This document shows positions 1-64,000 of a DNA stretch of 64,000 nt, in pieces; positions within the stretch are counted from its first letter, which is position 1; each line of letters begins with the position of its first letter. The translations under genes and the position numbers were made by a program. The stretch covers positions 4,650,001 to 4,714,000 of the forward strand of contig NZ_CP146022.1 in the NCBI RefSeq assembly GCF_036967205.1, given 5' to 3'. Below the pieces are notes generated by a model. It saw only the letters and a program-made list of their open reading frames with translations. It was not told where the DNA came from and made no database searches. Source of the stretch: Streptomyces sp. Q6. GTDB taxonomy: Bacteria > Actinomycetota > Actinomycetes > Streptomycetales > Streptomycetaceae.

Positions 1-1356
1 CAGCTGGGACAGGTCGTCGATCAGCAGGTGCGCGAGGTCGGACGAGAAGCCGTTGCGGCACACCACGCGCAGCACCGACAGATCCTCCCGGTGCGCGGGG
101 AACGTGTACGCGGGCACCAGCCAGCCGCGCTCCCGCAGCCGCCGTGACACGTCGAAGACGTCGTACGCGCTCACGTCCGGCGCGGTCGTGAACGCGAAGA
201 CCGGCAGCTCGTCGCCCCGGGTGAGGAGCCGGAAGTCGCCGAGCGCCTCGATCCGCTCGGCGAGGCCGCGCGCCACGTCCCGCGTGGCCTGCTGCACGGC
301 GCGGTAGCCCTCGCGGCCCAGCCGCAGGAACGTGTAGTACTGCGCGACGACCTGGGCCCCGGGGCGCGAGAAGTTGAGGGCGAAGGTCGGCATGTCGCCG
401 CCCAAGTAGTTGACGCGGAAGACCAGTTCCTCGGGGAGCGCGTCCGTGTCGCGCCACAGCGCCCAGCCCACGCCCGGGTAGACGAGGCCGTACTTGTGGC
501 CCGACGTGTTGATGGAGGCGACCCGCGGCAGCCGGAAGTCCCAGACGAGGTCCGGGTCGAGGAACGGCGCGACCATCGCGCCCGACGCCCCGTCCACGTG
601 CACCGGGATGTCGAGCCCGGTCTGCTCCTGGAGGGTGTCGAGCGCCGCGCACAGGTCGGCGATCGGCTCGTACGACCCGTCGAAGGTGGAGCCGAGGATG
701 CCGACGACGCCGATCGTGTTCTCGTCGCACAGCTCGGCGGCCGCGGCCGGGTCCAGATGGAAGCGGTCGCCCTCCATCGGCACCTGGCGCGCCTCCACCT
801 CCCAGAAGTTGCAGAACTTCTCCCAGCAGACCTGCACGTTCACGCCCATGACGAGGTTGGGCCGGGCGTCGCGCGAGGGGTAGCGGTCGGCGTTCTTCCG
901 CGCCCAGCGCCGCTTGAGCGCCATGCCCGCGAGCATGCACGCCTCGCTCGACCCGGTCGTCGAACAGCCCACGGCGGTCGTCGGATCGGGCGCGTTCCAC
1001 AGGTCGGCGAGCATCGCCACGCACCGGCGCTCCAGCTCGGCCGTCCGCGGGTACTCGTCCTTGTCGATCATGTTCTTGTCCCGGCACTCACCCATCAGGA
1101 CACCGGCCTGCGGTTCCATCCAGGTGGTGACGAAGGTGGCCAGGTTCAGGCGCGCGTTGCCGTCCAGCATCAGCTCGTCGCGGACCAGCTGGTACGCGGT
1201 CGTGGGCGCGAGCGGGCCGTCGGGCAGGCGGTGCTTGGGCGGCGCGTCCGTCATCCCGGCCGCGGGGTTCGCCTCGCCGTAGAAGGGATTGACGGCGACG
1301 GGCCGTTCGTCCGGCTTGCCGTACCGGTCCGCGGGGCTCTGGTGCAGCGGTGACAT
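1..1356 (-). CDS. gadB: Glutamate decarboxylase (3' end cut by window edge)
   Basis: PLP-dependent decarboxylase of the group II family that converts glutamate to GABA and consumes a cytoplasmic proton. 452 residues are visible; E. coli GadB has 466, so only a short C-terminal piece is missing. The protein shows the family core, including HVDGASGAMVAPF and the PLP-lysine motif SGHKYG with Lys at about residue 288. The ATG is preceded by an AAGGAG-like site. It lies 40 nt downstream of a ClC-type antiporter gene on the same strand and is probably co-transcribed with it. That pairing suggests a role in acid resistance (inference). The family call is firm; the physiological role is not tested. 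Confidence 0.95.
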   Translation of the reverse strand, partial: MSPLHQSPADRYGKPDERPVAVNPFYGEANPAAGMTDAPPKHRLPDGPLAPTTAYQLVRDELMLDGNARLNLATFVTTWMEPQAGVLMGECRDKNMIDKDEYPRTAELERRCVAMLADLWNAPDPTTAVGCSTTGSSEACMLAGMALKRRWARKNADRYPSRDARPNLVMGVNVQVCWEKFCNFWEVEARQVPMEGDRFHLDPAAAAELCDENTIGVVGILGSTFDGSYEPIADLCAALDTLQEQTGLDIPVHVDGASGAMVAPFLDPDLVWDFRLPRVASINTSGHKYGLVYPGVGWALWRDTDALPEELVFRVNYLGGDMPTFALNFSRPGAQVVAQYYTFLRLGREGYRAVQQATRDVARGLAERIEALGDFRLLTRGDELPVFAFTTAPDVSAYDVFDVSRRLRERGWLVPAYTFPAHREDLSVLRVVCRNGFSSDLAHLLIDDLSQL

Positions 1357-1396
1357 GGCCGAGACTCCTTTGCGTACGAGACTGGGGGCGGTGGCG

Positions 1397-2701
1397 TCAG
1401 CGCAACGCCGTACCGTCCTCCGACAGTTGCATCTGCGGGCGTCCCGTCACCAGGAGCCAGGCGGGCAGAGATGCGATGCACATGAGGGCGATGATCGCGG
1501 GCGACGCGACGAGGACGGCGGCCGTGAAGAGGCTCACCCAGCCGGAGCGGGTGACGGCCAGCAGCACGCCGAGCACGCCGGCCGCGACCCCGACCGACGC
1601 GTTCACGTCCGGCACGAGCGCGTGCGCGAACAGGCCGAAGGCGGCGCCCACGAACACCGCCGGGAAGATCCGGCCGCCCCGGAACCCGCAGGAGGCGGCG
1701 ATCAGCAGCGCCGCCAGCTTCACCACGGCCAGCAGCGCGAAGGACCCGGCCGACCGCCCGTCCGGGTGCGCGGCGATCTCCTTGACCTCCTCCAGGCCCT
1801 TGAAGAGCGTCAGTTCGCCGCCCAGCACGCCGAGCAGGCCGAGCACGAGCCCGCCGACGGGCAGCATCAGCATCGGGTGGCCGAGCCGGCGGAAGGCGCC
1901 GTGCACGTACGGGAACGCGTACACGGCGACCATCGTGAGGGCGGCCGCCGCGCACGCGACGACGATCGACGCGAGCAGATCGCGCCAGCCCGGGTCGCCG
2001 AACGGGGCCAGTCCCAGGTCGAACGAGGGAGAGGCGACGAGTGTGGTGGTCAGGGCGCCCGCGGCGGCGGCGAGCAGCGGCCCGAAGAGGTTGTCCCACA
2101 GCGAGCCCTTGAGCGGCATCGGCCGTCCCGCCAGCGCCTCGGAGACCAGCAGCGCGGCGGCGATCGGGGTGCCGAACAGGGCGCCGATGGTCGCCGCCGA
2201 GGCCAGGTTCGGCCACAGGGCGCCGGGCGCCTTCGGCAGCAGCTTGCGGCCGAGCCAGAACATCAGGCCCACGTTCACGGCGATGATCGGGTTCTCGGGG
2301 CCGAGGCTCGGCCCGCCCGCCAGCATCAGGGCGGCGGCGACCGCCAGGCCCGGCAGCACGTACGGGGGCAGGGGCTCCTCGCCGCCCAGGCCCATGGTCG
2401 CCGGGTCGGGGCCCGCGTGTCCGGGGGCCTTCCAGATGACGAGGCCGACCGCGACGCCCGTCAGAGTGAGCATGACGATGATCCACAGCGACGAGTAGCC
2501 GCCGACGCCGAGCGCGTCGGGCAGGTCTTCCCACAGCACGTCCTGGAGCCGCTCGGCGATCCAGCTCAGGCCGAGGAACAGCAGACTGCACACCACGCCG
2601 ACCACGACCGCGGGCACGACGAGCGGCAGCAGCGTGCGTGCGGACACGGGCGGCGGTGTGGGCGGGGCCGGTGGCGTCGCGGCGTCGACGGGAGTACTCA
2701 C
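1397..2701 (-). CDS. ClC-family chloride channel / Cl-/H+ antiporter
   Basis: 434-residue integral membrane protein with ClC family signatures: a GPEN stretch near residue 130 at the place of the GREGP motif that carries the gating glutamate, and GGRIFPAVFVG near residue 345, equivalent to the GxFxP motif. About ten hydrophobic segments are visible, and the N-terminus is Pro/Ala-rich and cytoplasmic. The GTG start is preceded by AGGGTG. ClC antiporters exchange chloride for protons; in E. coli they support extreme acid resistance together with glutamate decarboxylase. Here the gene sits directly upstream of gadB, with a 40-nt gap, and is divergent from tipA. Whether it is a channel or an exchanger cannot be told from sequence alone. 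Confidence 0.88.
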   Translation of the reverse strand: MSTPVDAATPPAPPTPPPVSARTLLPLVVPAVVVGVVCSLLFLGLSWIAERLQDVLWEDLPDALGVGGYSSLWIIVMLTLTGVAVGLVIWKAPGHAGPDPATMGLGGEEPLPPYVLPGLAVAAALMLAGGPSLGPENPIIAVNVGLMFWLGRKLLPKAPGALWPNLASAATIGALFGTPIAAALLVSEALAGRPMPLKGSLWDNLFGPLLAAAAGALTTTLVASPSFDLGLAPFGDPGWRDLLASIVVACAAAALTMVAVYAFPYVHGAFRRLGHPMLMLPVGGLVLGLLGVLGGELTLFKGLEEVKEIAAHPDGRSAGSFALLAVVKLAALLIAASCGFRGGRIFPAVFVGAAFGLFAHALVPDVNASVGVAAGVLGVLLAVTRSGWVSLFTAAVLVASPAIIALMCIASLPAWLLVTGRPQMQLSEDGTALR

Positions 2702-2752
2702 GGCGACACCCTAAGCGGACATAAGACACATAACACCTGGAGGGGTGTGGGC

Positions 2753-2783
2753 TTGCACCTCACGTGACGTGAGGACGCAGGCT
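2753..2783 (+). promoter_or_regulatory. tipA promoter with MerR-type operator
   Basis: A -35-like TTGCAC (2753-2758) and a weak -10 position (2778-2783, CAGGCT) are 19 bp apart, the long spacer typical of MerR-activated promoters. Between them is a perfect 7-bp inverted repeat, CCTCACG (2758-2764) and CGTGAGG (2768-2774), with a 3-bp centre. It closely resembles the thiostrepton-inducible tipA promoter as I remember it. It also lies in the 88-bp gap between tipA and the divergent ClC gene. Confidence 0.85.
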
Positions 2784-2789
2784 GGGGTC

Positions 2790-3554
2790 ATGAGTTACTC
2801 CGTGGGCCAGGTGGCCGGATTCGCCGGTGTCACGGTGCGCACCCTGCACCACTACGACGAGATCGGGCTGCTCGTCCCGAGCGAGCGCAGCACGGCGGGC
2901 CACCGCCGCTACAGCGAGCAGGACCTGGACCGGCTCCAGCAGGTCCTCTTCTACCGGGCGCTCGGCTTCCCGCTGGACGAGGTCCAGACCCTCCTCGACG
3001 ACCCGGCGACGGACCTGCGCGCCCACCTCAGGCGCCGGCACGAGGTGCTGGTCGCCCGTATCGAACGACTTCAGAAGATGGCCGACGCCGTCGAACACGC
3101 CATGGAGGCACAGAAGATGGGCATCCAGCTCACGCCCGAGGAACGGTTCGATGTCTTCGGGGACAAGGACCCCGAGCAGTATGCGGAGGAGGCCGAGCAG
3201 CGCTGGGGCGGCACCGAGGCGTACACCGAGTCGCAGCGGCGGGCCGCGTCCTACAGCAAGGCCGACTGGGCGCGCATGAAGGAGGAGGTCGACGACTGGG
3301 GCACCCGGTACGCGGCCCTCGTCCTCGCGGGCGAGGCGCCCACCGGGGAGGCGGCCATGGACATGGCGGAGGAGCACCGTCTCCATGTGACGCGCTGGTT
3401 CTTCGACGTCCCCTATGAGATGCACGTCTGTTTCGGCGACATGTATGTGGCCGACGAGCGCTTCAAGGCGTACTACGACTCCATGGGGGAGGGCGTCGCG
3501 GAGCACCTGCGTGACGCGATCCACGCGAACGCGGCCCGCCACCAGGAGGCGTGA
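2790..3554 (+). CDS. tipA: TipA-type MerR regulator, thiopeptide-responsive
   Basis: 254-residue protein. The N-terminal MerR winged helix (residues 1-75, MSYSVGQVAGFAGVTVRTLHHYD) is followed by a coiled coil (about 76-110) and a TipAS antibiotic-recognition domain (110-254). In Streptomyces lividans TipAL, thiopeptides bind covalently to Cys214 and TipAS is produced from an internal start at Met110. Both residues are at the same positions here (Cys214 in YEMHVCFGDMYV, Met110 in MGIQLTPEE). The ATG at 2790 matches the family N-terminus. It lies only about 7 nt after the inferred -10, so the mRNA may be nearly leaderless. It should activate its own promoter upstream. Confidence 0.95.
   Translation: MSYSVGQVAGFAGVTVRTLHHYDEIGLLVPSERSTAGHRRYSEQDLDRLQQVLFYRALGFPLDEVQTLLDDPATDLRAHLRRRHEVLVARIERLQKMADAVEHAMEAQKMGIQLTPEERFDVFGDKDPEQYAEEAEQRWGGTEAYTESQRRAASYSKADWARMKEEVDDWGTRYAALVLAGEAPTGEAAMDMAEEHRLHVTRWFFDVPYEMHVCFGDMYVADERFKAYYDSMGEGVAEHLRDAIHANAARHQEA
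3104..3119 (+). promoter_or_regulatory. Internal ribosome binding site and start for TipAS
   Basis: GGAGG (3104-3108) lies 8 nt before an in-frame ATG (3117-3119), which is codon 110 of tipA. This is ideal spacing for independent translation of the C-terminal ligand-binding domain TipAS, the product known from S. lividans. Confidence 0.85.
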
Positions 3555-3566
3555 CGCACTCCCCGG

Positions 3567-3941
3567 CTACACCATGGGCTCCTGGGCGATGACGACGGCG
3601 GTGCCGTACGCGCACACCTCCGCGGCCCCGTCCATCGCCTCGGTGACGTCGAAGCGGAACATGAGCACGGCGTTGGCGCCCCGCGCCCGCGCCTGCTCGA
3701 TCAGCCGGTCCATGGCCTGGTTCCGCGTCTCGACCAGCGTCTTGGTGAGCCCCTTGAGCTCGCCGCCGATCATCGACTTCAGGCCCGCGCCGATCTGGCT
3801 GCCGAGGTGCCGCGACCGTACGGTCAGGCCGAACACCTCACCGATGACCTGCTGCACCCGGTAGCCCGGCACGTCGTTCGTCGTGACGACGAGCACATCG
3901 GACTGCGGGTTCTGGCCGCTGCCGAACTCTTCGATACCCAT
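3567..3941 (-). CDS. YbjQ / UPF0145 family protein
   Basis: 124-residue soluble protein of the YbjQ (heavy-metal-binding domain) family. The family core is clear: VLVVTTNDVPGYRV near the start, then GLTVRSRHLGSQIGAGLKS, GGELKGLTKTL, and ANAVLMFRFDV near the end. Members form small oligomeric barrels; the biochemical function is not established. The chosen ATG gives the usual length. The frame stays open upstream and encodes a CVNCGK stretch, but no good start is seen there and the Shine-Dalgarno sequence for the ATG is weak. It is convergent with tipA, with 12 nt between the stops. Confidence 0.85.
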   Translation of the reverse strand: MGIEEFGSGQNPQSDVLVVTTNDVPGYRVQQVIGEVFGLTVRSRHLGSQIGAGLKSMIGGELKGLTKTLVETRNQAMDRLIEQARARGANAVLMFRFDVTEAMDGAAEVCAYGTAVVIAQEPMV

Positions 3942-4076
3942 ACGGACAGGTTTGCCACAGTTGACGCACAGTGCATCCTGAGAGGGCCACTGGAACCTGG
4001 CACGGAGAAGCGGCGTTGATAGCTTTGCACCGCCCTTACTCTTGCCTGCCCCACCACCCCTCAGGAGCCCGGACCC

Positions 4077-4772
4077 GTGATGACGCTTGCTCTCGGACCA
4101 AGCTGGCTGGACCCGGACCACCTGCTGAACACGTTCGGCATCTGGGGCCTGCTGCTGATCGTCTTTGCCGAGTCGGGCCTGCTGATCGGCTTCTTCCTGC
4201 CGGGTGACTCCCTGCTGTTCACCTGCGGCCTGCTGATCACGGCGGGCACGCTGGACTTCCCGCTGTGGGCCGCGATCGTCCTGATCTGTCTGGCCGCGAT
4301 CCTCGGCGACCAGGCGGGCTACATGTTCGGCAAGAAGGTCGGCCCCTCGCTCTTCCGCCGCCCGGACTCCAAGCTGTTCAAGCAGGAGAACGTGGAGAAG
4401 GCGCACGACTTCTTCGAGAAGTACGGCCCCAAGTCGCTGGTCCTGGCCCGCTTCGTGCCGATCGTCCGCACGTTCACGCCGATCATCGCGGGCGTCTCCG
4501 GCATGAAGTACCGCTCGTTCCTCACGTTCAACGTGATCGGCGGCATCCTGTGGGGCGCGGGCGTGACGCTGCTCGGCTCCTGGCTGGGCAACATCGACTT
4601 CGTGCACGAGAACATCGAGGCGATCCTGATCCTGATCGTGCTCGTCTCGGTGGTGCCGATCGCGATCGAGTTCCTGCGGGCCCGCAGCAAGTCCAAGAAG
4701 GCGGCCCCGGCCGACCCGGGCACGGTCCCCCCGCCGTCCCCGTCCCAGCGCGGCCGCCACGCCAAGCGGTAG
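4077..4772 (+). CDS. DedA family membrane protein
   Basis: 231-residue DedA/VTT-domain integral membrane protein. It shows the family signature FFLPGDSLLFTCG near residue 40, GDQAGYMFGKKVG near 82, and FVPIVRTFTPIIAG near 125. About five hydrophobic segments are seen, plus a basic, Pro-rich cytoplasmic tail. DedA proteins move undecaprenyl phosphate or other lipids between membrane leaflets and affect envelope stress and membrane potential; which subgroup this one belongs to is not clear. AGGAG (4063-4067) is 9 nt before the GTG at 4077; the ATG at 4080 is the alternative. It is convergent with the next gene, with stops 3 nt apart. Confidence 0.93.
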   Translation: MMTLALGPSWLDPDHLLNTFGIWGLLLIVFAESGLLIGFFLPGDSLLFTCGLLITAGTLDFPLWAAIVLICLAAILGDQAGYMFGKKVGPSLFRRPDSKLFKQENVEKAHDFFEKYGPKSLVLARFVPIVRTFTPIIAGVSGMKYRSFLTFNVIGGILWGAGVTLLGSWLGNIDFVHENIEAILILIVLVSVVPIAIEFLRARSKSKKAAPADPGTVPPPSPSQRGRHAKR

Positions 4773-4775
4773 GGC

Positions 4776-6449
4776 CTAGAAACCCCTGGTCCGCTTGGCC
4801 GCGCGGCGGCCCGAGGCTCCGGGGGAGCGGATGAACAGGCGGGAGATCTCGCCCCCCAGGTTCACCCCGATCGCGATGGCCATCGCCAGCGCGGCCGCCT
4901 TGGACAGGGAGACGAGCCCCGCGTCCACGTCGTTCTGGGCGATGGCCAGCAGCCCGAAGTAGGTCGCCGAACCCGGCAGCAGCGGGCCGATCGCCGCGGT
5001 GACGTACGGCAGCGCCGACGCGAACTGGTACCGCGAGAAGAGCTGGCCGAACAGGCCGACCAGCCCGGCGGCGGCGGCCGTGGACGCGACCGGCGAGATC
5101 TCGCCCGCGTAGTGCAGGGCGCCGTAGACCACCCACGCCACGCCGCCGTTGAGCGTCACCGCGAGCACCGTCGACCGCTCCTGCTGGAGCAGCACGGCGA
5201 ACGCGAGCGACAGCGCCATCGACGCCGCGATCTGCCAGTAGGGCCGCTCGACGACCTTCAGGGCCGCCTCGGGATTGAGCTGGGCATGCAGCTGCACGCC
5301 CACGTACAGCATGATCAGCACGCCGACGACGATGCCCACGAAGAAGTACATGACTTCCAGGAGGCGGGCCGACGCCGTGATGTAGAAGCCGGTCAGACCG
5401 TCCTGCACGCCCGCCACGAGCGCCCGCCCCGGCAGCAGCGCGAACAGCCCACCGGTGATCACCGCGGACGCGCCCACATGGACGTAGTCGTCCGCCAGGG
5501 TGAGCAGCACCCCGATCGCCGCGGGCGGCATCGCGGCCACCGTGAACTGGTAGAACTCCGGGAACCCGCGCCCCGCGCACAGCCACGCGAGGCGGTCGCC
5601 GAGCATCGCGCCGAGCGCCGCCGCGATGAACACGAGCACGTCACCGCCGACGAGGATCGAGGCGGACCCGGCGAGCAGCCCGCTCGCGGCGGTCAGCGCC
5701 CACCCCGGATACGGGTGCCGGTTACGGCGGATCTCGGCGAGCCGCCGGTAGGCCTCCTCCAGGGTGACCCCGGCGGCCTCGTCGTCCGCGTCGCTGATGT
5801 CGTCGACGAGCCGGAACACGGCCGCGAGCCGGTTGTAGTCGGTGCCCCGGCGCCGCACCGTGCGCGACGCGGTCACCGGATCGTCCACCAGCGACGGCTG
5901 GAAGGTGATCGACAGCAGGGTGAACGTCACCGTCGGCTCGCACCGGTCGAGCCCGTACGAGCGGCACACGGCGAACATCGCCGCCTCCACGTCCTCGGCC
6001 CCCTCGCCGCCGGCGAGCAGCAGCTCACCGATACGCAGCGTCAGGTCGAGCACGCGCGGCACGGCGGGCCCGGCGTCGTCCTCCTTGTGGACCTTCTCCG
6101 GCGCGGGCCGCTCGGCCACCGGCATCCGCAGCATCGTGCGCATCCGGTCCTGCCAGGGCGCCTCCTTCGTCAGCCGGACCACGGGGATGCCGTGCGGCGG
6201 GGTGAAGGCGGGCGGCGACTGCCGGGCGCTGTACGTCCTCGGCGGAGTGAACGCGGAGCCCTCCGACTCGGCGGCGTCGTGCGCCTGCACGCTCAACCCC
6301 TGGGGGAGCGAGAACTCCGACGTGGTCGACGACTCCTCGTCGGCCACCGGAGGCGTCGACACGACCCCGACGGGCTGGGTGAACGCACTGCGCGCCTCGT
6401 CGGACTGCGGCTTGCGGTCCTCGGCGGACTCAGGATCCCGCTCGGTCAC
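4776..6449 (-). CDS. Threonine/serine exporter family protein (ThrE-like)
   Basis: 557-residue protein. Residues 1-140 are polar and low-complexity; residues 145-270 form the ThrE N-terminal domain, with LRIGELLLAGGEGAEDVEAAM and PTVTFTLLSITFQPS. The remainder is about nine or ten membrane segments. ThrE of Corynebacterium glutamicum exports threonine and serine; substrate here is inferred only from family. The start is GTG, preceded by AGGCAAGAG. The C-terminus is basic and ends convergently with dedA. It is a single-gene unit downstream of ppa, from which it is separated by a strong hairpin. Confidence 0.88.
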   Translation of the reverse strand: MTERDPESAEDRKPQSDEARSAFTQPVGVVSTPPVADEESSTTSEFSLPQGLSVQAHDAAESEGSAFTPPRTYSARQSPPAFTPPHGIPVVRLTKEAPWQDRMRTMLRMPVAERPAPEKVHKEDDAGPAVPRVLDLTLRIGELLLAGGEGAEDVEAAMFAVCRSYGLDRCEPTVTFTLLSITFQPSLVDDPVTASRTVRRRGTDYNRLAAVFRLVDDISDADDEAAGVTLEEAYRRLAEIRRNRHPYPGWALTAASGLLAGSASILVGGDVLVFIAAALGAMLGDRLAWLCAGRGFPEFYQFTVAAMPPAAIGVLLTLADDYVHVGASAVITGGLFALLPGRALVAGVQDGLTGFYITASARLLEVMYFFVGIVVGVLIMLYVGVQLHAQLNPEAALKVVERPYWQIAASMALSLAFAVLLQQERSTVLAVTLNGGVAWVVYGALHYAGEISPVASTAAAAGLVGLFGQLFSRYQFASALPYVTAAIGPLLPGSATYFGLLAIAQNDVDAGLVSLSKAAALAMAIAIGVNLGGEISRLFIRSPGASGRRAAKRTRGF

Positions 6450-6514
6450 CTCTTGCCTTTCGTACGACTGCGTATGCGTCTACCTCCCGTACGCCTCAGT
6501 ATGCGCACGAATAC

Positions 6515-6554
6515 GCGGACGGGCCGCACGACAGATGTCGTACGGCCCGTCCGT
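6515..6554 (-). terminator. Hairpin downstream of ppa
   Basis: A 20-bp inverted repeat with few mismatches, centred at 6534/6535, has arms beginning ACGGACGGGCCGTACGACA on the minus strand. It starts about 15 nt after the ppa stop. No strong T-tract follows, as is common in Streptomyces. Confidence 0.7.
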
Positions 6555-6568
6555 CAGGAGGAGGTGGT

Positions 6569-7060
6569 TCAGTGACCGCCCTGGTCCTGAGCGCGCTTGT
6601 ACGAACGCTCGATCTCGGCCTCGGCCTCGGTGCGGCCCACCCAGTCGGCGCCCTCGACGGACTTGCCGGGCTCCAGGTCCTTGTAGACCTCGAAGAAGTG
6701 CTGGATCTCCAGGCGGTCGAACTCGGAGACGTGGTGGATGTCGCGCAGGTGCTCCATCCGCGGGTCCGTCGCCGGGACGCACAGCAGCTTGTCGTCGCCG
6801 CCGGCCTCGTCCGTCATCCGGAACATGCCGATCGCGCGGCACTTGATGAGGCAGCCGGGGAACGTCGGCTCGTCCAGGATGACCAGGGCGTCCAGCGGGT
6901 CGCCGTCCTCGCCCAGCGTGTTCTCGACGAAGCCGTAGTCCGTCGGGTAGGCGGTCGAGGTGAACAGACGACGGTCCAGACGGATACGACCGGACTCGTG
7001 GTCGACCTCGTACTTGTTCCGCGATCCCTTCGGAATCTCGATCGTGACGTCGAACTCCAC
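6569..7060 (-). CDS. ppa: Inorganic pyrophosphatase (family I)
   Basis: 163-residue soluble enzyme that hydrolyses pyrophosphate to phosphate and so drives biosynthetic reactions. The family I signature DGDPLDAL is in the first half, with the substrate-binding residues [13 protein letters not shown] near the N-terminus and [21 protein letters not shown] chose the GTG at 7060 ([12 protein letters not shown]) because GGAGGAG lies about 8 nt upstream. The ATG at 7075 and GTG at 7084 would add residues that overlap that ribosome binding site. It is divergent from the dac gene, with an 86-bp gap that should hold both promoters. Confidence 0.96.
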
Positions 7061-7146
7061 CGGTGGCTCCTCCATGATCAACACAAACTTCTGGTGGTTA
7101 AGTGTCCCCTACGCAGGTGTGTGATCGCGAAAGGGGCTGGTCCGCG

Positions 7147-8637
7147 GTGCCGGAGCTGAAGGCTTCGCAGCTTCTGACAGGGGCGGCGAGGACCGCTGCC
7201 CAGTCTGTTGCGAAGTCCACGACCAAGCACGTCACGGTGGGTGCCACCGCCGTGGGCCTGGCCCTCGCCGCTGTCGTGGTGGCGACGGCCGGCCCCTGGG
7301 ACTCTTCGGGTCAGCGTAAGGCCGAGGCGGTCCGGGCGGCTTCCCAGGAGAGCGGGGGTGGCGCAGATCACGGCCGCAGGACCCCCGGGGCCCCGTCGGC
7401 CGCGCCCAGCGCCCCCGCCGTGCTCGCGGCGCCGGGGTCGTCCGTGCCGGGACCGACGAAGCGGGCCCTGGCCGACGTGCTCGACCCGCTCCTGAGGAAT
7501 CCGGACCTCGGCACGCGCCGCGCCGCCGCGGTCGTCGACGCCGTCACCGGTGAGCGCCTCTACGGCAAGTCCGCGGGCGACGCCCTCACCCCGGCGTCCA
7601 CCACGAAGATCGCGACGGCGGTCGCGGCGCTGTCCGCGGTCGGCCCCGACCACCGCATCGCCACCCGCACCGCCCTGGAGAAGGACTCCGCGGAACTCGT
7701 CCTGATCGGCGGCGGCGACCCCACCCTGACGGCCCGCGAGAAGAATCCTTACGGTGCCGCCGACCTGCGCACCCTCGCCGACGAGACCGCCGCGTCCCTC
7801 AAGCGGGGCGGCACCACCGAGGTCACCCTCTCGTACGACACCTCGCTCTACTCCGGGCCGGCCACCCACCCCATCGGCCCGAACGAGAACCTCGCCCAGG
7901 TCAGCGCCCTGATGGTCGACGAGGCCCGCACGGACGGCTCCGGCAGCGGCCCGGCCCCGCGCGCGGCCGACCCGGCGGCCGCCGCCGCGGCCACGTTCGC
8001 CGGCCTGCTCCACGACCGCGGCATCAAGACCAAGGGCACCCCCGGTCCGAGCAAGGCATCCGGCCAGGCCGAGGACGTCGCGAAGGTCGAGTCGCCGCAG
8101 CTGTCCGCCCTGGTCGAGCGGATGCTGACGCACAGCGACAACGACATCGCCGAGGCCCTCGCCCGCCAGGTCGCCGTCGCCTCCGACGAGAGCCACGACT
8201 TCGACGGCGCGGGCAAGGCCGTCGAGAAGCAGCTGGAAAAGCTCGGACTCCCGCTCTCCGGCGCCCACTTCGCCGACGGCAGCGGCCTCGACCGCGCCGA
8301 CAAGGTCTCCGCCGCACTCCTCACGGAACTGCTCACCAAGGCCGCCGACACCACCCGCCCCGAACTGCGCTCCGTCCTCACGGGCCTGCCCGTCGCCGGC
8401 TTCACGGGCACGCTCAGCAGCCGCTACGAGGACGAGGCCGACGCCTCGGGAACGGGCCTGGTGCGCGCCAAGACCGGCACCCTCACCGGCGTGAACACCC
8501 TCGCCGGGACGGTCGTCGACGCCGACGGGCGGCTGCTCGTCTTCGCGTTCATGACGGAGGGCGCCGCGGTGCCCTCGTCGGCCCAGGCCGGACTCGACCG
8601 GCTCGCCTCGTCCGTCGCCAACTGCGGATGCCGCTGA
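7147..8637 (+). CDS. dacB: D-alanyl-D-alanine carboxypeptidase/endopeptidase (PBP4 type)
   Basis: 496-residue S13-family penicillin-binding protein that trims peptidoglycan cross-links outside the membrane. The three active-site motifs are present: SxxK as STTK at Ser151, SDN at Ser330 (HSDNDIAEAL), and KTG at Lys442 (AKTGTLTGV). The N-terminus has one hydrophobic segment (about residues 30-50) that could be a signal anchor. It is followed by a low-complexity Ser/Gly/Ala/Pro linker. I chose GTG at 7147 because AAAGGGG lies about 10 nt upstream; the frame is open back to 7102. The next gene on the same strand, a zinc metalloprotease, follows after 64 nt. Confidence 0.93.
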   Translation: MPELKASQLLTGAARTAAQSVAKSTTKHVTVGATAVGLALAAVVVATAGPWDSSGQRKAEAVRAASQESGGGADHGRRTPGAPSAAPSAPAVLAAPGSSVPGPTKRALADVLDPLLRNPDLGTRRAAAVVDAVTGERLYGKSAGDALTPASTTKIATAVAALSAVGPDHRIATRTALEKDSAELVLIGGGDPTLTAREKNPYGAADLRTLADETAASLKRGGTTEVTLSYDTSLYSGPATHPIGPNENLAQVSALMVDEARTDGSGSGPAPRAADPAAAAAATFAGLLHDRGIKTKGTPGPSKASGQAEDVAKVESPQLSALVERMLTHSDNDIAEALARQVAVASDESHDFDGAGKAVEKQLEKLGLPLSGAHFADGSGLDRADKVSAALLTELLTKAADTTRPELRSVLTGLPVAGFTGTLSSRYEDEADASGTGLVRAKTGTLTGVNTLAGTVVDADGRLLVFAFMTEGAAVPSSAQAGLDRLASSVANCGCR

Positions 8638-8701
8638 GAGTCAGGGTTCACTCCGGGTTCAACCCCCTCCGCGTACCCAAAGGGTCACGTACCGTTGACG
8701 C

Positions 8702-9850
8702 ATGACGAGCCTCGGTGGTGCTGCATCTTCGGGAATGGTCGACTGGAATCTCGCGGTGGCGACCGCGACCCGACTCGTACGACCCGGCCCAGAGGTGAGC
8801 CGGGACGAGGCCCGTGCCGTCGTCTCGGAGCTGCGCCGGCACGCCAAGGCCTCCGAGGAGCACGTGCGCGCCTACACGCGCCTCGGTACGGAGGACGCGC
8901 ACGACACCCCGATCCTCGTCGTGGACCGGGCGGGCTGGGTGAAGGCCAACGTCGCGGGCTTCCGTGAACTCCTCAAGCCCCTGCTCGACAAGATGCAGGA
9001 GCGCCGCGGCTCGGGGCCGGGCCCCGCGATGCTCGGCGCCGTCGGCGGCAAGGTCACCGGCGTCGAACTCGGCATGCTCCTGTCGTTCCTGTCCTCCCGC
9101 GTCCTCGGCCAGTACGAGACCTTCGCCCCCGCCTCCCGCGACCTCCCGGCCGCGCCGAACGGAGGCGGCAGGCTCCTCCTCGTCGCGCCGAACATCGTGC
9201 ACGTGGAGCGCGAACTCGACGTGGACCCGCACGACTTCAGGCTCTGGGTCTGCCTGCACGAGGAGACGCACCGCACCCAGTTCACGGCCGTGCCCTGGCT
9301 GCGCGACCACCTGGAGGGCGAAATCCAGTCGTTCCTCGCCGAGACCGAGGTCGACCCGACGACGTTCCTGGAGCGCGTCCGCGAAGCCGCCCAGTCGCTC
9401 GCGGGCGGGCGCCCCGAGGGCGAGGAGGACGACGGCGGCCGGTCGCTCGTCGAACTGGTGCAGTCGCCCGCCCAGCGCGAGATCCTGGCCCGCCTCACCG
9501 CCGTCATGTCCCTGCTGGAGGGCCACGCGGACTACGTGATGGACGGCGTCGGCCCCGCGGTCGTGCCGTCGGTCGGTGAGATCCGCGAGAAGTTCCAACA
9601 GCGCAGGCAGAAGGGCGCTTCCCGGCTCGACCTCGCCCTGCGCAAGCTCCTCGGCCTCGACGCCAAGCTGCGCCAGTACCGCGACGGCGAGAAGTTCGTC
9701 CGCGCGGTCGTCGACGAGGTCGGCATGGACGGCTTCAACCGTGTGTGGACCTCGCCCAACACGCTGCCGACCAAGGCGGAGATCGCGAAACCGGCGGACT
9801 GGGTCGCGCGGGTGCACAACAAGACAGACGGCGCTCACGAGGCGCCGTAA
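8702..9850 (+). CDS. Zinc-dependent metalloprotease (coenzyme F420 biosynthesis-associated family)
   Basis: 382-residue actinobacterial protein of the DUF2342 family, often named zinc-dependent metalloprotease or F420 biosynthesis-associated protein. A zincin motif HEETH lies at His186-His190 (CLHEETHRTQF). It is followed by GHADYVMD near residue 277, which could supply the third ligand, and by RQKGASRLDLALRKLLGLDAKLRQYRDGEKF. No signal peptide or membrane segment is visible. The proteolytic activity is inferred from the motif, and the F420 link is a database name rather than proven chemistry. It is followed by tilS, hpt and ftsH on the same strand. Confidence 0.88.
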   Translation: MTSLGGAASSGMVDWNLAVATATRLVRPGPEVSRDEARAVVSELRRHAKASEEHVRAYTRLGTEDAHDTPILVVDRAGWVKANVAGFRELLKPLLDKMQERRGSGPGPAMLGAVGGKVTGVELGMLLSFLSSRVLGQYETFAPASRDLPAAPNGGGRLLLVAPNIVHVERELDVDPHDFRLWVCLHEETHRTQFTAVPWLRDHLEGEIQSFLAETEVDPTTFLERVREAAQSLAGGRPEGEEDDGGRSLVELVQSPAQREILARLTAVMSLLEGHADYVMDGVGPAVVPSVGEIREKFQQRRQKGASRLDLALRKLLGLDAKLRQYRDGEKFVRAVVDEVGMDGFNRVWTSPNTLPTKAEIAKPADWVARVHNKTDGAHEAP

Positions 9851-10057
9851 GCCACGCCAGGAATTGCTCAGGATCACCCATCCGAGGGACCGTAGGCCGT
9901 GGGTAGGCGTGCAATGCTCAGGGAATGGCTCGGCTCTGTCACCATCGACACACTCTGCGTGACCGAAGTCACCGAGTCACCGTTGAGCGACTAAGCCGTT
10001 CTAGTTGATTCCTAGTTGGCGCCCACCCCCCAGACAACGGAATGAAGGGAACCGGAC

Positions 10058-11056
10058 ATGGGTCCCCATCCTGCGGTCGCGGCGATACGCCTGGCGGTCC
10101 GCCGCGTCCTCCACGACATCCTCAGCGAACACCCCGCCCCCTCTGAGCCTGTGGTCCTTGTGGCCTGCTCCGGCGGCGCCGACTCCATGGCGCTCGCCTC
10201 GGCCCTCGCCTTCGAAGCCCCCAAACTCGGCATCCGCGCCGGTGGCATCACCGTCGACCACGGTCTGCAACCCGGCTCCGACACCCGTGCCGAGGACGTC
10301 GTGCTGCGCCTGACCGCCCTCGGCCTCGATCCCGCCGAGTCCGTCGCCGTGGACGTGGGCCGTGCGGGCGGCCCCGAGGCCGCCGCGCGTGACGCCCGCT
10401 ACGCCGCCCTGGACGATGCCGCCGAGCGCCACGGCGCCGCCGCCGTCCTGCTCGGCCACACCCGCGACGACCAGGCCGAGACCGTCCTGCTCGGCCTCGC
10501 CCGCGGCTCCGGCATCCGCTCCCTGTCGGGCATGGCCGCGATCTCGGGGGCCGGCGGCCGGTACCGCCGCCCCTTCCTCACGCTCGACCGGCAGACCGCC
10601 CGCAAGGCGTGCCTCGTCCAGCACCTGCCCGTCTGGGACGACCCGCACAACACCGATCCCGCCTACACGAGGTCGCGACTGCGCCACGAGGGACTGCCCG
10701 CCCTGGAGAAGGCGCTCGGCAAGGGTGTCGTCGAGGCACTCGCCCGTACGGCCCAGTTGTCCCGCGACGACGCCGACGCGTTGGACACCTGGGCGCAGCA
10801 GGCCGCCGATTCCGTCCGGGACGCGGCCGGGCTCCTGGAATGCGCCAAGCTCTACGCGCTGCCGCCCGCCGTACGCCGCCGCATCCTGCGCAAAGCCGCC
10901 ATCGAGGCCGGTGCCCCGGCCGGCGCGCTGTTCGCCCGGCACATCGAAGAGGTCGACCGTCTGATCACCGGATGGCGGGGTCAGGGGGAGATCAATCTCC
11001 CGGGCAAAGTCGTCGCCCAGCGGCAGGGTGGCAGACTGGTCATCCGGCAAGGCTGA
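10058..11056 (+). CDS. tilS: tRNA(Ile)-lysidine synthase
   Basis: 332-residue N-type ATP pyrophosphatase that converts C34 of the CAU-anticodon tRNA-Ile to lysidine, so that it reads AUA codons. The PP-loop SGGADSMAL starts at Ser38. [18 protein letters not shown] and RPFL follow in the family order, and the C-terminal part is short, as in actinobacteria. The start is ATG, and the 5' region of 207 bp is free of genes. It is followed by hpt after 44 nt. This tilS-hpt-ftsH order is common in Gram-positive bacteria. Confidence 0.95.
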
Positions 11057-11100
11057 TCCGGCGGCTCACGTCGCGGCGGCCGGTGTGACGACCGAAAGTG

Positions 11101-11661
11101 ATGCGGGTGGACGCGAAAGACATGGGCACCGACCTCAAGTCGGTGCTCATCACCAAGGAAGAGATCGACGCGAAGCTGGCCGAGCTGGCCGCGAAGATCG
11201 ATGCGGAATACGCGGGCAAGGACCTGCTCATCGTCGGAGTCCTCAAGGGCGCCGTCATGGTCATGGCGGACCTGGCTCGGGCCCTGTCCACCCCCGTCAC
11301 GATGGACTGGATGGCGGTGTCCTCGTACGGCGCGGGCACCCAGTCGTCCGGCGTCGTGCGGATCCTCAAGGACCTCGACACCGACATCAAGGGCAAGCAC
11401 GTCCTGATCGTCGAGGACATCATCGACTCCGGTCTGACGCTGTCCTGGCTGCTGACGAACCTCGGCTCGCGCGAGCCCGCCTCGCTGGAGGTGTGCACGC
11501 TGCTGCGCAAGCCGGAGGCGGCCAAGGTCGCGATCGACGTGAAGTGGGTCGGCTTCGACATCCCGAACGAGTTCGTGGTCGGGTACGGCCTCGACTACGC
11601 CGAGAAGTACCGGAACCTGCCGTTCGTCGGCACGCTCGCGCCGCACGTGTACGGCGGCTGA
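11101..11661 (+). CDS. hpt: Hypoxanthine phosphoribosyltransferase
   Basis: 186-residue purine salvage enzyme that makes IMP or GMP from hypoxanthine or guanine and PRPP. The PRPP-binding motif [14 protein letters not shown] lies near residues 100-113; [28 protein letters not shown] near the C-terminus is the base-binding and hood region. The start is ATG at 11101, though an adjacent GTG at 11098 is possible; the Shine-Dalgarno sequence is weak (GAAAG). A hairpin at 11685-11713 separates it from ftsH. Confidence 0.95.
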
Positions 11662-11684
11662 AGGCGCGTCAGGCACTCTCGCCC

Positions 11685-11713
11685 CGGCGGGAACCCTCAG
11701 GGGATTCCCGCCG
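11685..11713 (+). terminator. Hairpin between hpt and ftsH
   Basis: The inverted repeat CGGCGGGAACCC / GGATTCCCGCCG has 12-bp arms with one mismatch and a 5-nt loop. It starts 24 nt after the hpt stop, has no T-run, and may be a terminator or an attenuating structure. Confidence 0.5.
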
Positions 11714-11866
11714 TTGGAGCATGCGAAGGGCAGATTGTCGGCCGTCCCCTGCGGCTTCGGGTCACAATGCTGGGGTACCGTCCGAAGAACAGTTCTTCAA
11801 ACAGCTTCAAACAGCCTTATCAAACTCACTATGGCAGGAGGGACGGGGCGACTTCGCTCCGTATGG

Positions 11867-13882
11867 ATGGACGTGAAGCGATACTTCCGTGGGCCGGTCA
11901 TGTGGATCGTGCTGGCCGTCCTTGCCGTGGTCGTGTTGATGCAGGTCGTCGGTTCGTCCGGCGGCTACAAGACGGTGGACACCGGCCAGGTCATTCAGGC
12001 CATCGACGACAACAAGGTGAAGCAGGCGAAGCTCACCACCGGCGATGAGAACACCATCAAGGTCGAGCTCAAGGACGGCCAGAAGGTCGACGGGTCGAGC
12101 AAGATCCAGGCCAGCTACATCGGCGACCAGGGCGTCGAGGTGGCCAAGGATCTCCAGGCCAAGTTCGAGGACAAGCAGATCCCGGACGGGTACACCGTCT
12201 CCCCGACCAAGCAGAACGCCTTCGTCGGCATCCTGCTGTCGCTGCTGCCCTTCGTCCTCATCGTCGTCGTCTTCTTGTTCCTGATGAACCAGATGCAGGG
12301 CGGCGGCTCCCGAGTCATGAACTTCGGGAAGTCCAAGGCCAAGCTCATCACCAAGGACACCCCGAAGACGACGTTCGCCGACGTCGCCGGTTCGGACGAG
12401 GCCGTCGAGGAGCTCCACGAGATCAAGGAGTTCCTCCAGGAGCCGGCCAAGTTCCAGGCCGTCGGCGCCAAGATTCCCAAGGGCGTGCTGCTCTACGGCC
12501 CGCCCGGTACCGGTAAGACGCTCCTCGCGCGCGCCGTCGCCGGTGAGGCCGGGGTCCCGTTCTACTCGATCTCCGGTTCCGACTTCGTCGAGATGTTCGT
12601 CGGTGTCGGTGCCTCCCGTGTCCGTGACCTCTTCGAGCAGGCCAAGGCGAACGCTCCGGCGATCGTCTTCGTCGACGAGATCGACGCGGTCGGCCGCCAT
12701 CGCGGCGCCGGCCTCGGCGGCGGTCACGACGAGCGCGAGCAGACGCTCAACCAGCTGCTCGTCGAGATGGACGGCTTCGATGTGAAGGGTGGCGTCATCC
12801 TGATCGCCGCCACGAACCGGCCCGACATCCTCGACCCGGCGCTGCTGCGTCCCGGCCGTTTCGACCGCCAGATCGCGGTCGACCGTCCGGACATGCAGGG
12901 CCGTCTGGAGATCCTCAAGGTTCACCAGAAGGGCAAGCCGGTCGCGCCCGACGTCGACCTGGCGGCCGTCGCCCGCCGTACGCCCGGCTTCACGGGTGCC
13001 GATCTCTCCAACGTCCTGAACGAGGCCGCGCTGCTCACGGCCCGCTCGGACCTGAAGCTGATCGACAACCACATGCTGGACGAGGCGATCGACCGTGTGG
13101 TCGCGGGCCCGCAGAAGCGGACCCGGATCATGTCGGACAAGGAGAAGAAGATCACCGCGTACCACGAGGGCGGACACGCCCTGGTCGCGGCGGCGTCTCC
13201 GAACTCCGACCCGGTGCACAAGATCACGATCCTCTCCCGGGGCCGTGCTCTCGGCTACACGATGGTCCTGCCGGACGAGGACAAGTACTCCACCACGCGC
13301 AACGAGATGCTGGACCAGCTCGCGTACATGCTGGGCGGCCGCGCGGCCGAGGAGCTCGTCTTCCACGACCCGACGACGGGTGCCGCGAACGACATCGAGA
13401 AGGCCACCAGTACGGCCCGCGCGATGGTCACGCAGTACGGCATGACCGAGCGGCTCGGCGCGATCAAGTTCGGCGGTGACAACACCGAGCCGTTCCTGGG
13501 CCGCGAGATGGGTCACCAGCGCGACTACTCGGAAGAGGTCGCCGCGCTCGTCGACGAAGAGGTCAAGAAGCTCATCGAGACGGCGCACAACGAGGCCTGG
13601 GAGATCCTCGTCGAGAACCGCGACGTTCTCGACAACCTGGTCCTCGCGCTGCTCGAGAAGGAGACGCTGAACAAGGAGCAGATCGCCGAGATCTTCACTC
13701 CGATCGTGAAGCGCCCGGCCCGCCCCGCGTGGACCGGCTCCTCCCGCCGCACCCCCTCGACCCGCCCGCCGGTGCTCTCCCCCAAGGAGCTGTCACTGAC
13801 GAACGGGGCGAACGGATCGGCGCCCGCCATCGAGACCACCACCCCGGTGGACACGGTGAAGGAAGAGCGTCCCGAGAGCTGA
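11867..13882 (+). CDS. ftsH: ATP-dependent zinc metalloprotease FtsH
   Basis: 671-residue membrane-bound AAA+ protease that degrades misfolded membrane proteins and regulators. It has a first transmembrane segment at about residues 9-26, an extracytoplasmic domain, and a second segment at about 118-138. Walker A GPPGTGKT is at 211-218 and Walker [12 protein letters not shown] at about 265-275. The second-region-of-homology arginines lie in [20 protein letters not shown], and the zinc site HEGGH is at 433-437. I chose the ATG at 11867 ([13 protein letters not shown]) from family N-termini, although an upstream ATG at 11831 in frame is possible. A strong terminator follows. Confidence 0.96.
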
Positions 13883-13914
13883 CCCCCCGGGTCCCGTCAG
13901 ACCCGGAATGCATG

Positions 13915-13957
13915 CCGCGTCCCCCACGCTTTACGGTGTGGGGGACGCGGCGTTTTT
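13915..13957 (+). terminator. Rho-independent terminator after ftsH
   Basis: A perfect 13-bp GC-rich stem (13915-13927 with 13938-13950) and a 10-nt loop are followed by CG and five Ts. It starts 33 nt after the ftsH stop and ends 38 nt before folE, so folE probably relies on read-through or a promoter in this short gap. Confidence 0.9.
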
Positions 13958-13995
13958 GCTGCCGCGCGGGTGTACGTACAGGAAGAGGCAGCAGA

Positions 13996-14601
13996 ATGAC
14001 CGACCCGGTGACGCTGGACGGCGAGGGCTCGATCGGCGAGTTCGACGAGAAGCGGGCCGAGAACGCCGTGCGCGAACTGCTCATCGCGGTCGGCGAGGAC
14101 CCGGACCGCGAGGGCCTGCGGGAGACGCCGGCCCGTGTGGCCCGTGCGTACAGGGAGATATTCGCGGGCCTGTGGCAGAAGCCCGAGGACGTGCTGACGA
14201 CGACGTTCGACCTGGGGCACGACGAGATGGTCCTGGTGAAGGACATCGAGGTGCAGTCGAGCTGTGAGCACCACCTGGTGCCGTTCGTGGGCGTCGCGCA
14301 CGTCGGGTACATCCCGTCCGCCGACGGCAAGATCACGGGGCTCTCGAAGCTGGCCCGGCTCGTGGACGTCTACGCCCGGCGCCCCCAGGTGCAGGAGCGC
14401 CTGACGACGCAGATCGCGGACTCCCTGATGGAGATCCTGGAGCCGCGCGGCGTCATCGTCGTCGTGGAGTGCGAGCACATGTGCATGACGATGCGCGGGG
14501 TGCGCAAGCCCGGCGCGAAGACCATCACGTCGGCGGTGCGCGGGCAGCTGCGCGACCCGGCCACCCGCAACGAGGCGATGAGCCTGATCATCGGGCGCTG
14601 A
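13996..14601 (+). CDS. folE: GTP cyclohydrolase I
   Basis: 201-residue enzyme for the first step of folate biosynthesis, GTP to dihydroneopterin triphosphate. The zinc site is visible as SSCEHHL near residue 90 and VECEHMCM near 159. [21 protein letters not shown] and [10 protein letters not shown] are the conserved catalytic segments. GAGGCAGCAG lies before the ATG. The other folate genes of the window (folP, folB, folK) lie just downstream on the opposite strand. The stop codons of folE and the neighbouring DUF3180 gene sit inside one small hairpin. Confidence 0.97.
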
Positions 14602-14615
14602 GGCGCCCCGCCTCA
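14599..14615. terminator. Shared stop-codon hairpin between folE and the DUF3180 gene
   Basis: TGAGGCG-CCC-CGCCTCA is a perfect 7-bp stem whose ends are the stop codons of the two convergent genes (TGA of folE and, on the minus strand, TGA of the DUF3180 gene). It could act as a compact bidirectional terminator. Confidence 0.5.
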
Positions 14616-15092
14616 GGCGGTCGCGGTGCTCTCGGTGTCGTCGTCCTCCGGGAGCTTGCAGACGCGCTCCAGGAAGAGGGCGGCCGCTATCACCGCGACG
14701 CCGGCGAGGACCGAGAACCCGGCGTAGATCGCCTGATCACGCCGGGCCGGTACGTCCAGGTACTCGAGCAGGAACGCGCCGGTGCCGCCGTACATGCCCG
14801 CCACCAGCGCGGCGACCAGCGCACTCGCCTGGCCGAAGACGAGGGCACGGGCCGCCATCATCGGGTCGACGCCCTTGGCGCCGGGGCGGCGCTCGCGCTG
14901 GGCGCGCAGCCGGGAGCGGATGGACAGCGCCGTCGCCAGCAGCACGGCGGCGATCACCGCGAGCACGATGGGGGCGGCCAGCGGGACCCGCGGCAGCGTG
15001 CCGACGGAGTTCCACAGGCGGGCGCCGGCCCAGGACAGGACTCCGGCGACGACGAACAGGCCGGCCAGTGTCCTGATGCGCAGTTGCTTCAT
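14613..15092 (-). CDS. DUF3180 family membrane protein
   Basis: 159-residue actinobacterial membrane protein of unknown function. Four hydrophobic segments are visible at about residues 7-24, 38-57, 83-106 and 120-140. They enclose a basic loop with RSRLRAQRERRPGAKGVDPMMAARALVFGQAS, the most conserved-looking part. The tail is acidic. It is the last gene of the minus-strand folate cluster and lies 54 nt after folK, so co-transcription is likely. A role in folate metabolism is not supported by the sequence itself. Confidence 0.85.
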   Translation of the reverse strand: MKQLRIRTLAGLFVVAGVLSWAGARLWNSVGTLPRVPLAAPIVLAVIAAVLLATALSIRSRLRAQRERRPGAKGVDPMMAARALVFGQASALVAALVAGMYGGTGAFLLEYLDVPARRDQAIYAGFSVLAGVAVIAAALFLERVCKLPEDDDTESTATA

Positions 15093-15146
15093 CCCCGGTG
15101 GTCGCCCCTCTTGGTGTGTTCGGATCTGCCCGCTAGACCCTAACGA

Positions 15147-15746
15147 CTACTCGGGCAGCCGGAGTTCCAGGTCGGTGCGCGGCGCGACGCCGTCCCGGGT
15201 CAGGGCGGTGAGCAGCGCCTCCACGGCGCCCAGGCCGGGCAGCTGCGCCTCCGGCTCCACGTCGTGCCAGGGAGCGAGCACGAAGGCCCGCTCGTGGGCC
15301 CGCGGGTGCGGGAGCGTGAGCACCGGATCGTCCGAGACCACGTCCGCGTAGGCAACGATGTCGACATCGATGGTGCGCGGGCCCCAGCGCTCGTCCCGTA
15401 CGCGGTGGAAGGCCTCCTCGACCGCGTGCGCGCGCTCCAGGAGCGACGACGGGGGCAGGGTCGTCTTCAGGACCACCACCGCGTTGAAGTACGAGGGCTG
15501 GCTGTCGGGGTCGACGCCCCAGGGCTCCGTCTCGTAGACGGGGGAGACGGCTTTGACGCGGACGCCGGGGGTGTCCTCCAGAGCGTCGATGGCGCCCTGG
15601 AGGGTCTCCAGGCGGTTGCCCAGGTTCGAGCCGAGGGAGAGGACGGCGCGCTTGGGGTTGGAGAGGGTGGTGTCGGCCGCGTCCACCTGTTCCACCACGG
15701 AGGACGGAACCGGCTGGACGGTCGGGTCGAACTGAGTCTTGTTCAT
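15147..15746 (-). CDS. folK: 2-amino-4-hydroxy-6-hydroxymethyldihydropteridine pyrophosphokinase
   Basis: 199-residue HPPK that transfers pyrophosphate from ATP to hydroxymethyl-dihydropterin. SLGSNLGNRLETLQGAIDAL opens the domain at about residue 37. VSPVYETEPWG, FHRVRDERWGPRTIDVDI and LPHPRAHERAFVLAPW are all conserved HPPK segments. The N-terminal 33 residues before the domain are an extension of unclear role. The ATG overlaps the stop of folB by 4 nt, showing translational coupling in the order folP-NTF2-folB-folK. Confidence 0.96.
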   Translation of the reverse strand: MNKTQFDPTVQPVPSSVVEQVDAADTTLSNPKRAVLSLGSNLGNRLETLQGAIDALEDTPGVRVKAVSPVYETEPWGVDPDSQPSYFNAVVVLKTTLPPSSLLERAHAVEEAFHRVRDERWGPRTIDVDIVAYADVVSDDPVLTLPHPRAHERAFVLAPWHDVEPEAQLPGLGAVEALLTALTRDGVAPRTDLELRLPE

Positions 15747-16102
15747 GCTCGGCTCCGGGTGATGGTGACGGTCACGTCGTCGAAGGGCACGGTGATCGGC
15801 GCGTCCGGCTTGTGGACGCAGACCTCGATCTCCAGCACCCCCTCGTGCTTGAGGCACGTCCGGGCGATGCGCTCGGCGAGCGTCTCGATGAGGTCGACGG
15901 GCTCGCCTTCGACGACGGCCACGACCTCCTCCGCCACGATGCCGTAGTGCACGGTCTTCGCCAGGTCGTCGTCGGCCGCCGCCGCTCGGGTGTCCAGGCC
16001 GAGGACCAGGTCCACGATGAAGGTCTGGCCCTCCTCGCGCTCCTTGGGGAAGACGCCATGGTGCCCGCGGGCCTTGAGGCCGCGCAGCGCGACACGATCC
16101 AC
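15743..16102 (-). CDS. folB: Dihydroneopterin aldolase
   Basis: 119-residue enzyme that cleaves dihydroneopterin to hydroxymethyl-dihydropterin and glycolaldehyde. The N-terminal MDRVALRGLKARGHHGVFPKERE carries the usual GxHG motif, and HYGIVAEEV with DLIETLAERIA supply the active-site region. CAGGAG lies 8 nt before the GTG at 16102, so I prefer it over an upstream in-frame GTG at 16111, which overlaps that site. It is coupled to folK by a 4-nt overlap. The gap to the upstream NTF2-like gene is 212 nt, so it may also have its own promoter. Confidence 0.94.
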   Translation of the reverse strand: MDRVALRGLKARGHHGVFPKEREEGQTFIVDLVLGLDTRAAAADDDLAKTVHYGIVAEEVVAVVEGEPVDLIETLAERIARTCLKHEGVLEIEVCVHKPDAPITVPFDDVTVTITRSRA

Positions 16103-16314
16103 GCGAATCACTCCTGCAATCGTCGGTGAAGGCCGGTCCCACCGATGTGCGGTCGGTGCACCGGCCTCGATCGAATCTACCTGCGAGCACTGACATCGCT
16201 CGCCCGCGGGGGCTATGGACAGAAGGGCTCGAGGCTGGTAGCCGCCTATACCCGGACGATCGTGGAACGAACCCCCGGGCCGGAATTCCGGCCCGATCAG
16301 GGGCGCCTACCCAC

Positions 16315-16836
16315 TCAGGCGGGTGATCCGTCGTCGTCCGGGTTGCCGTCGGGGTCGGAATCGTCGTCCGCGTCGGCGAGCACCGGGGAGGCGTGGTGCG
16401 ACCACAGCTTCCAGCCGTCGCGGGTGCGCCGGAACACGTTGGTGGCGACGACGCGCTGGCCGACCAGCGGGCCGAGCTCGCCGCCCTCGTCGGGGGCGGG
16501 GCCGCCGCTGAGGATGTTCTCCGTGCACGTCACCAGGGCGGTGTCGGCGACGACGCTGATGTGCACGTCGGTCAGGAAGAACTGGATGTACTCGGTGTTC
16601 GCCATGATCAGCGCGTACGAGCGCAGGACCTCGCCGCGGCCGGTGAGCGCGGGCCAGCCGGGGTGCACGCAGCTGATCGACGTGTCCTCGGCGTCCTCCG
16701 GGTCGGCGTCCTCCGCGTAGCTGACGTCCTCGGGGGCCAGCCACAGGGAGGTGAGCTCCTCGAAGTCGCCGCGCTCCATGGCTTCGTAGAAGGAGCGGTT
16801 GGCCGTGTCGACGGCCTGGGTGTCGGTGCTGGTCAC
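16315..16836 (-). CDS. NTF2-like / SnoaL-type domain protein
   Basis: 173-residue cytosolic protein with a nuclear transport factor 2-like fold, recognised from DTANRSFYEAMERGDFEELTSLW at the start, HPGWPALTGRGEVLRSY in the middle, and ATNVFRRTRDGWKLWSHHASPV near the end. The tail is strongly acidic (Asp/Gly/Pro rich). The function is unknown; NTF2-like pockets serve many enzymes and binding proteins. Its GTG start overlaps the folP stop by 4 nt, so it is translated with folP. A role linked to folate metabolism is possible but only inferred from position. Confidence 0.88.
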   Translation of the reverse strand: MTSTDTQAVDTANRSFYEAMERGDFEELTSLWLAPEDVSYAEDADPEDAEDTSISCVHPGWPALTGRGEVLRSYALIMANTEYIQFFLTDVHISVVADTALVTCTENILSGGPAPDEGGELGPLVGQRVVATNVFRRTRDGWKLWSHHASPVLADADDDSDPDGNPDDDGSPA

Positions 16837-17696
16837 TGGGCTCCCTCGACCGCGCGGGCCACGCGGACGGCGTCGGCGGTGGCCCGTACCTCGTGGACGC
16901 GGACCGCCCAGGCGCCCGTGTGCGCGGCGAGGGCGGAGACGGCGGCGGTGGCGGCGTCGCGCTCGCGCGCGGGCGGCGGGGCGCCCTGCTCGGCGGCCAG
17001 GACGTGGCCGAGGAACCGCTTGCGGGAGGCCGCGACCAGGACCGGGTGACCGAGGGCGCGGAGCTTGTCGAGGTGGGCGAGCAGAGCGAGGTCGTGCTCG
17101 GGTTCCTTGGAGAAGCCGAGGCCCGGGTCGACGACGATGTGGTCGGGGGCGATGCCGCCCGCGACGACGGCCTCCACGCGCGCGTGCAGCTCGCCGACGA
17201 CTTCGGAGACGACGTCCTCGTAGACCCCGCGGACGTTGCCGCCCTCCAGGAAGCCGCGCCAGTGCATGACGACGAAGGGGGCGCCCGCGGCGGCGACGAC
17301 GGGGACCATCGCCGGGTCGGCGAGGCCGCCGCTGACGTCGTTGACCAGCGCGCCGCCGGCCGCGAGCGACTGCTCGGCGACGCTGGCGCGCATGGTGTCG
17401 ACGGAGACGGTGACGCCTTCGGAGGCGAGACCCCGTACGACGGGGATGACGCGCTTGAGCTCCTCGTCCTCGTCGACGCGGGTGGCGCCGGGGCGGGTCG
17501 ACTCGCCGCCGACGTCCACCAGGTCGGCGCCCTGGGCGACCAGGTCGAGGCCGTGCTTGATCGCGGCCGTGGTGTCGAACCACCGGCCGCCGTCCGAGAA
17601 GGAGTCGGGTGTCACGTTGACGACTCCCATGACCGCGCAGCGGTCCCAGACGGGGAGGTGGGCTACGTGGCCACGGGAGGCCTGCGACGTGCTCAT
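16833..17696 (-). CDS. folP: Dihydropteroate synthase
   Basis: 287-residue TIM-barrel enzyme that joins the pterin pyrophosphate to p-aminobenzoate; it is the sulfonamide target. MGVVNVTPDSFSDGGRWFD (about residue 23) is the first DHPS signature, and GADLVDVGGESTRPGA (about 56) is the second. NDVSGG and PVLVAASRKRFLG (about 220) carry the other pterin and phosphate contacts. The ATG lies at the start of the minus-strand cluster, which continues with the NTF2-like gene, folB, folK and DUF3180. The 49 bp to the next gene upstream are short. Confidence 0.96.
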   Translation of the reverse strand: MSTSQASRGHVAHLPVWDRCAVMGVVNVTPDSFSDGGRWFDTTAAIKHGLDLVAQGADLVDVGGESTRPGATRVDEDEELKRVIPVVRGLASEGVTVSVDTMRASVAEQSLAAGGALVNDVSGGLADPAMVPVVAAAGAPFVVMHWRGFLEGGNVRGVYEDVVSEVVGELHARVEAVVAGGIAPDHIVVDPGLGFSKEPEHDLALLAHLDKLRALGHPVLVAASRKRFLGHVLAAEQGAPPPARERDAATAAVSALAAHTGAWAVRVHEVRATADAVRVARAVEGAQ

Positions 17697-17745
17697 GCTT
17701 CCAGCGTAGGGCCGCGGGAGGGATGCCCGCGCCGCCCCCGCGGCG

Positions 17746-19689
17746 CTATGCCGTCCGCACCTCCCGCTCCCGGCGGTCGTGGGCGCACGGGCGGGGCTCG
17801 GGGGCCCGGTGGCGCAGCGGGCGCGGCAGGCGCAGGGTCACGAAGCCCTCGGCCCGCATCGCCGCCCAGCCGATCCTCGGGAGGTCCTTCGAGGAGCGGT
17901 AGACCACGAAGCGGGGTTCCCAGCGGGGGCGGAACTTGGCGTTGAACCGGTAGAGCGACTCGATCTGGAACCAGCGGGAGAGGAACACCAGGAGGCCGCG
18001 CCAGGCGCGCAGGACCGGTCCTGCGCCGATCTTCTCGCCGCGGGCGAGCGCCGCGCGGAACATCGCGAAGTTGAGCGAGACATGGGTGATGCCGAGCTTC
18101 GGGGCGGCCTGGAGGGCGGCCACGATGAGCAGTTCGTTCAGGCCGGGGTCGGCGGAGCGGTCGCGGCGCATCAGGTCGAGGGAGACGCCGTCCGTGCCCC
18201 AGGGGACGAAGTGGAGGACCGCTTTGAGGTCTCCGTAAGGGCTCGGAGTCTGCCCCGGGTCGGTCGTCCGGTCTTGTGCGGTCGTCCGGTCCTGTGCCGC
18301 CGTCCGGGCCTGGGTGATCGTCTGGTCCTGGGCGGTCGTCCGGGCCTGTGCCGCCGTCCGGTCCTGTGCGGGCGGGCCGCTCTTGTAGGCCGTCGCGATC
18401 AGACAGGCGCCGTCCGCCTCGTCGCCGATGCGGCCGAGCGCCATGGAGAAGCCGCGCTCGGTGTCGGTGCCGCGCCAGTGGTCGACGGCGTGGCGGACGC
18501 GGGCCAGTTCACCGGGGGAGAGGTCACGGACGCGCCGCACCCGCGTCTCGTAACCGGCGCGCTCGATGCGCTTGACCATCTGGCGTACGTTGCGCATCGC
18601 ACGCCCGGTCAGGGAGAAATCCGCGACGTCCACCACCGCCTCGTCGCCCAGTTCGAGCGCGTCGAGGCCGGTCTCGCGGGTCCACACCTCGCCGCCCGTC
18701 TCGGAGCAGCCCATGACGGCCGGGGTCCAGGAGTGGGCGCGGGCCTCGTCCATGAAGCGCTCGATGGCGCCGGGCCACGCCTCCACGTCCCCCACGGGGT
18801 CGCCGCCGGCGAGCATCACCCCGGAGACGACGCGGTAGCAGACGGCCGCTTTGCCGCTCGGGGAGAAGACGACCCCCTTGTCGCGGCGGAGCGCGAAGTG
18901 GCCGAGCGAGTCGCGTGCGCCGTGCTTGTCGAGGAGGGCGCGCAGGCGGGCCTCGTCGTCCGAGGTGAGGCGCGCGGCCGGATGCTCGGGCCGGAACGCG
19001 AGGTAGACCGTGGTCAGCGCCGTCACCATGCCGAGGGCGCCGAGCGAGAGGGCGACCGTGTGGGAGGTGCGGCCCGCGTAGTCGAGGGGTCCGTCGAGGC
19101 CGAGGAGCCCGTACAGGACGTGCTCCAGGCGGTCGGCGAGGCTCGGGCTGCCGACGAGCTTGTTCGGGTGGACGCTGACGATGGCCAGGCCGATCAGGAC
19201 CGAACCGGCGCTCATCAGGACGAAGTTGGCGAGTGCGCGCCAGCGGCTGCGCGGGTCGGGCAGCGCGTCGAACTGGTCGCGGTGCCGGGCCAGGAGCCAC
19301 AGCAGGACCAGCGGGATGACGACGCCCGTGAGGGAGTGCCGGTACGCGAACTGGGCGCAGGCGCCGAACGGCAGCAGCACCACGGCCGCCCGCCAGGCGC
19401 GCCGCTTGCGGCGGCGCAGGCCGTGCGCGAGCAGGAGCAGCAGGACGCCGCTGCTCAGCGCGAGGGCCGCGGCGAACGGGCCGAGCGCGCCCGGCAGCAC
19501 TTCGGCGAGGGTGTGCATCCGGCTGTGCCGGAACCGCGGGAAGACACCGGCCGCGATGTCCAGGAAGCCGACCAGAACGCAGGCTCTGGCGATCAGGGCG
19601 GGTACGGACTCCGGTCGCGGACCGCGCGTCATGCGCCGCATCCGGCTCGGAACCCCTCGCGAACTTTCCGCATCTATCCTGACGAACAT
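17746..19689 (-). CDS. MprF/LysX-like membrane protein with DUF2156 (phosphatidylglycerol lysyltransferase) domain
   Basis: 647-residue protein. About six membrane segments (roughly residues 30-250) are followed by a cytoplasmic DUF2156 domain of the MprF C-terminal type, with GGDPVGDVEAWPGAIERFMDEARAHSWTPAVMGCSE, SLTGRAMRNVRQMVKRIERAGYE and DLMRRDRSADPGLNELLI. This family adds amino acids to phosphatidylglycerol and lowers the negative charge of the membrane. No lysyl-tRNA synthetase domain is fused, unlike mycobacterial LysX. A hexapeptide repeat insertion lies at about residues 441-476. It is divergent from an esterase gene. The start is uncertain: I chose ATG 19689, with GGGAA upstream. 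Confidence 0.85.
   Translation of the reverse strand: MFVRIDAESSRGVPSRMRRMTRGPRPESVPALIARACVLVGFLDIAAGVFPRFRHSRMHTLAEVLPGALGPFAAALALSSGVLLLLLAHGLRRRKRRAWRAAVVLLPFGACAQFAYRHSLTGVVIPLVLLWLLARHRDQFDALPDPRSRWRALANFVLMSAGSVLIGLAIVSVHPNKLVGSPSLADRLEHVLYGLLGLDGPLDYAGRTSHTVALSLGALGMVTALTTVYLAFRPEHPAARLTSDDEARLRALLDKHGARDSLGHFALRRDKGVVFSPSGKAAVCYRVVSGVMLAGGDPVGDVEAWPGAIERFMDEARAHSWTPAVMGCSETGGEVWTRETGLDALELGDEAVVDVADFSLTGRAMRNVRQMVKRIERAGYETRVRRVRDLSPGELARVRHAVDHWRGTDTERGFSMALGRIGDEADGACLIATAYKSGPPAQDRTAAQARTTAQDQTITQARTAAQDRTTAQDRTTDPGQTPSPYGDLKAVLHFVPWGTDGVSLDLMRRDRSADPGLNELLIVAALQAAPKLGITHVSLNFAMFRAALARGEKIGAGPVLRAWRGLLVFLSRWFQIESLYRFNAKFRPRWEPRFVVYRSSKDLPRIGWAAMRAEGFVTLRLPRPLRHRAPEPRPCAHDRREREVRTA
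18262..18369 (-). repeat. Six 18-bp tandem repeats inside the DUF2156 gene
   Basis: Six imperfect in-frame copies of an 18-bp unit (plus-strand form GGTCGTCCGGTCCTGTGC) encode AQDRTT/AQARTA-like hexapeptides within the synthase domain. The copies vary by few bases, which suggests recent expansion. Confidence 0.9.
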
Positions 19690-19831
19690 CGCATTCCCGT
19701 AGTTCCGCGAGAAACGTGAACGCGGGGCCATTTCCGGCATCCGCGACTTGCGCCCTCTAGGACGAGGCGGCGGCGAACCGGGTTCACTCCCGGCCGGAAA
19801 AGAACCGCAAAGGGTGGGGAAAGGGCGTCCC

Positions 19832-20935
19832 GTGGATCTCACCAGTCATCAAGTGCTCGTCCTCGCGGTGCTGTTCGCCGTGGCGCTCTTCCTGGGCACG
19901 GTCGTGCTCTGGCCGCGGCTGGCGCACCGTTCCTGGCGGTCCGTCACCGGGCGTGTGGGGCTGCTGCTCGCGACGCAGGTGGCGATCTTCGTCGCGGTCG
20001 GCCTCGCCGTGAACCAGGCCTTCGGGTTCTACGCGACCTGGGCCGACCTCTTCGGCCAGGAGCGGGGCCAGGGCGTGGTGACGGACCACGACACGGCGGC
20101 GCGGCGCGGGCCCGTGCACCTGGTGTCGCGGCAGGACGCGACCGGGCGCGGGGAGACGCGGCCCGCCGTGGGCGGACAGGTGCAGAAGGTCGACGTCGTC
20201 GGCCGGACGTCGCGCATCGCGGCGTCCGCGTACGTCTATGTGCCGTCGGAGTACTTCCAGGCGCGGTACGCCCGTACGAGGTTCCCCGCGGCCGTCGTGC
20301 TGACCGGCTATCCCGGTACCGCCGAGGCGCTCGTCGAGCGGCTGCACTACCCGCGGACCGCGCGGGCGCAGGCCGCGGCCGGCGTGATGCGGCCGATGAT
20401 CCTCGTGATGATGCGGCCGACCGTGGCGCCGCCGCGCGACACCGAGTGCGTGGACGTGCCGGGCGGGCCGAAGGCGGAGACGTTCTTCGCCGCGGACCTG
20501 CCCGAGGAGATGAGCCGCCACTACAGGACCGCGGGGAAGTGGGGCATCGTCGGCGACTCCACCGGCGGTTACTGCGCCCTGAAGATGGCCCTGCACCACC
20601 CCGACGTCTACGGTGCGGCGGCCGGTCTGTCCGCGTACTACAAGGCGCCGTCGGACCCGACGACCGGTGACCTCTTCCACGGGGACCGGGAGGCGGAGAA
20701 CCGGGCGGACCTGATGTGGTGCCTGGACCGTCTGCCGCCGCCCGCGACGTCCCTCCTGGTCACCAGCAGCAGGCAGGGCGAGCGGAACTACCGCAGCACG
20801 CGGAAGTTCATCGCGCACGTGAAGGCGCCCACGCGCGTGTCGTCGATCATCCTCGACAGCGGTGGGCACAACTTCAACACGTGGCGCCGGGAGATCCCCG
20901 CGACGCTCGCGTGGCTCAGCGAGCGCCTTACCTGA
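19832..20935 (+). CDS. Membrane-anchored alpha/beta-hydrolase esterase
   Basis: 367-residue protein. Two N-terminal hydrophobic segments (about residues 6-26 and 44-66) are followed by an esterase-D-like hydrolase domain. The nucleophile elbow is GDSTGGY near residue 246; HNFNTW near 346 should supply the histidine. An oxyanion-loop-like stretch VLTGYPGTAEALVER is near 150. The family includes antigen-85-like and secreted esterases of actinobacteria. The catalytic domain is probably outside the membrane. The GTG start has GGAAAGGG upstream. It is divergent from the MprF-like gene and overlaps the next gene convergently by 8 nt. The substrate is unknown. Confidence 0.85.
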   Translation: MDLTSHQVLVLAVLFAVALFLGTVVLWPRLAHRSWRSVTGRVGLLLATQVAIFVAVGLAVNQAFGFYATWADLFGQERGQGVVTDHDTAARRGPVHLVSRQDATGRGETRPAVGGQVQKVDVVGRTSRIAASAYVYVPSEYFQARYARTRFPAAVVLTGYPGTAEALVERLHYPRTARAQAAAGVMRPMILVMMRPTVAPPRDTECVDVPGGPKAETFFAADLPEEMSRHYRTAGKWGIVGDSTGGYCALKMALHHPDVYGAAAGLSAYYKAPSDPTTGDLFHGDREAENRADLMWCLDRLPPPATSLLVTSSRQGERNYRSTRKFIAHVKAPTRVSSIILDSGGHNFNTWRREIPATLAWLSERLT

Positions 20936-22091
20936 CGAGCGGTTCCACGGTCTCCAACTCGACGTCCGCGCGCGGGATGTCGCGGGCGTCGGCCGTGGTG
21001 GAGCGGCGCAGCGCCTCGTGCAGCCGGGCGGGGGTCAGGACGCCGAGGAAGCGGCCCTCGCTGCGCTCGTCGATGACCGCGATCCAGCCCGCGTCGTGCT
21101 GGAGCATCGTCGCGAACGCCTGCTTGAGCGAGGCGCCCACCGGCAGCCACGCCTCCATGCGGCGTGCGTGGTCGCGTACGGTGTCGCCCTTCTTGGCGGC
21201 CACGCGCGCGTGCTCGGCGGAGATCCAGCCGTGCAGGTTGTTCTCGTGGTCGAGGACGACGGCCCAGCGGGCGTCGAGCTCCCGGGGCAGCGGGTCGTCG
21301 AGGTGCACGACCGGCGGCTGCTCCAGGTCGTCCTCCTCGATCGGGGTGACCGACAGGCGCTTGAGTCCGCGGTCGGCGCCGACGAAATCGGCCACGTAGT
21401 CGGTGGCGGGGGCGCCCAGGACGGCCGACGGGGTGTCGTACTGCTCGATGCGGCCCGCCCCGTAGACGGCGATCCGGTCGCCGAGGCGGACGGCTTCCTC
21501 GATGTCGTGCGTGACGAACAGGACCGTCTTGCCGAGCGTCTGTTGCAGGCGCAGGAACTCGGTCTGGAGGTGGTCGCGCACGACCGGGTCGACGGCGCCG
21601 AACGGCTCGTCCATCAGGAGGACCGGCGGGTCGGCCGCCAGCGCCCGTGCCACGCCCACGCGCTGCCGCTGGCCGCCGGAGAGCTGCTCGGGGTACCGGT
21701 CGCCGAAGACCGCCGGGTCGAGGCCCACCAGGTCGAGCAGCTCGGCGGCGCGCTCACGGGCCTTGGCGCGCTTGACGCCGAGCAGGTGCGGCACGGTCGC
21801 GGTGTTGTCGAGCACCGTCTTGTGCGGGAAGAGGCCCACCTGCTGGATGACATAGCCGATACGGCGCCGGAGCCGCACCGGATCGATCGTGGATATGTCG
21901 TCGCCGTCGAGGAATATCCGGCCCTCGGTGGGTTCGATGAGCCGGTTCACCATCTTCATCGTCGTGGTCTTGCCACAGCCCGAGGGGCCGACGAGCGTGA
22001 CCAGTTCACCCTCGGCCACCTCGAAGGACAGGTCGTCGACGGCGGTGGTGCCGTCCGCGTATCGCTTGCTGACGTGCTCGAACCGGATCAT
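20928..22091 (-). CDS. Osmoprotectant ABC transporter, ATP-binding subunit (OpuCA/ProV-like)
   Basis: 387-residue ABC ATPase of the glycine betaine/carnitine/choline type. Walker A is GPSGCGKTT near residue 36, with Q-loop IQQVGLFPH near 82, signature LSGGQRQRV near 134, Walker B VLLMDEPFGAVDP near 157 and H-loop VTHD. The C-terminal third (about 240-387) holds a CBS-like pair, which in OpuA senses ionic strength. The ATG start MIRFEHVSKRY matches family N-termini. It is divergent from two permease genes and a binding protein that complete the transporter. Substrate choice among betaine, choline and carnitine is not determined. Confidence 0.93.
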   Translation of the reverse strand: MIRFEHVSKRYADGTTAVDDLSFEVAEGELVTLVGPSGCGKTTTMKMVNRLIEPTEGRIFLDGDDISTIDPVRLRRRIGYVIQQVGLFPHKTVLDNTATVPHLLGVKRAKARERAAELLDLVGLDPAVFGDRYPEQLSGGQRQRVGVARALAADPPVLLMDEPFGAVDPVVRDHLQTEFLRLQQTLGKTVLFVTHDIEEAVRLGDRIAVYGAGRIEQYDTPSAVLGAPATDYVADFVGADRGLKRLSVTPIEEDDLEQPPVVHLDDPLPRELDARWAVVLDHENNLHGWISAEHARVAAKKGDTVRDHARRMEAWLPVGASLKQAFATMLQHDAGWIAVIDERSEGRFLGVLTPARLHEALRRSTTADARDIPRADVELETVEPLVR

Positions 22092-22287
22092 GAGACCCCA
22101 TTCTGCCGGGCCGGCTCCGTGTTGGGGACAGCCGTACAAGGCAGTTGTGTAAAGGCAGTGTTGCGGTGCGGGGGCGGGTATCGGCCATTGTCAGTGGCGG
22201 CGGCTAGGGTCGTCGGCAGTCGGAAACCTGTGTGCGTGTGTACGGGTGCCTGGCATACGTTCGGGGATCCGGGGGAGGTGGGGCGGG

Positions 22288-23037
22288 GTGAGCGAGCAGA
22301 ACTGCCTGGTGGCCAATGACTGGGTGTGCGGGGAGTATCTGCGCAGCCGCAGCCAGGAATTGGTCGACGCCACCGTCCAGCATGTCGGCATCACGGCCGC
22401 GTCGGTCGCGATCGGCGTGCTGATATCCCTGCCGCTCGCGCTGCTCGCACGGCGCAGGCGCGCCTTCGCGGGGCCGGTGCTCGGTGTGACCACCGTGTTC
22501 TATTCGATTCCCTCGCTCGCGATGTTCTCGCTGCTGCTGCCCCTGTTCGGTCTTTCGGTGACGTTGGTGATCACGGGGCTCGTCCTGTATTCGCTGACGA
22601 TTCTCGTGCGCAACATATTGGCGGGACTCCAGGCGGTGCCCGAGGAGGCCACGGAGGCCGCGCGAGGCATGGGGTACGGGCCGCTGCGGCTGCTGTGGGA
22701 GGTCGAGCTTCCCTTGGCGCTCCCGGCGTTGCTGGCCGGGGTCCGTATCGCCACGGTGTCCACGGTGGCCCTGACGACGGTCGGCGCGATCGTCGACTAC
22801 GGCGGCCTCGGCACGCTGATCCTCGACGGGCTCGACAGTGACTTCAAGGCGCAGGTGCTGACCGCTTCGGTGCTCTGCGTGGTCCTCGCGATCCTCGCCG
22901 ACCTGCTGCTGCTCGGCGTCCAGCGGTGGCTGACGCCGTGGACGCGGGTGGCGGCAGGACGGGCCTCGCGCGGGACCCGCATACGCAAGGCCGCGGGCGC
23001 CGCCGAGGCGCGGGAGACGCCGGAGAAGGTGGCATGA
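22288..23037 (+). CDS. Osmoprotectant ABC transporter permease (OpuCB-like, first)
   Basis: 249-residue permease with five or six membrane segments and the ABC permease contact motif EEATEAARGMGYGPLRLLWEVELPLALPALLAG (the EAA loop) near residue 130. Near the N-terminus, HVGITAASVAIGVLISLPLALL is typical of ProW/OpuCB proteins. The GTG start has GGAGGTGG upstream. It overlaps the second permease by 4 nt (ATGA), so translation is coupled. The divergent ATPase gene is 196 bp away, and this gap should hold both promoters. Confidence 0.92.
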   Translation: MSEQNCLVANDWVCGEYLRSRSQELVDATVQHVGITAASVAIGVLISLPLALLARRRRAFAGPVLGVTTVFYSIPSLAMFSLLLPLFGLSVTLVITGLVLYSLTILVRNILAGLQAVPEEATEAARGMGYGPLRLLWEVELPLALPALLAGVRIATVSTVALTTVGAIVDYGGLGTLILDGLDSDFKAQVLTASVLCVVLAILADLLLLGVQRWLTPWTRVAAGRASRGTRIRKAAGAAEARETPEKVA

Positions 23038-23702
23038 GCGCGATATCGGGCGCGTACGAGTGGCTGACGACGGGGGCCAACTGGCAGGGCGAGAAGGGGG
23101 TGTGGCACCGCCTCGCCGAGCACCTGTACTTCAGCGGTGTCGCGCTCGGCGTCGCCTGCCTCATCGCGCTGCCGCTCGCGCTCTGGCTCGGCCACATCGG
23201 CCGGGGCGGCACGCTCGCGATCAACCTCTCGAACGTGGGCCGTGCCGTACCGACGCTCGCCGTCCTGGTGCTGCTGACCCTCACTCCGCTCGGCCGGCAC
23301 GGAGACGTCCCGACGCTGATCGCGCTGGTGCTCTTCGCGGTGCCGCCGCTGCTGACCAACGCGTACGTGGGCATGCGCGAGGTCGACCGGTCGGTGGTGG
23401 AGGCCGCGCGAGGGATGGGCATGAGCGGCGGCCAGGTCTTCGCCCGGGTCGAGCTTCCGCTGGCGTACCCGCTGGTGATGACCGGGCTGCGTTCGGCGGC
23501 GGTCCAGGTGATCGCGACGGCGACGCTGGCCGCGATGGCCGGGGAGGGCGGGCTCGGGCGGATCATCACCGCCGGGTTCAACCTCCAGGACACGCCCCAG
23601 GTCGTCGCGGGCGCCGTGCTCGTGGCCGCGCTCGCGCTGCTCGTGGAAGTGGTGTTCGTGGCGGTGGGGCGGCTGCTCGACCCGATGCGGGGACGGGCCT
23701 GA
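23034..23702 (+). CDS. Osmoprotectant ABC transporter permease (OpuCD-like, second)
   Basis: 222-residue permease paralogous to the preceding gene, with five or six hydrophobic segments. Its EAA loop is VVEAARGMGMSGGQVFARVELPLAYPLVMTGL near residue 122. The two permeases would form the heterodimeric channel used with the divergent ATPase. Its ATG lies within the stop of the first permease. The binding-protein gene follows after 131 bp that contain a 9-bp direct repeat array. Confidence 0.92.
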   Translation: MSAISGAYEWLTTGANWQGEKGVWHRLAEHLYFSGVALGVACLIALPLALWLGHIGRGGTLAINLSNVGRAVPTLAVLVLLTLTPLGRHGDVPTLIALVLFAVPPLLTNAYVGMREVDRSVVEAARGMGMSGGQVFARVELPLAYPLVMTGLRSAAVQVIATATLAAMAGEGGLGRIITAGFNLQDTPQVVAGAVLVAALALLVEVVFVAVGRLLDPMRGRA

Positions 23703-23751
23703 TCGCGGTGGCGGCGCGTCCGACCCCGTCGATCCGGGCCACGCCTCGATT

Positions 23752-23805
23752 CCGTTCCACCCGTTCAACCCGTGGAACCCGTTCAACCCGTTCAACCCGT
23801 GCAAT
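23752..23805 (+). repeat. Six 9-bp direct repeats between permease and binding-protein genes
   Basis: Six adjacent units of CCGTTCAAC or one- to three-base variants lie 28 bp before the binding-protein start. They are too short and regular to be coding in the gene context, and may be slipped-strand expansion or a binding array. Confidence 0.85.
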
Positions 23806-23833
23806 CGGTGCACTCAGCGCAACTAGGAGAGCG

Positions 23834-24802
23834 ATGAACAGCAGGACGCGTCGAATGGCCCTGGCGGTCGTGGCGGCGGGCGCACTGACCGCGGGACTCA
23901 CCGCGTGCGGCGGCGACAGCCTTGAGGGCAAGGACGATTCGGGCGGTTCGGGTGGTGGCGGCGGAAAGGGCAAGGTCGTCGTCGGCGCCGCGAGTTTCAC
24001 CGAGGCCAAGGTGCTCGGTGAGCTGTACCGGCAGATATTGGACGACGCCGGCTATGACGCCTCGGTCAAGACCGTGAAGAACCGCGAGATCTATGAACCG
24101 CAGCTCGCCAAGGGCGCCATCGACGTGGTGCCCGAATACGCGGCGACGCTCGCCGAATTCCTCAACCTGAAGAAGAACGGCGCCGACGCGAAGGCCGTCG
24201 CCTCCAGCGATGTCGACGCCACCGTGACGGCACTGCGCAAGCTCGCCGAGCCGGAAGGTCTGAAGGTTCTGGACGCCGGAGAGGCCGTCGACCAGAACGC
24301 GTTCGCGGTGAGCGAGGACTTCGCGAAGAAGCACAACCTCAAGACCCTTTCGGATCTCGGTTCCTCGGGTCAGAAGGTGAAGATCGCGGCCGGTGACGAA
24401 TGCGAGGAGCGCCCCTTCTGCGCTCCGGGTCTGAAGAAGACGTACGGCATCGACGTCACGGGCATCGACCCCAAGGGCGTAGGCACCACGCAGGCCAAGC
24501 AGGCCGTGAAGAACGGCACGGACCAGCTGGTCCTGACCACCACGACCGACGCGACGCTGAAGAACTACGGCCTCGTCCTGCTGGAGGACGACAAGAAGCT
24601 CCAGAACGCGGACAACATCATTCCGGTTGTGAATGCGAAGGACGCGGGCGATGCGGGGATAGCCGACGCCCTCGGGAAGTTGACCAAGACGCTCACGACC
24701 GACGATCTCGTCGAGTTGAACCGCAAGGTCGACGCCGAGCGCCAGAAGGAAGCCGATGTGGCGAAGGAGTACCTGGAGTCCAAGGGGCTCATCGGTAAGT
24801 GA
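23834..24802 (+). CDS. Osmoprotectant ABC transporter substrate-binding lipoprotein (OpuCC-like)
   Basis: 322-residue lipoprotein. The signal peptide ends in the lipobox LTAC with Cys25, followed by a Gly/Ser-rich linker. The OpuAC-type binding fold is evident from VVGAASFTEAKVLGELYRQIL, NREIYEPQLAKGAIDVVPEYAATL and the C-terminal hinge segments. The ligand is probably a quaternary amine such as glycine betaine or choline. GGAGA lies before the ATG. It belongs with the two permeases upstream and the divergent ATPase. Confidence 0.93.
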   Translation: MNSRTRRMALAVVAAGALTAGLTACGGDSLEGKDDSGGSGGGGGKGKVVVGAASFTEAKVLGELYRQILDDAGYDASVKTVKNREIYEPQLAKGAIDVVPEYAATLAEFLNLKKNGADAKAVASSDVDATVTALRKLAEPEGLKVLDAGEAVDQNAFAVSEDFAKKHNLKTLSDLGSSGQKVKIAAGDECEERPFCAPGLKKTYGIDVTGIDPKGVGTTQAKQAVKNGTDQLVLTTTTDATLKNYGLVLLEDDKKLQNADNIIPVVNAKDAGDAGIADALGKLTKTLTTDDLVELNRKVDAERQKEADVAKEYLESKGLIGK

Positions 24803-24948
24803 TCTTGGTCGTGACCGGGGTGGATATGAGTGGTGATGCGAGTAACTAGGCGTCATCTGACGGGAGTTCGGTGGAATGTGTGACGCCTGTGCCCGAAATT
24901 TGCCGGGCGGGGCTTCGCGATTCGCCTACGCGCGGTAAGTTTCTGGCC

Positions 24949-26039
24949 ATGCCACGTGGACGTCACCGCCATTCCCCACCCCTGCACCGCCTGCTGCCCC
25001 CCTCGGTGATCGCCGGCGTTCCGCTCGTCTGTGCGGGCGGCGTCTGGCTGTCCGGTGATCCGCTCGTGCTGCGGGGCGTCACCGCCGCCGCCGCGGCCGC
25101 CGCGGTCGTCGGCGCCGTCGTGATGCGCCGCTGGGACCGGCTCGCGGGCAAACAGGTCGCCGATCTGACCCGGGGTGCCGCGAGCGAGCGCTGGCGGCAC
25201 GAGGAGGCCGTGGCGGAGCTGGAGGGCGACCTGGAGGAGTCCCGCGAGCTGCGCGGCAAGCTGGAGGGCAAGCTGCGGGCCAAGCGGTCCGAACTGGCGG
25301 CGCTGCGCAATGAACACGCGGCGCTGCTGCGGCGGTACGCGAACGCGGAGACCGAGCGGGCCAGCGCGCTGGAAGGCCGCCGCCAGCTCGCGATAGAGGC
25401 TGCCGCCCCGGCGAAGGCGCTGCCCCCGGCCGGTTCGTCCGGTCGCCGCGGCGCGCCCACGCCCTCGCTGTACCTGCGCGCCAACGCCGCGCTCGACCGG
25501 CTCGCGCGTCCCCAGGCCCCCGTGGCGGCCGAGGAGACCGATTCCCGGGGAAGTCCCAGGCGGCGGCCGGCCACTTCACGGTCCCGGTCGCCGCGGCGGT
25601 GGTGCCCGCGGCGCCCGCACGCAAGCGCCTTGAGGGCGGCTTCGACTTCTTCGGCACGCAGGCCCCCGCCGCGCAGCCGGACACGGACCTGACGAACCCG
25701 GGGCCCGCGTCCACCGGCCTGGCGTCCACCGGCCTGGCGTCCACCGATCTGGCGAACACGGATCTGGCCGATGTCGTCGGCGAGGAGGCGCTCGCCTCGC
25801 GGGAGCGCGACCGGGCGCAGGAGCCCGAGCGGACCGAAGCTCCTCAGGCCACCGAAGCCCCTCAGGCCGTCAAAGCCGCGGACGCCACCGAAGCCCCACA
25901 GGTCACGGAAGCCGCCGAGGCCACGGAGACCACCGAGGCCGCCGAGGCGACCGAGGCGACCGAGGTCATCGACCTGACCGCGCACGACGAGACCGAGCAG
26001 ATCGACGTGGGCGGTCTGCGGTCGGCCCTCCGGGCCTGA
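24949..26039 (+). pseudogene. Membrane-anchored coiled-coil protein, frameshifted
   Basis: The first frame (24949 on) encodes two hydrophobic segments at about residues 17-60, a charged coiled coil (about 70-145), and SLYLRANAALDRLARPQAP. From about 25550 the coding signal moves to another frame: SQAAAGHFTVPVAAAVVPAAPARKRLEGGFDFFGTQ, then Ala/Thr/Glu repeats, ending [22 protein letters not shown]. Adding one G to the GGGG run at 25547-25550 joins the halves into one protein of about 363 residues. Four 15-bp repeats lie at 25707-25766. The function is unknown. It is either a true mutation or, more likely, a base-calling error. Confidence 0.75.
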
Positions 26040-26088
26040 TGCCCTGACGGGTGGCGGGGGAGGGGCGCCGCGCGTGGTGTGCGCCCCG

Positions 26089-27438
26089 CTACGACTTCGC
26101 CATCCACCGGTCCGGGCGCGCGTCCCTGCGGCCCGTCCGCGACCTGTCCGCCTGCGCGCGCAGCAGCTCCGTGGCCTCCTGTACGTCCCTGAGGCGCGCC
26201 GTCACCGTCTTGTTGGCGCCGGTGTCGAGGTGCAGGTCGGCGACCCCCCAGTAGCGCTCCCAGGGGCCCTGGGTGAGGCGCACGCTCTGCACCTTGGCGT
26301 GCGGGACGAGGGAGAGGTGGCGTTGCAGCAGCCCCGCGCGTGCGGCGAACACCGTCTCCGTCACGGCCACGCCGTAGCCCCGCCACCACAGCGGCACGCA
26401 CCAGTGGCCGCGCCGCGGCGGTGCCACGAAGTCCGCGGGCTTGGGCACCGCGACCCCCGGCAGGATCCGCGCGACGACGTCCTCGGCCTGCTCGCGCGGG
26501 GCCACCGGGACCAGGACCGAGTTGGACGACCCGGCGACGTGCAGCTCCACGCGGACCCAGCCGCGCCGCCGCCACAGCACCGGTTCGACGATGCGCACGG
26601 TCTGCACGCGGCCCGGCGGCACCGTCTCGTGCACCCGGTCGAGCAGCCCGTGGTCGATGCGGAGCCCGTCGGGGGACTCGGCGACCGTCCAGTCGTACTC
26701 CTTGATGAACCGGCCCGCGCTGTTGGTGAACGCGCCGCCCACCAGCGGCACGCCGACCGCGATCACTGTCCACAGGTTGTGGGTGGCGAACCACAGGAAC
26801 GCGGGGACGACGACCGCGGCGAGCAGCATCGCCCACGGCGCGCCCGTCAGGAGCAGCGCGACGGCGAGCGTGCGCGGTGGTGTGTGCAGGATCTGCCGCG
26901 CCGGTGCCTCGCCGACCTCGCGTGCCGACTCGGGCGCGAACCCCGCCGCGCGGGCGAGGAGTTCCGCACGGAGGTCGCGCGCCTCCTTCTCGCCCAGGTA
27001 GGACAGCTCGTCCTTCTTGTCGGCGCCCACCACGTCGAGTTTCAGCTTGGCCACGCCCACGAAGCGGGCGAGGAGGGGCTGCGTGACGTCGACGGCCTGA
27101 AGGCGGTCGAGCCGGATGTGCGCGGTGCGGCGGAACAACAGGCCCGTCCGGATGCGCAGTTCGGTGTCCGTCACCGCGAAGTGCGTGAACCACCAGGTGA
27201 GGAAGCCGTACAGGGCCGCCGCGGGGACGAGGACGCCCAGGCCGATCGCGAGCGTGGTCGAGGTCAGCCGGGCCAGTTGGCGCTGCGCCTGGTCCATGTC
27301 GTGGACGGCCCAGCCGAGCAGGATCGCTATCGGCGCCCACGCCCGGCGCAGGGGCGTGACGGGGTGCAGGCGCCGCTCTCGTGTGCCCGGGGACTCCAGC
27401 GGGTCCCCCGCGCCCTCGGAGGCGCGGGAGGCCGTCAC
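26089..27438 (-). CDS. Bacterial PH-domain membrane protein (YdbT-like)
   Basis: 449-residue membrane protein with two or three DUF304/bacterial PH domains: [52 protein letters not shown] near residue 90, a second near 240, and a third near 340 ([46 protein letters not shown]). They alternate with about four membrane segments. In Bacillus the YdbS/YdbT pair of this type gives some resistance to lantibiotics; no function is shown here. The GTG start overlaps the upstream PH-domain gene's stop by 4 nt. Confidence 0.86.
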
Positions 27439-27968
27439 AGGCCCGCCGATCGGGCTTCGCCGAGTTCGGTGAGGCGGTCGCGCAGCCGCTCGGCCTCGGC
27501 CGGCGTCAGGCCGGGGATCGTCGCGTCGCTGGCCGCGGCCGCGGTGTGCAGTTGCAGGCTGGCCAGGCCGAACTTGCGCTCCAGCGGGCCCGAGGTCACC
27601 TCGACCAACTGCATGCGCCCGTACGGCACGATCGTTTCCTCACGCCACAGCACGCCGCGGCTGATCAGCAGGTCGTCGGAGCGTTCCGCGTACCGCCACG
27701 AGCGCCAGTTGCGGCCCAGCATCGGCCAGCCCCAGGCCAGCACGGCCAGCGGCAGCAGCGCGAACGCCGCCCAGGGCGGGCCCGCGAGGATCGCGAGCCC
27801 CAGGCCCACCGCCACCGCCAGCGGCACCATCCACATCGCCAGCAACAGGCGGCGCAGCTTCAGCAGGCCCGGTGGCAGCCCCGTCCAGTCGGGTCCCGCG
27901 TCGGAGGGCGCCTCGGCGCCGTCCGCGGGCCCCGCATTCCCCGTGATCCCCGTCGCCCCTGTTTCCAT
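27435..27968 (-). CDS. Bacterial PH-domain membrane protein (YdbS-like)
   Basis: 177-residue partner of the larger PH-domain protein. It has a polar N-terminal 30 residues, two membrane segments (about 40-85), and one PH domain with [48 protein letters not shown]. The single-domain/multi-domain pair is a common arrangement. The ATG at 27968 is only 31 bp from the divergent nuoD start, so the two promoters must overlap or lie within coding sequence. Confidence 0.86.
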
Positions 27969-27999
27969 GCGCCCACCCTACGTAGGAGAGACTGTCGCC

Positions 28000-29151
28000 A
28001 TGACGCCCACGACTCAGGCCACGGTCGGCATCGGTGGTGCCGCGGAGAGCACCGACATGGTGCTCAACATCGGTCCGCAGCACCCTTCCACCCACGGTGT
28101 GCTGCGCCTGCGTCTCGTGCTCGACGGCGAGCGGATCCAGCACGCGGAGCCGATCATCGGCTACATGCACCGCGGTGCGGAGAAGCTCTTCGAAGCGCGG
28201 GACTACCGGCAGATCGTGATGCTGGCCAACCGCCACGACTGGCTGTCCGCCTTCTCGAACGAGCTCGGGGTCGTGCTCGCCGTCGAACGGATGCTGGGCA
28301 TGGAGGTCCCCGAGCGCGCCGTCTGGCTGCGGACGCTGCTCGCCGAGCTGAACCGTGTGCTGAACCATCTGATGTTCCTGGGTTCGTACCCGCTCGAACT
28401 GGGCGGAATCACTCCCGTCTTCTATGCCTTCCGTGAGCGCGAGGAACTCCAGGCCGTCATGGAGGAGGTATCCGGCGGGCGCATGCACTACATGTTCAAC
28501 CGCGTCGGCGGCCTCAAGGAGGACCTGCCGCTCGGCTGGACCACGCGTGCGCGGGCGGCCGTCGCGGACGTCCGCTCCCGGATGGACGTCTACGACCGGC
28601 TCGTGCTCGGCAACGAGATCTTCCGGGGCCGCACGCGCGGTGTCGGCGTCCTGTCCGCCGAGGCGGTCCACGCGTACGGGGTGAGCGGCCCGATCGCCCG
28701 CGCCTCCGGCGTCGACTTCGACCTGCGGCGCGACGAGCCGTACCTCGCCTATGGAGACCTTCAGGACACCCTGAAGGTCGTCACGCGACAAGAAGGCGAC
28801 TGCCTGGCGCGTTTCGAGTGCCTTCTGGAACAGACCCACAACGCCCTCGACCTCGCCGACGCCGCCCTCGACCGTCTCGCCGACCTGCCGCCGGGGCCGG
28901 TCAACCAGCGCCTCCCGAAGGTCCTCAAGGCCCCCGAGGGCCACACGTACGCGTGGACGGAGAACCCGCTCGGTATCAACGGCTACTACCTCGTCTCGAA
29001 GGGCGAGAAGACGCCGTACCGCCTCAAGCTGCGTTCCGCCTCGTACAACAACATCCAGGCGCTGGCCGAGCTGCTGCCCGGCACGCTGGTCGCCGACATG
29101 GTCGCGATCCTCGGGTCACTGTTCTTCGTGGTCGGCGACATCGACAAGTAG
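28000..29151 (+). CDS. nuoD2: Orphan NADH-quinone oxidoreductase subunit D
   Basis: 383-residue homologue of the 49-kDa subunit of complex I, which forms part of the quinone site. [40 protein letters not shown] and [19 protein letters not shown] are all hallmark segments; the C-terminus VVGDIDK is the usual ending. GGAGA precedes the ATG. No other nuo genes are nearby, so this is the isolated second copy found in streptomycetes. Its 3' end overlaps the gene of a MidA/NDUFAF7-type methyltransferase by 36 nt, tail to tail. That enzyme family modifies this subunit in mitochondria. Confidence 0.95.
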
Positions 29152-30162
29152 GCCGCCGAGGCCGGCGCCCGGACCATCCGTCTCGATCCCGACCGGTTCG
29201 ACCAGCCACGCGAAGTCGCCGAGCCCGCCGCGCGCCGTCAGCTCCGCGGCCTCGCCCGACCGCGCGAGCGCCCGTACGTACGCCGCCGGGTCCTGGGACG
29301 CGAGGGACAGGGGCGGGCGGTCCCCGGTGACGCCGAGGGCGTGCAGGGCGGCGCGCTGCGTGAGGAGCCGGGCCCCGGGCGTCGCCGCGCACGCGTCGAG
29401 CGCCACATGGGCCGTGATGTCGCAGGACCCGTCGGGCACCGGTGTCGTCCCGCGGCCCTCCCGGAAGCCCGTGAGCGTGCCGAAGGACGGCCGGGAGCCG
29501 CGCGTGTGCGCGTAGTCCACGGCGACCGCGAGGCCGCGCTCCAGGGTGCGTACGGCCGCCGCCCACGCCTCGTCGCGGGGCAGCCCGACCTCGGCGCGCA
29601 GCCCCGGCTCGGCCGGCGGCGGCCACCAGGTCTCCAGCCAGCGGGCCGCCACCTCGTCCAGCGGGCCGGGGGCGAGCGTCTCCGTCCCGTCCCCCTCTAC
29701 GAGGACCAGCCGCGCGGTGCCGTGCGCGTCGGCCTCGACGACGTCCAGGGGGACGTTGTCGAGCCATTCGTTCGCGAACAGCAGCCCGGTCACCCCGGAG
29801 GGCGGCTCGGCCCGCCACTCGATCCGGTGGTCGAGATCAGCGGGCCGCTCCGCCTTCTCCACCGCGCAGGCACGCGCGCGTGCCGCCACGCCCGCCGGCA
29901 GCGCGCGCAGAACGGCGGAGATCAGCTCGCCGCGCCCCGCCGCCATGTCCACGAACGTCAGCTCGGCGGGCTCGCCGAGCGCCGCGTCGACCCGGCACAA
30001 CAGCGCGGCGACGGCACCGGCGAACAGCGTCGACGCATGCACCGACGTGCGGAAATGCCCGGCCGGACCCTCGGGCCTGCGATAGAAACCGGCAGGCCCG
30101 TACAGCGCCTCCTCCATGGCCTCGCGCCACCCGCGTCCCGCGCCCTGCCGTACGTCGTCCAC
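29116..30162 (-). CDS. SAM-dependent methyltransferase, MidA/NDUFAF7 (DUF185) family
   Basis: 348-residue class I methyltransferase. [14 protein letters not shown] near residue 16 is the family N-terminus. [16 protein letters not shown] near 70 is the SAM-binding glycine loop (usual DxGxGxG here DMAAGRG), and [17 protein letters not shown] near 127 is the family NE-LD motif. Mitochondrial NDUFAF7 dimethylates an arginine in NDUFS2, the NuoD homologue, and here the gene is convergent with nuoD. That link is inferred. Residues 1-16 and the GTG start are the least certain part; no good Shine-Dalgarno sequence is seen. Confidence 0.87.
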
Positions 30163-30280
30163 ACCCGAAGGCTAAGCGCAGGGGGCGCACGCCTCTCCAC
30201 CTTGGGGAGTACGCGCGCCGGGCGCGGATCGACCCTCCGGTTGACCCCTGCGCACCCCGCGCCTGCCTACTCTGGGTTAC

Positions 30281-31477
30281 GTGCAGCGCCTCTACGACTT
30301 CCTCCGCAGACACCCGACATGGGTCGACGGCTTCTGGGCCGTGATCCTCTTCGGGATCTCCTGCGCGAGTCTGGTCGGCATGGGGGTCGAGGAGCGCGCG
30401 ACCGTCCCGTCGCTGTTCTTCGCCGCGCTGCTGTCCGTGGTCGTTCTGCTGCGCCGCCGCATGCCCGAGCGGATGCTCCTGCTCACGGCGGCCGCGGGCC
30501 TGGGCCAGCTGGTGTTCGACGCCCGGGTGAACCCGGCCGACTTCGCGATGCTGGTGATCGTCTACACGGTCGCCGCCGACGGGGCGAAGTGGGCGTCCCG
30601 GTTCGGTCTGGCCATAGGTCTGTGCGCGGCGCCGCTGTCCCAACTGCGCTGGCCCACCGAGGAGACGAGCGGCGCGGGGCAGATCGCGGTCACCGTCTTC
30701 CAGATGGTGCCCTTCGCCCTCGCCTGGGTCCTCGGCGACTCGCTGCGCACCCGCCGCGCCTACCTGGCGCAGCTGGAGGAGCGCGCGAACCGCCTGGAGC
30801 GGGAGCGCGAGGCCCAGTCGAAGGTCGCGGTCGCCGCCGAGCGGGCGCGTATCGCCCGCGAGCTGCACGACGTCGTCGCGCACAACGTGTCGGTGATGGT
30901 GGTGCAGGCCGACGGCGCCGCCTACGTCCTCGACCAGGCGCCTGACCAGGCCAAGAAGGCCCTGGAGACCATCTCGGGCACCGGCAGGCAGGCCCTCGCC
31001 GAGATGCGCCGGCTGCTCGGCGTGCTGCGCACCGGCGAGCCCGAGGAGGGCGGTGAGTACGTGCCGCAGCCCGACGTCGAGCAGATCGAGGACCTCGTCG
31101 AGCAGGTGCGCACGGCGGGCCTCCCGGTCGACTTCAAGGTCGAGGGCACCCCGCGCCAGCTGCCCAGCGGCGTCGAGCTGACCGCATACCGCATCGTCCA
31201 GGAAGCCCTCACCAACACCCGCAAGCACGGCGGTCCGAACGCGGGGGCGAGCGTCCGCCTCGTCTACTTCGACGACGGGCTCGGCCTGCTCGTCGAGGAC
31301 GACGGGAAGGGCGCCCCGCACGAGCTGTACGAGGACGGCGGCGCCGACGGCCGCGGGCACGGGCTCATCGGGATGCGCGAGCGCGTGGGTATGGTCGGCG
31401 GCACGCTGGACGCGGGCCCGCGCCCCGGCGGCGGATTCCGTATCAGCGTCCTGCTGCCTCTCAAGCCCGCCCACTGA
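30281..31477 (+). CDS. Sensor histidine kinase, NarL-partner (HisKA_3) type
   Basis: 398-residue kinase. Five or so membrane segments span residues 15-160. A coiled coil and the HisKA_3 domain follow, with the phospho-acceptor in ARELHDVVAHNVSVM (His near residue 198). The ATPase domain then shows YRIVQEALTNTRKHG, VEDDGKGAP and GHGLIGMRERVGMVGGTL. The signal sensed is unknown, and the small extracytoplasmic loops suggest membrane-state sensing. The start is GTG with no strong Shine-Dalgarno sequence. It is followed after 55 nt by its response regulator. Confidence 0.93.
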   Translation: MQRLYDFLRRHPTWVDGFWAVILFGISCASLVGMGVEERATVPSLFFAALLSVVVLLRRRMPERMLLLTAAAGLGQLVFDARVNPADFAMLVIVYTVAADGAKWASRFGLAIGLCAAPLSQLRWPTEETSGAGQIAVTVFQMVPFALAWVLGDSLRTRRAYLAQLEERANRLEREREAQSKVAVAAERARIARELHDVVAHNVSVMVVQADGAAYVLDQAPDQAKKALETISGTGRQALAEMRRLLGVLRTGEPEEGGEYVPQPDVEQIEDLVEQVRTAGLPVDFKVEGTPRQLPSGVELTAYRIVQEALTNTRKHGGPNAGASVRLVYFDDGLGLLVEDDGKGAPHELYEDGGADGRGHGLIGMRERVGMVGGTLDAGPRPGGGFRISVLLPLKPAH

Positions 31478-31532
31478 CACGTACCAGCCACGAACCGCCA
31501 CCAGCCGTCCACCTGATGTGAGGACCCGCCCG

Positions 31533-32204
31533 ATGTCGATCAAGGTCATGCTCGTCGACGACCAGGTGCTGCTGCGCACCGGCTTCCGGATGGTGCTCGC
31601 CGCCCAGCCGGACATGGAGGTCGTCGCCGAGGCGGGCGACGGTGTCGAGGCGCTCGAAGTGCTGCGCGCGACGTCGGTGGACGTGGTCCTGATGGACGTA
31701 CGCATGCCGAAGCTCGACGGGGTCGAGACGACGCGGCGGATCTGCGCGGACCCGAATCCGCCGAAGGTCCTCATCCTGACCACGTTCGATCTGGACGAGT
31801 ACGCGTTCTCGGGGCTCAAGGCGGGCGCGTCCGGGTTCATGCTCAAGGACGTGCCGCCCGGCGAACTGCTCACCGCGATCCGCGCCGTGCACAGCGGCGA
31901 CGCGGTGGTCGCGCCGTCCACGACGCGGCGCCTGCTCGACCGGTTCGCGCCGATGCTGCCCAGCAGCACCAAGGAACCGCAGCACAAGCACCTGGAGCGG
32001 CTCACCGAGCGCGAGCGCGAGGTCATGATCCTGGTCGCGCAGGGTTTGTCGAACGGCGAGATCGCGGCGCGGCTCGTCCTGTCCGAGGCCACGGTCAAGA
32101 CGCACGTGGGCCGCATCCTGACCAAGCTGGACCTGCGCGACCGCGTCCAGGTCGTCGTCCTCGCCTACGAGACGGGACTTGTCCGAGCGGGCGGACAGGG
32201 CTGA
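31533..32204 (+). CDS. Response regulator, NarL/FixJ family
   Basis: 223-residue regulator. The receiver domain (1-120) has acidic residues in VDDQ, the phospho-acceptor Asp in VVLMDVRMPKLDG near residue 54, and the conserved Lys in MLKDVPPGE near 105. The LuxR-type HTH (about 150-215) reads LTEREREVMILVAQGLSNGEIAARLVLSEATVKTHVGRILTKLDLRDR. GAGGA precedes the ATG. It is co-transcribed with the kinase just upstream. Target genes are not evident in the window. Confidence 0.95.
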   Translation: MSIKVMLVDDQVLLRTGFRMVLAAQPDMEVVAEAGDGVEALEVLRATSVDVVLMDVRMPKLDGVETTRRICADPNPPKVLILTTFDLDEYAFSGLKAGASGFMLKDVPPGELLTAIRAVHSGDAVVAPSTTRRLLDRFAPMLPSSTKEPQHKHLERLTEREREVMILVAQGLSNGEIAARLVLSEATVKTHVGRILTKLDLRDRVQVVVLAYETGLVRAGGQG

Positions 32205-32227
32205 GCCCCACCCCATAGGGTCTGCGC

Positions 32228-32857
32228 ATGCTCCTCTGGATCAACGGCCCCTTCGGAGGCGGCAAGACGCAGACCGCCCATGAGCTCCGGCGCCGCGTTC
32301 CGGGCAGCGTCGTCTGCGACCCGGAGCACATCGGCTTCGGCCTGCACCGCACGCTGCCGCGCGAACTGCGCGACGACTTCCGGGACTTGAAGGCGTGGCG
32401 CGAGGGCGTGTACGAGGTCCTCGACCTCACCCTCACCCGGCACGACGGGCATGTCATCGTGCCGATGACGCTCACGGAGTTCACGCACCACGACGAGATC
32501 CTCGGCCGACTGCGCGAACAGGGCCACGACGTACGGCACTTCACGCTGCTCGCCTCTCGGGAGACGGTCCTGCGGCGGCTGCGGGAGCGGCGCCTCGTAC
32601 ACACCGTCCGCCGCGCCCTGGGCCAGGACGCGCCCGCTCCGGGCGACAGCTGGGCCGAGCGGCAGCTCGCCCGCTGCCTGGAGCGCCTGAAGGAGCCGGA
32701 GTTCGCCGAGCACCTGTGGACGGACGAGGCGACGGTGGCGAGGACGGCGGACCGGATCGGCGTCCTGTCCGGCCTGACCCTGACACCGCACCGCGGCGGC
32801 GCCCTGACCGGCCGGGTCCACAGGGCCTGGACGGGCCTGCGGCACATCCGGGCCTAG
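32228..32857 (+). CDS. TmrB-like P-loop ATPase
   Basis: 209-residue protein with an N-terminal P-loop, GPFGGGKTQTA at about residues 7-17. It resembles Bacillus TmrB along its length: VCDPEHIGFGLH, DDFRDLKAWREGVYEVL, HVIVPMTLTEF, LLASRETVLRRLRER, SWAERQLARCLERL and a C-terminal HIR. TmrB binds tunicamycin at the membrane and gives resistance; this homologue is soluble-looking, and its substrate is unknown. It starts 23 nt after the response regulator gene and may share its transcript. Confidence 0.8.
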   Translation: MLLWINGPFGGGKTQTAHELRRRVPGSVVCDPEHIGFGLHRTLPRELRDDFRDLKAWREGVYEVLDLTLTRHDGHVIVPMTLTEFTHHDEILGRLREQGHDVRHFTLLASRETVLRRLRERRLVHTVRRALGQDAPAPGDSWAERQLARCLERLKEPEFAEHLWTDEATVARTADRIGVLSGLTLTPHRGGALTGRVHRAWTGLRHIRA

Positions 32858-32901
32858 CGCCCCCGGCGCGTTCAACGGCCGAGGGTGCCCAGAGGCGCCC
32901 C

Positions 32902-34008
32902 CTAGCGCAGGACGCCCTCGATGAAGTCCCCGCCCAGCCGCGACACCACGCTCAAGTCCAACTGGTGCTGCATATAACGCCCGTGGCGCCGCGTCGTGAT
33001 CAGCCCCGCCTTCTTCAGCACCGACAGGTGCCGGGATATCTCCGGCGCCGACATCCCGTGCGCGTCGGACAGCTCGCTCGTCGTGTACGAGCCGCGGGCC
33101 AGGTGCCGGCACAGCCGCATCCGCACCGGGTGGGCCAGCGCCGACATGCGCAGGGTCAGCTGCTCGACCGAGGGCGGCGCGGAGAGGCCCGGTGACGAGA
33201 TCGGGTACATGATCGAGGGCTGCCAGCCGGCCCGGTGCAGCACCCACAGGTGCGGCCAGCCGAGGCTCGTCGGGATGAGGACCAGGTAGCCGTCGCCCGT
33301 CTCCGCGAACCCTTGCGTGATCTTGTCGACGGAGATGGTGCGGCCCGTCTCGTCGAGCGAGACGGCCGTGGACACCGCGCCGAGCGCCTCGCGCAGGCCC
33401 TTGCGGCGCAGCAGCTCCGTCTTGTGCCGGGCGTCGGCCGCCAACTGGTGCTGGACACGCGCCCACACGTCCGAGAAGAACGCCTCGTCGCACTCCATGA
33501 GCAGCTCGCGGAACCACGTCCTGATGGCGGGCGGATCGTCCAGCAGGCGCTGCGTGAACCGGACTTGCTGCACCCCGCGCGTGGCCGCGAGGTCCAGGGC
33601 GCGCTCCCGGGTGCGCGGGTCGGCCAGCCGGTCCACGGTCCGGCTCGCGTACGTGGACTGGCAGGTGAACTCCAGCGCGGCGTCCACGAACTGCTCGTCC
33701 GAGAGCTTGTCGAGCAGGTCGAGCTCCTCGGTGAGCGTGGCCCCGGGCAGCGTGCGCCGGCCCGCGATCCCGGCCGCCGGGGTGAACACGTCCGAGAACG
33801 TCGTGCGCCACAGGAAGTCCGCCTCGCACAGCCGGTCCGCCAGGCACGGATCGAGGCGCGTGGACACGCTCGTCGTCCAGCCCTGCAACCCCGGGTGGTG
33901 CGCGGGCTCCGACAGCGCGTGCAGCGCCATGCCCATCTCGGCCAGGGGCGAGGGCACGACACGAATGCGCTCGGGCGCCAGGCCCGTGATGTCGATGCTC
34001 ACGCTCAT
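32902..34008 (-). CDS. ArsR-like winged-helix regulator with long DUF5937-type N-terminus
   Basis: 368-residue protein. Residues 1-270 form an unclassified alpha-helical domain (DUF5937-like, from ITGLAPERIRVVPSPLAEM onward). The last 90 residues are an ArsR-type winged helix: LAHPVRMRLCRHLARGSYTTSELSDAHGMSAPEISRHLSVLKKAGLITTRRHGRYMQHQLD. No metal-binding cysteine pattern is obvious. A perfect 13-bp palindrome 37 nt upstream of the ATG is a good candidate for its own operator. It may regulate the divergent small gene. The ligand is unknown. Confidence 0.85.
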   Translation of the reverse strand: MSVSIDITGLAPERIRVVPSPLAEMGMALHALSEPAHHPGLQGWTTSVSTRLDPCLADRLCEADFLWRTTFSDVFTPAAGIAGRRTLPGATLTEELDLLDKLSDEQFVDAALEFTCQSTYASRTVDRLADPRTRERALDLAATRGVQQVRFTQRLLDDPPAIRTWFRELLMECDEAFFSDVWARVQHQLAADARHKTELLRRKGLREALGAVSTAVSLDETGRTISVDKITQGFAETGDGYLVLIPTSLGWPHLWVLHRAGWQPSIMYPISSPGLSAPPSVEQLTLRMSALAHPVRMRLCRHLARGSYTTSELSDAHGMSAPEISRHLSVLKKAGLITTRRHGRYMQHQLDLSVVSRLGGDFIEGVLR

Positions 34009-34044
34009 GACCCCATGGTGCACGGAGCCACCGACAACCGGGTC

Positions 34045-34071
34045 GTCGATTGACGGGTCCCGTCAATCGAC
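34045..34071. promoter_or_regulatory. Perfect palindromic operator candidate
   Basis: GTCGATTGACGGG (34045-34057) and its exact reverse complement (34059-34071) flank one central T. It sits 37 bp upstream of the ArsR-like gene, in the divergent promoter region. The 26 paired bases without mismatch strongly suggest a dimer binding site. Confidence 0.75.
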
Positions 34072-34197
34072 GTGACCGGGGCCGGGCGGCGGGCGCAGTC
34101 TCATAGCCATAGGCCCTGAAGCACAGCAAAGAGGCTGATTCCAGGGCATCTTATTTCATTCGGCGTGACAATCGAGATGATGAGCGAGGTGGTTGTG

Positions 34198-34410
34198 ATG
34201 ACCGTCAACCAGCAGTACGCCCTCGACGCCTACCGCGCCGCACAGCGCGGGGAGACCGCGGGTCCGGCGCCCGGTCTGCACGACTGGAGCGCCGTTCGCG
34301 AGCTGCGCGACTATCAGCGGTTCGCTGCGGTCCTGGCCGGACGCCCGGCACACGGCCGGATCCGCGCGGCCCTGGCCCGCCGCTTCTCCGGCCGCGCCGC
34401 CGGTTGCTGA
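34198..34410 (+). CDS. Small conserved-looking hypothetical protein
   Basis: 70-residue charged protein, MTVNQQYALDAYRAAQRGETAG at the start and an Arg/Ala-rich end. It has no membrane segment, and I recognise no family. AGG (34187-34189) lies 8 nt before the ATG at 34198. In-frame starts at 34165 and 34177/34180 are possible. It is divergent from the ArsR-like regulator and shares the palindrome-bearing region, so it may be its target. Codon use is normal for the window, which supports coding. Confidence 0.6.
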   Translation: MTVNQQYALDAYRAAQRGETAGPAPGLHDWSAVRELRDYQRFAAVLAGRPAHGRIRAALARRFSGRAAGC

Positions 34411-34477
34411 GCCGACCGGCGGCGAGCCGCCGCGTGCCGGGCCTCCCGGCGCCCGGTCCGCCGGTCAGGGCAGCCGG

Positions 34478-35629
34478 TCAGGGCAGGCGTCGTACGAAGT
34501 CCGCGACGGCCGCGCGGACGTCGTCGGCACTCCACTCCAGGCCCGGCGCCGCGACGGTGACCTCGACGAGCGAGAGCCCCGTCGCCTCGTCCGCCGGCCA
34601 CCAGCGCCCGAACAGCGACGTCCCCGTCTCCTCCGTCTGCGCCACCGCCGCCTCCGTGAGGACGTCGGCCGCGTAGGGCAGGAAGACCCGGAACTGATGC
34701 GTGTGCGGCACCTCGGGGTGCACGCGCGACCAGGGCACCCCGGCCTTCGCGAAGCCGTCCCGCATCGCCTCGGCGACCACGCGCGCGTGAGCCACGTACT
34801 CCGGCAGCCGCGGCAGTTCGCTCTCCATCCCGGCCAGCGCCGCGACGACCTGCGGGAACTGCTGGAAGATCTGGCCCCCGTAGCGGTGCCGCCAGGCCCT
34901 GGCCTCCTCGATGAACGACGCCGGGCCCGCGAGCGCGGCGCCGCTCAGTCCGCCGAGCGTCTTGTAGAAGGACACGTAGACGCTGTCCGCGAGCCCCGCG
35001 ATCTCGTCCAGCGGGCGCCCGAAGTGCTCCGTGCACTCCCACAGCCGGGCCCCGTCGAAGTGCACGACGGCGTCCCGCGCGCGTGCCGCCTCGCACAGCT
35101 CCTCCAGCTCCTCCCAGGAGGGCAGCACGAATCCGGCGTCCCGCAGCGGCAGTTCGAGCATCAGCGTGCCGAACGGCTCGTCCAGGTCGTGCACCTCGCC
35201 GGGGGTGGGCTGCCGCGCCGCCGACGTGGGGTGCACGGTGCGCAGCCCGGTGAGGGTCGTCAGGGCGTCGCGTTCGTGGACCTCCGGATGCCCCAGCGGG
35301 TGCAGCGCCACCGTGGGGTTGCCGGTGCGCCCCGCCCAGCAGCGCAGGGCGACCTGCTGCGCCATGGTGCCGGTCGGGAAGAACGCGGCCGCCTCCTTGC
35401 CGAGCAGGGCCGCGACCTTGGTCTCCAGCTCGGCGACGATCCCGCCGCCGTACAGGTCGATGTCGCCGTCCGCGTCGGTCACCGAGCCGACCGCCTCGGC
35501 GAGCTGCGCGAGTCGCTCCCCGACCGTCGCCTCGCCGGGCCGCCGTGCCAGGGTCCGCTCCGCGCGCCGCCAGGCCGCGATCCGCCGCGCCGTCCGCGCC
35601 TTTTCGTCGCTCTCGTACGTTCCGGTCAT
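34478..35629 (-). CDS. L-threonine aldolase-like PLP enzyme
   Basis: 383-residue fold-type I PLP enzyme of the beta-eliminating lyase/low-specificity threonine aldolase group. FPTGTMAQQVALRCWAG near residue 87 and VVHFDGARLWE near 185 (Asp for the pyridine nitrogen) are typical. The PLP lysine is in SVYVSFYKTLGGLSGAAL near 216. Such enzymes cleave threonine or allo-threonine to glycine and acetaldehyde. The ATG lacks a clear Shine-Dalgarno sequence. The substrate is not certain. It is divergent from the pantothenate/NAD operon, with a 134-bp gap. Confidence 0.85.
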   Translation of the reverse strand: MTGTYESDEKARTARRIAAWRRAERTLARRPGEATVGERLAQLAEAVGSVTDADGDIDLYGGGIVAELETKVAALLGKEAAAFFPTGTMAQQVALRCWAGRTGNPTVALHPLGHPEVHERDALTTLTGLRTVHPTSAARQPTPGEVHDLDEPFGTLMLELPLRDAGFVLPSWEELEELCEAARARDAVVHFDGARLWECTEHFGRPLDEIAGLADSVYVSFYKTLGGLSGAALAGPASFIEEARAWRHRYGGQIFQQFPQVVAALAGMESELPRLPEYVAHARVVAEAMRDGFAKAGVPWSRVHPEVPHTHQFRVFLPYAADVLTEAAVAQTEETGTSLFGRWWPADEATGLSLVEVTVAAPGLEWSADDVRAAVADFVRRLP

Positions 35630-35763
35630 TCTGGGATCATGGCTCACGCGCGTGCGCTTGCCCACAGCCTGTGGACGCCCGAGGCCCGTCCGCCCAGATA
35701 GCGTTAACATGACGAGAAATCGTCCGGTACCCCGAGCGGACTGGAACGGAAGGCCCTCGTCCA

Positions 35764-36708
35764 GTGACCTCACCCTCGCAGTTCCCCCGACCTGAGCCCC
35801 TCAGGCCCACCGACCCCGGTGACCGCCCCGCGCGTCTCACCGTGGGTGTCGTCGGCGCGGGCCGGGTCGGACCCGCGCTCGCCGCCTCCCTGCAACTGGC
35901 AGGGCACCGACCCGTCGCCGTCTCCGGCGTCTCCGACGCCTCGGTGCGGCGGGCCGCGACCCTGCTCCCCGACGTGCCCCTGGTGCCGCCCGCCGAGGTG
36001 CTCGCGCGGGCCGAACTGGTGCTCCTGACCGTCCCCGACGACGTCCTGCCCACGCTCGTCGCGGGCTTCGCCGAGGCCGGCGTCGTCCGCCCAGGACAGC
36101 TGATCGTGCACACCTCGGGCCGGTACGGCACCCGGGTGCTCGACCCGCTGCTGCGCGCGGGCGCCCTGCCGCTGGCGCTGCACCCCGCGATGACCTTCAC
36201 CGGCACCGCCGTCGACGTCCAGCGCCTGGCCGGCTGCTCCTTCGGCGTCACCGCGCCCGAGGAGCTGCGGCTCGCCGCCGAGGCCCTCGTCATCGAGATG
36301 GGCGGCGAGCCCGAGTGGATCGCCGAGGAGATGCGGCCGCTCTACCACGCGGCCCTCGCGCTCGGCGCGAACCACCTGGTCACCCTGGTCGCCGAGTCCA
36401 TGGAGCTGCTCCGTGCGGCGGGCGTCGCCGCCCCCGACCGGATGCTCGGCCCGCTGCTCGGCGCCGCCCTCGACAACGCGCTCAGGTCCGGCGACGCGGC
36501 CCTCACCGGGCCGGTCGCGCGCGGCGACGCGGGCACCGTGGCCGCCCACGTGAGCGAGCTGCGCAAGCACGCCCCGCAGACCGTCGCCGGCTATCTCGCG
36601 ATGGCCCGCGCGACCGCCGACCGCGCTCTCGCGCACGGCCTGTTGAAGCCGGAGCTCGCCGAGGACCTGCTCGGTGTCCTCGCGACCGGCGCGGAGGAGA
36701 CCCGATGA
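35764..36708 (+). CDS. Rossmann-like / DUF2520 oxidoreductase, possible PanG-type ketopantoate reductase
   Basis: 314-residue protein. A Rossmann fold starts at [18 protein letters not shown] (residue about 26), with [12 protein letters not shown] near 80. The DUF2520 helical domain follows from about 140 ([28 protein letters not shown]). In Francisella, PanG of this architecture replaces PanE in reducing ketopantoate to pantoate. The gene overlaps panC by 4 nt here, and no panE is seen, so that role fits; it is inference. GGAAGG precedes the GTG start. Confidence 0.88.
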
Positions 36709-37693
36709 CCCGGCTGCTGCACCAGGGCGAGGAACTGCGGGCACGCACGCGTGGCGGGCAGCGCGTCGTCGTCATGACGATGGGCGCCCTCCACGAGGGG
36801 CACGCCACCTTGATCCGTACGGCCCGCGAGCGCGCGGGCGCCGACGGCGAGGTCGTCGTCACCGTCTTCGTGAACCCGCTCCAGTTCGGCGCGGGCGAGG
36901 ACCTCGACCGCTACCCGCGCACCCTCGACGCCGACGTCAAGATCGCCGAACAGGCGGGCGCGGACGCCGTGTTCGCCCCCTCGGCCGACGAGGTCTACCC
37001 CGGCGGGCAGCCGCACGTGCGCATCACGGCGGGCCCGATGGGCGAACGCCTCGAAGGCGGCTCGCGCCCCGGCCACTTCGACGGCATGCTCACCGTGGTC
37101 GCCAAGCTGCTGCACCTCACCCGCGCGGACGTGGCCCTCTTCGGCCAGAAGGACGCGCAGCAGCTCGCCCTGATCCGGCGCATGGTCCGCGACCTGAACT
37201 TCGATGTGGAGATCGAGGCGGTGCCCACGGTCCGCGAGGCCGACGGCCTGGCGCTCTCCTCCCGCAACCGCTACCTCTCCCCGGACGAGCGCCGCTCCGC
37301 GCTCGCCCTGTCCCGCGCCCTGTTCGCGGGCAGCGACCGGCAGGCCGCACAGGAGGCCCTGCGCGCGCGTGCCGCCGAGAACCCCACCTCGCGCGCGCGT
37401 GCCGAGGCGCTCGGCGCGCTCGGCGAGGCCCGCGCCGCCGCCGACGCGCACGCGCTCGCCACGGCGGCGCCGGGGCTCCCTCGGCCGTCCTGGCCGCCGC
37501 CCGCCAGGTCCTCGACGAGGCCGCGCGCCTCACGCCGCCGGTCGTCCTCGACTACGTGGCCCTGGTCGACCCGGCCGACTTCACCGACGTGACCGACGAG
37601 TTCGAGGGCGACGCCGTCCTCGCCGTCGCCGCGCGCGTCGGCACCACCCGGCTGATCGACAATCTGCCCCTGACCTTCGGAGGTCACCTGTGA
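36705..37693 (+). pseudogene. panC: Pantothenate synthetase, interrupted by a frameshift
   Basis: PanC joins pantoate and beta-alanine using ATP. The HIGH-like motif is [17 protein letters not shown] near residue 25. [29 protein letters not shown] and [12 protein letters not shown] follow. After LATAAPG (about residue 257) the frame breaks. The family C-terminus ([33 protein letters not shown] to NLPLTFGGHL) is in another frame. One extra G in the GGGG run at 37472-37475 restores a 329-residue protein. As written, the first frame ends at 37592. Since the pathway is essential and neighbours are intact, a sequencing error is likely. Confidence 0.82.
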
Positions 37694-39453
37694 CCAGCAC
37701 AGGCATACGCCCGCCCCTCGACGGCGACCAGCCGGAAGAGCTCCGCGCGCGCCCCTTCCTCACCGCCCCGAGCCCCGGCTGGAACCTGGAGGCCGACGTC
37801 GTGGTCGTCGGCTCCGGCGTCGCGGGCCTCACGGCGGCGCTGCGCTGCGAGGCGGCCGGCCTGCGCACGGTCGTCGTCACCAAGGCCCGGCTCGACGACG
37901 GCTCCACGCGCTGGGCGCAGGGCGGCATCGCGGCCGCGCTCGGCGAGGGCGACACCCCCGAGGAGCACCTGGACGACACCCTGGTCGCGGGCGCGGGCCT
38001 GTGCGACGAGGAAGCGGTGCGCACCCTCGTCACCGAGGGCCCCGGCGCCGTCCGCCGCCTCATCGAGACCGGCGCCCGCTTCGACGAGACCGCCGACGGC
38101 GCCCTCGACCTGACCCGCGAGGGCGGCCACCACCGGCGCCGCATCGCGCACGCGGGCGGCGACGCGAGCGGCGCGGAGATCTCCCGCGCACTCGTCGAGG
38201 CCGTCCGCGCACGCGGTGTCCGTACGGTCGAGAACGCGCTGGTCCTGGACCTCCTCACGGACGCCGAGGGGCGCACCGCCGGCGTCTCCCTGCACGTCAT
38301 GGGCGAGGGCCAGCACGACGGCGTCGGCGCCGTCCTCGCCCCCGCCGTGGTCCTCGCGACCGGCGGCATGGGCCAGGTCTTCTCGGCGACGACGAACCCG
38401 CCCGTGTCGACCGGCGACGGCGTCGCGCTCGCCCTGCGCGCGGGCGCCGAGGTCAGCGACCTCGAATTCGTCCAGTTCCACCCGACCGTGCTCTTCCTGG
38501 GCGCGGACGCCGAGGGCCAGCAGCCGCTCGTCTCCGAGGCCGTGCGCGGCGAGGGCGCCCATCTGGTGGACGCGGACGGCGTGCGCTTCATGGTGGGCCA
38601 GCACGAACTGGCCGAGCTCGCGCCCCGCGACATCGTCGCCAAGGGCATCACGCGCCGCATGCAGGAGCTGGGCGCCGAGCACATGTACCTCGACGCGCGG
38701 CACTTCGGCGCCGAGATGTGGGAGAAGCGCTTCCCCACGATCCTCGCCGCCTGCCGCGCGCACGGCATGGACCCGATCACCGAGCCCATCCCGATCGCCC
38801 CGGCCGCGCACTACGCCTCCGGCGGCGTCCGCACCGACCTGCACGGCCGCACCACGGTGCCGGGCCTGTACGCGTGCGGCGAGGTCGCCTGCACCGGCGT
38901 GCACGGCGCGAACCGGCTGGCCTCCAACTCCCTTCTGGAGGGCCTGGTCTACGCGGAGCGCATCGCGGACGACATCCAGCGGCAGTACGCGGAGAACGGC
39001 CTGCACGCGCGCGTGCCGGCTCCGGTGGCGCACCCGCGGACCCCGACCCACCCCCTGCTGCCCGCCGAGGCCCGCTTCGCGATCCAGCGGGTGATGACGC
39101 GGGGCGCGGGCGTCCTGCGCTCCGCCGACTCCCTCGCCGAGGCCGCGGCCCAGCTGGGCCGCATCCACGCGGAGGCGGTCAACTCCCTCGCGGAGAACGG
39201 CAAGACGGCCGAGCCGGGCGTCGACACCTGGGAGGCCACCAACCTCCTGTGCGTGGCCCGCGTCCTGGTCGCCGCCGCGCGCCGCCGCGAGGAGACCCGC
39301 GGCTGCCACTGGCGCGAGGACCACCCCGACCGCGACGACGCCGACTGGCGCCGCCACATCGTCGTACGCCTCAATCCCGACCGCACTCTGGCCACGCACA
39401 CCACATCGACCGCAGACTTCCCCGCAACGGCAAAGACACCCCAGGAGCAGTGA
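37690..39453 (+). CDS. nadB: L-aspartate oxidase
   Basis: 587-residue flavoprotein that oxidises aspartate to iminoaspartate, the first step of de novo NAD synthesis. The FAD dinucleotide-binding motif is VVVGSGVAGLTAALRCE near residue 37. STRWAQGGIAAALG, GEGAHLVDADGVRFM and GEVACTGVHGANRLASNSLLEG are SDH/AspOx signatures. The C-terminal helical domain ends in WREDHPDRDDADWRRHI. GTG overlaps the panC stop by 4 nt, with AGGT upstream. No nadA gene is in the window, so it must lie elsewhere. Confidence 0.96.
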   Translation: MTSTGIRPPLDGDQPEELRARPFLTAPSPGWNLEADVVVVGSGVAGLTAALRCEAAGLRTVVVTKARLDDGSTRWAQGGIAAALGEGDTPEEHLDDTLVAGAGLCDEEAVRTLVTEGPGAVRRLIETGARFDETADGALDLTREGGHHRRRIAHAGGDASGAEISRALVEAVRARGVRTVENALVLDLLTDAEGRTAGVSLHVMGEGQHDGVGAVLAPAVVLATGGMGQVFSATTNPPVSTGDGVALALRAGAEVSDLEFVQFHPTVLFLGADAEGQQPLVSEAVRGEGAHLVDADGVRFMVGQHELAELAPRDIVAKGITRRMQELGAEHMYLDARHFGAEMWEKRFPTILAACRAHGMDPITEPIPIAPAAHYASGGVRTDLHGRTTVPGLYACGEVACTGVHGANRLASNSLLEGLVYAERIADDIQRQYAENGLHARVPAPVAHPRTPTHPLLPAEARFAIQRVMTRGAGVLRSADSLAEAAAQLGRIHAEAVNSLAENGKTAEPGVDTWEATNLLCVARVLVAAARRREETRGCHWREDHPDRDDADWRRHIVVRLNPDRTLATHTTSTADFPATAKTPQEQ

Positions 39454-39458
39454 CCGAC

Positions 39459-40436
39459 GTGAGCGCCACCCCCGATCTCCCCCTGGCGAACTCCTGTGGC
39501 GACGGCTGCGGCTGCGCCTCCGAGGGCGCCGACGACGCGATGGAGTGCGGCCTCGACCCGTCGCTCGCCCAGCTCCTGCTCGACGCGGGCCTGCACCCGG
39601 TCGAGATCGAGGACATCGCCCACATGGCGATCGCCGAGGACCTCGACGGCGGCGTGGACGTCACCACGGTCGCCACGATCCCCGAGGAGGCCGTCGCCAC
39701 CGCCGACTTCACGGCCCGTGAGGGCGGCGTCGTGGCGGGCCTGCGCGTCGCCGAGGCGATCATCTCCGTAGTGGCCACCGACGAGTTCGAGGTCGAGCGG
39801 CACGCCGAGGACGGTGACACGGTGGAGGCCGGGCAGAAGCTCCTCTCCGTCACCACCCGCACCCGCGACCTGCTCACCGCGGAGCGCAGCGCGCTCAACC
39901 TGCTGTGCCGCCTGTCCGGCATCGCGACGGCCACGCGCGCGTGGGCGGACGCGCTGGACGGGACGAAGGCGAAGGTCCGCGACACCCGCAAGACGACGCC
40001 GGGCCTGCGCAGCCTGGAGAAGTACGCGGTCCGGATGGGCGGCGGCGTCAACCACCGCATGTCCCTGTCGGACGCGGCCCTGGTCAAGGACAACCACGTC
40101 GTCGCGGCGGGCGGCGTCGCGGCGGCCTTCCAGGCCGTGCGCGACCGCTTCCCGGGCCTGGCGATCGAGGTCGAGGTCGACACGCTGCACCAGCTGCGCG
40201 AGGTCCTCGACGCGGGCGCCGACCTGATCCTCCTGGACAACTTCACGCCCGGCGAGACCGAGGAGGCCGTGGCGCTCACGGACGGCCGCGCGCTCCTGGA
40301 GTCCTCGGGCCGCCTCACCCTGGAGAACGCGCGGGCGTACGCGAAGACCGGCGTCGACTTCCTCGCGGTCGGGGCCCTGACGCACTCCTCGCCGATCCTC
40401 GACATCGGTCTCGACCTGCGCGAGGCGGCGCTCTGA
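39459..40436 (+). CDS. nadC: Quinolinate phosphoribosyltransferase (carboxylating)
   Basis: 325-residue enzyme that converts quinolinate and PRPP to nicotinate mononucleotide. Conserved segments include IAEDLDGGVDVTTVATIPEE, TAERSALNLLCRLSGIAT, RDTRKTTPGLRSLEKYAVRMGGGVNHRMSLSDAALVKDNH (active site) and DLILLDNFTPGE. An N-terminal extension holds a cysteine cluster (CGDGCGC, then a Cys about 12 residues on) not usual in NadC. I chose GTG at 39459; GTG at 39450 is an alternative but lies only 2 nt after AGGAG. It is coupled to nadB and coaX. Confidence 0.94.
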   Translation: MSATPDLPLANSCGDGCGCASEGADDAMECGLDPSLAQLLLDAGLHPVEIEDIAHMAIAEDLDGGVDVTTVATIPEEAVATADFTAREGGVVAGLRVAEAIISVVATDEFEVERHAEDGDTVEAGQKLLSVTTRTRDLLTAERSALNLLCRLSGIATATRAWADALDGTKAKVRDTRKTTPGLRSLEKYAVRMGGGVNHRMSLSDAALVKDNHVVAAGGVAAAFQAVRDRFPGLAIEVEVDTLHQLREVLDAGADLILLDNFTPGETEEAVALTDGRALLESSGRLTLENARAYAKTGVDFLAVGALTHSSPILDIGLDLREAAL

Positions 40437-41233
40437 TGCTGCTCACCATCGACGTGGGCAACACCCACACGGTCCTCGGCCTGTTCGACGGCGAGGAGAT
40501 CATCGAGCACTGGCGCATCTCCACGGACGCGCGCCGCACCGCCGACGAACTCGCCGTCCTGCTCCAGGGCCTGATGGGCATGCACCCGCTGCTCGGCGAC
40601 GAACTCGGCGACGGCATCGACGGCATCGCGATCTGCGCGACCGTGCCCTCCGTCCTGCACGAGCTGCGCGAGGTGACCCGCCGCTACTACGGCGACGTCC
40701 CCGCCGTCCTGGTCGAGCCCGGTGTCAAGACCGGCGTCCCGATCCTCATGGACAACCCCAAGGAGGTCGGCGCGGACCGCATCATCAACGCGGTCGCGGC
40801 CGTCGAGCTCTACGGCGGCCCGGCGATCGTCGTCGACTTCGGTACGGCGACGACGTTCGACGCGGTCTCCGCGCGCGGCGAGTACGTGGGCGGCGTGATC
40901 GCCCCCGGCATCGAGATCTCCGTCGAGGCCCTCGGGGTGCGCGGCGCCCAGCTGCGCAAGATCGAACTGGCCCGGCCGCGCAGCGTCATCGGCAAGAACA
41001 CCGTCGAGGCGATGCAGGCCGGCATCGTCTACGGCTTCGCGGGCCAGGTCGACGGCGTCGTGAACCGGATGGCGCGCGAACTCGCGAGCGACCCGGACGA
41101 CGTCACCGTCATCGCGACCGGCGGCCTCGCGCCCATGGTCCTCGGCGAGGCCTCCGTCATCGACGAGCACGAGCCGTGGCTGACCCTGATCGGACTCCGC
41201 CTGGTGTACGAGCGCAACGTGTCGCGCAGCTGA
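40436..41233 (+). CDS. coaX: Type III pantothenate kinase
   Basis: 265-residue ASKHA-fold kinase that phosphorylates pantothenate, the first step to coenzyme A. The N-terminus MLLTIDVGNTHTVLGLFDG is the phosphate-1 motif; VDFGTATTFDAV near residue 137 and VIATGGLAP near 230 are the other ATP contacts. GADRIINAVAAVELYGGPAIVVDFG is characteristic. The ATG shares one base with the nadC stop (TGATG). It closes the operon DUF2520-panC-nadB-nadC-coaX, linking CoA and NAD synthesis. Confidence 0.96.
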   Translation: MLLTIDVGNTHTVLGLFDGEEIIEHWRISTDARRTADELAVLLQGLMGMHPLLGDELGDGIDGIAICATVPSVLHELREVTRRYYGDVPAVLVEPGVKTGVPILMDNPKEVGADRIINAVAAVELYGGPAIVVDFGTATTFDAVSARGEYVGGVIAPGIEISVEALGVRGAQLRKIELARPRSVIGKNTVEAMQAGIVYGFAGQVDGVVNRMARELASDPDDVTVIATGGLAPMVLGEASVIDEHEPWLTLIGLRLVYERNVSRS

Positions 41234-41259
41234 CAGCCGCACCGACTTCCGGGGGGAAC

Positions 41260-42825
41260 ATGCAGGTCCTACGCCGATGGGGCGCGGTCGTCGCCGTCCT
41301 GGCCGCGACGCTGCTCGGTACGCCGGTCACGGCGGCCGGAGCGGCCGACCCGGTGGTCGACCTGGAGGTGCCGGGGACCGGGTACCTCACGCAGCGCGGC
41401 ATCGGCCCGACCGGCGGCTACCGCGTCTGGCTCGATCCGCGGCCGGGCGCGGGCCGGTCGTCACAGGCCGACGTCACGCTGACCGTCGACGCCACGGACC
41501 TCGCGGGCGTCGCGCGGCTGCGGACCCGGCGCGAGTGCGGCGACCACACCTGGACGACCGAGGTGTTCACCTGCGCCCTGGGCACCCTCACGAGCGGGGG
41601 GCGGAACTACCCGGACGCCCTCTACATCGAGGCCGCGCCGGGCGCCGCCAAGGGCAGTCATGGCACGCTCCGCTACACCTTCAGCGCCCCCGGCGGCGCG
41701 GACGCCACGTTCGAGACCGACGTCCAGGTCGCGGGCCCCGACCTGCGCGAGCGCGTCGAGAAGCCCCGCACGACCGTCACCGCGGGGAGGAGTTTCGACT
41801 TCACGCCGCGGCTGCGCAACGCGGGTCGTTCCCCGGCCCGCGGCTTCGTGGTGCAGTTCGAGAGCGCCTTCGTGCATTTCCGTACGGAATACAGCAATTG
41901 CCGGTACGCGCCCGAACGCTGGGCCGTCTGCCGGTTCGACGAGACCCTCGAACCGGGGCAGGCCTACGCGTTCGACGGGCCGGTCGGCGTCGGCGTACCG
42001 GATTCGATGCTGAACGGTTCCTTCACGTACTCGGCTCGTCTGATCGACCCCTCCGGCGTCCCGCTGACCGGTATGGGAGCCGCCCCCGGCGACGACGAGG
42101 GCATGACACGCGGCACGGGACCGAAGCTGTCGGTCCGCCCGGTCGACGGCGGCGCGCGGGGCTACGGCGACGCGTACGAGCCGGGCACCGTGAAACTCCG
42201 CACCTCCCAGACGGCCGACCTGCGGGCGACCACGAGCACCCTGACGGGCCGGACCGGGCAGACGGTCGACCTGAAGGTCGCCGTGCACAACGCGGGCCCC
42301 GGCCGCGTCGCCGGCGCCTACCTGGCGGTCACGCCCCCGGAGGGCACCACGATCGTCGAGCCGACCCCGCCGCCGGACCCGGACGGTGAGCTGGAATGGC
42401 AGTGGGAGTGCTCCGGCCGGAAGAACACCACGCACTACTGCGATCCCGACCGCGCCCTGGAACCCGGCGACACCTGGGAGACGACCCTCCAGGTCCGGAT
42501 CGTCGAGCGGGTGCGCGCCGCCGAGGGCCGCCTGGAGGTGCGCGAGGACCCCAAGCGCCCGGCGAACGACCCGAAGCGCGGCGACAACGTGGTCCCGATC
42601 AGGATCGACGCCACCGGCGGCCCCCTGGTCGAACCCACCACGCACCCCACGCCGCTCCCGACCGCGGCCGGCGCGGCGGCGGACACGCGCGGCGGTGGCC
42701 CCGGCGGCGGCACGATCGCGGCGGCCGCGCTGCTCGCTCTCGTCGTGTTGTCGGGATTCCTGCTCTGGTGGGTGAAAAGCCGCCGCGCCCGCGCATCCGG
42801 GAATTCATTGAAATTGTCTGATTAG
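41260..42825 (+). CDS. Secreted, membrane-anchored surface protein with Ig-like/DUF11-type repeats
   Basis: 521-residue protein. A signal peptide (residues 1-28, VLRRWGAVVAVLAATLLGTPVTAAGAA) is followed by beta-rich repeats, with TGQTVDLKVAVHNAGPGRVAGAYLAVTPPEGTTI near residue 350 typical of DUF11/CARDB modules. Two Cys pairs are visible. A Pro/Thr linker leads to a single C-terminal membrane helix (IAAAALLALVVLSGFLLWWV) and a short basic tail, so it is anchored by the C-terminus without an obvious LPXTG. GGGGGG precedes the ATG. It starts 27 nt after coaX, but its function is unknown. Confidence 0.82.
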   Translation: MQVLRRWGAVVAVLAATLLGTPVTAAGAADPVVDLEVPGTGYLTQRGIGPTGGYRVWLDPRPGAGRSSQADVTLTVDATDLAGVARLRTRRECGDHTWTTEVFTCALGTLTSGGRNYPDALYIEAAPGAAKGSHGTLRYTFSAPGGADATFETDVQVAGPDLRERVEKPRTTVTAGRSFDFTPRLRNAGRSPARGFVVQFESAFVHFRTEYSNCRYAPERWAVCRFDETLEPGQAYAFDGPVGVGVPDSMLNGSFTYSARLIDPSGVPLTGMGAAPGDDEGMTRGTGPKLSVRPVDGGARGYGDAYEPGTVKLRTSQTADLRATTSTLTGRTGQTVDLKVAVHNAGPGRVAGAYLAVTPPEGTTIVEPTPPPDPDGELEWQWECSGRKNTTHYCDPDRALEPGDTWETTLQVRIVERVRAAEGRLEVREDPKRPANDPKRGDNVVPIRIDATGGPLVEPTTHPTPLPTAAGAAADTRGGGPGGGTIAAAALLALVVLSGFLLWWVKSRRARASGNSLKLSD

Positions 42826-42841
42826 CCCGTATTGTCACCTC

Positions 42842-43438
42842 ATGCCCACGCCCTACGGAAACCGCGGCGGCATGGCGTTCGGTGCAGAAGAGCTGCGTGT
42901 GCTCCGACGCGCCCTCGCCCTCGCCCTCCACCCCGCCCCCGCCTCGGACACGGACGTCCGGGACTGTCTGCGACTCGCGGAGTCGGTCGACGAGACCACG
43001 CGGGAGGCCGCCCGCCAGCGGGCCTTCCTGCTCGCCGACCTCGACCGCTACCGAGGGGCCCTGCCCGGCTCCGTCACCGGTTATCTGAGCCTCCTCACGG
43101 ACGCTCTGGCGGCGGGCCACCAGCCCGGCGTCGACGACCTCTCGGCCCTGCGCGCCCTGCGCGGCAACCCCGCGGCCGCGGCCCTCCTCGACCGCTGCCG
43201 CGCCCTGGCCGAACAGGGCGTCAGGGACCGACTGGAGGCGCGCCACCGCCCACGCGTCCCGGCCTCCCGTACGCGACTGCTCGCGCTGCCCGGCGGCCTC
43301 CTCGACGCCGCCGACCAGCCGGCGGCGCCCCGCCCCGGCACCCCGCCGCGCCCGGTCCCCACCCCGGCCGAGGTCTTCCCGCCCAAGCGCCGCCCGGTCC
43401 AGCCCCCGGCCCCACCGCAGCAGTGGGCGGCGGGGTAG
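42842..43438 (+). CDS. Hypothetical protein, alpha-helical with Pro-rich tail
   Basis: 198-residue cytosolic-looking protein. Residues 1-125 are predicted mainly helical (GAEELRVLRRALALALHPAP, DDLSALRALRGNPAAAALLDRCRALAEQGVRDRLEARHRPR); the last 60 are Pro-rich (PRPGTPPRPVPTPAEVFPPKRRPVQPPAPPQQ). No domain or motif is recognised and it has no membrane segment. It starts 17 nt after the surface protein gene and 14 nt before the next small gene, so the three may form an operon. Codon use is typical of the window. Confidence 0.7.
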   Translation: MPTPYGNRGGMAFGAEELRVLRRALALALHPAPASDTDVRDCLRLAESVDETTREAARQRAFLLADLDRYRGALPGSVTGYLSLLTDALAAGHQPGVDDLSALRALRGNPAAAALLDRCRALAEQGVRDRLEARHRPRVPASRTRLLALPGGLLDAADQPAAPRPGTPPRPVPTPAEVFPPKRRPVQPPAPPQQWAAG

Positions 43439-43451
43439 CTACTCTGGAGCC

Positions 43452-43640
43452 ATGGACTACGTCTCCGCGCTCGTGCCCCCGGTAGTGATGGCCGCGTTCT
43501 TCATCGGCCTCATCGTGACGATCGTGAAGTCGCAGGGCGGCGACCGCAAGGCCAAGGAGGACGCGGCCGTGGACGCCGCGATCGCCCGCGCCGAGGCCGC
43601 CCGCCAGAGCGGCGTGAAGCAGGGGCCGGCCGGGGCCTGA
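43452..43640 (+). CDS. Small single-pass membrane protein
   Basis: 62-residue protein with one N-terminal membrane helix (SALVPPVVMAAFFIGLIVTIV, residues 5-25) and a highly charged helical cytoplasmic tail (KSQGGDRKAKEDAAVDAAIARAEAARQ). The function is unknown. A strong terminator follows 28 nt downstream, which closes this unit. The start is ATG, preceded by GGAG at a short distance. Confidence 0.75.
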   Translation: MDYVSALVPPVVMAAFFIGLIVTIVKSQGGDRKAKEDAAVDAAIARAEAARQSGVKQGPAGA

Positions 43641-43667
43641 CCCGCCGCGACCAGCGCGAGGACAGTG

Positions 43668-43695
43668 AAAGGGGCGCCCATCGGGCGCCCCTTTT
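43668..43695 (+). terminator. Strong hairpin terminator
   Basis: AAAGGGGCGCCC / GGGCGCCCCTTT is a perfect 12-bp stem with a 3-nt loop, ending in TTTT. It begins 28 nt after the small membrane protein gene. Confidence 0.9.
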
Positions 43696-43764
43696 GTCAT
43701 TGATTGACCGGTCGGCGCCACGTCCGACGCTGAATTACCGACTTCTCCCACTATTGTGCTGCTC

Positions 43765-44169
43765 GTGCCGCGCCCCTTGGGAGAACTCGAAGACGCAGTG
43801 ATGACACGGGTGTGGAAGTGGAACCGCCCGGTGACGGTGAGAGAAGTCCTGGAGGACCTTCAGCAGGAACGGTCCATCGCCTACACGACGGTCATGACCG
43901 TATTGGACAATCTCCATCAGAAGGGCTGGGTACGCCGCGAGGCGGAAGGCCGGGCCTATCGATATGAGGCCGTCTCCACCCGGGCCGCCTACTCGGCGGC
44001 ACTGATGAACGAGGCCTGGGCGCAGAGCGACAACCCCGCCGCCGCGCTCGTCGCGTTCTTCGGCATGATGTCGTCCCAGCAGCGCGAAGCGCTCAGGGAC
44101 GCCATGCGTATCGTTCAGCCCGAAGTGCCGTCGGCCCCCGGGGAAGCGGGCGGCGAGGCCGGGCGATAG
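43765..44169 (+). CDS. BlaI/MecI/CopY-family transcriptional repressor
   Basis: 134-residue winged-helix protein: MPRPLGELEDAVMTRVWKWNRPVTVREVLEDLQQERSIAYTTVMTVLDNLHQKGWVRREAEGRAYRYEAV is the whole DNA-binding domain, followed by a short dimerisation helix. BlaI proteins repress beta-lactamase or other stress genes and are removed by a BlaR1-type protease; no such partner is in the window. Starts at 43756 (GTG) and 43765 (GTG) are both possible. I prefer 43765 from family length. No Shine-Dalgarno sequence is visible, so translation may be leaderless. Confidence 0.88.
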   Translation: MPRPLGELEDAVMTRVWKWNRPVTVREVLEDLQQERSIAYTTVMTVLDNLHQKGWVRREAEGRAYRYEAVSTRAAYSAALMNEAWAQSDNPAAALVAFFGMMSSQQREALRDAMRIVQPEVPSAPGEAGGEAGR

Positions 44170-44178
44170 CGTCCGGTC

Positions 44179-44739
44179 ATGCCAGCAGAGCTCCCCGAAG
44201 TCGGCCCGGTCGTCGAATCCGCCGCTAAAGCACTCACCGTACGCAGGGCACGCACCGCCGATGTACCCGCGGTGCGCAGCCTCCTCGACGCGTACAGCCG
44301 ACAGGGGATCCTGCTCGACAAAGCCACCGTGACGCTTTACGAGGACATCCAGGAGTTCTGGGTCGCGGAACGCGATGACAACGCCGAGGTCGTCGGCTGC
44401 GGCGCACTGCACATCATGTGGGAAGACCTGGCGGAAGTCCGCACACTCGCGGTGAATCCACAGGTCAAGGGTGCCGGTGTGGGACATCAGGTCCTGGAGA
44501 AGCTGCTTCAGACCGCGCGCTGGATCGGCGTTCGGCGCGTTTTCTGTCTCACCTTCGAAGTCGAGTTCTTCACCAAGCACGGCTTCGTGGAGATCGGCGA
44601 GACACCCGTCGATACGGTTGACACCGATGTCTACAGCGAGCTGCTGCGTTCCTATGACGAGGGCGTCGCCGAGTTCCTCGGTCTCGAACGAGTGAAACCG
44701 AACACCTTGGGCAACAGCCGGATGCTTCTGCATCTGTGA
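44179..44739 (+). CDS. argA: N-acetylglutamate synthase (amino-acid N-acetyltransferase)
   Basis: 186-residue GNAT enzyme of the short actinobacterial N-acetylglutamate synthase class. TVRRARTADVPAVRSLLDAYSRQGILLDK near the start, WVAERDDNAEVVGCGALHIMWEDLAEVRTLAVNP, and the acetyl-CoA loop VKGAGVGHQVLEKLL near residue 97 define the fold. FTKHGFVEIGETP follows. The enzyme opens arginine synthesis by acetylating glutamate. It starts 9 nt after the BlaI-type gene, so the two are probably co-transcribed. It has no amino-acid-kinase domain. Confidence 0.85.
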   Translation: MPAELPEVGPVVESAAKALTVRRARTADVPAVRSLLDAYSRQGILLDKATVTLYEDIQEFWVAERDDNAEVVGCGALHIMWEDLAEVRTLAVNPQVKGAGVGHQVLEKLLQTARWIGVRRVFCLTFEVEFFTKHGFVEIGETPVDTVDTDVYSELLRSYDEGVAEFLGLERVKPNTLGNSRMLLHL

Positions 44740-44828
44740 TCGCCGAGGTCCGGTATTTCGGCAACGCCGCCGGGGCCGGTTCCCTATGTCCGAAACGCGC
44801 ATGTTTTCGGTCCTGATGGGCATCGTTC

Positions 44829-44852
44829 AGATCCGGGATCCGTCCCGGATCT
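44829..44852. repeat. Inverted repeat upstream of lsr2
   Basis: AGATCCGGGA and TCCCGGATCT, perfect 10-bp arms with a 4-bp centre, lie 90 bp after argA. A T-rich tract follows about 12 nt later, so it could be a weak terminator or an operator. Confidence 0.5.
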
Positions 44853-44892
44853 CAGCCAGGGGTTTGTGTTTTTCCGGCAAAAGCGGTTTGCT

Positions 44893-44921
44893 TTCCGAGG
44901 TACTGCAGTACTGCATATAAC
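44893..44921 (+). promoter_or_regulatory. Probable lsr2 promoter with palindrome in the spacer
   Basis: TTCCGA (44893-44898), 17 bp, then TATAAC (44916-44921), an unusually AT-rich -10 for this genome. The spacer holds the perfect palindrome GTACTGCAGTAC (44900-44911), a possible operator. It lies about 70 bp before the lsr2 start. Confidence 0.55.
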
Positions 44922-44991
44922 AAGGGGACGACGAAACAGCGACCGTGGTCGCGGGGGGTCGTCCCTTCAGATATCGATGAAAGGAAATCCG

Positions 44992-45327
44992 GTGGCACAG
45001 AAGGTTCAGGTCCTTCTTGTCGATGACCTCGACGGTGGCGAGGCGGACGAGACCGTGACGTTCGCGCTCGACGGCAAGACCTACGAGATCGACCTCACCA
45101 CCGCCAACGCGGACAAGCTCCGTGGTCTCCTCGACGCGTACGTCAAGGGCGGCCGTCGCACCGGTGGCCGCGCAGCGGGCGGTCGGGGCAAGGCGCGCGC
45201 CGCGTCCGGCGGCAACCAGGACACCGCGCTGATCCGCGCCTGGGCGAAGGAGAACGGCCACGAGGTCAACGACCGCGGCCGCGTTCCCCAGGCGATCCGT
45301 GAGGCTTACGAGAAGGCCAACGGCTGA
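44992..45327 (+). CDS. lsr2: Lsr2 nucleoid-associated xenogeneic silencer
   Basis: 111-residue H-NS-like protein. The N-terminal dimerisation domain is MAQKVQVLLVDDLDGGEADETVTFALDGKTYEIDLT; a Gly/Arg/Ala linker follows, and the C-terminal AT-hook-like DNA-binding domain ends in IRAWAKENGHEVNDRGRVPQAIREAYEKANG, with RGR as the minor-groove contact. Lsr2 silences AT-rich, horizontally acquired genes. The GTG at 44992 has AAAGGAA upstream. Its 3' end overlaps the convergent gene by 22 nt. Confidence 0.95.
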   Translation: MAQKVQVLLVDDLDGGEADETVTFALDGKTYEIDLTTANADKLRGLLDAYVKGGRRTGGRAAGGRGKARAASGGNQDTALIRAWAKENGHEVNDRGRVPQAIREAYEKANG

Positions 45328-45932
45328 GCCGTCGACGCGGTCGATGCGCGGCGCAGCCGGGCCCGGTGGCACTGAGTCGCCGCCGTGTCCACGAGTCGTA
45401 CGAGATCGGGGGCGCCCCCACCGCCCCCCACGACCGACCAGGTCGAGACGGCCGTCAGGCTCGTCAGAGCCGGCAGTACCGGTTCCACCTCGCGTCCGGG
45501 CTCGGGGGGCCGCACCCACACGGCGGCCTCCTGTGAGCCGGCCCATCCCGGGGGTGTCGGCGCCTCGATGAAGGCGTCCTCCCCGAGGGCGACGAGGTCC
45601 AGGGGGAGCGCCCCCCACTCCAGCCAGTCGAGCAGCCCCGGCAGCTCCTCCGCGCTGCCCGCGGCCACCAGCAGCTGCATCGTTTCCCCGCGCACGGCCA
45701 CCGGCGAGCGCGGGTCGAGCCTGCGCAGCATCGCGAAGCCCGCGTCGGCGGGGAGCTCCAGCACGTCGAAGCGCAGCCCCGTGTGCAGCCGCACGCCGTC
45801 GGGCCCCGACGTGGCAGACCAGCCGAGCTCGTCCTCGTACCAGCGCTGAATTCTGGAACCGGGCGCGGGCAGCGGGCGGCGGGGGGTGGGGACGGTGGTG
45901 CCGGAGCCGGCGGCAGCGGAGGGGGCGACCAT
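45306..45932 (-). CDS. Conserved actinomycete protein of unknown function (SCO3374-like)
   Basis: 208-residue soluble protein. Pro-rich residues 10-25 are followed by RIQRWYEDELGWSATSGPDGVRLHTGLRFDVLELPADAGFAMLRRLD, which looks like the N-terminal half of a substrate-binding fold, then ALPLDLVALGEDAFIEAPTPPGWAGSQEAAVWVRPPEPG. A short basic tail is probably unordered. No catalytic motif is clear. Its stop overlaps the end of lsr2 by 22 nt. The ATG at 45932 is chosen because the frame upstream lacks good coding signal. Confidence 0.75.
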   Translation of the reverse strand: MVAPSAAAGSGTTVPTPRRPLPAPGSRIQRWYEDELGWSATSGPDGVRLHTGLRFDVLELPADAGFAMLRRLDPRSPVAVRGETMQLLVAAGSAEELPGLLDWLEWGALPLDLVALGEDAFIEAPTPPGWAGSQEAAVWVRPPEPGREVEPVLPALTSLTAVSTWSVVGGGGGAPDLVRLVDTAATQCHRARLRRASTASTAQPLAFS

Positions 45933-46038
45933 GCCAGGAGCAACCGCTCGGAACCCTTCGTGGTTACGCGCTGTCGTCGCGCCATCGCGTAGCGTGTCCA
46001 GAATGGGGGCGTACGGGCGTGTTCGGCGGCGTAAAGGT

Positions 46039-46052
46039 GTTCGCCCATAGCG
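46039..46052 (+). promoter_or_regulatory. ClgR-type box upstream of clpC (distal)
   Basis: GTTCGC, five bases, GCG, an exact match to the Streptomyces ClgR consensus as I recall it. It is 310 bp before the clpC start. Confidence 0.7.
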
Positions 46053-46144
46053 GAGGGAACCGGCGCGCGCCGCATGGAGTGTCAGTCCGTGCGGGTAAGA
46101 CATCCCTAGTGGGAGGGGCGACACGCTCCGGCCGGGCAGTCCGC

Positions 46145-46158
46145 GTTCGCCATCGGCG
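46145..46158 (+). promoter_or_regulatory. ClgR-type box upstream of clpC (proximal)
   Basis: A second exact GTTCGC-N5-GCG match (spacer CATCG), 204 bp before the clpC start. Two matches in one short region make a chance hit less likely. Confidence 0.7.
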
Positions 46159-46362
46159 TAGTGGCGGTGTGGGTATCTGCCTGGCCTGCGGGAACATCGT
46201 CTCGCACCATCGGGTTGGAGCAGATGTCGGCGTTCGGGGCAGGAGGCCATCGACGGGTGTCGGCAGTTGGAATGAGCGGTCCCCGCTTGCGGGACTAAGC
46301 TGCGGAAGGACAGGGAGGGGACAGCCCCCTTACTGCCTGACCGCTCTGAGGAGCGATTAACG

Positions 46363-48894
<2,532 letters not shown>

Positions 48895-48916
48895 CCCCTC
48901 GGGGGTGAGCCTGTGT

Positions 48917-48963
48917 ACGGGTGGGCCCGGACCGTTCTTCACGAACGGTCCGGGCCCACCCGT
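48917..48963. terminator. Bidirectional terminator between clpC and the NACHT gene
   Basis: A perfect 21-bp stem (48917-48937 with 48943-48963) has a 5-nt loop. It starts 23 nt after clpC and ends 30 nt before the stop of the convergent NACHT gene. Confidence 0.92.
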
Positions 48964-48993
48964 TTGTCCTGCGGTGCCTGCCGCCCGCGTCGG

Positions 48994-51900
48994 TCAGCGG
49001 CGGTGGACCGTGACCTCCGCGTTCGGGAAGAGGGGGGCGTACGCGGCATGGTCCTGGGGGGCCTGACGGCCGGGGTGGATGTCGACGGTGCGGACGTTCG
49101 GGAAGAGGGCGGCGCGGGCGGTGATCGTGTCCGGGCCGCCGGGGAGGTAGAGGCCGAGGTCCGTGATGCGGGGGAGGGCGGGGAGCGGGCCGCCGGGGAG
49201 GATGTCGGCGGCCAGGTAGAGGCGGGTGAGGGCGGGGTGAGCGGCGATTTCGTGCCAGTCCTCCGCCTCCAGGAGTCCGAGACCCGCGCTCAGGCTGAGG
49301 TAGGTCAGGCCGGTGAGGGCGCCGATGCCGATCAGGCCGGTCTCGGTGATCGCGCCCTGGGTCAGGTAGAGGCGCTGGAGCCGGTCCGACCGCGGCAGAT
49401 GGTCGGTGAGCGTGCCGCCGGGCAGGGCGTGACCGATCGTCAGGGAGGCCAGTCCGGTCAGCGCCGGCAGGCCCCGGGTGAGCGGCTGCTGAGGTACGCC
49501 GAGGTGGGTCAGGGCGAGGTCGGCGAGCGGCGTCAGGTCCGTGACGTGGTGGCAGCGGGTGAGGGACAGGGTGCGCAGGGCGGGCAGGTCGCGGACCGGG
49601 CGCAGGTCCCGTACGTCCGGGTTGTCGGCCAGGGCGAGAGAGGTGAGCCGGGCCGGATCGGTGCCGGCGAAGATCTCGTCCCAGCTGTACGGGCCGGTCA
49701 GGTCGAGCCGCGGCCAGGGCGGCAGGGCGCGCGTCACGTCCCACTGCTCCCGGTTGCGTACGGTCAGGTCGAGCCGGTCGCGGTCCAGGTGGGCGAGGAC
49801 CTCGTCGGCGTACTCCCGCGGGTCGAACCGGTGCCAGGTGCCGACCAGTTGTCTGCGGACGGTGAGGGACGGGTGGCCGCGGAACTTCTTCAGTACGGGG
49901 AGCGCCGCCTCGCCGCCGAGGCGTGAGGCCGTCACCGTCACCGCGTGGGCCTCCTCCTCCGACAGGCCCTCGGGGCCCGGCAGGAGTTCGAGGACCAGGG
50001 GGCCCGCCTGGGCCAGTTGTTCCGCCTCGGTGACCGTGCGGGGCGGGATCAGGGCCGCGGCTCGGGCCCGTACCTCCTCGACGACCTCCTGGTCGACCGA
50101 CGTGGCGTCCTGGAGGCAGGCGAGGGCGAGGAGCGTCAGCCGGACGGACGGCGACGACAGGAGGCCGCGCAGCAGGCGGCCGCGTTCCCGGGTGCGGGCG
50201 TGGGCGACGGCCATCCGCAGGACGTCCTCCCACTGGGTGTCGGCGGCGTGGCCGAGCAGCACGTCGAGGTGGCCCTCCTCGACGGCGTACCGGGCGGCGA
50301 GATGGTCGAGGAACGTGCGGTGCGCGAAGTCGACGGTGCCGGGCGCGGGGCTGCGCAGCACGCCGCTGCGCAGCAGCAGGTGGCGCAGGATCGCGGGGGC
50401 GTCGCCCTGGGCGGCGGCGCCGGGCACGGACGGCAGGGCGCGTTCGAGGAGGGCGAGGGCGGTCTCCTCGTCCATCTCGGTGCGGCCCGCGAGGACCAGG
50501 GAGTAGGCGAGGCGCTGGAGCAGTTCGATCTGGTCCTCGGTCTCCAGGTCGATGCCGTCGAGCCCGCTCATGCCCCGCTGCCGGTCCCGCTCGGTGAGGA
50601 TCAGCTGGAGCGCGGCGTCGTACAGGGCCTTGCGGCGCGGCGGGAGGTAGCCGCGGCGGGCCCGGTGCAGCGCGCAGATCAGACCGCACATCAGGGGGTT
50701 GGTGGCGAGCCGGGCCAGGTCGGGCTTGGTGCGCAGCGCGTCGAGGAGCGGCTCCTCGTGCTCGGGGGCGTCGGCGGCGGTGTGCCAGCGCCGGACGAAG
50801 GACGTGACGCGGGCGCGGTCCATCGGGGCGAGCGTGAGGTCGGCGAAGCCGTCGGCGGCCAGCCAGTCGGGGCGTACGGCGGTGGGGCGCGCGGTGAGCA
50901 GCCAGCGGTTGCCGGGGTAGCCGCGGACCAGGGCGAGCAGCCAGTCGCGGACCCGGGCGCGGTCGGCGGCCGGCACCTCGTCGAGGCCGTCGATCAGGAC
51001 GAGGGCGCGGCCGTCGGTCAGGACGCGCTCGGCCCAGCCGTCGGGCGGGGTGTGCGGGCAGTCCGTCGCGGCCAGGAAGTCGCCGGGGGCGGGCAGCCGG
51101 GCCGCGCGGATCAGGGTGCGCAGGGGAAGCACGTAGGGGAGCCGGTCCGGTGCCGTGAGTGCCAGCCACTGGACCAGGGTGCTCTTGCCGGAGCCGGCCG
51201 CGCCGCGCAGCAGCACGCGCGGATGCCGTACGAGGATGTCCTCCGCGGCGAGCCGGACGGTGCTGGGGGTGCCGTCGCCGCCGGGGTCCGGTGTCTCGTC
51301 GTGGGTGGTCTCCAGGCCGAGGTAGGCGACGTCGAGGGGCCAGGTCTCGGCGGTGTCGCGGACGTCGAGGCCGAAGATCGTGAGGCGGTTGTGGCGGTGG
51401 GCCAGATAGCGCCGGTAGCGCTCCTCGAACGTGCGGTCCTGGGCCGGGCGGTCGTCGCGGGCGAGCAGGGCGTCGAGTTTGGCGAGCGTCTCGGCCTGGC
51501 CGCGGCTCTGCTCGACGAGCGTGCGCGCGACGAAGGTCGACCGCTGCGTGAAGAAGTGCAGCAGGTGCAGGCAGGCCCACTCGGTGAGCGAGTCGAGGAA
51601 GTACGAGGCGTCGGCGGACAGGCCCGGGTCGGGGGCCGCGCGGCGCAGGGCGCGGGCCAGTTCGCGGTGGCCGAGCCGGACGGCCTGCACGTCGTCCATG
51701 GCGAGGTCGCCGAGCGCGCCGAGCGTGCGGGCCAGGGCGTGGGCGACCGCCTCCGTCTCGTCGTACGGGAACGGGGGTTCGCCGGGGCCGTCCACGGCGG
51801 CGCCGACCAGCTTGCGGGCCAGCCGAGCCAGGTCGGTGTCGGTGAGCGTGCGTTTCTCGCCGCGGAAGGAGACGAGCCCCGAGAGCCGGACGGGGCGGTC

Positions 51901-51999
51901 CGTGAGGCCGGCGCCGGGTCCTTCCTGGACGAGCAGTTTCCGGAGCGCGGGGGCGATCACGCTCGATGCGAGCCGGGTGCCGAGGACAGCGGGATCCAT
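48994..51999 (-). CDS. NACHT NTPase with leucine-rich repeats (bacterial NLR-like protein)
   Basis: 1001-residue STAND NTPase. Residues 1-200 form an alpha-helical N-terminal domain (NNH7-like, unconfirmed), with no obvious nuclease or protease motif. The NACHT core has Walker A GAAGSGKST at 266-274 and Walker B ALVLIDGLDE at about 332-341, then the usual helical sensor region. The C-terminal 240 residues are LRR-like, with units such as LPALRTLSLTRCHHVTDLTPL and LTGLTYLSLSAGLGLL. Similar bacterial NACHT proteins defend against phages. It stands alone, convergent with clpC. Its trigger and killing mechanism are unknown. Confidence 0.88.
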   Translation of the reverse strand: MDPAVLGTRLASSVIAPALRKLLVQEGPGAGLTDRPVRLSGLVSFRGEKRTLTDTDLARLARKLVGAAVDGPGEPPFPYDETEAVAHALARTLGALGDLAMDDVQAVRLGHRELARALRRAAPDPGLSADASYFLDSLTEWACLHLLHFFTQRSTFVARTLVEQSRGQAETLAKLDALLARDDRPAQDRTFEERYRRYLAHRHNRLTIFGLDVRDTAETWPLDVAYLGLETTHDETPDPGGDGTPSTVRLAAEDILVRHPRVLLRGAAGSGKSTLVQWLALTAPDRLPYVLPLRTLIRAARLPAPGDFLAATDCPHTPPDGWAERVLTDGRALVLIDGLDEVPAADRARVRDWLLALVRGYPGNRWLLTARPTAVRPDWLAADGFADLTLAPMDRARVTSFVRRWHTAADAPEHEEPLLDALRTKPDLARLATNPLMCGLICALHRARRGYLPPRRKALYDAALQLILTERDRQRGMSGLDGIDLETEDQIELLQRLAYSLVLAGRTEMDEETALALLERALPSVPGAAAQGDAPAILRHLLLRSGVLRSPAPGTVDFAHRTFLDHLAARYAVEEGHLDVLLGHAADTQWEDVLRMAVAHARTRERGRLLRGLLSSPSVRLTLLALACLQDATSVDQEVVEEVRARAAALIPPRTVTEAEQLAQAGPLVLELLPGPEGLSEEEAHAVTVTASRLGGEAALPVLKKFRGHPSLTVRRQLVGTWHRFDPREYADEVLAHLDRDRLDLTVRNREQWDVTRALPPWPRLDLTGPYSWDEIFAGTDPARLTSLALADNPDVRDLRPVRDLPALRTLSLTRCHHVTDLTPLADLALTHLGVPQQPLTRGLPALTGLASLTIGHALPGGTLTDHLPRSDRLQRLYLTQGAITETGLIGIGALTGLTYLSLSAGLGLLEAEDWHEIAAHPALTRLYLAADILPGGPLPALPRITDLGLYLPGGPDTITARAALFPNVRTVDIHPGRQAPQDHAAYAPLFPNAEVTVHRR

Positions 52000-52478
52000 G
52001 GCCCGGGAGCGTAGTCCCGGTCACACCTCCCGCGGGTTGGATCTTGCCCTCCGGTGACATGCCGCACAGGCGATTTGTCCGGTACTAGGGGAAATAGTGG
52101 ACAGGTCGGTACGAGGGGGGCTGTTACACGGTCGACGGGTTCTGGTGATTTGTCCGATTCGGTGGAGCGGGGGTGGCCGAGGGCGCGTGCGGCCTGGGGG
52201 CGCGTTCGTGAAGTGGGCTTAAACGCGAGATCAGGGGATAAATCCGGCGGACCGACGAGCGGGGTGCGGAGGTGTCAAGCGCCTTCCGTTCCGCCCCCGC
52301 GGTACGAGGCGGCGTAGTAGATCGGGCTTTTGGGGCGGGGCGGGGCGGGGGTTACCAAGGGATGGCCGACCCGGCAGCACGAGGACGTGTGCCGGGTCCC
52401 TTCATGCCCGTCAGGTCCGCTCGACCCCCGGCGGGTGTCAGGGCCCGAATGTCCCCGAAGCTCGAAGAGGTCTCCTGT
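52000..52478. other. 479-bp gene-free region between NACHT and M23 genes
   Basis: The two genes are divergent here. I see no good gene, and no clear c-di-AMP riboswitch. TTTGTCCG occurs twice (near 52074 and 52150), and GAAGAGG ends close to the M23 start. Confidence 0.6.
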
Positions 52479-53135
52479 ATGTCGAAGCGCACCACGCCCC
52501 AGAACCCCGGCACGTCGAAGCTCCGCAAGCGCGCCGCCGTCATGGCCGCGGGATTCGGAGTCTCCGCCGTCCTGGGCACCGGGGCCGCGTTCGCCGCCGA
52601 CACCGCCCAGACCGTCGCCCTCCCGGGTGCCGCCGCCGCGTCCCTCGACGCCCAGGCCGCCGCCCAGGCCAAGGCCGCCTCCTCCGCCAAGGAAGCCGCC
52701 GCGAAGAAGTCCTCCTCGTGGGTCGACCCGGTCACGCACTACTCGCTGTCCGCCGGCTACGCGCAGGGCGGCAGCATGTGGTCCACCGGCAAGCACTCCG
52801 GCCAGGACTTCGCGGTCCCCGTCGGCACCAACGTCATGGCCGTGCACGGCGGCACCGTCGTGAAGACCGGCCCCAACGGTGCCGGTGACGGACCCGCGTA
52901 CGGCAACGCCGTCGTGATCAAGCACAGCGACGGCACGTACTCGCAGTACGCGCACCTGTCGCGGATCGACGTCAAGGTCGGCCAGACCGTGAGCACGGGT
53001 CAGCACATCGCGCTGTCCGGCAACACCGGCAACTCCAGCGGCCCGCACCTGCACTTCGAGATCCGTACGACCGCGAACTACGGGTCGGCCGTCAACCCCG
53101 TCGCCTTCCTGAAGTCGCAGGGCGTCACCGTCTGA
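52479..53135 (+). CDS. Secreted M23-family metallopeptidase
   Basis: 218-residue exported endopeptidase that probably cleaves peptidoglycan cross-bridges. A signal peptide covers residues 1-36 (RKRAAVMAAGFGVSAVLGTGAAFAAD). A short Ala/Lys linker leads to a lysostaphin-like domain with the zinc ligands in HSGQDF near 107 and HLHFE near 189, plus GTVVKTG and GNAVVIKH between. AGAGG lies about 8 nt before the ATG. It is convergent with a TetR gene, 21 nt between stops. It may join the envelope-maintenance theme of the region. Confidence 0.93.
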   Translation: MSKRTTPQNPGTSKLRKRAAVMAAGFGVSAVLGTGAAFAADTAQTVALPGAAAASLDAQAAAQAKAASSAKEAAAKKSSSWVDPVTHYSLSAGYAQGGSMWSTGKHSGQDFAVPVGTNVMAVHGGTVVKTGPNGAGDGPAYGNAVVIKHSDGTYSQYAHLSRIDVKVGQTVSTGQHIALSGNTGNSSGPHLHFEIRTTANYGSAVNPVAFLKSQGVTV

Positions 53136-53156
53136 CCTGACCGGTGAGCACCGCGC

Positions 53157-53738
53157 TCAGTGCTTGTGGGCCTGGGTGACCAGGTCCGTGGCGACCTCGA
53201 GGATGGCCAACCGCTTCTCCTCGGGGTCGCCTTCGACGTCCTTGAGGACGAACATCCCGGCGTGCATGGAGAACAGCGCGCTGAAGCAGCGGACCCGGTC
53301 GGTGAGTTCGACGTCCTCGGGGACCAGCGTGCCGAGCAGGTCCTTCATGCGGTCCTTGAAGTTCTCGCCGATGCTCAGCTCGCGCATCTGCGCCTGGTTC
53401 TCCTGCATGAACCGGAACAGCGGCGCCGCGTCCGCCAGCGCCAGGCTGTAACGGGTGAGGATCTCCCGCTTGGTCTCCAGGGTCGGCGGCTGCTCCTTCG
53501 CCCAGGCGATCAGCGCGTCGATCGGCGTCATCAGGTCGTCGAAGAGGCTGACGACGATGTCTTCCTTGGTCTTGAAGTGGTAGTAGAGCGCGGCCTTCGT
53601 CACGTCGAGGCGCTCGGCGATCTCCCGCAGCGAGGTCTTCTCGTACCCCTGCTCGGCGATGAGTTCCAGGGCGACGTCCTGAATGCGCTGGCGAGTGTTC
53701 CCGCGGCGCTGGTGCGGCTTGCTGGTGCCCGTGATCAT
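53157..53738 (-). CDS. TetR-family transcriptional repressor of an MFS efflux gene
   Basis: 193-residue regulator. The N-terminal HTH (residues 10-56) reads NTRQRIQDVALELIAEQGYEKTSLREIAERLDVTKAALYYHFKTKEDIVVSLFDD, the textbook TetR motif. The rest is an all-helical ligand-binding and dimerisation domain. It is divergent from an MFS exporter, with a large paired inverted repeat between them, so it most likely represses the exporter and itself. The inducer would be a drug or metabolite; it is not known. Confidence 0.95.
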   Translation of the reverse strand: MITGTSKPHQRRGNTRQRIQDVALELIAEQGYEKTSLREIAERLDVTKAALYYHFKTKEDIVVSLFDDLMTPIDALIAWAKEQPPTLETKREILTRYSLALADAAPLFRFMQENQAQMRELSIGENFKDRMKDLLGTLVPEDVELTDRVRCFSALFSMHAGMFVLKDVEGDPEEKRLAILEVATDLVTQAHKH

Positions 53739-53759
53739 CTGCCCGCCTCTTGGGAGAAA

Positions 53760-55604
<1,845 letters not shown>

Positions 55605-55704
55605 TTCCGACAGGACCGGTCCGACTCTGTCGGCACCGGCCCGAGTCGGTCTGAGTGGACCTGAATCCCTCTGAGCGGGCCGCTCCCTCGCCCCCCTCGG
55701 TTCG

Positions 55705-55738
55705 AACGGCCCCCGGTGCTTCGGCACCGGGGGCCGTT
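55705..55738 (+). terminator. Hairpin with UUCG loop after the MFS gene
   Basis: A perfect 15-bp stem (AACGGCCCCCGGTGC and its complement) has a stable TTCG tetraloop, starting 101 nt after the MFS stop. It has no U-tract but matches Streptomyces terminators. Confidence 0.85.
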
Positions 55739-56174
55739 GCCGTTGCTGTGCGGCGGGGGGCGGAACTCCGGGTGAGGCAGGGTGCGGAGCGGCCGTACGG
55801 GACCGGGGGTACGGGTGTCGGCGCGCGGGTCCGGGCGTGGTGGGTGCTGGGTGGCGGGTGCCGGGTGCCGGGTGGCGGGTGCCGGGTGCCGGGTGCCGGG
55901 TGCCGGATGGCGGATGGCGGATGGCGCGGCCGGTCGGTTCGGTGGTGGCGTCAGTGTCGTCCTCGACTGTGGTGCCCGGGGTCGGCAGGCCCCCGTACGC
56001 CCGCTCCCGTACCTGGTTCCACCCGGCTTCCCGGAACGGGTGCGGGCGCCGGTGCCGGCAGGCGGCGGGGGCGATCAGTCGGTGCCGGTGCCGGTGCCGG
56101 TGTCGGTGACGGCAGTGGTGGCGGTGACGGCAGCGGTGGCGGGAGCGCGTCCCCGTCGACCGGCTCCCGCGTCG
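55739..56174. other. Gene-free region rich in simple repeats
   Basis: Between the MFS terminator and cseC lies no credible gene. It contains a heptanucleotide array and, near 56068-56150, GGTGCC and GGTGGC-rich hexamer stretches. Any open frame here is a product of base composition. Confidence 0.7.
55849..55925 (+). repeat. Eleven tandem 7-bp repeats
   Basis: Eleven contiguous units of the form GGGTGCC, GGGTGGC or GGATGGC (77 bp). A 7-bp unit shifts frame in each copy, so it cannot encode a fixed peptide repeat. It lies 249 bp after the cseC stop on that gene's strand. Confidence 0.93.
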
Positions 56175-57575
56175 TCACTTACGGGCTTGAGGCAGCCGCA
56201 GCATCGGGAAGCTTCCCGTGTTCGTCGGTGCGTGCTCGGGCAGCCACAGCACCGCCACCGCGCCTTCCGCGGGGGTGGCGGGGTCGCTGCCCGGTGGTCT
56301 CACGTTGCGGAACGTGAGCCGGGCGCCGAGGACCCGGGCCTGGCCCGCCGCGATCGTCAGGCCCAGGCCGTGACCGTGGCCCGCGCGGTCCGCGGCGCCG
56401 GTGCGGAAGCGGCTCGGGCCTTCCTCCAGGAGGTCCTCGGGGAAACCGGGGCCGTGGTCGCGGATGCGTATGACCCGGCCCTCGACGCTGACCTCGATCG
56501 GCGGCCGGGCGTGCTTGGTGGCGTTGGCCAGGAGGTTGAAGAGGATGCGCTCCAGGCGGCGCGGGTCGGTGGTCACCGCGGACTCGTGGATGACGTCGAC
56601 CCGGACGCCGTCCGAGGCGCGGGCCGCGATCCGCCGGCCGACGAACTCGCCGAGCATGATGTCCTGCAACTCGGCCCGCTCGGCCGCACTGTCCAGCCGG
56701 GCCACCTCGAGCACGTCCTCGACGAGGGTGCGCATCGCCTGCGCGCGGTCCTTGACCAGCTCGCTCGGGCGCCCCGGCGGGAGCAGTTCGGCCGCGGTGA
56801 GCAGGCCCGTGACCGGGGTGCGCAGCTCGTGCGCGATGTCGGCGGTCACCCGCCGCTCGGCCTCCAGACGCTGCTTGAGGGCGTCGGCCATGGCGTCCAC
56901 GGCCTGCGCCAGATCGTCGGTCTCGTCGCGGACGACACCGCCGATCGCCTCCCGCACCCGTACGTCGGTCCGCCCCTGCGCGACCTCGCGGGCCGCGCTC
57001 GCCGCCTTGCGCAGCCGCCGGGAGAGCTGGCCGCCGATGAGCACGCCGAGCGCGCTGCCGCCGAGGACGACCGCGATCGAGCCGATCAGGAGCGCCTGGT
57101 CGAGGTCCTTCATGACGGTGGCGCTGCGGTCGGTGAAACGGGTGTGCACCGACAACAGGTCGCCGTTGCTGAGCGGCACCGCCGCCCAGATGTCCGGCAC
57201 TCCGTTCGACGGCTCCGAGACGAAGGTGGCGCGGCGCCCGCTGAGCGCCTTGAGCCGCAGGTCGCGCGGCATCGTCGGGTCGTTGACCCGGAACCCGACG
57301 GGCAGGTTCCCGCCGCGGGCCTCGTACTGGCGCTGCACGAACTGGATGCGCTCGTCCTGTACGTCCCGTGCGTTGTCCAGCATCGAGACGCGCGCCGCGT
57401 TGTGCACGACGAGGCTGAGGGCCAGGGCGACCAGCGCGCCGACCAGCGCGATGGCGACACTGATCTTCCAGCGCACGCCGGTGCGCAGGGACCGCCGCAG
57501 CCGTCGGGGCAGCATGCGCCGCACCGCCCCGGCCCGCGGGCCCGCGGTCCCCCCGGTGCCTGCCGTCCCCCTCAT
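56175..57575 (-). CDS. cseC: Sensor histidine kinase CseC, cell-envelope stress
   Basis: 466-residue kinase. Two membrane segments (about residues 38-60 and 165-187) flank a periplasmic domain of about 100 residues; a HAMP linker follows, then HisKA with phospho-acceptor His in VTADIAHELRTPVTGLL near 250. HATPase shows NLLANATKHA, IRDHGPGFP and GHGHGLGLTIAAG. In S. coelicolor, CseC senses cell-wall damage and phosphorylates CseB to switch on sigE. It is the last gene of the operon. The Arg-rich N-terminus (1-36) is cytoplasmic. Confidence 0.93.
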   Translation of the reverse strand: MRGTAGTGGTAGPRAGAVRRMLPRRLRRSLRTGVRWKISVAIALVGALVALALSLVVHNAARVSMLDNARDVQDERIQFVQRQYEARGGNLPVGFRVNDPTMPRDLRLKALSGRRATFVSEPSNGVPDIWAAVPLSNGDLLSVHTRFTDRSATVMKDLDQALLIGSIAVVLGGSALGVLIGGQLSRRLRKAASAAREVAQGRTDVRVREAIGGVVRDETDDLAQAVDAMADALKQRLEAERRVTADIAHELRTPVTGLLTAAELLPPGRPSELVKDRAQAMRTLVEDVLEVARLDSAAERAELQDIMLGEFVGRRIAARASDGVRVDVIHESAVTTDPRRLERILFNLLANATKHARPPIEVSVEGRVIRIRDHGPGFPEDLLEEGPSRFRTGAADRAGHGHGLGLTIAAGQARVLGARLTFRNVRPPGSDPATPAEGAVAVLWLPEHAPTNTGSFPMLRLPQARK

Positions 57576-57597
57576 ATCCGCTTCCTCATCAGCCTGG

Positions 57598-58350
57598 TCA
57601 GGCCTTCAGTTTGTAGCCGAAGCCACGGACGGTCTCGATGCGGTCCTGGCCGATCTTCGTGCGCAGCCGCTGGACGTGGACGTCGACGACGCGGGTGTCG
57701 CCGCCCCAGCCGTAGTCCCACACGCGCTCCAGGAGCTTGTCGCGGGACAGGACCGTGCCGGGCGCGGAGGAGAACTCCAGGAGCAGCCGCATCTCGGTGG
57801 GCGTGAGCGCCACCGGGGTGCCGTCCTTGCGCACCTCCATGCCCTCGGTGTCGATCTCCAGGTCGCCGAAGTGCAGCACCGCGCCGCCGGTCCCCGCGGG
57901 CTCGTCGGCCGCGCCGGAGCCCGCCGCCGACGGTCCGCCCGCGTGCCCGAAGCGGCGCAGCACGGCGCGGATACGGGCCACCAGGACCGCCCCGTCGAAC
58001 GGCTTCGTCACGTAGTCGTCGGCCCCGGCCTCCAGGCCCAGGACGACGTCGATGGAGTCCGCGCGCGCGGACAGCATGATCACCGGCACCGTCGACTCGT
58101 CGCGGATGCGGCGGCACAGCGACACCCCGTCGAGGCCCGGCACCATCACGTCGAGCAGGGCGATGTCCGGCCGGTCCGCCCGGAACGCCTCCAGGCCCGC
58201 GACCCCGTCGGGCATGGCCGTCACCACGAAGCCGTCGCGCTCCAGGGCGAGCTGGGTGGCCTCGCGGATGACGTCGTCGTCCTCGACGAACAGGACGTGG
58301 GTCTGTTCACCCTTGCGCTCGCCGCCCGTGGCGCCCATATGGTCTCCCAT
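57598..58350 (-). CDS. cseB: Response regulator CseB
   Basis: 250-residue OmpR-family regulator. The receiver has acidic residues FVEDDD near 21 and phospho-acceptor Asp in IALLDVMVPGLDG near 66, Lys in VTKPFDG near 115. A linker (GGPSAAGSGAADEPAGTGG) is followed by a winged-helix domain with LTPTEMRLLLEFSSAPGTVLSRDKLLERVWDYGWGGDTRVVDVHVQRLRTKIG. In S. coelicolor it activates the sigE promoter when phosphorylated by CseC. It lies 22 nt before cseC. Confidence 0.94.
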   Translation of the reverse strand: MGDHMGATGGERKGEQTHVLFVEDDDVIREATQLALERDGFVVTAMPDGVAGLEAFRADRPDIALLDVMVPGLDGVSLCRRIRDESTVPVIMLSARADSIDVVLGLEAGADDYVTKPFDGAVLVARIRAVLRRFGHAGGPSAAGSGAADEPAGTGGAVLHFGDLEIDTEGMEVRKDGTPVALTPTEMRLLLEFSSAPGTVLSRDKLLERVWDYGWGGDTRVVDVHVQRLRTKIGQDRIETVRGFGYKLKA

Positions 58351-58365
58351 CCGATCCCAGCGCTC

Positions 58366-59007
58366 TCAGCCGTCGTCCGAGGGGGCCGGGGAGGCCCCGT
58401 CCACCGCGTGGCTGTAGTCGTTGTGCGTCCGGCTCTGCTGGGCGAAGTGGTCCCCGCTCCACCGGTACGTGAGGATCTCCTCGCCCGACGGAGAGGCGAC
58501 CGAGTCGCCCTTCTCGTACACCTGCTTGGTGACCACCAGATCACCCCGGTCTATCTCCGCGTAGACCGGGGGTTCCTCGGCCTGGAAGACATTCTGGTAC
58601 TTTCCGCCCGCGTCGCGATATACGTACGTGCCGATGCCGACGGCGTCACCGCAGGTCATCACGTTGACCACGACGTCGGTCGCGGTGCCGCCGGTCAGGT
58701 TGCCGTAGCTCACGTCGACCGGGTACTCGTTCGCCACACAGGGCTGGAGGTCGCGCTTGATCTCGGTGCTGACCTTCGGGTCGGCCTTCACCAGACGCAC
58801 CGCGTTCACCGCCGTCGGTGACGGGGAGGGCGACGCGGTGGGGGCGGGGCTCGCGGTGGCCGCCGGCGCGGTCGAACCGACCGGGTCGGTCCGGGCGGGG
58901 CCCTCGTCACGGGCCCCGGTGCCGCCCGCCGAGCAGGCGGCGAGGGCGCCGATGAAAAGGCCGAGGGCGGCGAGCCCGGCGATCACCGAACTCCCCGCCT
59001 TCACCAC
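58366..59007 (-). CDS. cseA: Lipoprotein CseA, negative modulator of the SigE response
   Basis: 213-residue secreted lipoprotein. Residues 1-24 are a signal peptide ending in the lipobox LAAC (Cys25), followed by a Ser/Pro/Ala linker and a soluble domain with two Cys (CVANEYPVDVSYGNLTGG and VMTCGDAVGIGTYVYRD). In S. coelicolor, CseA dampens the CseBC signal. I chose GTG at 59007 because GAAGGG lies 8 nt upstream; a TTG at 59067 nearer the sigE stop is possible. It lies between sigE and cseB. Confidence 0.85.
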   Translation of the reverse strand: MVKAGSSVIAGLAALGLFIGALAACSAGGTGARDEGPARTDPVGSTAPAATASPAPTASPSPSPTAVNAVRLVKADPKVSTEIKRDLQPCVANEYPVDVSYGNLTGGTATDVVVNVMTCGDAVGIGTYVYRDAGGKYQNVFQAEEPPVYAEIDRGDLVVTKQVYEKGDSVASPSGEEILTYRWSGDHFAQQSRTHNDYSHAVDGASPAPSDDG

Positions 59008-59054
59008 ACCCAGGGCCCTTCGGACCCCGGAGCGAATCCCAGAGGCACGTAGGC

Positions 59055-59606
59055 CTAGGCCGCGCAACGCTCCCGCTCCTCACGTTCGAGCGCGCGGGAC
59101 ACCAGCTCCTCGCGGTCGCGGCTCTCCAGCTCCTCGCGGAGCCGGGCGAGCGCCCGGTGCAGCGTGCTCTTCACGGTTCCGGCCGACATTCCGAGTGCGG
59201 CGGCCGTCTCCTCTGTGGACATCTGCTCCCAGTGTCGCAGCACCACGACGCTGCGCTGCTTCGGTGCCAGGACCTTCATGACGTCCATCAGAAGCGCACG
59301 GTCCGCGTGCTGCTCGGTCGAGTCGTCCACGAGGGACTCGGGGAGCTGCTCGGTCGGGACCTCTTCCAGCTTCCGGGCGCGCCACCACTCCGTCCGCGTG
59401 TTGATCATGACGCGGCGCAGGTAGGCGTCGGCGAGGCGCTTGTCCGCTATGCCGTCCCACCGCCCGTACGTCCGCACGAGCGCGGTCTGGAGCAGGTCCT
59501 GCGCGTCGACCGGGTCCGGCACCAGGCGCCGGGCGCTGCGCAGCAGAGCGTCCTGCCGCGTCCTGACGTACTCCTCGAACTCGAGCACCTCACCGCCGTG
59601 CGCCAT
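59055..59606 (-). CDS. sigE: ECF RNA polymerase sigma factor SigE
   Basis: 183-residue ECF sigma factor (SigE group). Region 2 is EEYVRTRQDALLRSARRLVPDPVDAQDLLQTALVRTYGRWDGI and region 4 is LAPKQRSVVVLRHWEQMSTEETAAALGMSAGTVKSTLHRALARLREEL. It directs cell-wall-stress genes in S. coelicolor. I chose ATG 59606, with GGAAGG 9 nt upstream. A GGAAC that could be a -35 element lies at 59705-59709 (minus strand), but no good -10 partner was identified. No anti-sigma gene is adjacent; control is through CseABC. Confidence 0.95.
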   Translation of the reverse strand: MAHGGEVLEFEEYVRTRQDALLRSARRLVPDPVDAQDLLQTALVRTYGRWDGIADKRLADAYLRRVMINTRTEWWRARKLEEVPTEQLPESLVDDSTEQHADRALLMDVMKVLAPKQRSVVVLRHWEQMSTEETAAALGMSAGTVKSTLHRALARLREELESRDREELVSRALEREERERCAA

Positions 59607-59827
59607 GATCAACCGCCTTCCGGTCCCTGCCAGTTCCCCGTTTCCCGCACTGGTCCTGTGCGGTACGAGGAAGAAGCTACGGAGGTCGTGTCACGGCGTT
59701 GTCCGTTCCAGCCTTCGACGAACGCACGGCTGTCCGTCGGTTGTGTAACGGATCCGGAAGGCGGGTACGGCGAGCCGGTCCGCGGGCGCTCGGCTCAACT
59801 CGCCGGCGGCCGGTCCGGACCGGCCGC

Positions 59828-60727
59828 TCAGCTCGCGGGCAGCCGGTACAGACCGCCCGGGAGCGGCTCCACCAGACCGTCGTCGACCAGCCCGTCCAGG
59901 GCCCTCGCCCGCTGTACGGGCTCGTCCCAGACCCGGTCGAGCACCGCCTGCGGAACCGGGGCGACCGCTTCGCGCAGTACGGCGAGGAGCTTGCCGCGCA
60001 CCTGACGGTCCGTCCCCGCGTACGTCTGCCCGCGCCGCGCCGGCCCCTCGTGCGGCGGCTTCCCCGCGAGCCGCCACGCGCACATCGCCGCGATCGGGCA
60101 GCGGTGGCAGTTCTCGTTCTTCGCGGTGCACACGAGGGCACCCAACTCCATGGAGGCGGCGGCCCACTTGGCGGCGGTCTCGTCCTCCTCGGGCAGCAGC
60201 GCCCGGGCCATCTTGCGCTCGGCGGCGGTCGTCGCGTTCGGCGGGTACTGCACGCCTCCCACGGCGCGCGCGAAGACGCGGCGCACGTTCGTGTCGAGCA
60301 CCGCGTGCCGCTGCCCGTACGCGAACGAGGCGACCGCGGCGGCCGTGTACTCGCCGATGCCCGGCAGCGCGAGCAGCTGGGCGTGACCGGTGGGCACGTC
60401 GCCGCCGTGCCGCTCCGTTATGGCGACGGCCGCGCCGTGCAGCCGCAGCGCACGCCGCGGATACCCGAGCCGCCCCCAGGCGCGCACGGCCTCACCGGGC
60501 GCCTCCTTGGCGAGATCGGCGGGGCGCGGCCAGCGAGCGAGCCACTGCTCGTACACCGGCAGCACCCGGCTCACCGGCGTCTGTTGCAGCATGAACTCGC
60601 TGACCATCACGCCCCACGGGCCCGCCTCGGGGCGGCGCCAGGGCAGGTCGCGGGCGTGCTCGGCGAACCAGTCGATGACGGGTTCGTGAAGATCGGGATG
60701 CGTGGGGGTCTTCGTGGGCGCAGTCAT
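59828..60727 (-). CDS. mutY: A/G-specific adenine DNA glycosylase MutY
   Basis: 299-residue DNA repair enzyme that removes adenine opposite 8-oxoguanine. FMLQQTPVSRVLPVYEQW near 43 and the helix-hairpin-helix LLALPGIGEYTAAAVASFAYG near 118 define the GPD family; the catalytic Asp is in HAVLDTNVRRVF. The iron-sulfur ligands C-x6-C-x2-C-x5-C are at CTAKNENCHRCPIAAMC near 200. The C-terminal MutT-like domain is short or absent, as in other actinobacteria. Confidence 0.96.
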   Translation of the reverse strand: MTAPTKTPTHPDLHEPVIDWFAEHARDLPWRRPEAGPWGVMVSEFMLQQTPVSRVLPVYEQWLARWPRPADLAKEAPGEAVRAWGRLGYPRRALRLHGAAVAITERHGGDVPTGHAQLLALPGIGEYTAAAVASFAYGQRHAVLDTNVRRVFARAVGGVQYPPNATTAAERKMARALLPEEDETAAKWAAASMELGALVCTAKNENCHRCPIAAMCAWRLAGKPPHEGPARRGQTYAGTDRQVRGKLLAVLREAVAPVPQAVLDRVWDEPVQRARALDGLVDDGLVEPLPGGLYRLPAS

Positions 60728-60838
60728 GGCACTCCCGATCCTGCCACGGACGGACGTCGGGGCGCGGGAGCCCCGAGGCGTCCACCCCTGACGATCGGCA
60801 GGGGCGGCGGCGTTGCCCGCGCTTGTACCGTCGATGAG

Positions 60839-62647
60839 GTGAACGTCCGCCCGTCACTCGCCGCCGCTCTTTCGGGGAAGCCGCTCCGCGCGGTGCCGCT
60901 CCGCCGCCGGACCGTCCTCGCCGACCTGGCGCTCTGGGCGGCGCTCACCGTGCCCGTGCTCGCCGTCGAGGGACTGCACCTGCACGAGCCCGACAGCACC
61001 TGGCAGCAGCTCGCCGGGATCGCCGCACTCGGCGTGGCCACCGCCCTGCACCGCCGCCGCCCCGCCGTCGCCTTCCTGATCGCGGCCGCACCGGGCCTCG
61101 CCGTGGCGTCGTCCCTGTTCACACTCTCGTACGGGTGCGCGCTCGCCGCCTTCGCGTACCTGATGGGGCTGCGCCCACCCACCGCCCGGCCCCGCCCTTC
61201 CACACCTTCTCCGGAAGCCGCTCCGCTGGAAGCCGCCTCGCTAGCAGGTGCTCAGCTAGAAGGCGCTCAGCCAGCAGGTGCTCAGCTAGAAGGTGCCCCG
61301 CTAAGAACCACGCGGCTTGAAGCTGAGCCAAGAGAAGCCGAGCCAAGAGAAGCCGCTCCGTTCACCCCGGCCTCCACCCTGCGCCCCTCTCTGCTCGCCT
61401 TCGCCGCGCTCGCCGCCACCGGCACCGTGAAGATCGCCATCCGGCAGGTCGACCCGGCCGCGGAGTGGCTCGTCCTCATGGGCACGCTCCTGTTCGGCGC
61501 GGTCTTCCCGTGGCTGATCGGCCGCTACTGGCGACAGAGCCGCGAGCTGACCGCCGCCGGGTGGGCCAGGGCCGAACAGCTGGAGCGCGAGCACCGCATC
61601 GTCGCCGACCGCGCGCGGCTGCGAGAACGCGCCCGCATCGCGCAGGACATGCACGACTCCCTCGGCCACGAGCTCAGCCTCATCGCCCTGCGCGCGGGCG
61701 CCCTCCAGGTCACCCCGGGGCTCGCCGACCCGCACCGCACGGCCGCCGCCGAACTGCGCGCCGCCGCCTCCGACGCCACCGACCGGCTGCACAGCATCAT
61801 CGGGCTGCTGCGCGAGGAGGACGACGAGCCCGCGCCGCTCACCCCGCCCGGCGAGACCGTCGCCGAACTGGTCGAGCGGGCCGCCGAGTCCGGCCTCCCC
61901 GTACGCCTCCTGAGCGCGCCCGCCGCCGACGACCGCACCCTCTACCGCGTCGTCCAGGAAGCCCTCACGAACGCCGCCAAGCACGCGCCGGGCGCCCCCG
62001 TCACCGTGGCGACGGAGCAGGACGGCGGCGCGGTCACGGTCACCGTCACCAACGGACGCCCGCCCCGCGCCCCCGCCGCCCCGCCCGGCAGCGGCACCGG
62101 GCTGCTCGGCCTGCGCGCCCGGATCACCGCGCTCGGCGGCACGTTCGACGCGGGCCCGCACGGCGACGGCTTCCGCGTCACCGCCCACCTGCCCGCCCCG
62201 GGCACCCCACGGCCGGGAGCCGCCGCGTTCGCGCACGCCCGCCGCACGGCCCGACGCCACGTCAGCCTCGCGTTCGGCGCGGCCGCCGTCGCGGGAACCG
62301 TGCTGATCGGCGGCTCGTTCACCTGGTACGCGTACACGAAGACGCACGCCGTCCTCACCCCGCAGGCGTACGCGCAGCTGCGCATCGGCACGCCCCTGGC
62401 CGACGTGGAGTCCCGGCTGCCCGCGCGCACGATCAGCGACCCGCCCGTCGAGCGCGCGCCCACCCCGCCGCCCGCGCACGCGGACTGCCGCTACTACCGG
62501 GCGAGCGGCGAACTGTTCGTGCCCGTCGAGCACTTCAGGCTCTGCTTCGCCACCGAAGGAAGCCACGCGCTCATCGGCCGGGCGGTGATCCCCAAGGCGG
62601 GCACCGCCGACCAGGTACAGGAAGAGGAGCGCGAATGGGCGCGGTAG
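60839..62647 (+). CDS. Sensor histidine kinase (HisKA_3) with C-terminal extracytoplasmic domain
   Basis: 602-residue kinase. Four N-terminal membrane segments (about residues 25-115) are followed by a repeat-rich linker (120-178), two more segments, then HisKA_3 with ARIAQDMHDSLGHELSL (His near 278) and HATPase (YRVVQEALTNAAKHA, GTGLLGLRARITALGGTF). Unusually, another membrane segment (about 478-500, SLAFGAAAVAGTVLIGGSFTWYAYT) leads to about 100 C-terminal residues outside the cell. GTG at 60839 lacks a clear Shine-Dalgarno sequence and may be leaderless. It overlaps its response regulator by 13 nt. Confidence 0.88.
   Translation: MNVRPSLAAALSGKPLRAVPLRRRTVLADLALWAALTVPVLAVEGLHLHEPDSTWQQLAGIAALGVATALHRRRPAVAFLIAAAPGLAVASSLFTLSYGCALAAFAYLMGLRPPTARPRPSTPSPEAAPLEAASLAGAQLEGAQPAGAQLEGAPLRTTRLEAEPREAEPREAAPFTPASTLRPSLLAFAALAATGTVKIAIRQVDPAAEWLVLMGTLLFGAVFPWLIGRYWRQSRELTAAGWARAEQLEREHRIVADRARLRERARIAQDMHDSLGHELSLIALRAGALQVTPGLADPHRTAAAELRAAASDATDRLHSIIGLLREEDDEPAPLTPPGETVAELVERAAESGLPVRLLSAPAADDRTLYRVVQEALTNAAKHAPGAPVTVATEQDGGAVTVTVTNGRPPRAPAAPPGSGTGLLGLRARITALGGTFDAGPHGDGFRVTAHLPAPGTPRPGAAAFAHARRTARRHVSLAFGAAAVAGTVLIGGSFTWYAYTKTHAVLTPQAYAQLRIGTPLADVESRLPARTISDPPVERAPTPPPAHADCRYYRASGELFVPVEHFRLCFATEGSHALIGRAVIPKAGTADQVQEEEREWAR
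61236..61354 (+). repeat. Repeat-rich linker with rare CTA codons
   Basis: Two 30-bp near-copies (61236-61265 and 61266-61295) are followed by two exact 15-bp copies of GAGCCAAGAGAAGCC (61325-61339, 61340-61354). The repeats encode pentapeptide-like AQLEG units and use CTA leucine codons, which are rare in this genome. Confidence 0.85.
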
Positions 62648-63315
62648 ACGACGCGGCCGGCCGCCGGATCAGGGTCCTGCTCGCCGACGACGAGGCGATG
62701 GTCAGGGCCGGGGTCGGCGCGATCCTCGCCGCGGGCGGCGACTTCGAGATCGTCGCCGAGGCCGCGGACGGCCGGGAGGCGGTCACCCTCGCCCGTGCCC
62801 ACCGCCCGGACGTGGCGCTGCTCGACATCCGCATGCCGCGCCTGGACGGCCTGGCGGCGGCCGAGGAGATCACGGCAACGGTGCCGGGCACGGCGGTCGC
62901 GATGCTGACGACGTTCTCCGAGGACGCGTACGTGGCGCGGGCGCTCGGCGGCGGCGCGACCGGCTTCCTGCTCAAGTCAGGCGACCCGCACGAACTGATG
63001 GCGGGCGTACGGGCCGTGGCGGACGGCGCCGCGTTCCTGTCGCCGAAGGTGGCCCGGCACGTCATCGACGGGCTCGGCGGCGGCCGCCTCTCCCGGGAGG
63101 CGGCCGCCCGGCAGCGCGTGGCGGCGCTGACCCCGCGCGAGCGCGAGGTCCTCGGCCTGGTCGGCGCGGGCCTGTCCAACCCGGAGATCGCCGCGCGCCT
63201 GCACCTCGTCGAGGGCACGGTGAAGGCGTACGTCAGCGCGGTCCTCGACCGCCTGGAGGTCAAGAACCGTGTCCAGGCGGCGATCGTGGCCTACGAGGCG
63301 GGCCTGCTGACGTAG
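62635..63315 (+). CDS. Response regulator, NarL/FixJ family
   Basis: 226-residue regulator that pairs with the kinase just upstream. The receiver has acidic residues LADDEAMVRAG near 18 and phospho-acceptor Asp in VALLDIRMPRLDG near 63, with Lys in LLKSGDPHE near 114. The LuxR-type HTH near 160-210 is LTPREREVLGLVGAGLSNPEIAARLHLVEGTVKAYVSAVLDRLEVKNR. GAGGAGCG precedes the ATG, within the end of the kinase gene, so translation is coupled. Confidence 0.94.
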   Translation: MGAVDDAAGRRIRVLLADDEAMVRAGVGAILAAGGDFEIVAEAADGREAVTLARAHRPDVALLDIRMPRLDGLAAAEEITATVPGTAVAMLTTFSEDAYVARALGGGATGFLLKSGDPHELMAGVRAVADGAAFLSPKVARHVIDGLGGGRLSREAAARQRVAALTPREREVLGLVGAGLSNPEIAARLHLVEGTVKAYVSAVLDRLEVKNRVQAAIVAYEAGLLT

Positions 63316-63358
63316 CGCCACATGAGCTGCCGTCAGGACCCGCCGCGGGCGCAGGGGT

Positions 63359-64000
63359 TCAGCGGCGGTGCGAGCCGCGCCGCGACCGTCCCTCGGCCGC
63401 CCCGTACCCGGCTCCCGCGGGGCCCGGCCCCGCGAACCAGCGGGCCAGCCCGTTCCCCGAACCGCGCATCGCCTCGGCCACCCGCGCTCCCGGCCGCGTC
63501 AGCAGTCGTACGACGAGGAAGGCCATCAGGGTGCCGAGCAGCAGGCCGGCCGCGACGTCGTGCGGGTAGTGCACGCCCACGAAGACCCGCGAGAACGCCA
63601 TGAGGATCGCCATCGGCACGGTCAGCCAGCCGATCGCCGGCCAGGCGAGCGCGAGACCCACGGCCGCCGCGGCGGCGATCGTCGCGTGGTTCGACGGGAA
63701 CGACCAGTCCCCGTAGACAGGGCAGTCGACGAGCGACGGCAGCGCCCCCGACACGGCCCGGCAGGGCCGCTCCTCGTCGATCCCCGACTTGATCAATTCG
63801 CTGCACACATACGCCACCGCCGTGGCCAGCGGCGCGAGCACCGCCACGGCGAGGGCCCGCGGGTCGCCGCGCCGCGCCCGCCACCAGGCGACGACGAAGA
63901 GCACGGCGAACAGCAGCAGACCGAGTTCCGTCCACACCTCCATCAGGTGCTGGAACCACGAAGGAGTGTCGTGGGCGAAATCGGTGATGTGACGATAGAG
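63359..64000 (-). CDS. PAP2-family phosphatase (5' end cut by window edge)
   Basis: At least 213 residues; the frame is open through the window end, with 19 in-frame codons (LYRHITDFAHDTPSWFQHL) upstream of the first internal ATG at 63943. The three PAP2 motifs are clear: KSGIDEERP, PSNH and SRVFVGVHYPHD, embedded in about five membrane segments. Such enzymes dephosphorylate lipid pyrophosphates such as undecaprenyl pyrophosphate at the outer membrane face. The C-terminus is basic. It is convergent with the response regulator gene. Confidence 0.93.
   Translation of the reverse strand, partial: LYRHITDFAHDTPSWFQHLMEVWTELGLLLFAVLFVVAWWRARRGDPRALAVAVLAPLATAVAYVCSELIKSGIDEERPCRAVSGALPSLVDCPVYGDWSFPSNHATIAAAAAVGLALAWPAIGWLTVPMAILMAFSRVFVGVHYPHDVAAGLLLGTLMAFLVVRLLTRPGARVAEAMRGSGNGLARWFAGPGPAGAGYGAAEGRSRRGSHRR

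Follow-up and report, generated by a model that had tools for sequence, protein, structure and literature searches.

The bNACHT group of Kibby et al. in 2023 reportedly comprises bacterial NACHT proteins that act against phages. Avs (AVAST) proteins are STAND sensors with exchangeable N-terminal effectors. Phage defence by one member of the former group, bNACHT25, requires an N-terminal nuclease, as the available part of its source states (PMC12169576), and effector displacement is described for bacterial STAND conflict systems in the accessible portion of another (PMC8195603).

Here we examine a bacterial relative of the NACHT-type immune receptors of animals and fungi, encoded in a 64,000-nucleotide stretch of DNA from Streptomyces sp. 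Q6 (the window). The protein is probably a STAND (NLR-like) intracellular immune sensor located at a fixed Streptomycetaceae chromosomal slot, in which the leucine-rich repeats (LRR) would sense and the N-terminal helical domain NNH1 would serve as effector or signalling domain.

Architecture of the protein

A sequence-only reading had placed a 1001-residue open reading frame (ORF) at the coordinates listed in Table 1, and both the position and the length stand. Its strand, left unstated in that reading, is minus, and translation of the same interval on the plus strand is interrupted by a stop. The proposed NACHT-LRR architecture with intact Walker A and Walker B motifs is likewise confirmed by the translation and by NNH1, NACHT and LRR_4 matches that each exceed the curated Pfam cut-off. 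The NACHT match (PF05729, 83.3 bits versus a cut-off of 26.7) and both motifs identify a NACHT STAND NTPase. The N-terminal domain, read earlier as helical and lacking a recognised effector motif, is NNH1 (PF22733, 195.3 bits versus a cut-off of 27), matching profile positions 1-177 of 177 and lying N-terminal to NACHT. Comparison of NNH1 by sequence with solved structures returned no relative (best E 0.41). A hydropathy search for a membrane helix gave a 19-residue maximum of 1.55, located within the LRR, and NNH1 has no strongly hydrophobic segment.

At the C terminus, LRR_4 covers residues 784-826 (E 2.1e-07). Among the best 60 of 165 PDB matches of a 12-sequence profile are a Rab/Roco-family protein (E 3.1e-19), internalins and LRR receptors, and within these 60 the matches to LRR structures fall mostly at profile positions ~790-1000. 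Together, the LRR_4 and structure matches give the protein the NLR arrangement of NACHT with a C-terminal LRR. The region that follows NACHT may play a winged-helix/ARC2-type role. Relatives that are open over their full length occur at 47-77% identity and, with dN/dS values well below 1 for NNH1 and NACHT (0.09-0.44 in 13 hand-picked pairs), they indicate that the frame is coding beyond chance.

Table 1. Features of the NACHT-LRR gene and its surroundings, in window coordinates
Feature	Position	Strand	Basis or remark
NNH1-NACHT-LRR STAND protein	48994..51999	minus	Intact ORF, 1001 aa (stop included), ATG start
NNH1 (NACHT N-terminal helical domain 1), residues 7-180	51460..51981	minus	Pfam PF22733, E 1.2e-57
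Segment common to types A and B ahead of P-loop, ~residues 187-229, FE..Y...IFGLD...W.LD.AYL.LE	51313..51441	minus	Alignments of both types
NACHT NTPase, residues 262-408	50776..51216	minus	Pfam PF05729, E 2.2e-23
Walker A GAAGSGKS, residues 266-273	51181..51204	minus	Translation; P-loop conserved in alignment
Walker B region ALVLIDGLDE, residues 332-341	50977..51006	minus	Translation and alignment
Post-NACHT region, residues 421-620, most conserved part	50140..50739	minus	Mean pairwise identity 74.5% (clade of the window protein)
Leucine-rich repeats, residues 781-1001, hypervariable	48997..49659	minus	Pfam, identity, entropy, dN/dS, PDB profile matches
clpC, left landmark of slot	46363..48894	plus	ORF list; name in part from earlier reading
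M23 peptidase ORF, right landmark	52272..53135	plus	Start as listed by ORF tool, true start probably further in; name from earlier reading
20-bp stem with 5-base loop, between 3′ ends of clpC and NACHT gene	48918..48962		Terminator-like on plus strand
Intergenic region upstream of both NACHT and M23 genes; right edge of exchangeable stretch	52040..52480		Kept in empty-slot relative L044

The clpC-M23 slot and turnover of its genes

The NACHT gene stands alone in its slot, with M23 divergent to it on one side and, convergent on the other, an ORF that we take, with the earlier reading, to be clpC. In a blastn comparison with an empty-slot relative (L044), on the clpC side similarity to the window ends at 48901, and it restarts at 52040. 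The hairpin listed in Table 1 may be used by both clpC and the NACHT gene; similar hairpins lie 3′ of clpC in nearly all 40 slots inspected by eye, filled or empty, with one locus (L073) lacking it. A c-di-AMP riboswitch might be expected upstream of M23, but Rfam gave no match at gathering score in positions 48000-53500.

At least one intact copy is present in 73 of 142 informative loci of the genus, giving 89 ORFs with one to four per slot. An orthologue in every Streptomyces, which the sequence-only reading had named as speaking against its proposal of phage defence, is not what the comparison of clpC intervals revealed: 69 of the 142 loci lack an intact copy, and a universal core gene is thereby rejected. 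The same reading had suggested that the gene might be accessory DNA inserted between clpC and M23. Patchy presence agrees with this suggestion, but the interval is a resident slot rather than the site of a simple insertion, being filled in about half of the loci and holding decayed pieces of the gene in 13 of 66 gene-less slots. These pieces, counted after trimming upstream ORF ends, all lie on the NACHT-gene strand (13 of 13), compared with 0 of 55 controls. An insertion unique to this strain is also rejected, as the best 30 rows of the genus search, compared by hand, are all at clpC. All 90 intact ORFs in the retrieved stretches lie opposite the clpC strand, tail-to-tail, and the same slot is found in 24 genomes of six other Streptomycetaceae genera. 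A literature search found nothing on the clpC-M23 slot or on NNH1 function, a weak sign of novelty given that most subscription papers fall outside its coverage.

Among related Streptomyces the slot genes are variously retained, lost, multiplied and exchanged. On a flanking-gene tree of 94 loci there are 25 changes between presence and absence, at least 19 of which are forced by well supported branches. The NACHT and flanking-gene trees conflict, each rejecting the grouping of the other (AU p 2.4e-10 and 4.7e-09). NACHT identity nevertheless correlates with flank identity (Spearman 0.45 over 136 pairs), indicating that a vertical signal is also present. When the L115/L038 lineage was compared with that of L039/L075/L076 for mosaicism within the gene, no breakpoint emerged (permutation p 1.0).

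Alternative N termini and a hypervariable LRR

Two N-terminal types occupy the slot. Type A, to which the window protein belongs, accounts for 68 of 90 ORFs and carries NNH1 in all seven that were scanned, while the 22 ORFs of type B have a trypsin-like N terminus; of the 21 rows that can be aligned, 20 show the His, Asp and Ser triad motifs. Type B is monophyletic in the NACHT core tree (22 rows, support 100), and the window protein aligns to most of its members from about residue 187 onward. When two type B proteins were scanned with PADLOC, they matched the protease parts of defence models, namely LmuA (L155, E 1.2e-11) and RT-Protease_XI (L155, E 2e-07; L053, E 4e-07). The idea that NNH1 is an adaptor serving separate effectors is unsupported: the class scan gave 18 NNH1 rows, of which two are clpC-slot remnants and 16 lie in frames of at least 860 aa. 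Fifteen of these 16 overlap or share the frame of window-protein matches, and the sixteenth is from genome G226.

Relatives of the window protein are present in 14 plasmid records, and no phage-borne copy was returned from 50,697 phage records searched at E 1e-10. The second contig of the host (386 kb), which is probably a plasmid, encodes a relative whose N terminus is an XRE-type HTH, followed by NACHT and LRR, which suggests regulation in that copy. A regulatory STAND protein, with an LRR that senses a host signal and a NACHT switch that acts, perhaps together with ClpC, to control transcription or proteostasis, is an unlikely explanation for the slot gene. It would accommodate the HTH-bearing relative, the conservation of the clpC neighbourhood across genera and the lack of toxin marks in NNH1 (no strongly hydrophobic segment, no solved relative). 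However, the many loci without an intact copy and the repeated loss would be odd for a core regulator, and the hypervariable LRR, the protease on type B and the placement of the NACHT gene opposite clpC with a strong stem-loop between them all weigh against it.

Sequence variation among slot proteins is greatest at the C-terminal end. In the clade of the window protein, mean pairwise identity is 39.6% for the LRR versus 70.0% for NNH1 and 73.5% for NACHT. Entropy within the LRR is 2.46 bits at exposed positions and 0.66 bits at scaffold positions, and of the 45 exposed positions 31 lie above the 95th percentile for residues 1-720. Moreover, in each of 13 hand-picked pairs the C-terminal LRR region has a higher dN/dS than NACHT. 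This fast variation at exposed sites makes the LRR a likely recognition surface, in agreement with the earlier view that the repeats suit recognition, and an immune sensor would be expected to change fastest at its ligand-binding end.

Pooled dN/dS at exposed LRR sites is 0.70 (5-95% range 0.57-0.88) and exceeds 1 in 3 of 12 single pairs; positive selection is therefore unproven, and part of the LRR pattern could reflect relaxed constraint. The further proposal that this is a non-immune accessory gene, its LRR drifting as constraint relaxes and its slot a site behind a strong terminator where insertions are tolerated, seems very unlikely. Although the pooled ratio would fit, as would the acid-phosphatase-like HAD gene also found in the slot at 48 of 142 loci, such drift does not account for one gene family on one strand across several genera, for the constraint on NNH1 and NACHT, or for scaffold positions that are conserved while exposed ones vary.

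Proposed function and comparison with known systems

If the protein is an immune sensor, as we favour, its LRR end would bind a foreign or infection-made ligand, a role suggested by the diversification of this end. From knowledge of the family, binding is expected to open the NACHT switch and permit nucleotide-dependent oligomerisation, after which the clustered N-terminal domains, NNH1 here and the trypsin-like serine protease in type B, would act. The invaded hyphal compartment would then probably stop growing or die. An anti-phage function is predicted for the window protein, with phage as the most likely invader and plasmids, conjugative elements or hyphal fusion as possible alternative triggers.

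We judge it quite unlikely that the protein instead senses non-kin or foreign DNA other than that of phages (conjugative plasmids, integrative elements, hyphal fusion), in the manner of fungal heterokaryon-incompatibility NLRs. Streptomyces hosts are hyphal and conjugate, which suits this role, as do the birth-and-death and diversification at a single slot and the rarity of relatives outside the family (one of ~181 genomes outside Streptomyces in the class draw, E 1e-30). Fungal NACHT incompatibility systems, cited in the available part of PMC7159879, offer parallels. However, phage sensing predicts the identical pattern, and the relatives in plasmid records count against sensing of plasmids, although they possibly serve the plasmid itself.

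Extending the immune-sensor reading, we tentatively propose that clpC-M23 may be a family-wide, fixed ‘R-gene-like’ recognition locus, where NACHT-LRR proteins with NNH1 or a protease are gained, lost and replaced allele by allele as the binding faces of their LRRs diversify, and that NNH1 may be a novel type of effector or signalling domain in NLRs, directed against phages or other hyphal invaders. If true, this would be a bacterial chromosomal immune-receptor locus resembling plant resistance-gene and fungal incompatibility loci, with alleles that change at a fixed address, an LRR face that is hypervariable and output domains that differ. The 89 intact ORFs at one address form a natural allele set for asking what bacterial LRR-bearing NLRs recognise, and the two output domains on one chassis lend themselves to laboratory comparison.

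Among described defence proteins, EruA (NCBIfam NF058535, ‘NACHT domain-containing antiphage protein’) matches the NACHT core of the window protein at residues 331-571 (E 1.4e-11), but the best-matching stretch is confined to this core and the score is 43.3 bits versus a cut-off of 1000. Like Avs proteins, the window protein belongs to the STAND class, and one type B protein has a weak Avs1b match in its trypsin domain (E 0.0047). However, PADLOC gives no convincing match for the window protein, with mad8 alone appearing (E 0.035 over 42 residues) and none to Avs.

With bNACHT proteins it shares a one-gene STAND design, a central NACHT, an N-terminal effector position and, presumably, C-terminal sensing. 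The differences, as far as the available part of PMC12169576 describes those proteins, are the nuclease of bNACHT25 in place of NNH1 and C termini formed by NCH1 or SNaCT instead of LRR. The window gene also occupies a fixed clpC slot.

CARD-NLR systems such as LypABC likewise combine an NLR-like switch with trypsin-like proteases, and LypA fuses trypsin-like and ATPase domains as type B slot proteins do, according to the accessible portion of PMC13236601. That source describes multi-gene systems, whereas the slot gene is single, with an LRR end and no CARD match. It thus falls outside a class defined by several genes, protease and NLR-like, in one operon, since clpC is convergent and M23 divergent. 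Metazoan NLRs differ from the window protein, which matches neither CARD nor PYD in Pfam at E ≤ 1, but they present the same order of effector or signalling domain, NACHT and LRR, and the bacterial protein may have joined NACHT to LRR independently of them.

The NACHT-LRR gene beside clpC and its slot

The sequence-only reading had placed a NACHT-LRR gene at 48994-51999 and described its motifs, and both its coordinates and its motifs are correct. The gene is a single open frame, 1001 codons long and beginning with ATG, and it lies on the minus strand, which that reading had not given. The first residues of the protein, MDPAVLG.RLAS, are common to close relatives in the alignment, and a profile search with matches among solved LRR proteins confirms its LRR. 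Upstream, in divergent orientation, is an M23 peptidase ORF; the interval between clpC and this ORF is here called the slot. Of 40 printed slots inspected by eye, nearly all have a hairpin after clpC, with sequences that differ from slot to slot; locus L073 has none. The earlier observation is confirmed and is larger than first reported, and the accompanying phage-defence reading is plausible.

Features of the window protein and of the region downstream of clpC
Feature	Position	Strand	Remark
NNH1	residues 7-180	minus	Pfam, over cut-off
NACHT	residues 262-408	minus	Pfam, over cut-off
LRR_4	residues 784-826	minus	Pfam, over cut-off
clpC	46363-48894	plus	99 bases separate its end from that of the NACHT gene
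Strong 20-bp stem-loop	48918-48962	plus	terminator-like on the plus strand; after clpC, between clpC and the NACHT gene

We located clpC in 149 of 150 genus genomes and took stretches of up to 18-20 kb downstream of it for 147, the window's own among them. Genomes G119 and G078 were left out with clpC at a contig edge. Of the 147 stretches, five did not extend far enough to be judged, leaving 142 informative loci. An intact NACHT ORF was one of at least 800 aa and more than 400 bits before an M23, TetR or MFS landmark or, for loci without a landmark, at any position in the stretch. At least one occurs in 73 of the 142 loci (61 single, 9 double, 2 triple, 1 quadruple), giving 89 ORFs, and one more beyond the landmark (L112) brings the set to 90, every one on the strand opposite to clpC. 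The remaining 69 loci comprise 61 empty slots, 5 with an obvious remnant and 3 with neither NACHT nor landmark in 18 kb. NACHT pieces (tblastn E < 1e-3) are present in 13 of 66 gene-less slots with a landmark, including the 5 remnants, always on the same strand as intact genes, and in none of 55 size-matched control stretches from further along the same loci, those of 12 kb or more. Outside the genus, a family draw yielded relatives in 38 genomes; in 24 of these, from six genera, the relative lies tail-to-tail with clpC at 92-4230 bases (pairs picked by eye), and two of the 38 (G338, G399) have no clpC match. The occupancy counts, decayed pieces and recurrence in six other genera argue that the slot is old and that its occupant is often lost.

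A tree of the flanking MFS and TetR proteins was built from the 94 loci having both, among which L044, without NACHT, is second-nearest to the window. Aligned with L044, the window loses similarity at 48901, immediately beyond the stop codon of clpC, and regains it at 52040, which is 41 bases upstream of the NACHT start. Between these edges L044 carries an acid-phosphatase-like HAD gene (L044:282-959) on the same strand as NACHT. Such genes are present in 48 of the 142 slots (33 of the 69 without NACHT, 15 of the 73 with it) and are the other common occupant, rarer alongside NACHT than without. Inside the NACHT array of L067, the only large insert read holds a gene for a YhcG-type PDDEXK nuclease (DUF1016; L067:5980-7059) and unscanned ORFs that resemble an esterase and regulators by look. 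In L197 and L207, NACHT copies adjoin TetR/MFS landmarks yet lie far from clpC, and these loci probably mark rearrangement breakpoints inside the slot.

Two N-termini and conflicting trees

Alignment to the window protein begins within its first 40 residues for 68 of the 90 ORFs (type A) and later, mostly from about residue 187, for the other 22 (type B); everything from residue 187 onwards, namely linker, NACHT and C-terminus, is common to both types. Pfam scans of 11 ORFs (seven type A, four type B) identified NNH1, the NACHT N-terminal helical domain 1, in all seven type A ORFs and a trypsin-like domain in three type B ORFs (L053, L155, L088); the fourth, L080, gave no trypsin match in the scan, though motifs are visible in its alignment row. 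Twenty-one of the 22 type B ORFs can be aligned upstream of the P-loop, and 20 carry His, Asp and Ser motifs, assigned after those of trypsin; L192 lacks the first two (His, Asp) in the frame used. In PADLOC, L155 and L053 match the protease part of the RT-Protease_XI model through their trypsin domains, and that of L155 alone also matches the LmuA protease part. In L077, L125 and L142, the three loci where intact ORFs of both types occur, type B is each time the one nearer clpC.

In a NACHT core tree built by a quick method, type B forms one clade (100*), which argues for an old alternative N-terminus and against repeated exchange. The window gene belongs to an 18-row clade found at the clpC slot only. 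Interspersed in this tree are 23 rows labelled as lying elsewhere, with 10 label changes, 6 of them forced by well supported branches; 20 of these rows were hand-picked from the genus search. Of the 23, L197 and L207 adjoin the TetR/MFS landmarks, and L041 lacks a flank on one side.

Twenty-one of the 68 type A ORFs are shorter than 900 aa, and no LRR match was found in the three short proteins scanned (L111, L067:12951, L056:3681). Short proteins adjoin longer copies in six arrays (L067, L095, L104, L124, L150, L178), and others stand alone. By analogy, the side-by-side copies recall sensor-helper pairs.

On the flank tree, NACHT presence changes 25 times, no fewer than 19 of them forced; shuffling gives a mean of 30.6, so presence follows descent only weakly. 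Within its own clade, the window falls with L115, L037 (the same strain as L115), L038, L035 and L039 on this tree (99/98), and with L035, L039, L075 and L076 on the NACHT tree (100/100). In AU tests neither data set accepts the grouping of the other (p 2.4e-10 and 4.7e-09; log-likelihood gaps 95 and 232), p-values that are optimistic because the groups were named after the core tree had been inspected. Taken over 136 pairs, NACHT identity still correlates with flank identity (Spearman 0.45). The conflict is what allele replacement by way of the flanks, or sorting of old duplicates, would produce. A mosaic inside the gene was tested for and not found.

Variation along the protein

Among 17 distinct members of the window's clade, mean pairwise identity is 70.0% in NNH1, 60.8% in residues 181-250, 73.5% in NACHT, 74.5% in residues 421-620, 61.5% in residues 621-780 and 39.6% in the LRR. 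Nine LxxLxL repeats picked by hand gave 27 scaffold and 45 exposed positions, with mean entropies of 0.66 and 2.46 bits (Mann-Whitney p 2e-11); 31 of the 45 exceed the 95th percentile of residues 1-720. All 13 hand-picked sister pairs, including one of the short type (L174/L097), show a higher dN/dS in the LRR region at the C-terminus (0.40-0.86) than in NACHT (0.09-0.30). Because dS is also higher there in 12 of the 13, there is a hint of imported LRR segments. Pooled over 12 pairs, dN/dS is 0.70 at exposed positions (5-95% 0.57-0.88), 0.22 in the scaffold and 0.21 in the NACHT region. The exposed value exceeds 1 in three single pairs of the 12, and the pooled 0.70 does not demonstrate positive selection at these positions. 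Entropy and the dN/dS contrast with the scaffold argue that the exposed LRR face changes fast.

Relatives, proposed mechanism and known systems

The host genome, which comprises a chromosome of 8.57 Mb and a second contig of 386 kb (probably a plasmid), has three places matching at E 0.001: the window gene; at 6.07 Mb, an NNH1-NACHT-LRR protein (36%); and a copy on the 386 kb contig (C2, ~93.9-96.8 kb; L190:8860-11805) that combines an XRE-type HTH with NACHT and a weak LRR match (43%). This HTH is a third N-terminus on the same chassis, within the same host. Relatives at E 1e-20 occur in 112 of 150 genus genomes, in a search that scored five candidates per genome and whose copy numbers are lower bounds. 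A class draw of 197 genomes gave matches at E 1e-30 in 11, of which a single one lies outside the genus, and NNH1 in 12, of which two lie outside. Relatives are present in 14 of 72,556 plasmid records, all Streptomyces or Embleya, and in none of 50,697 phage records.

Anatomy and family knowledge suggest that the LRR would bind a ligand, upon which the NACHT switch would exchange nucleotide and oligomerise, and clustering would activate the N-terminal domain. The output would be proteolysis in type B and would come from NNH1 in type A. NNH1 residues such as D103, R153 and S154 are kept in 96-97% of 69 rows. No solved structure is related to NNH1 by sequence, and the class scan gave no stand-alone NNH1 besides slot remnants, leaving aside one long frame in G226 that may also encode NACHT. 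We read NNH1 as either the effector itself or an oligomerisation domain.

The window protein matched none of the PADLOC defence models convincingly and scored below the EruA model cut-off. A literature search, with most subscription papers outside its reach, found no account of a clpC-linked NLR slot or of NNH1 function. According to the bNACHT25 paper (PMC12169576), clade 6 bNACHT proteins have nucleases at the N-terminus together with NCH1 domains, and those of clade 14 have short C-terminal domains and no discernible effectors; the NNH1-NACHT-LRR architecture differs from both. As in type B, a trypsin-like domain is fused to an ATPase domain in LypA (PMC13236601), and effector displacement is a known theme (PMC8195603). 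By the features tested, the window protein is a NACHT STAND protein with LRRs, and by analogy it would work like an NLR.
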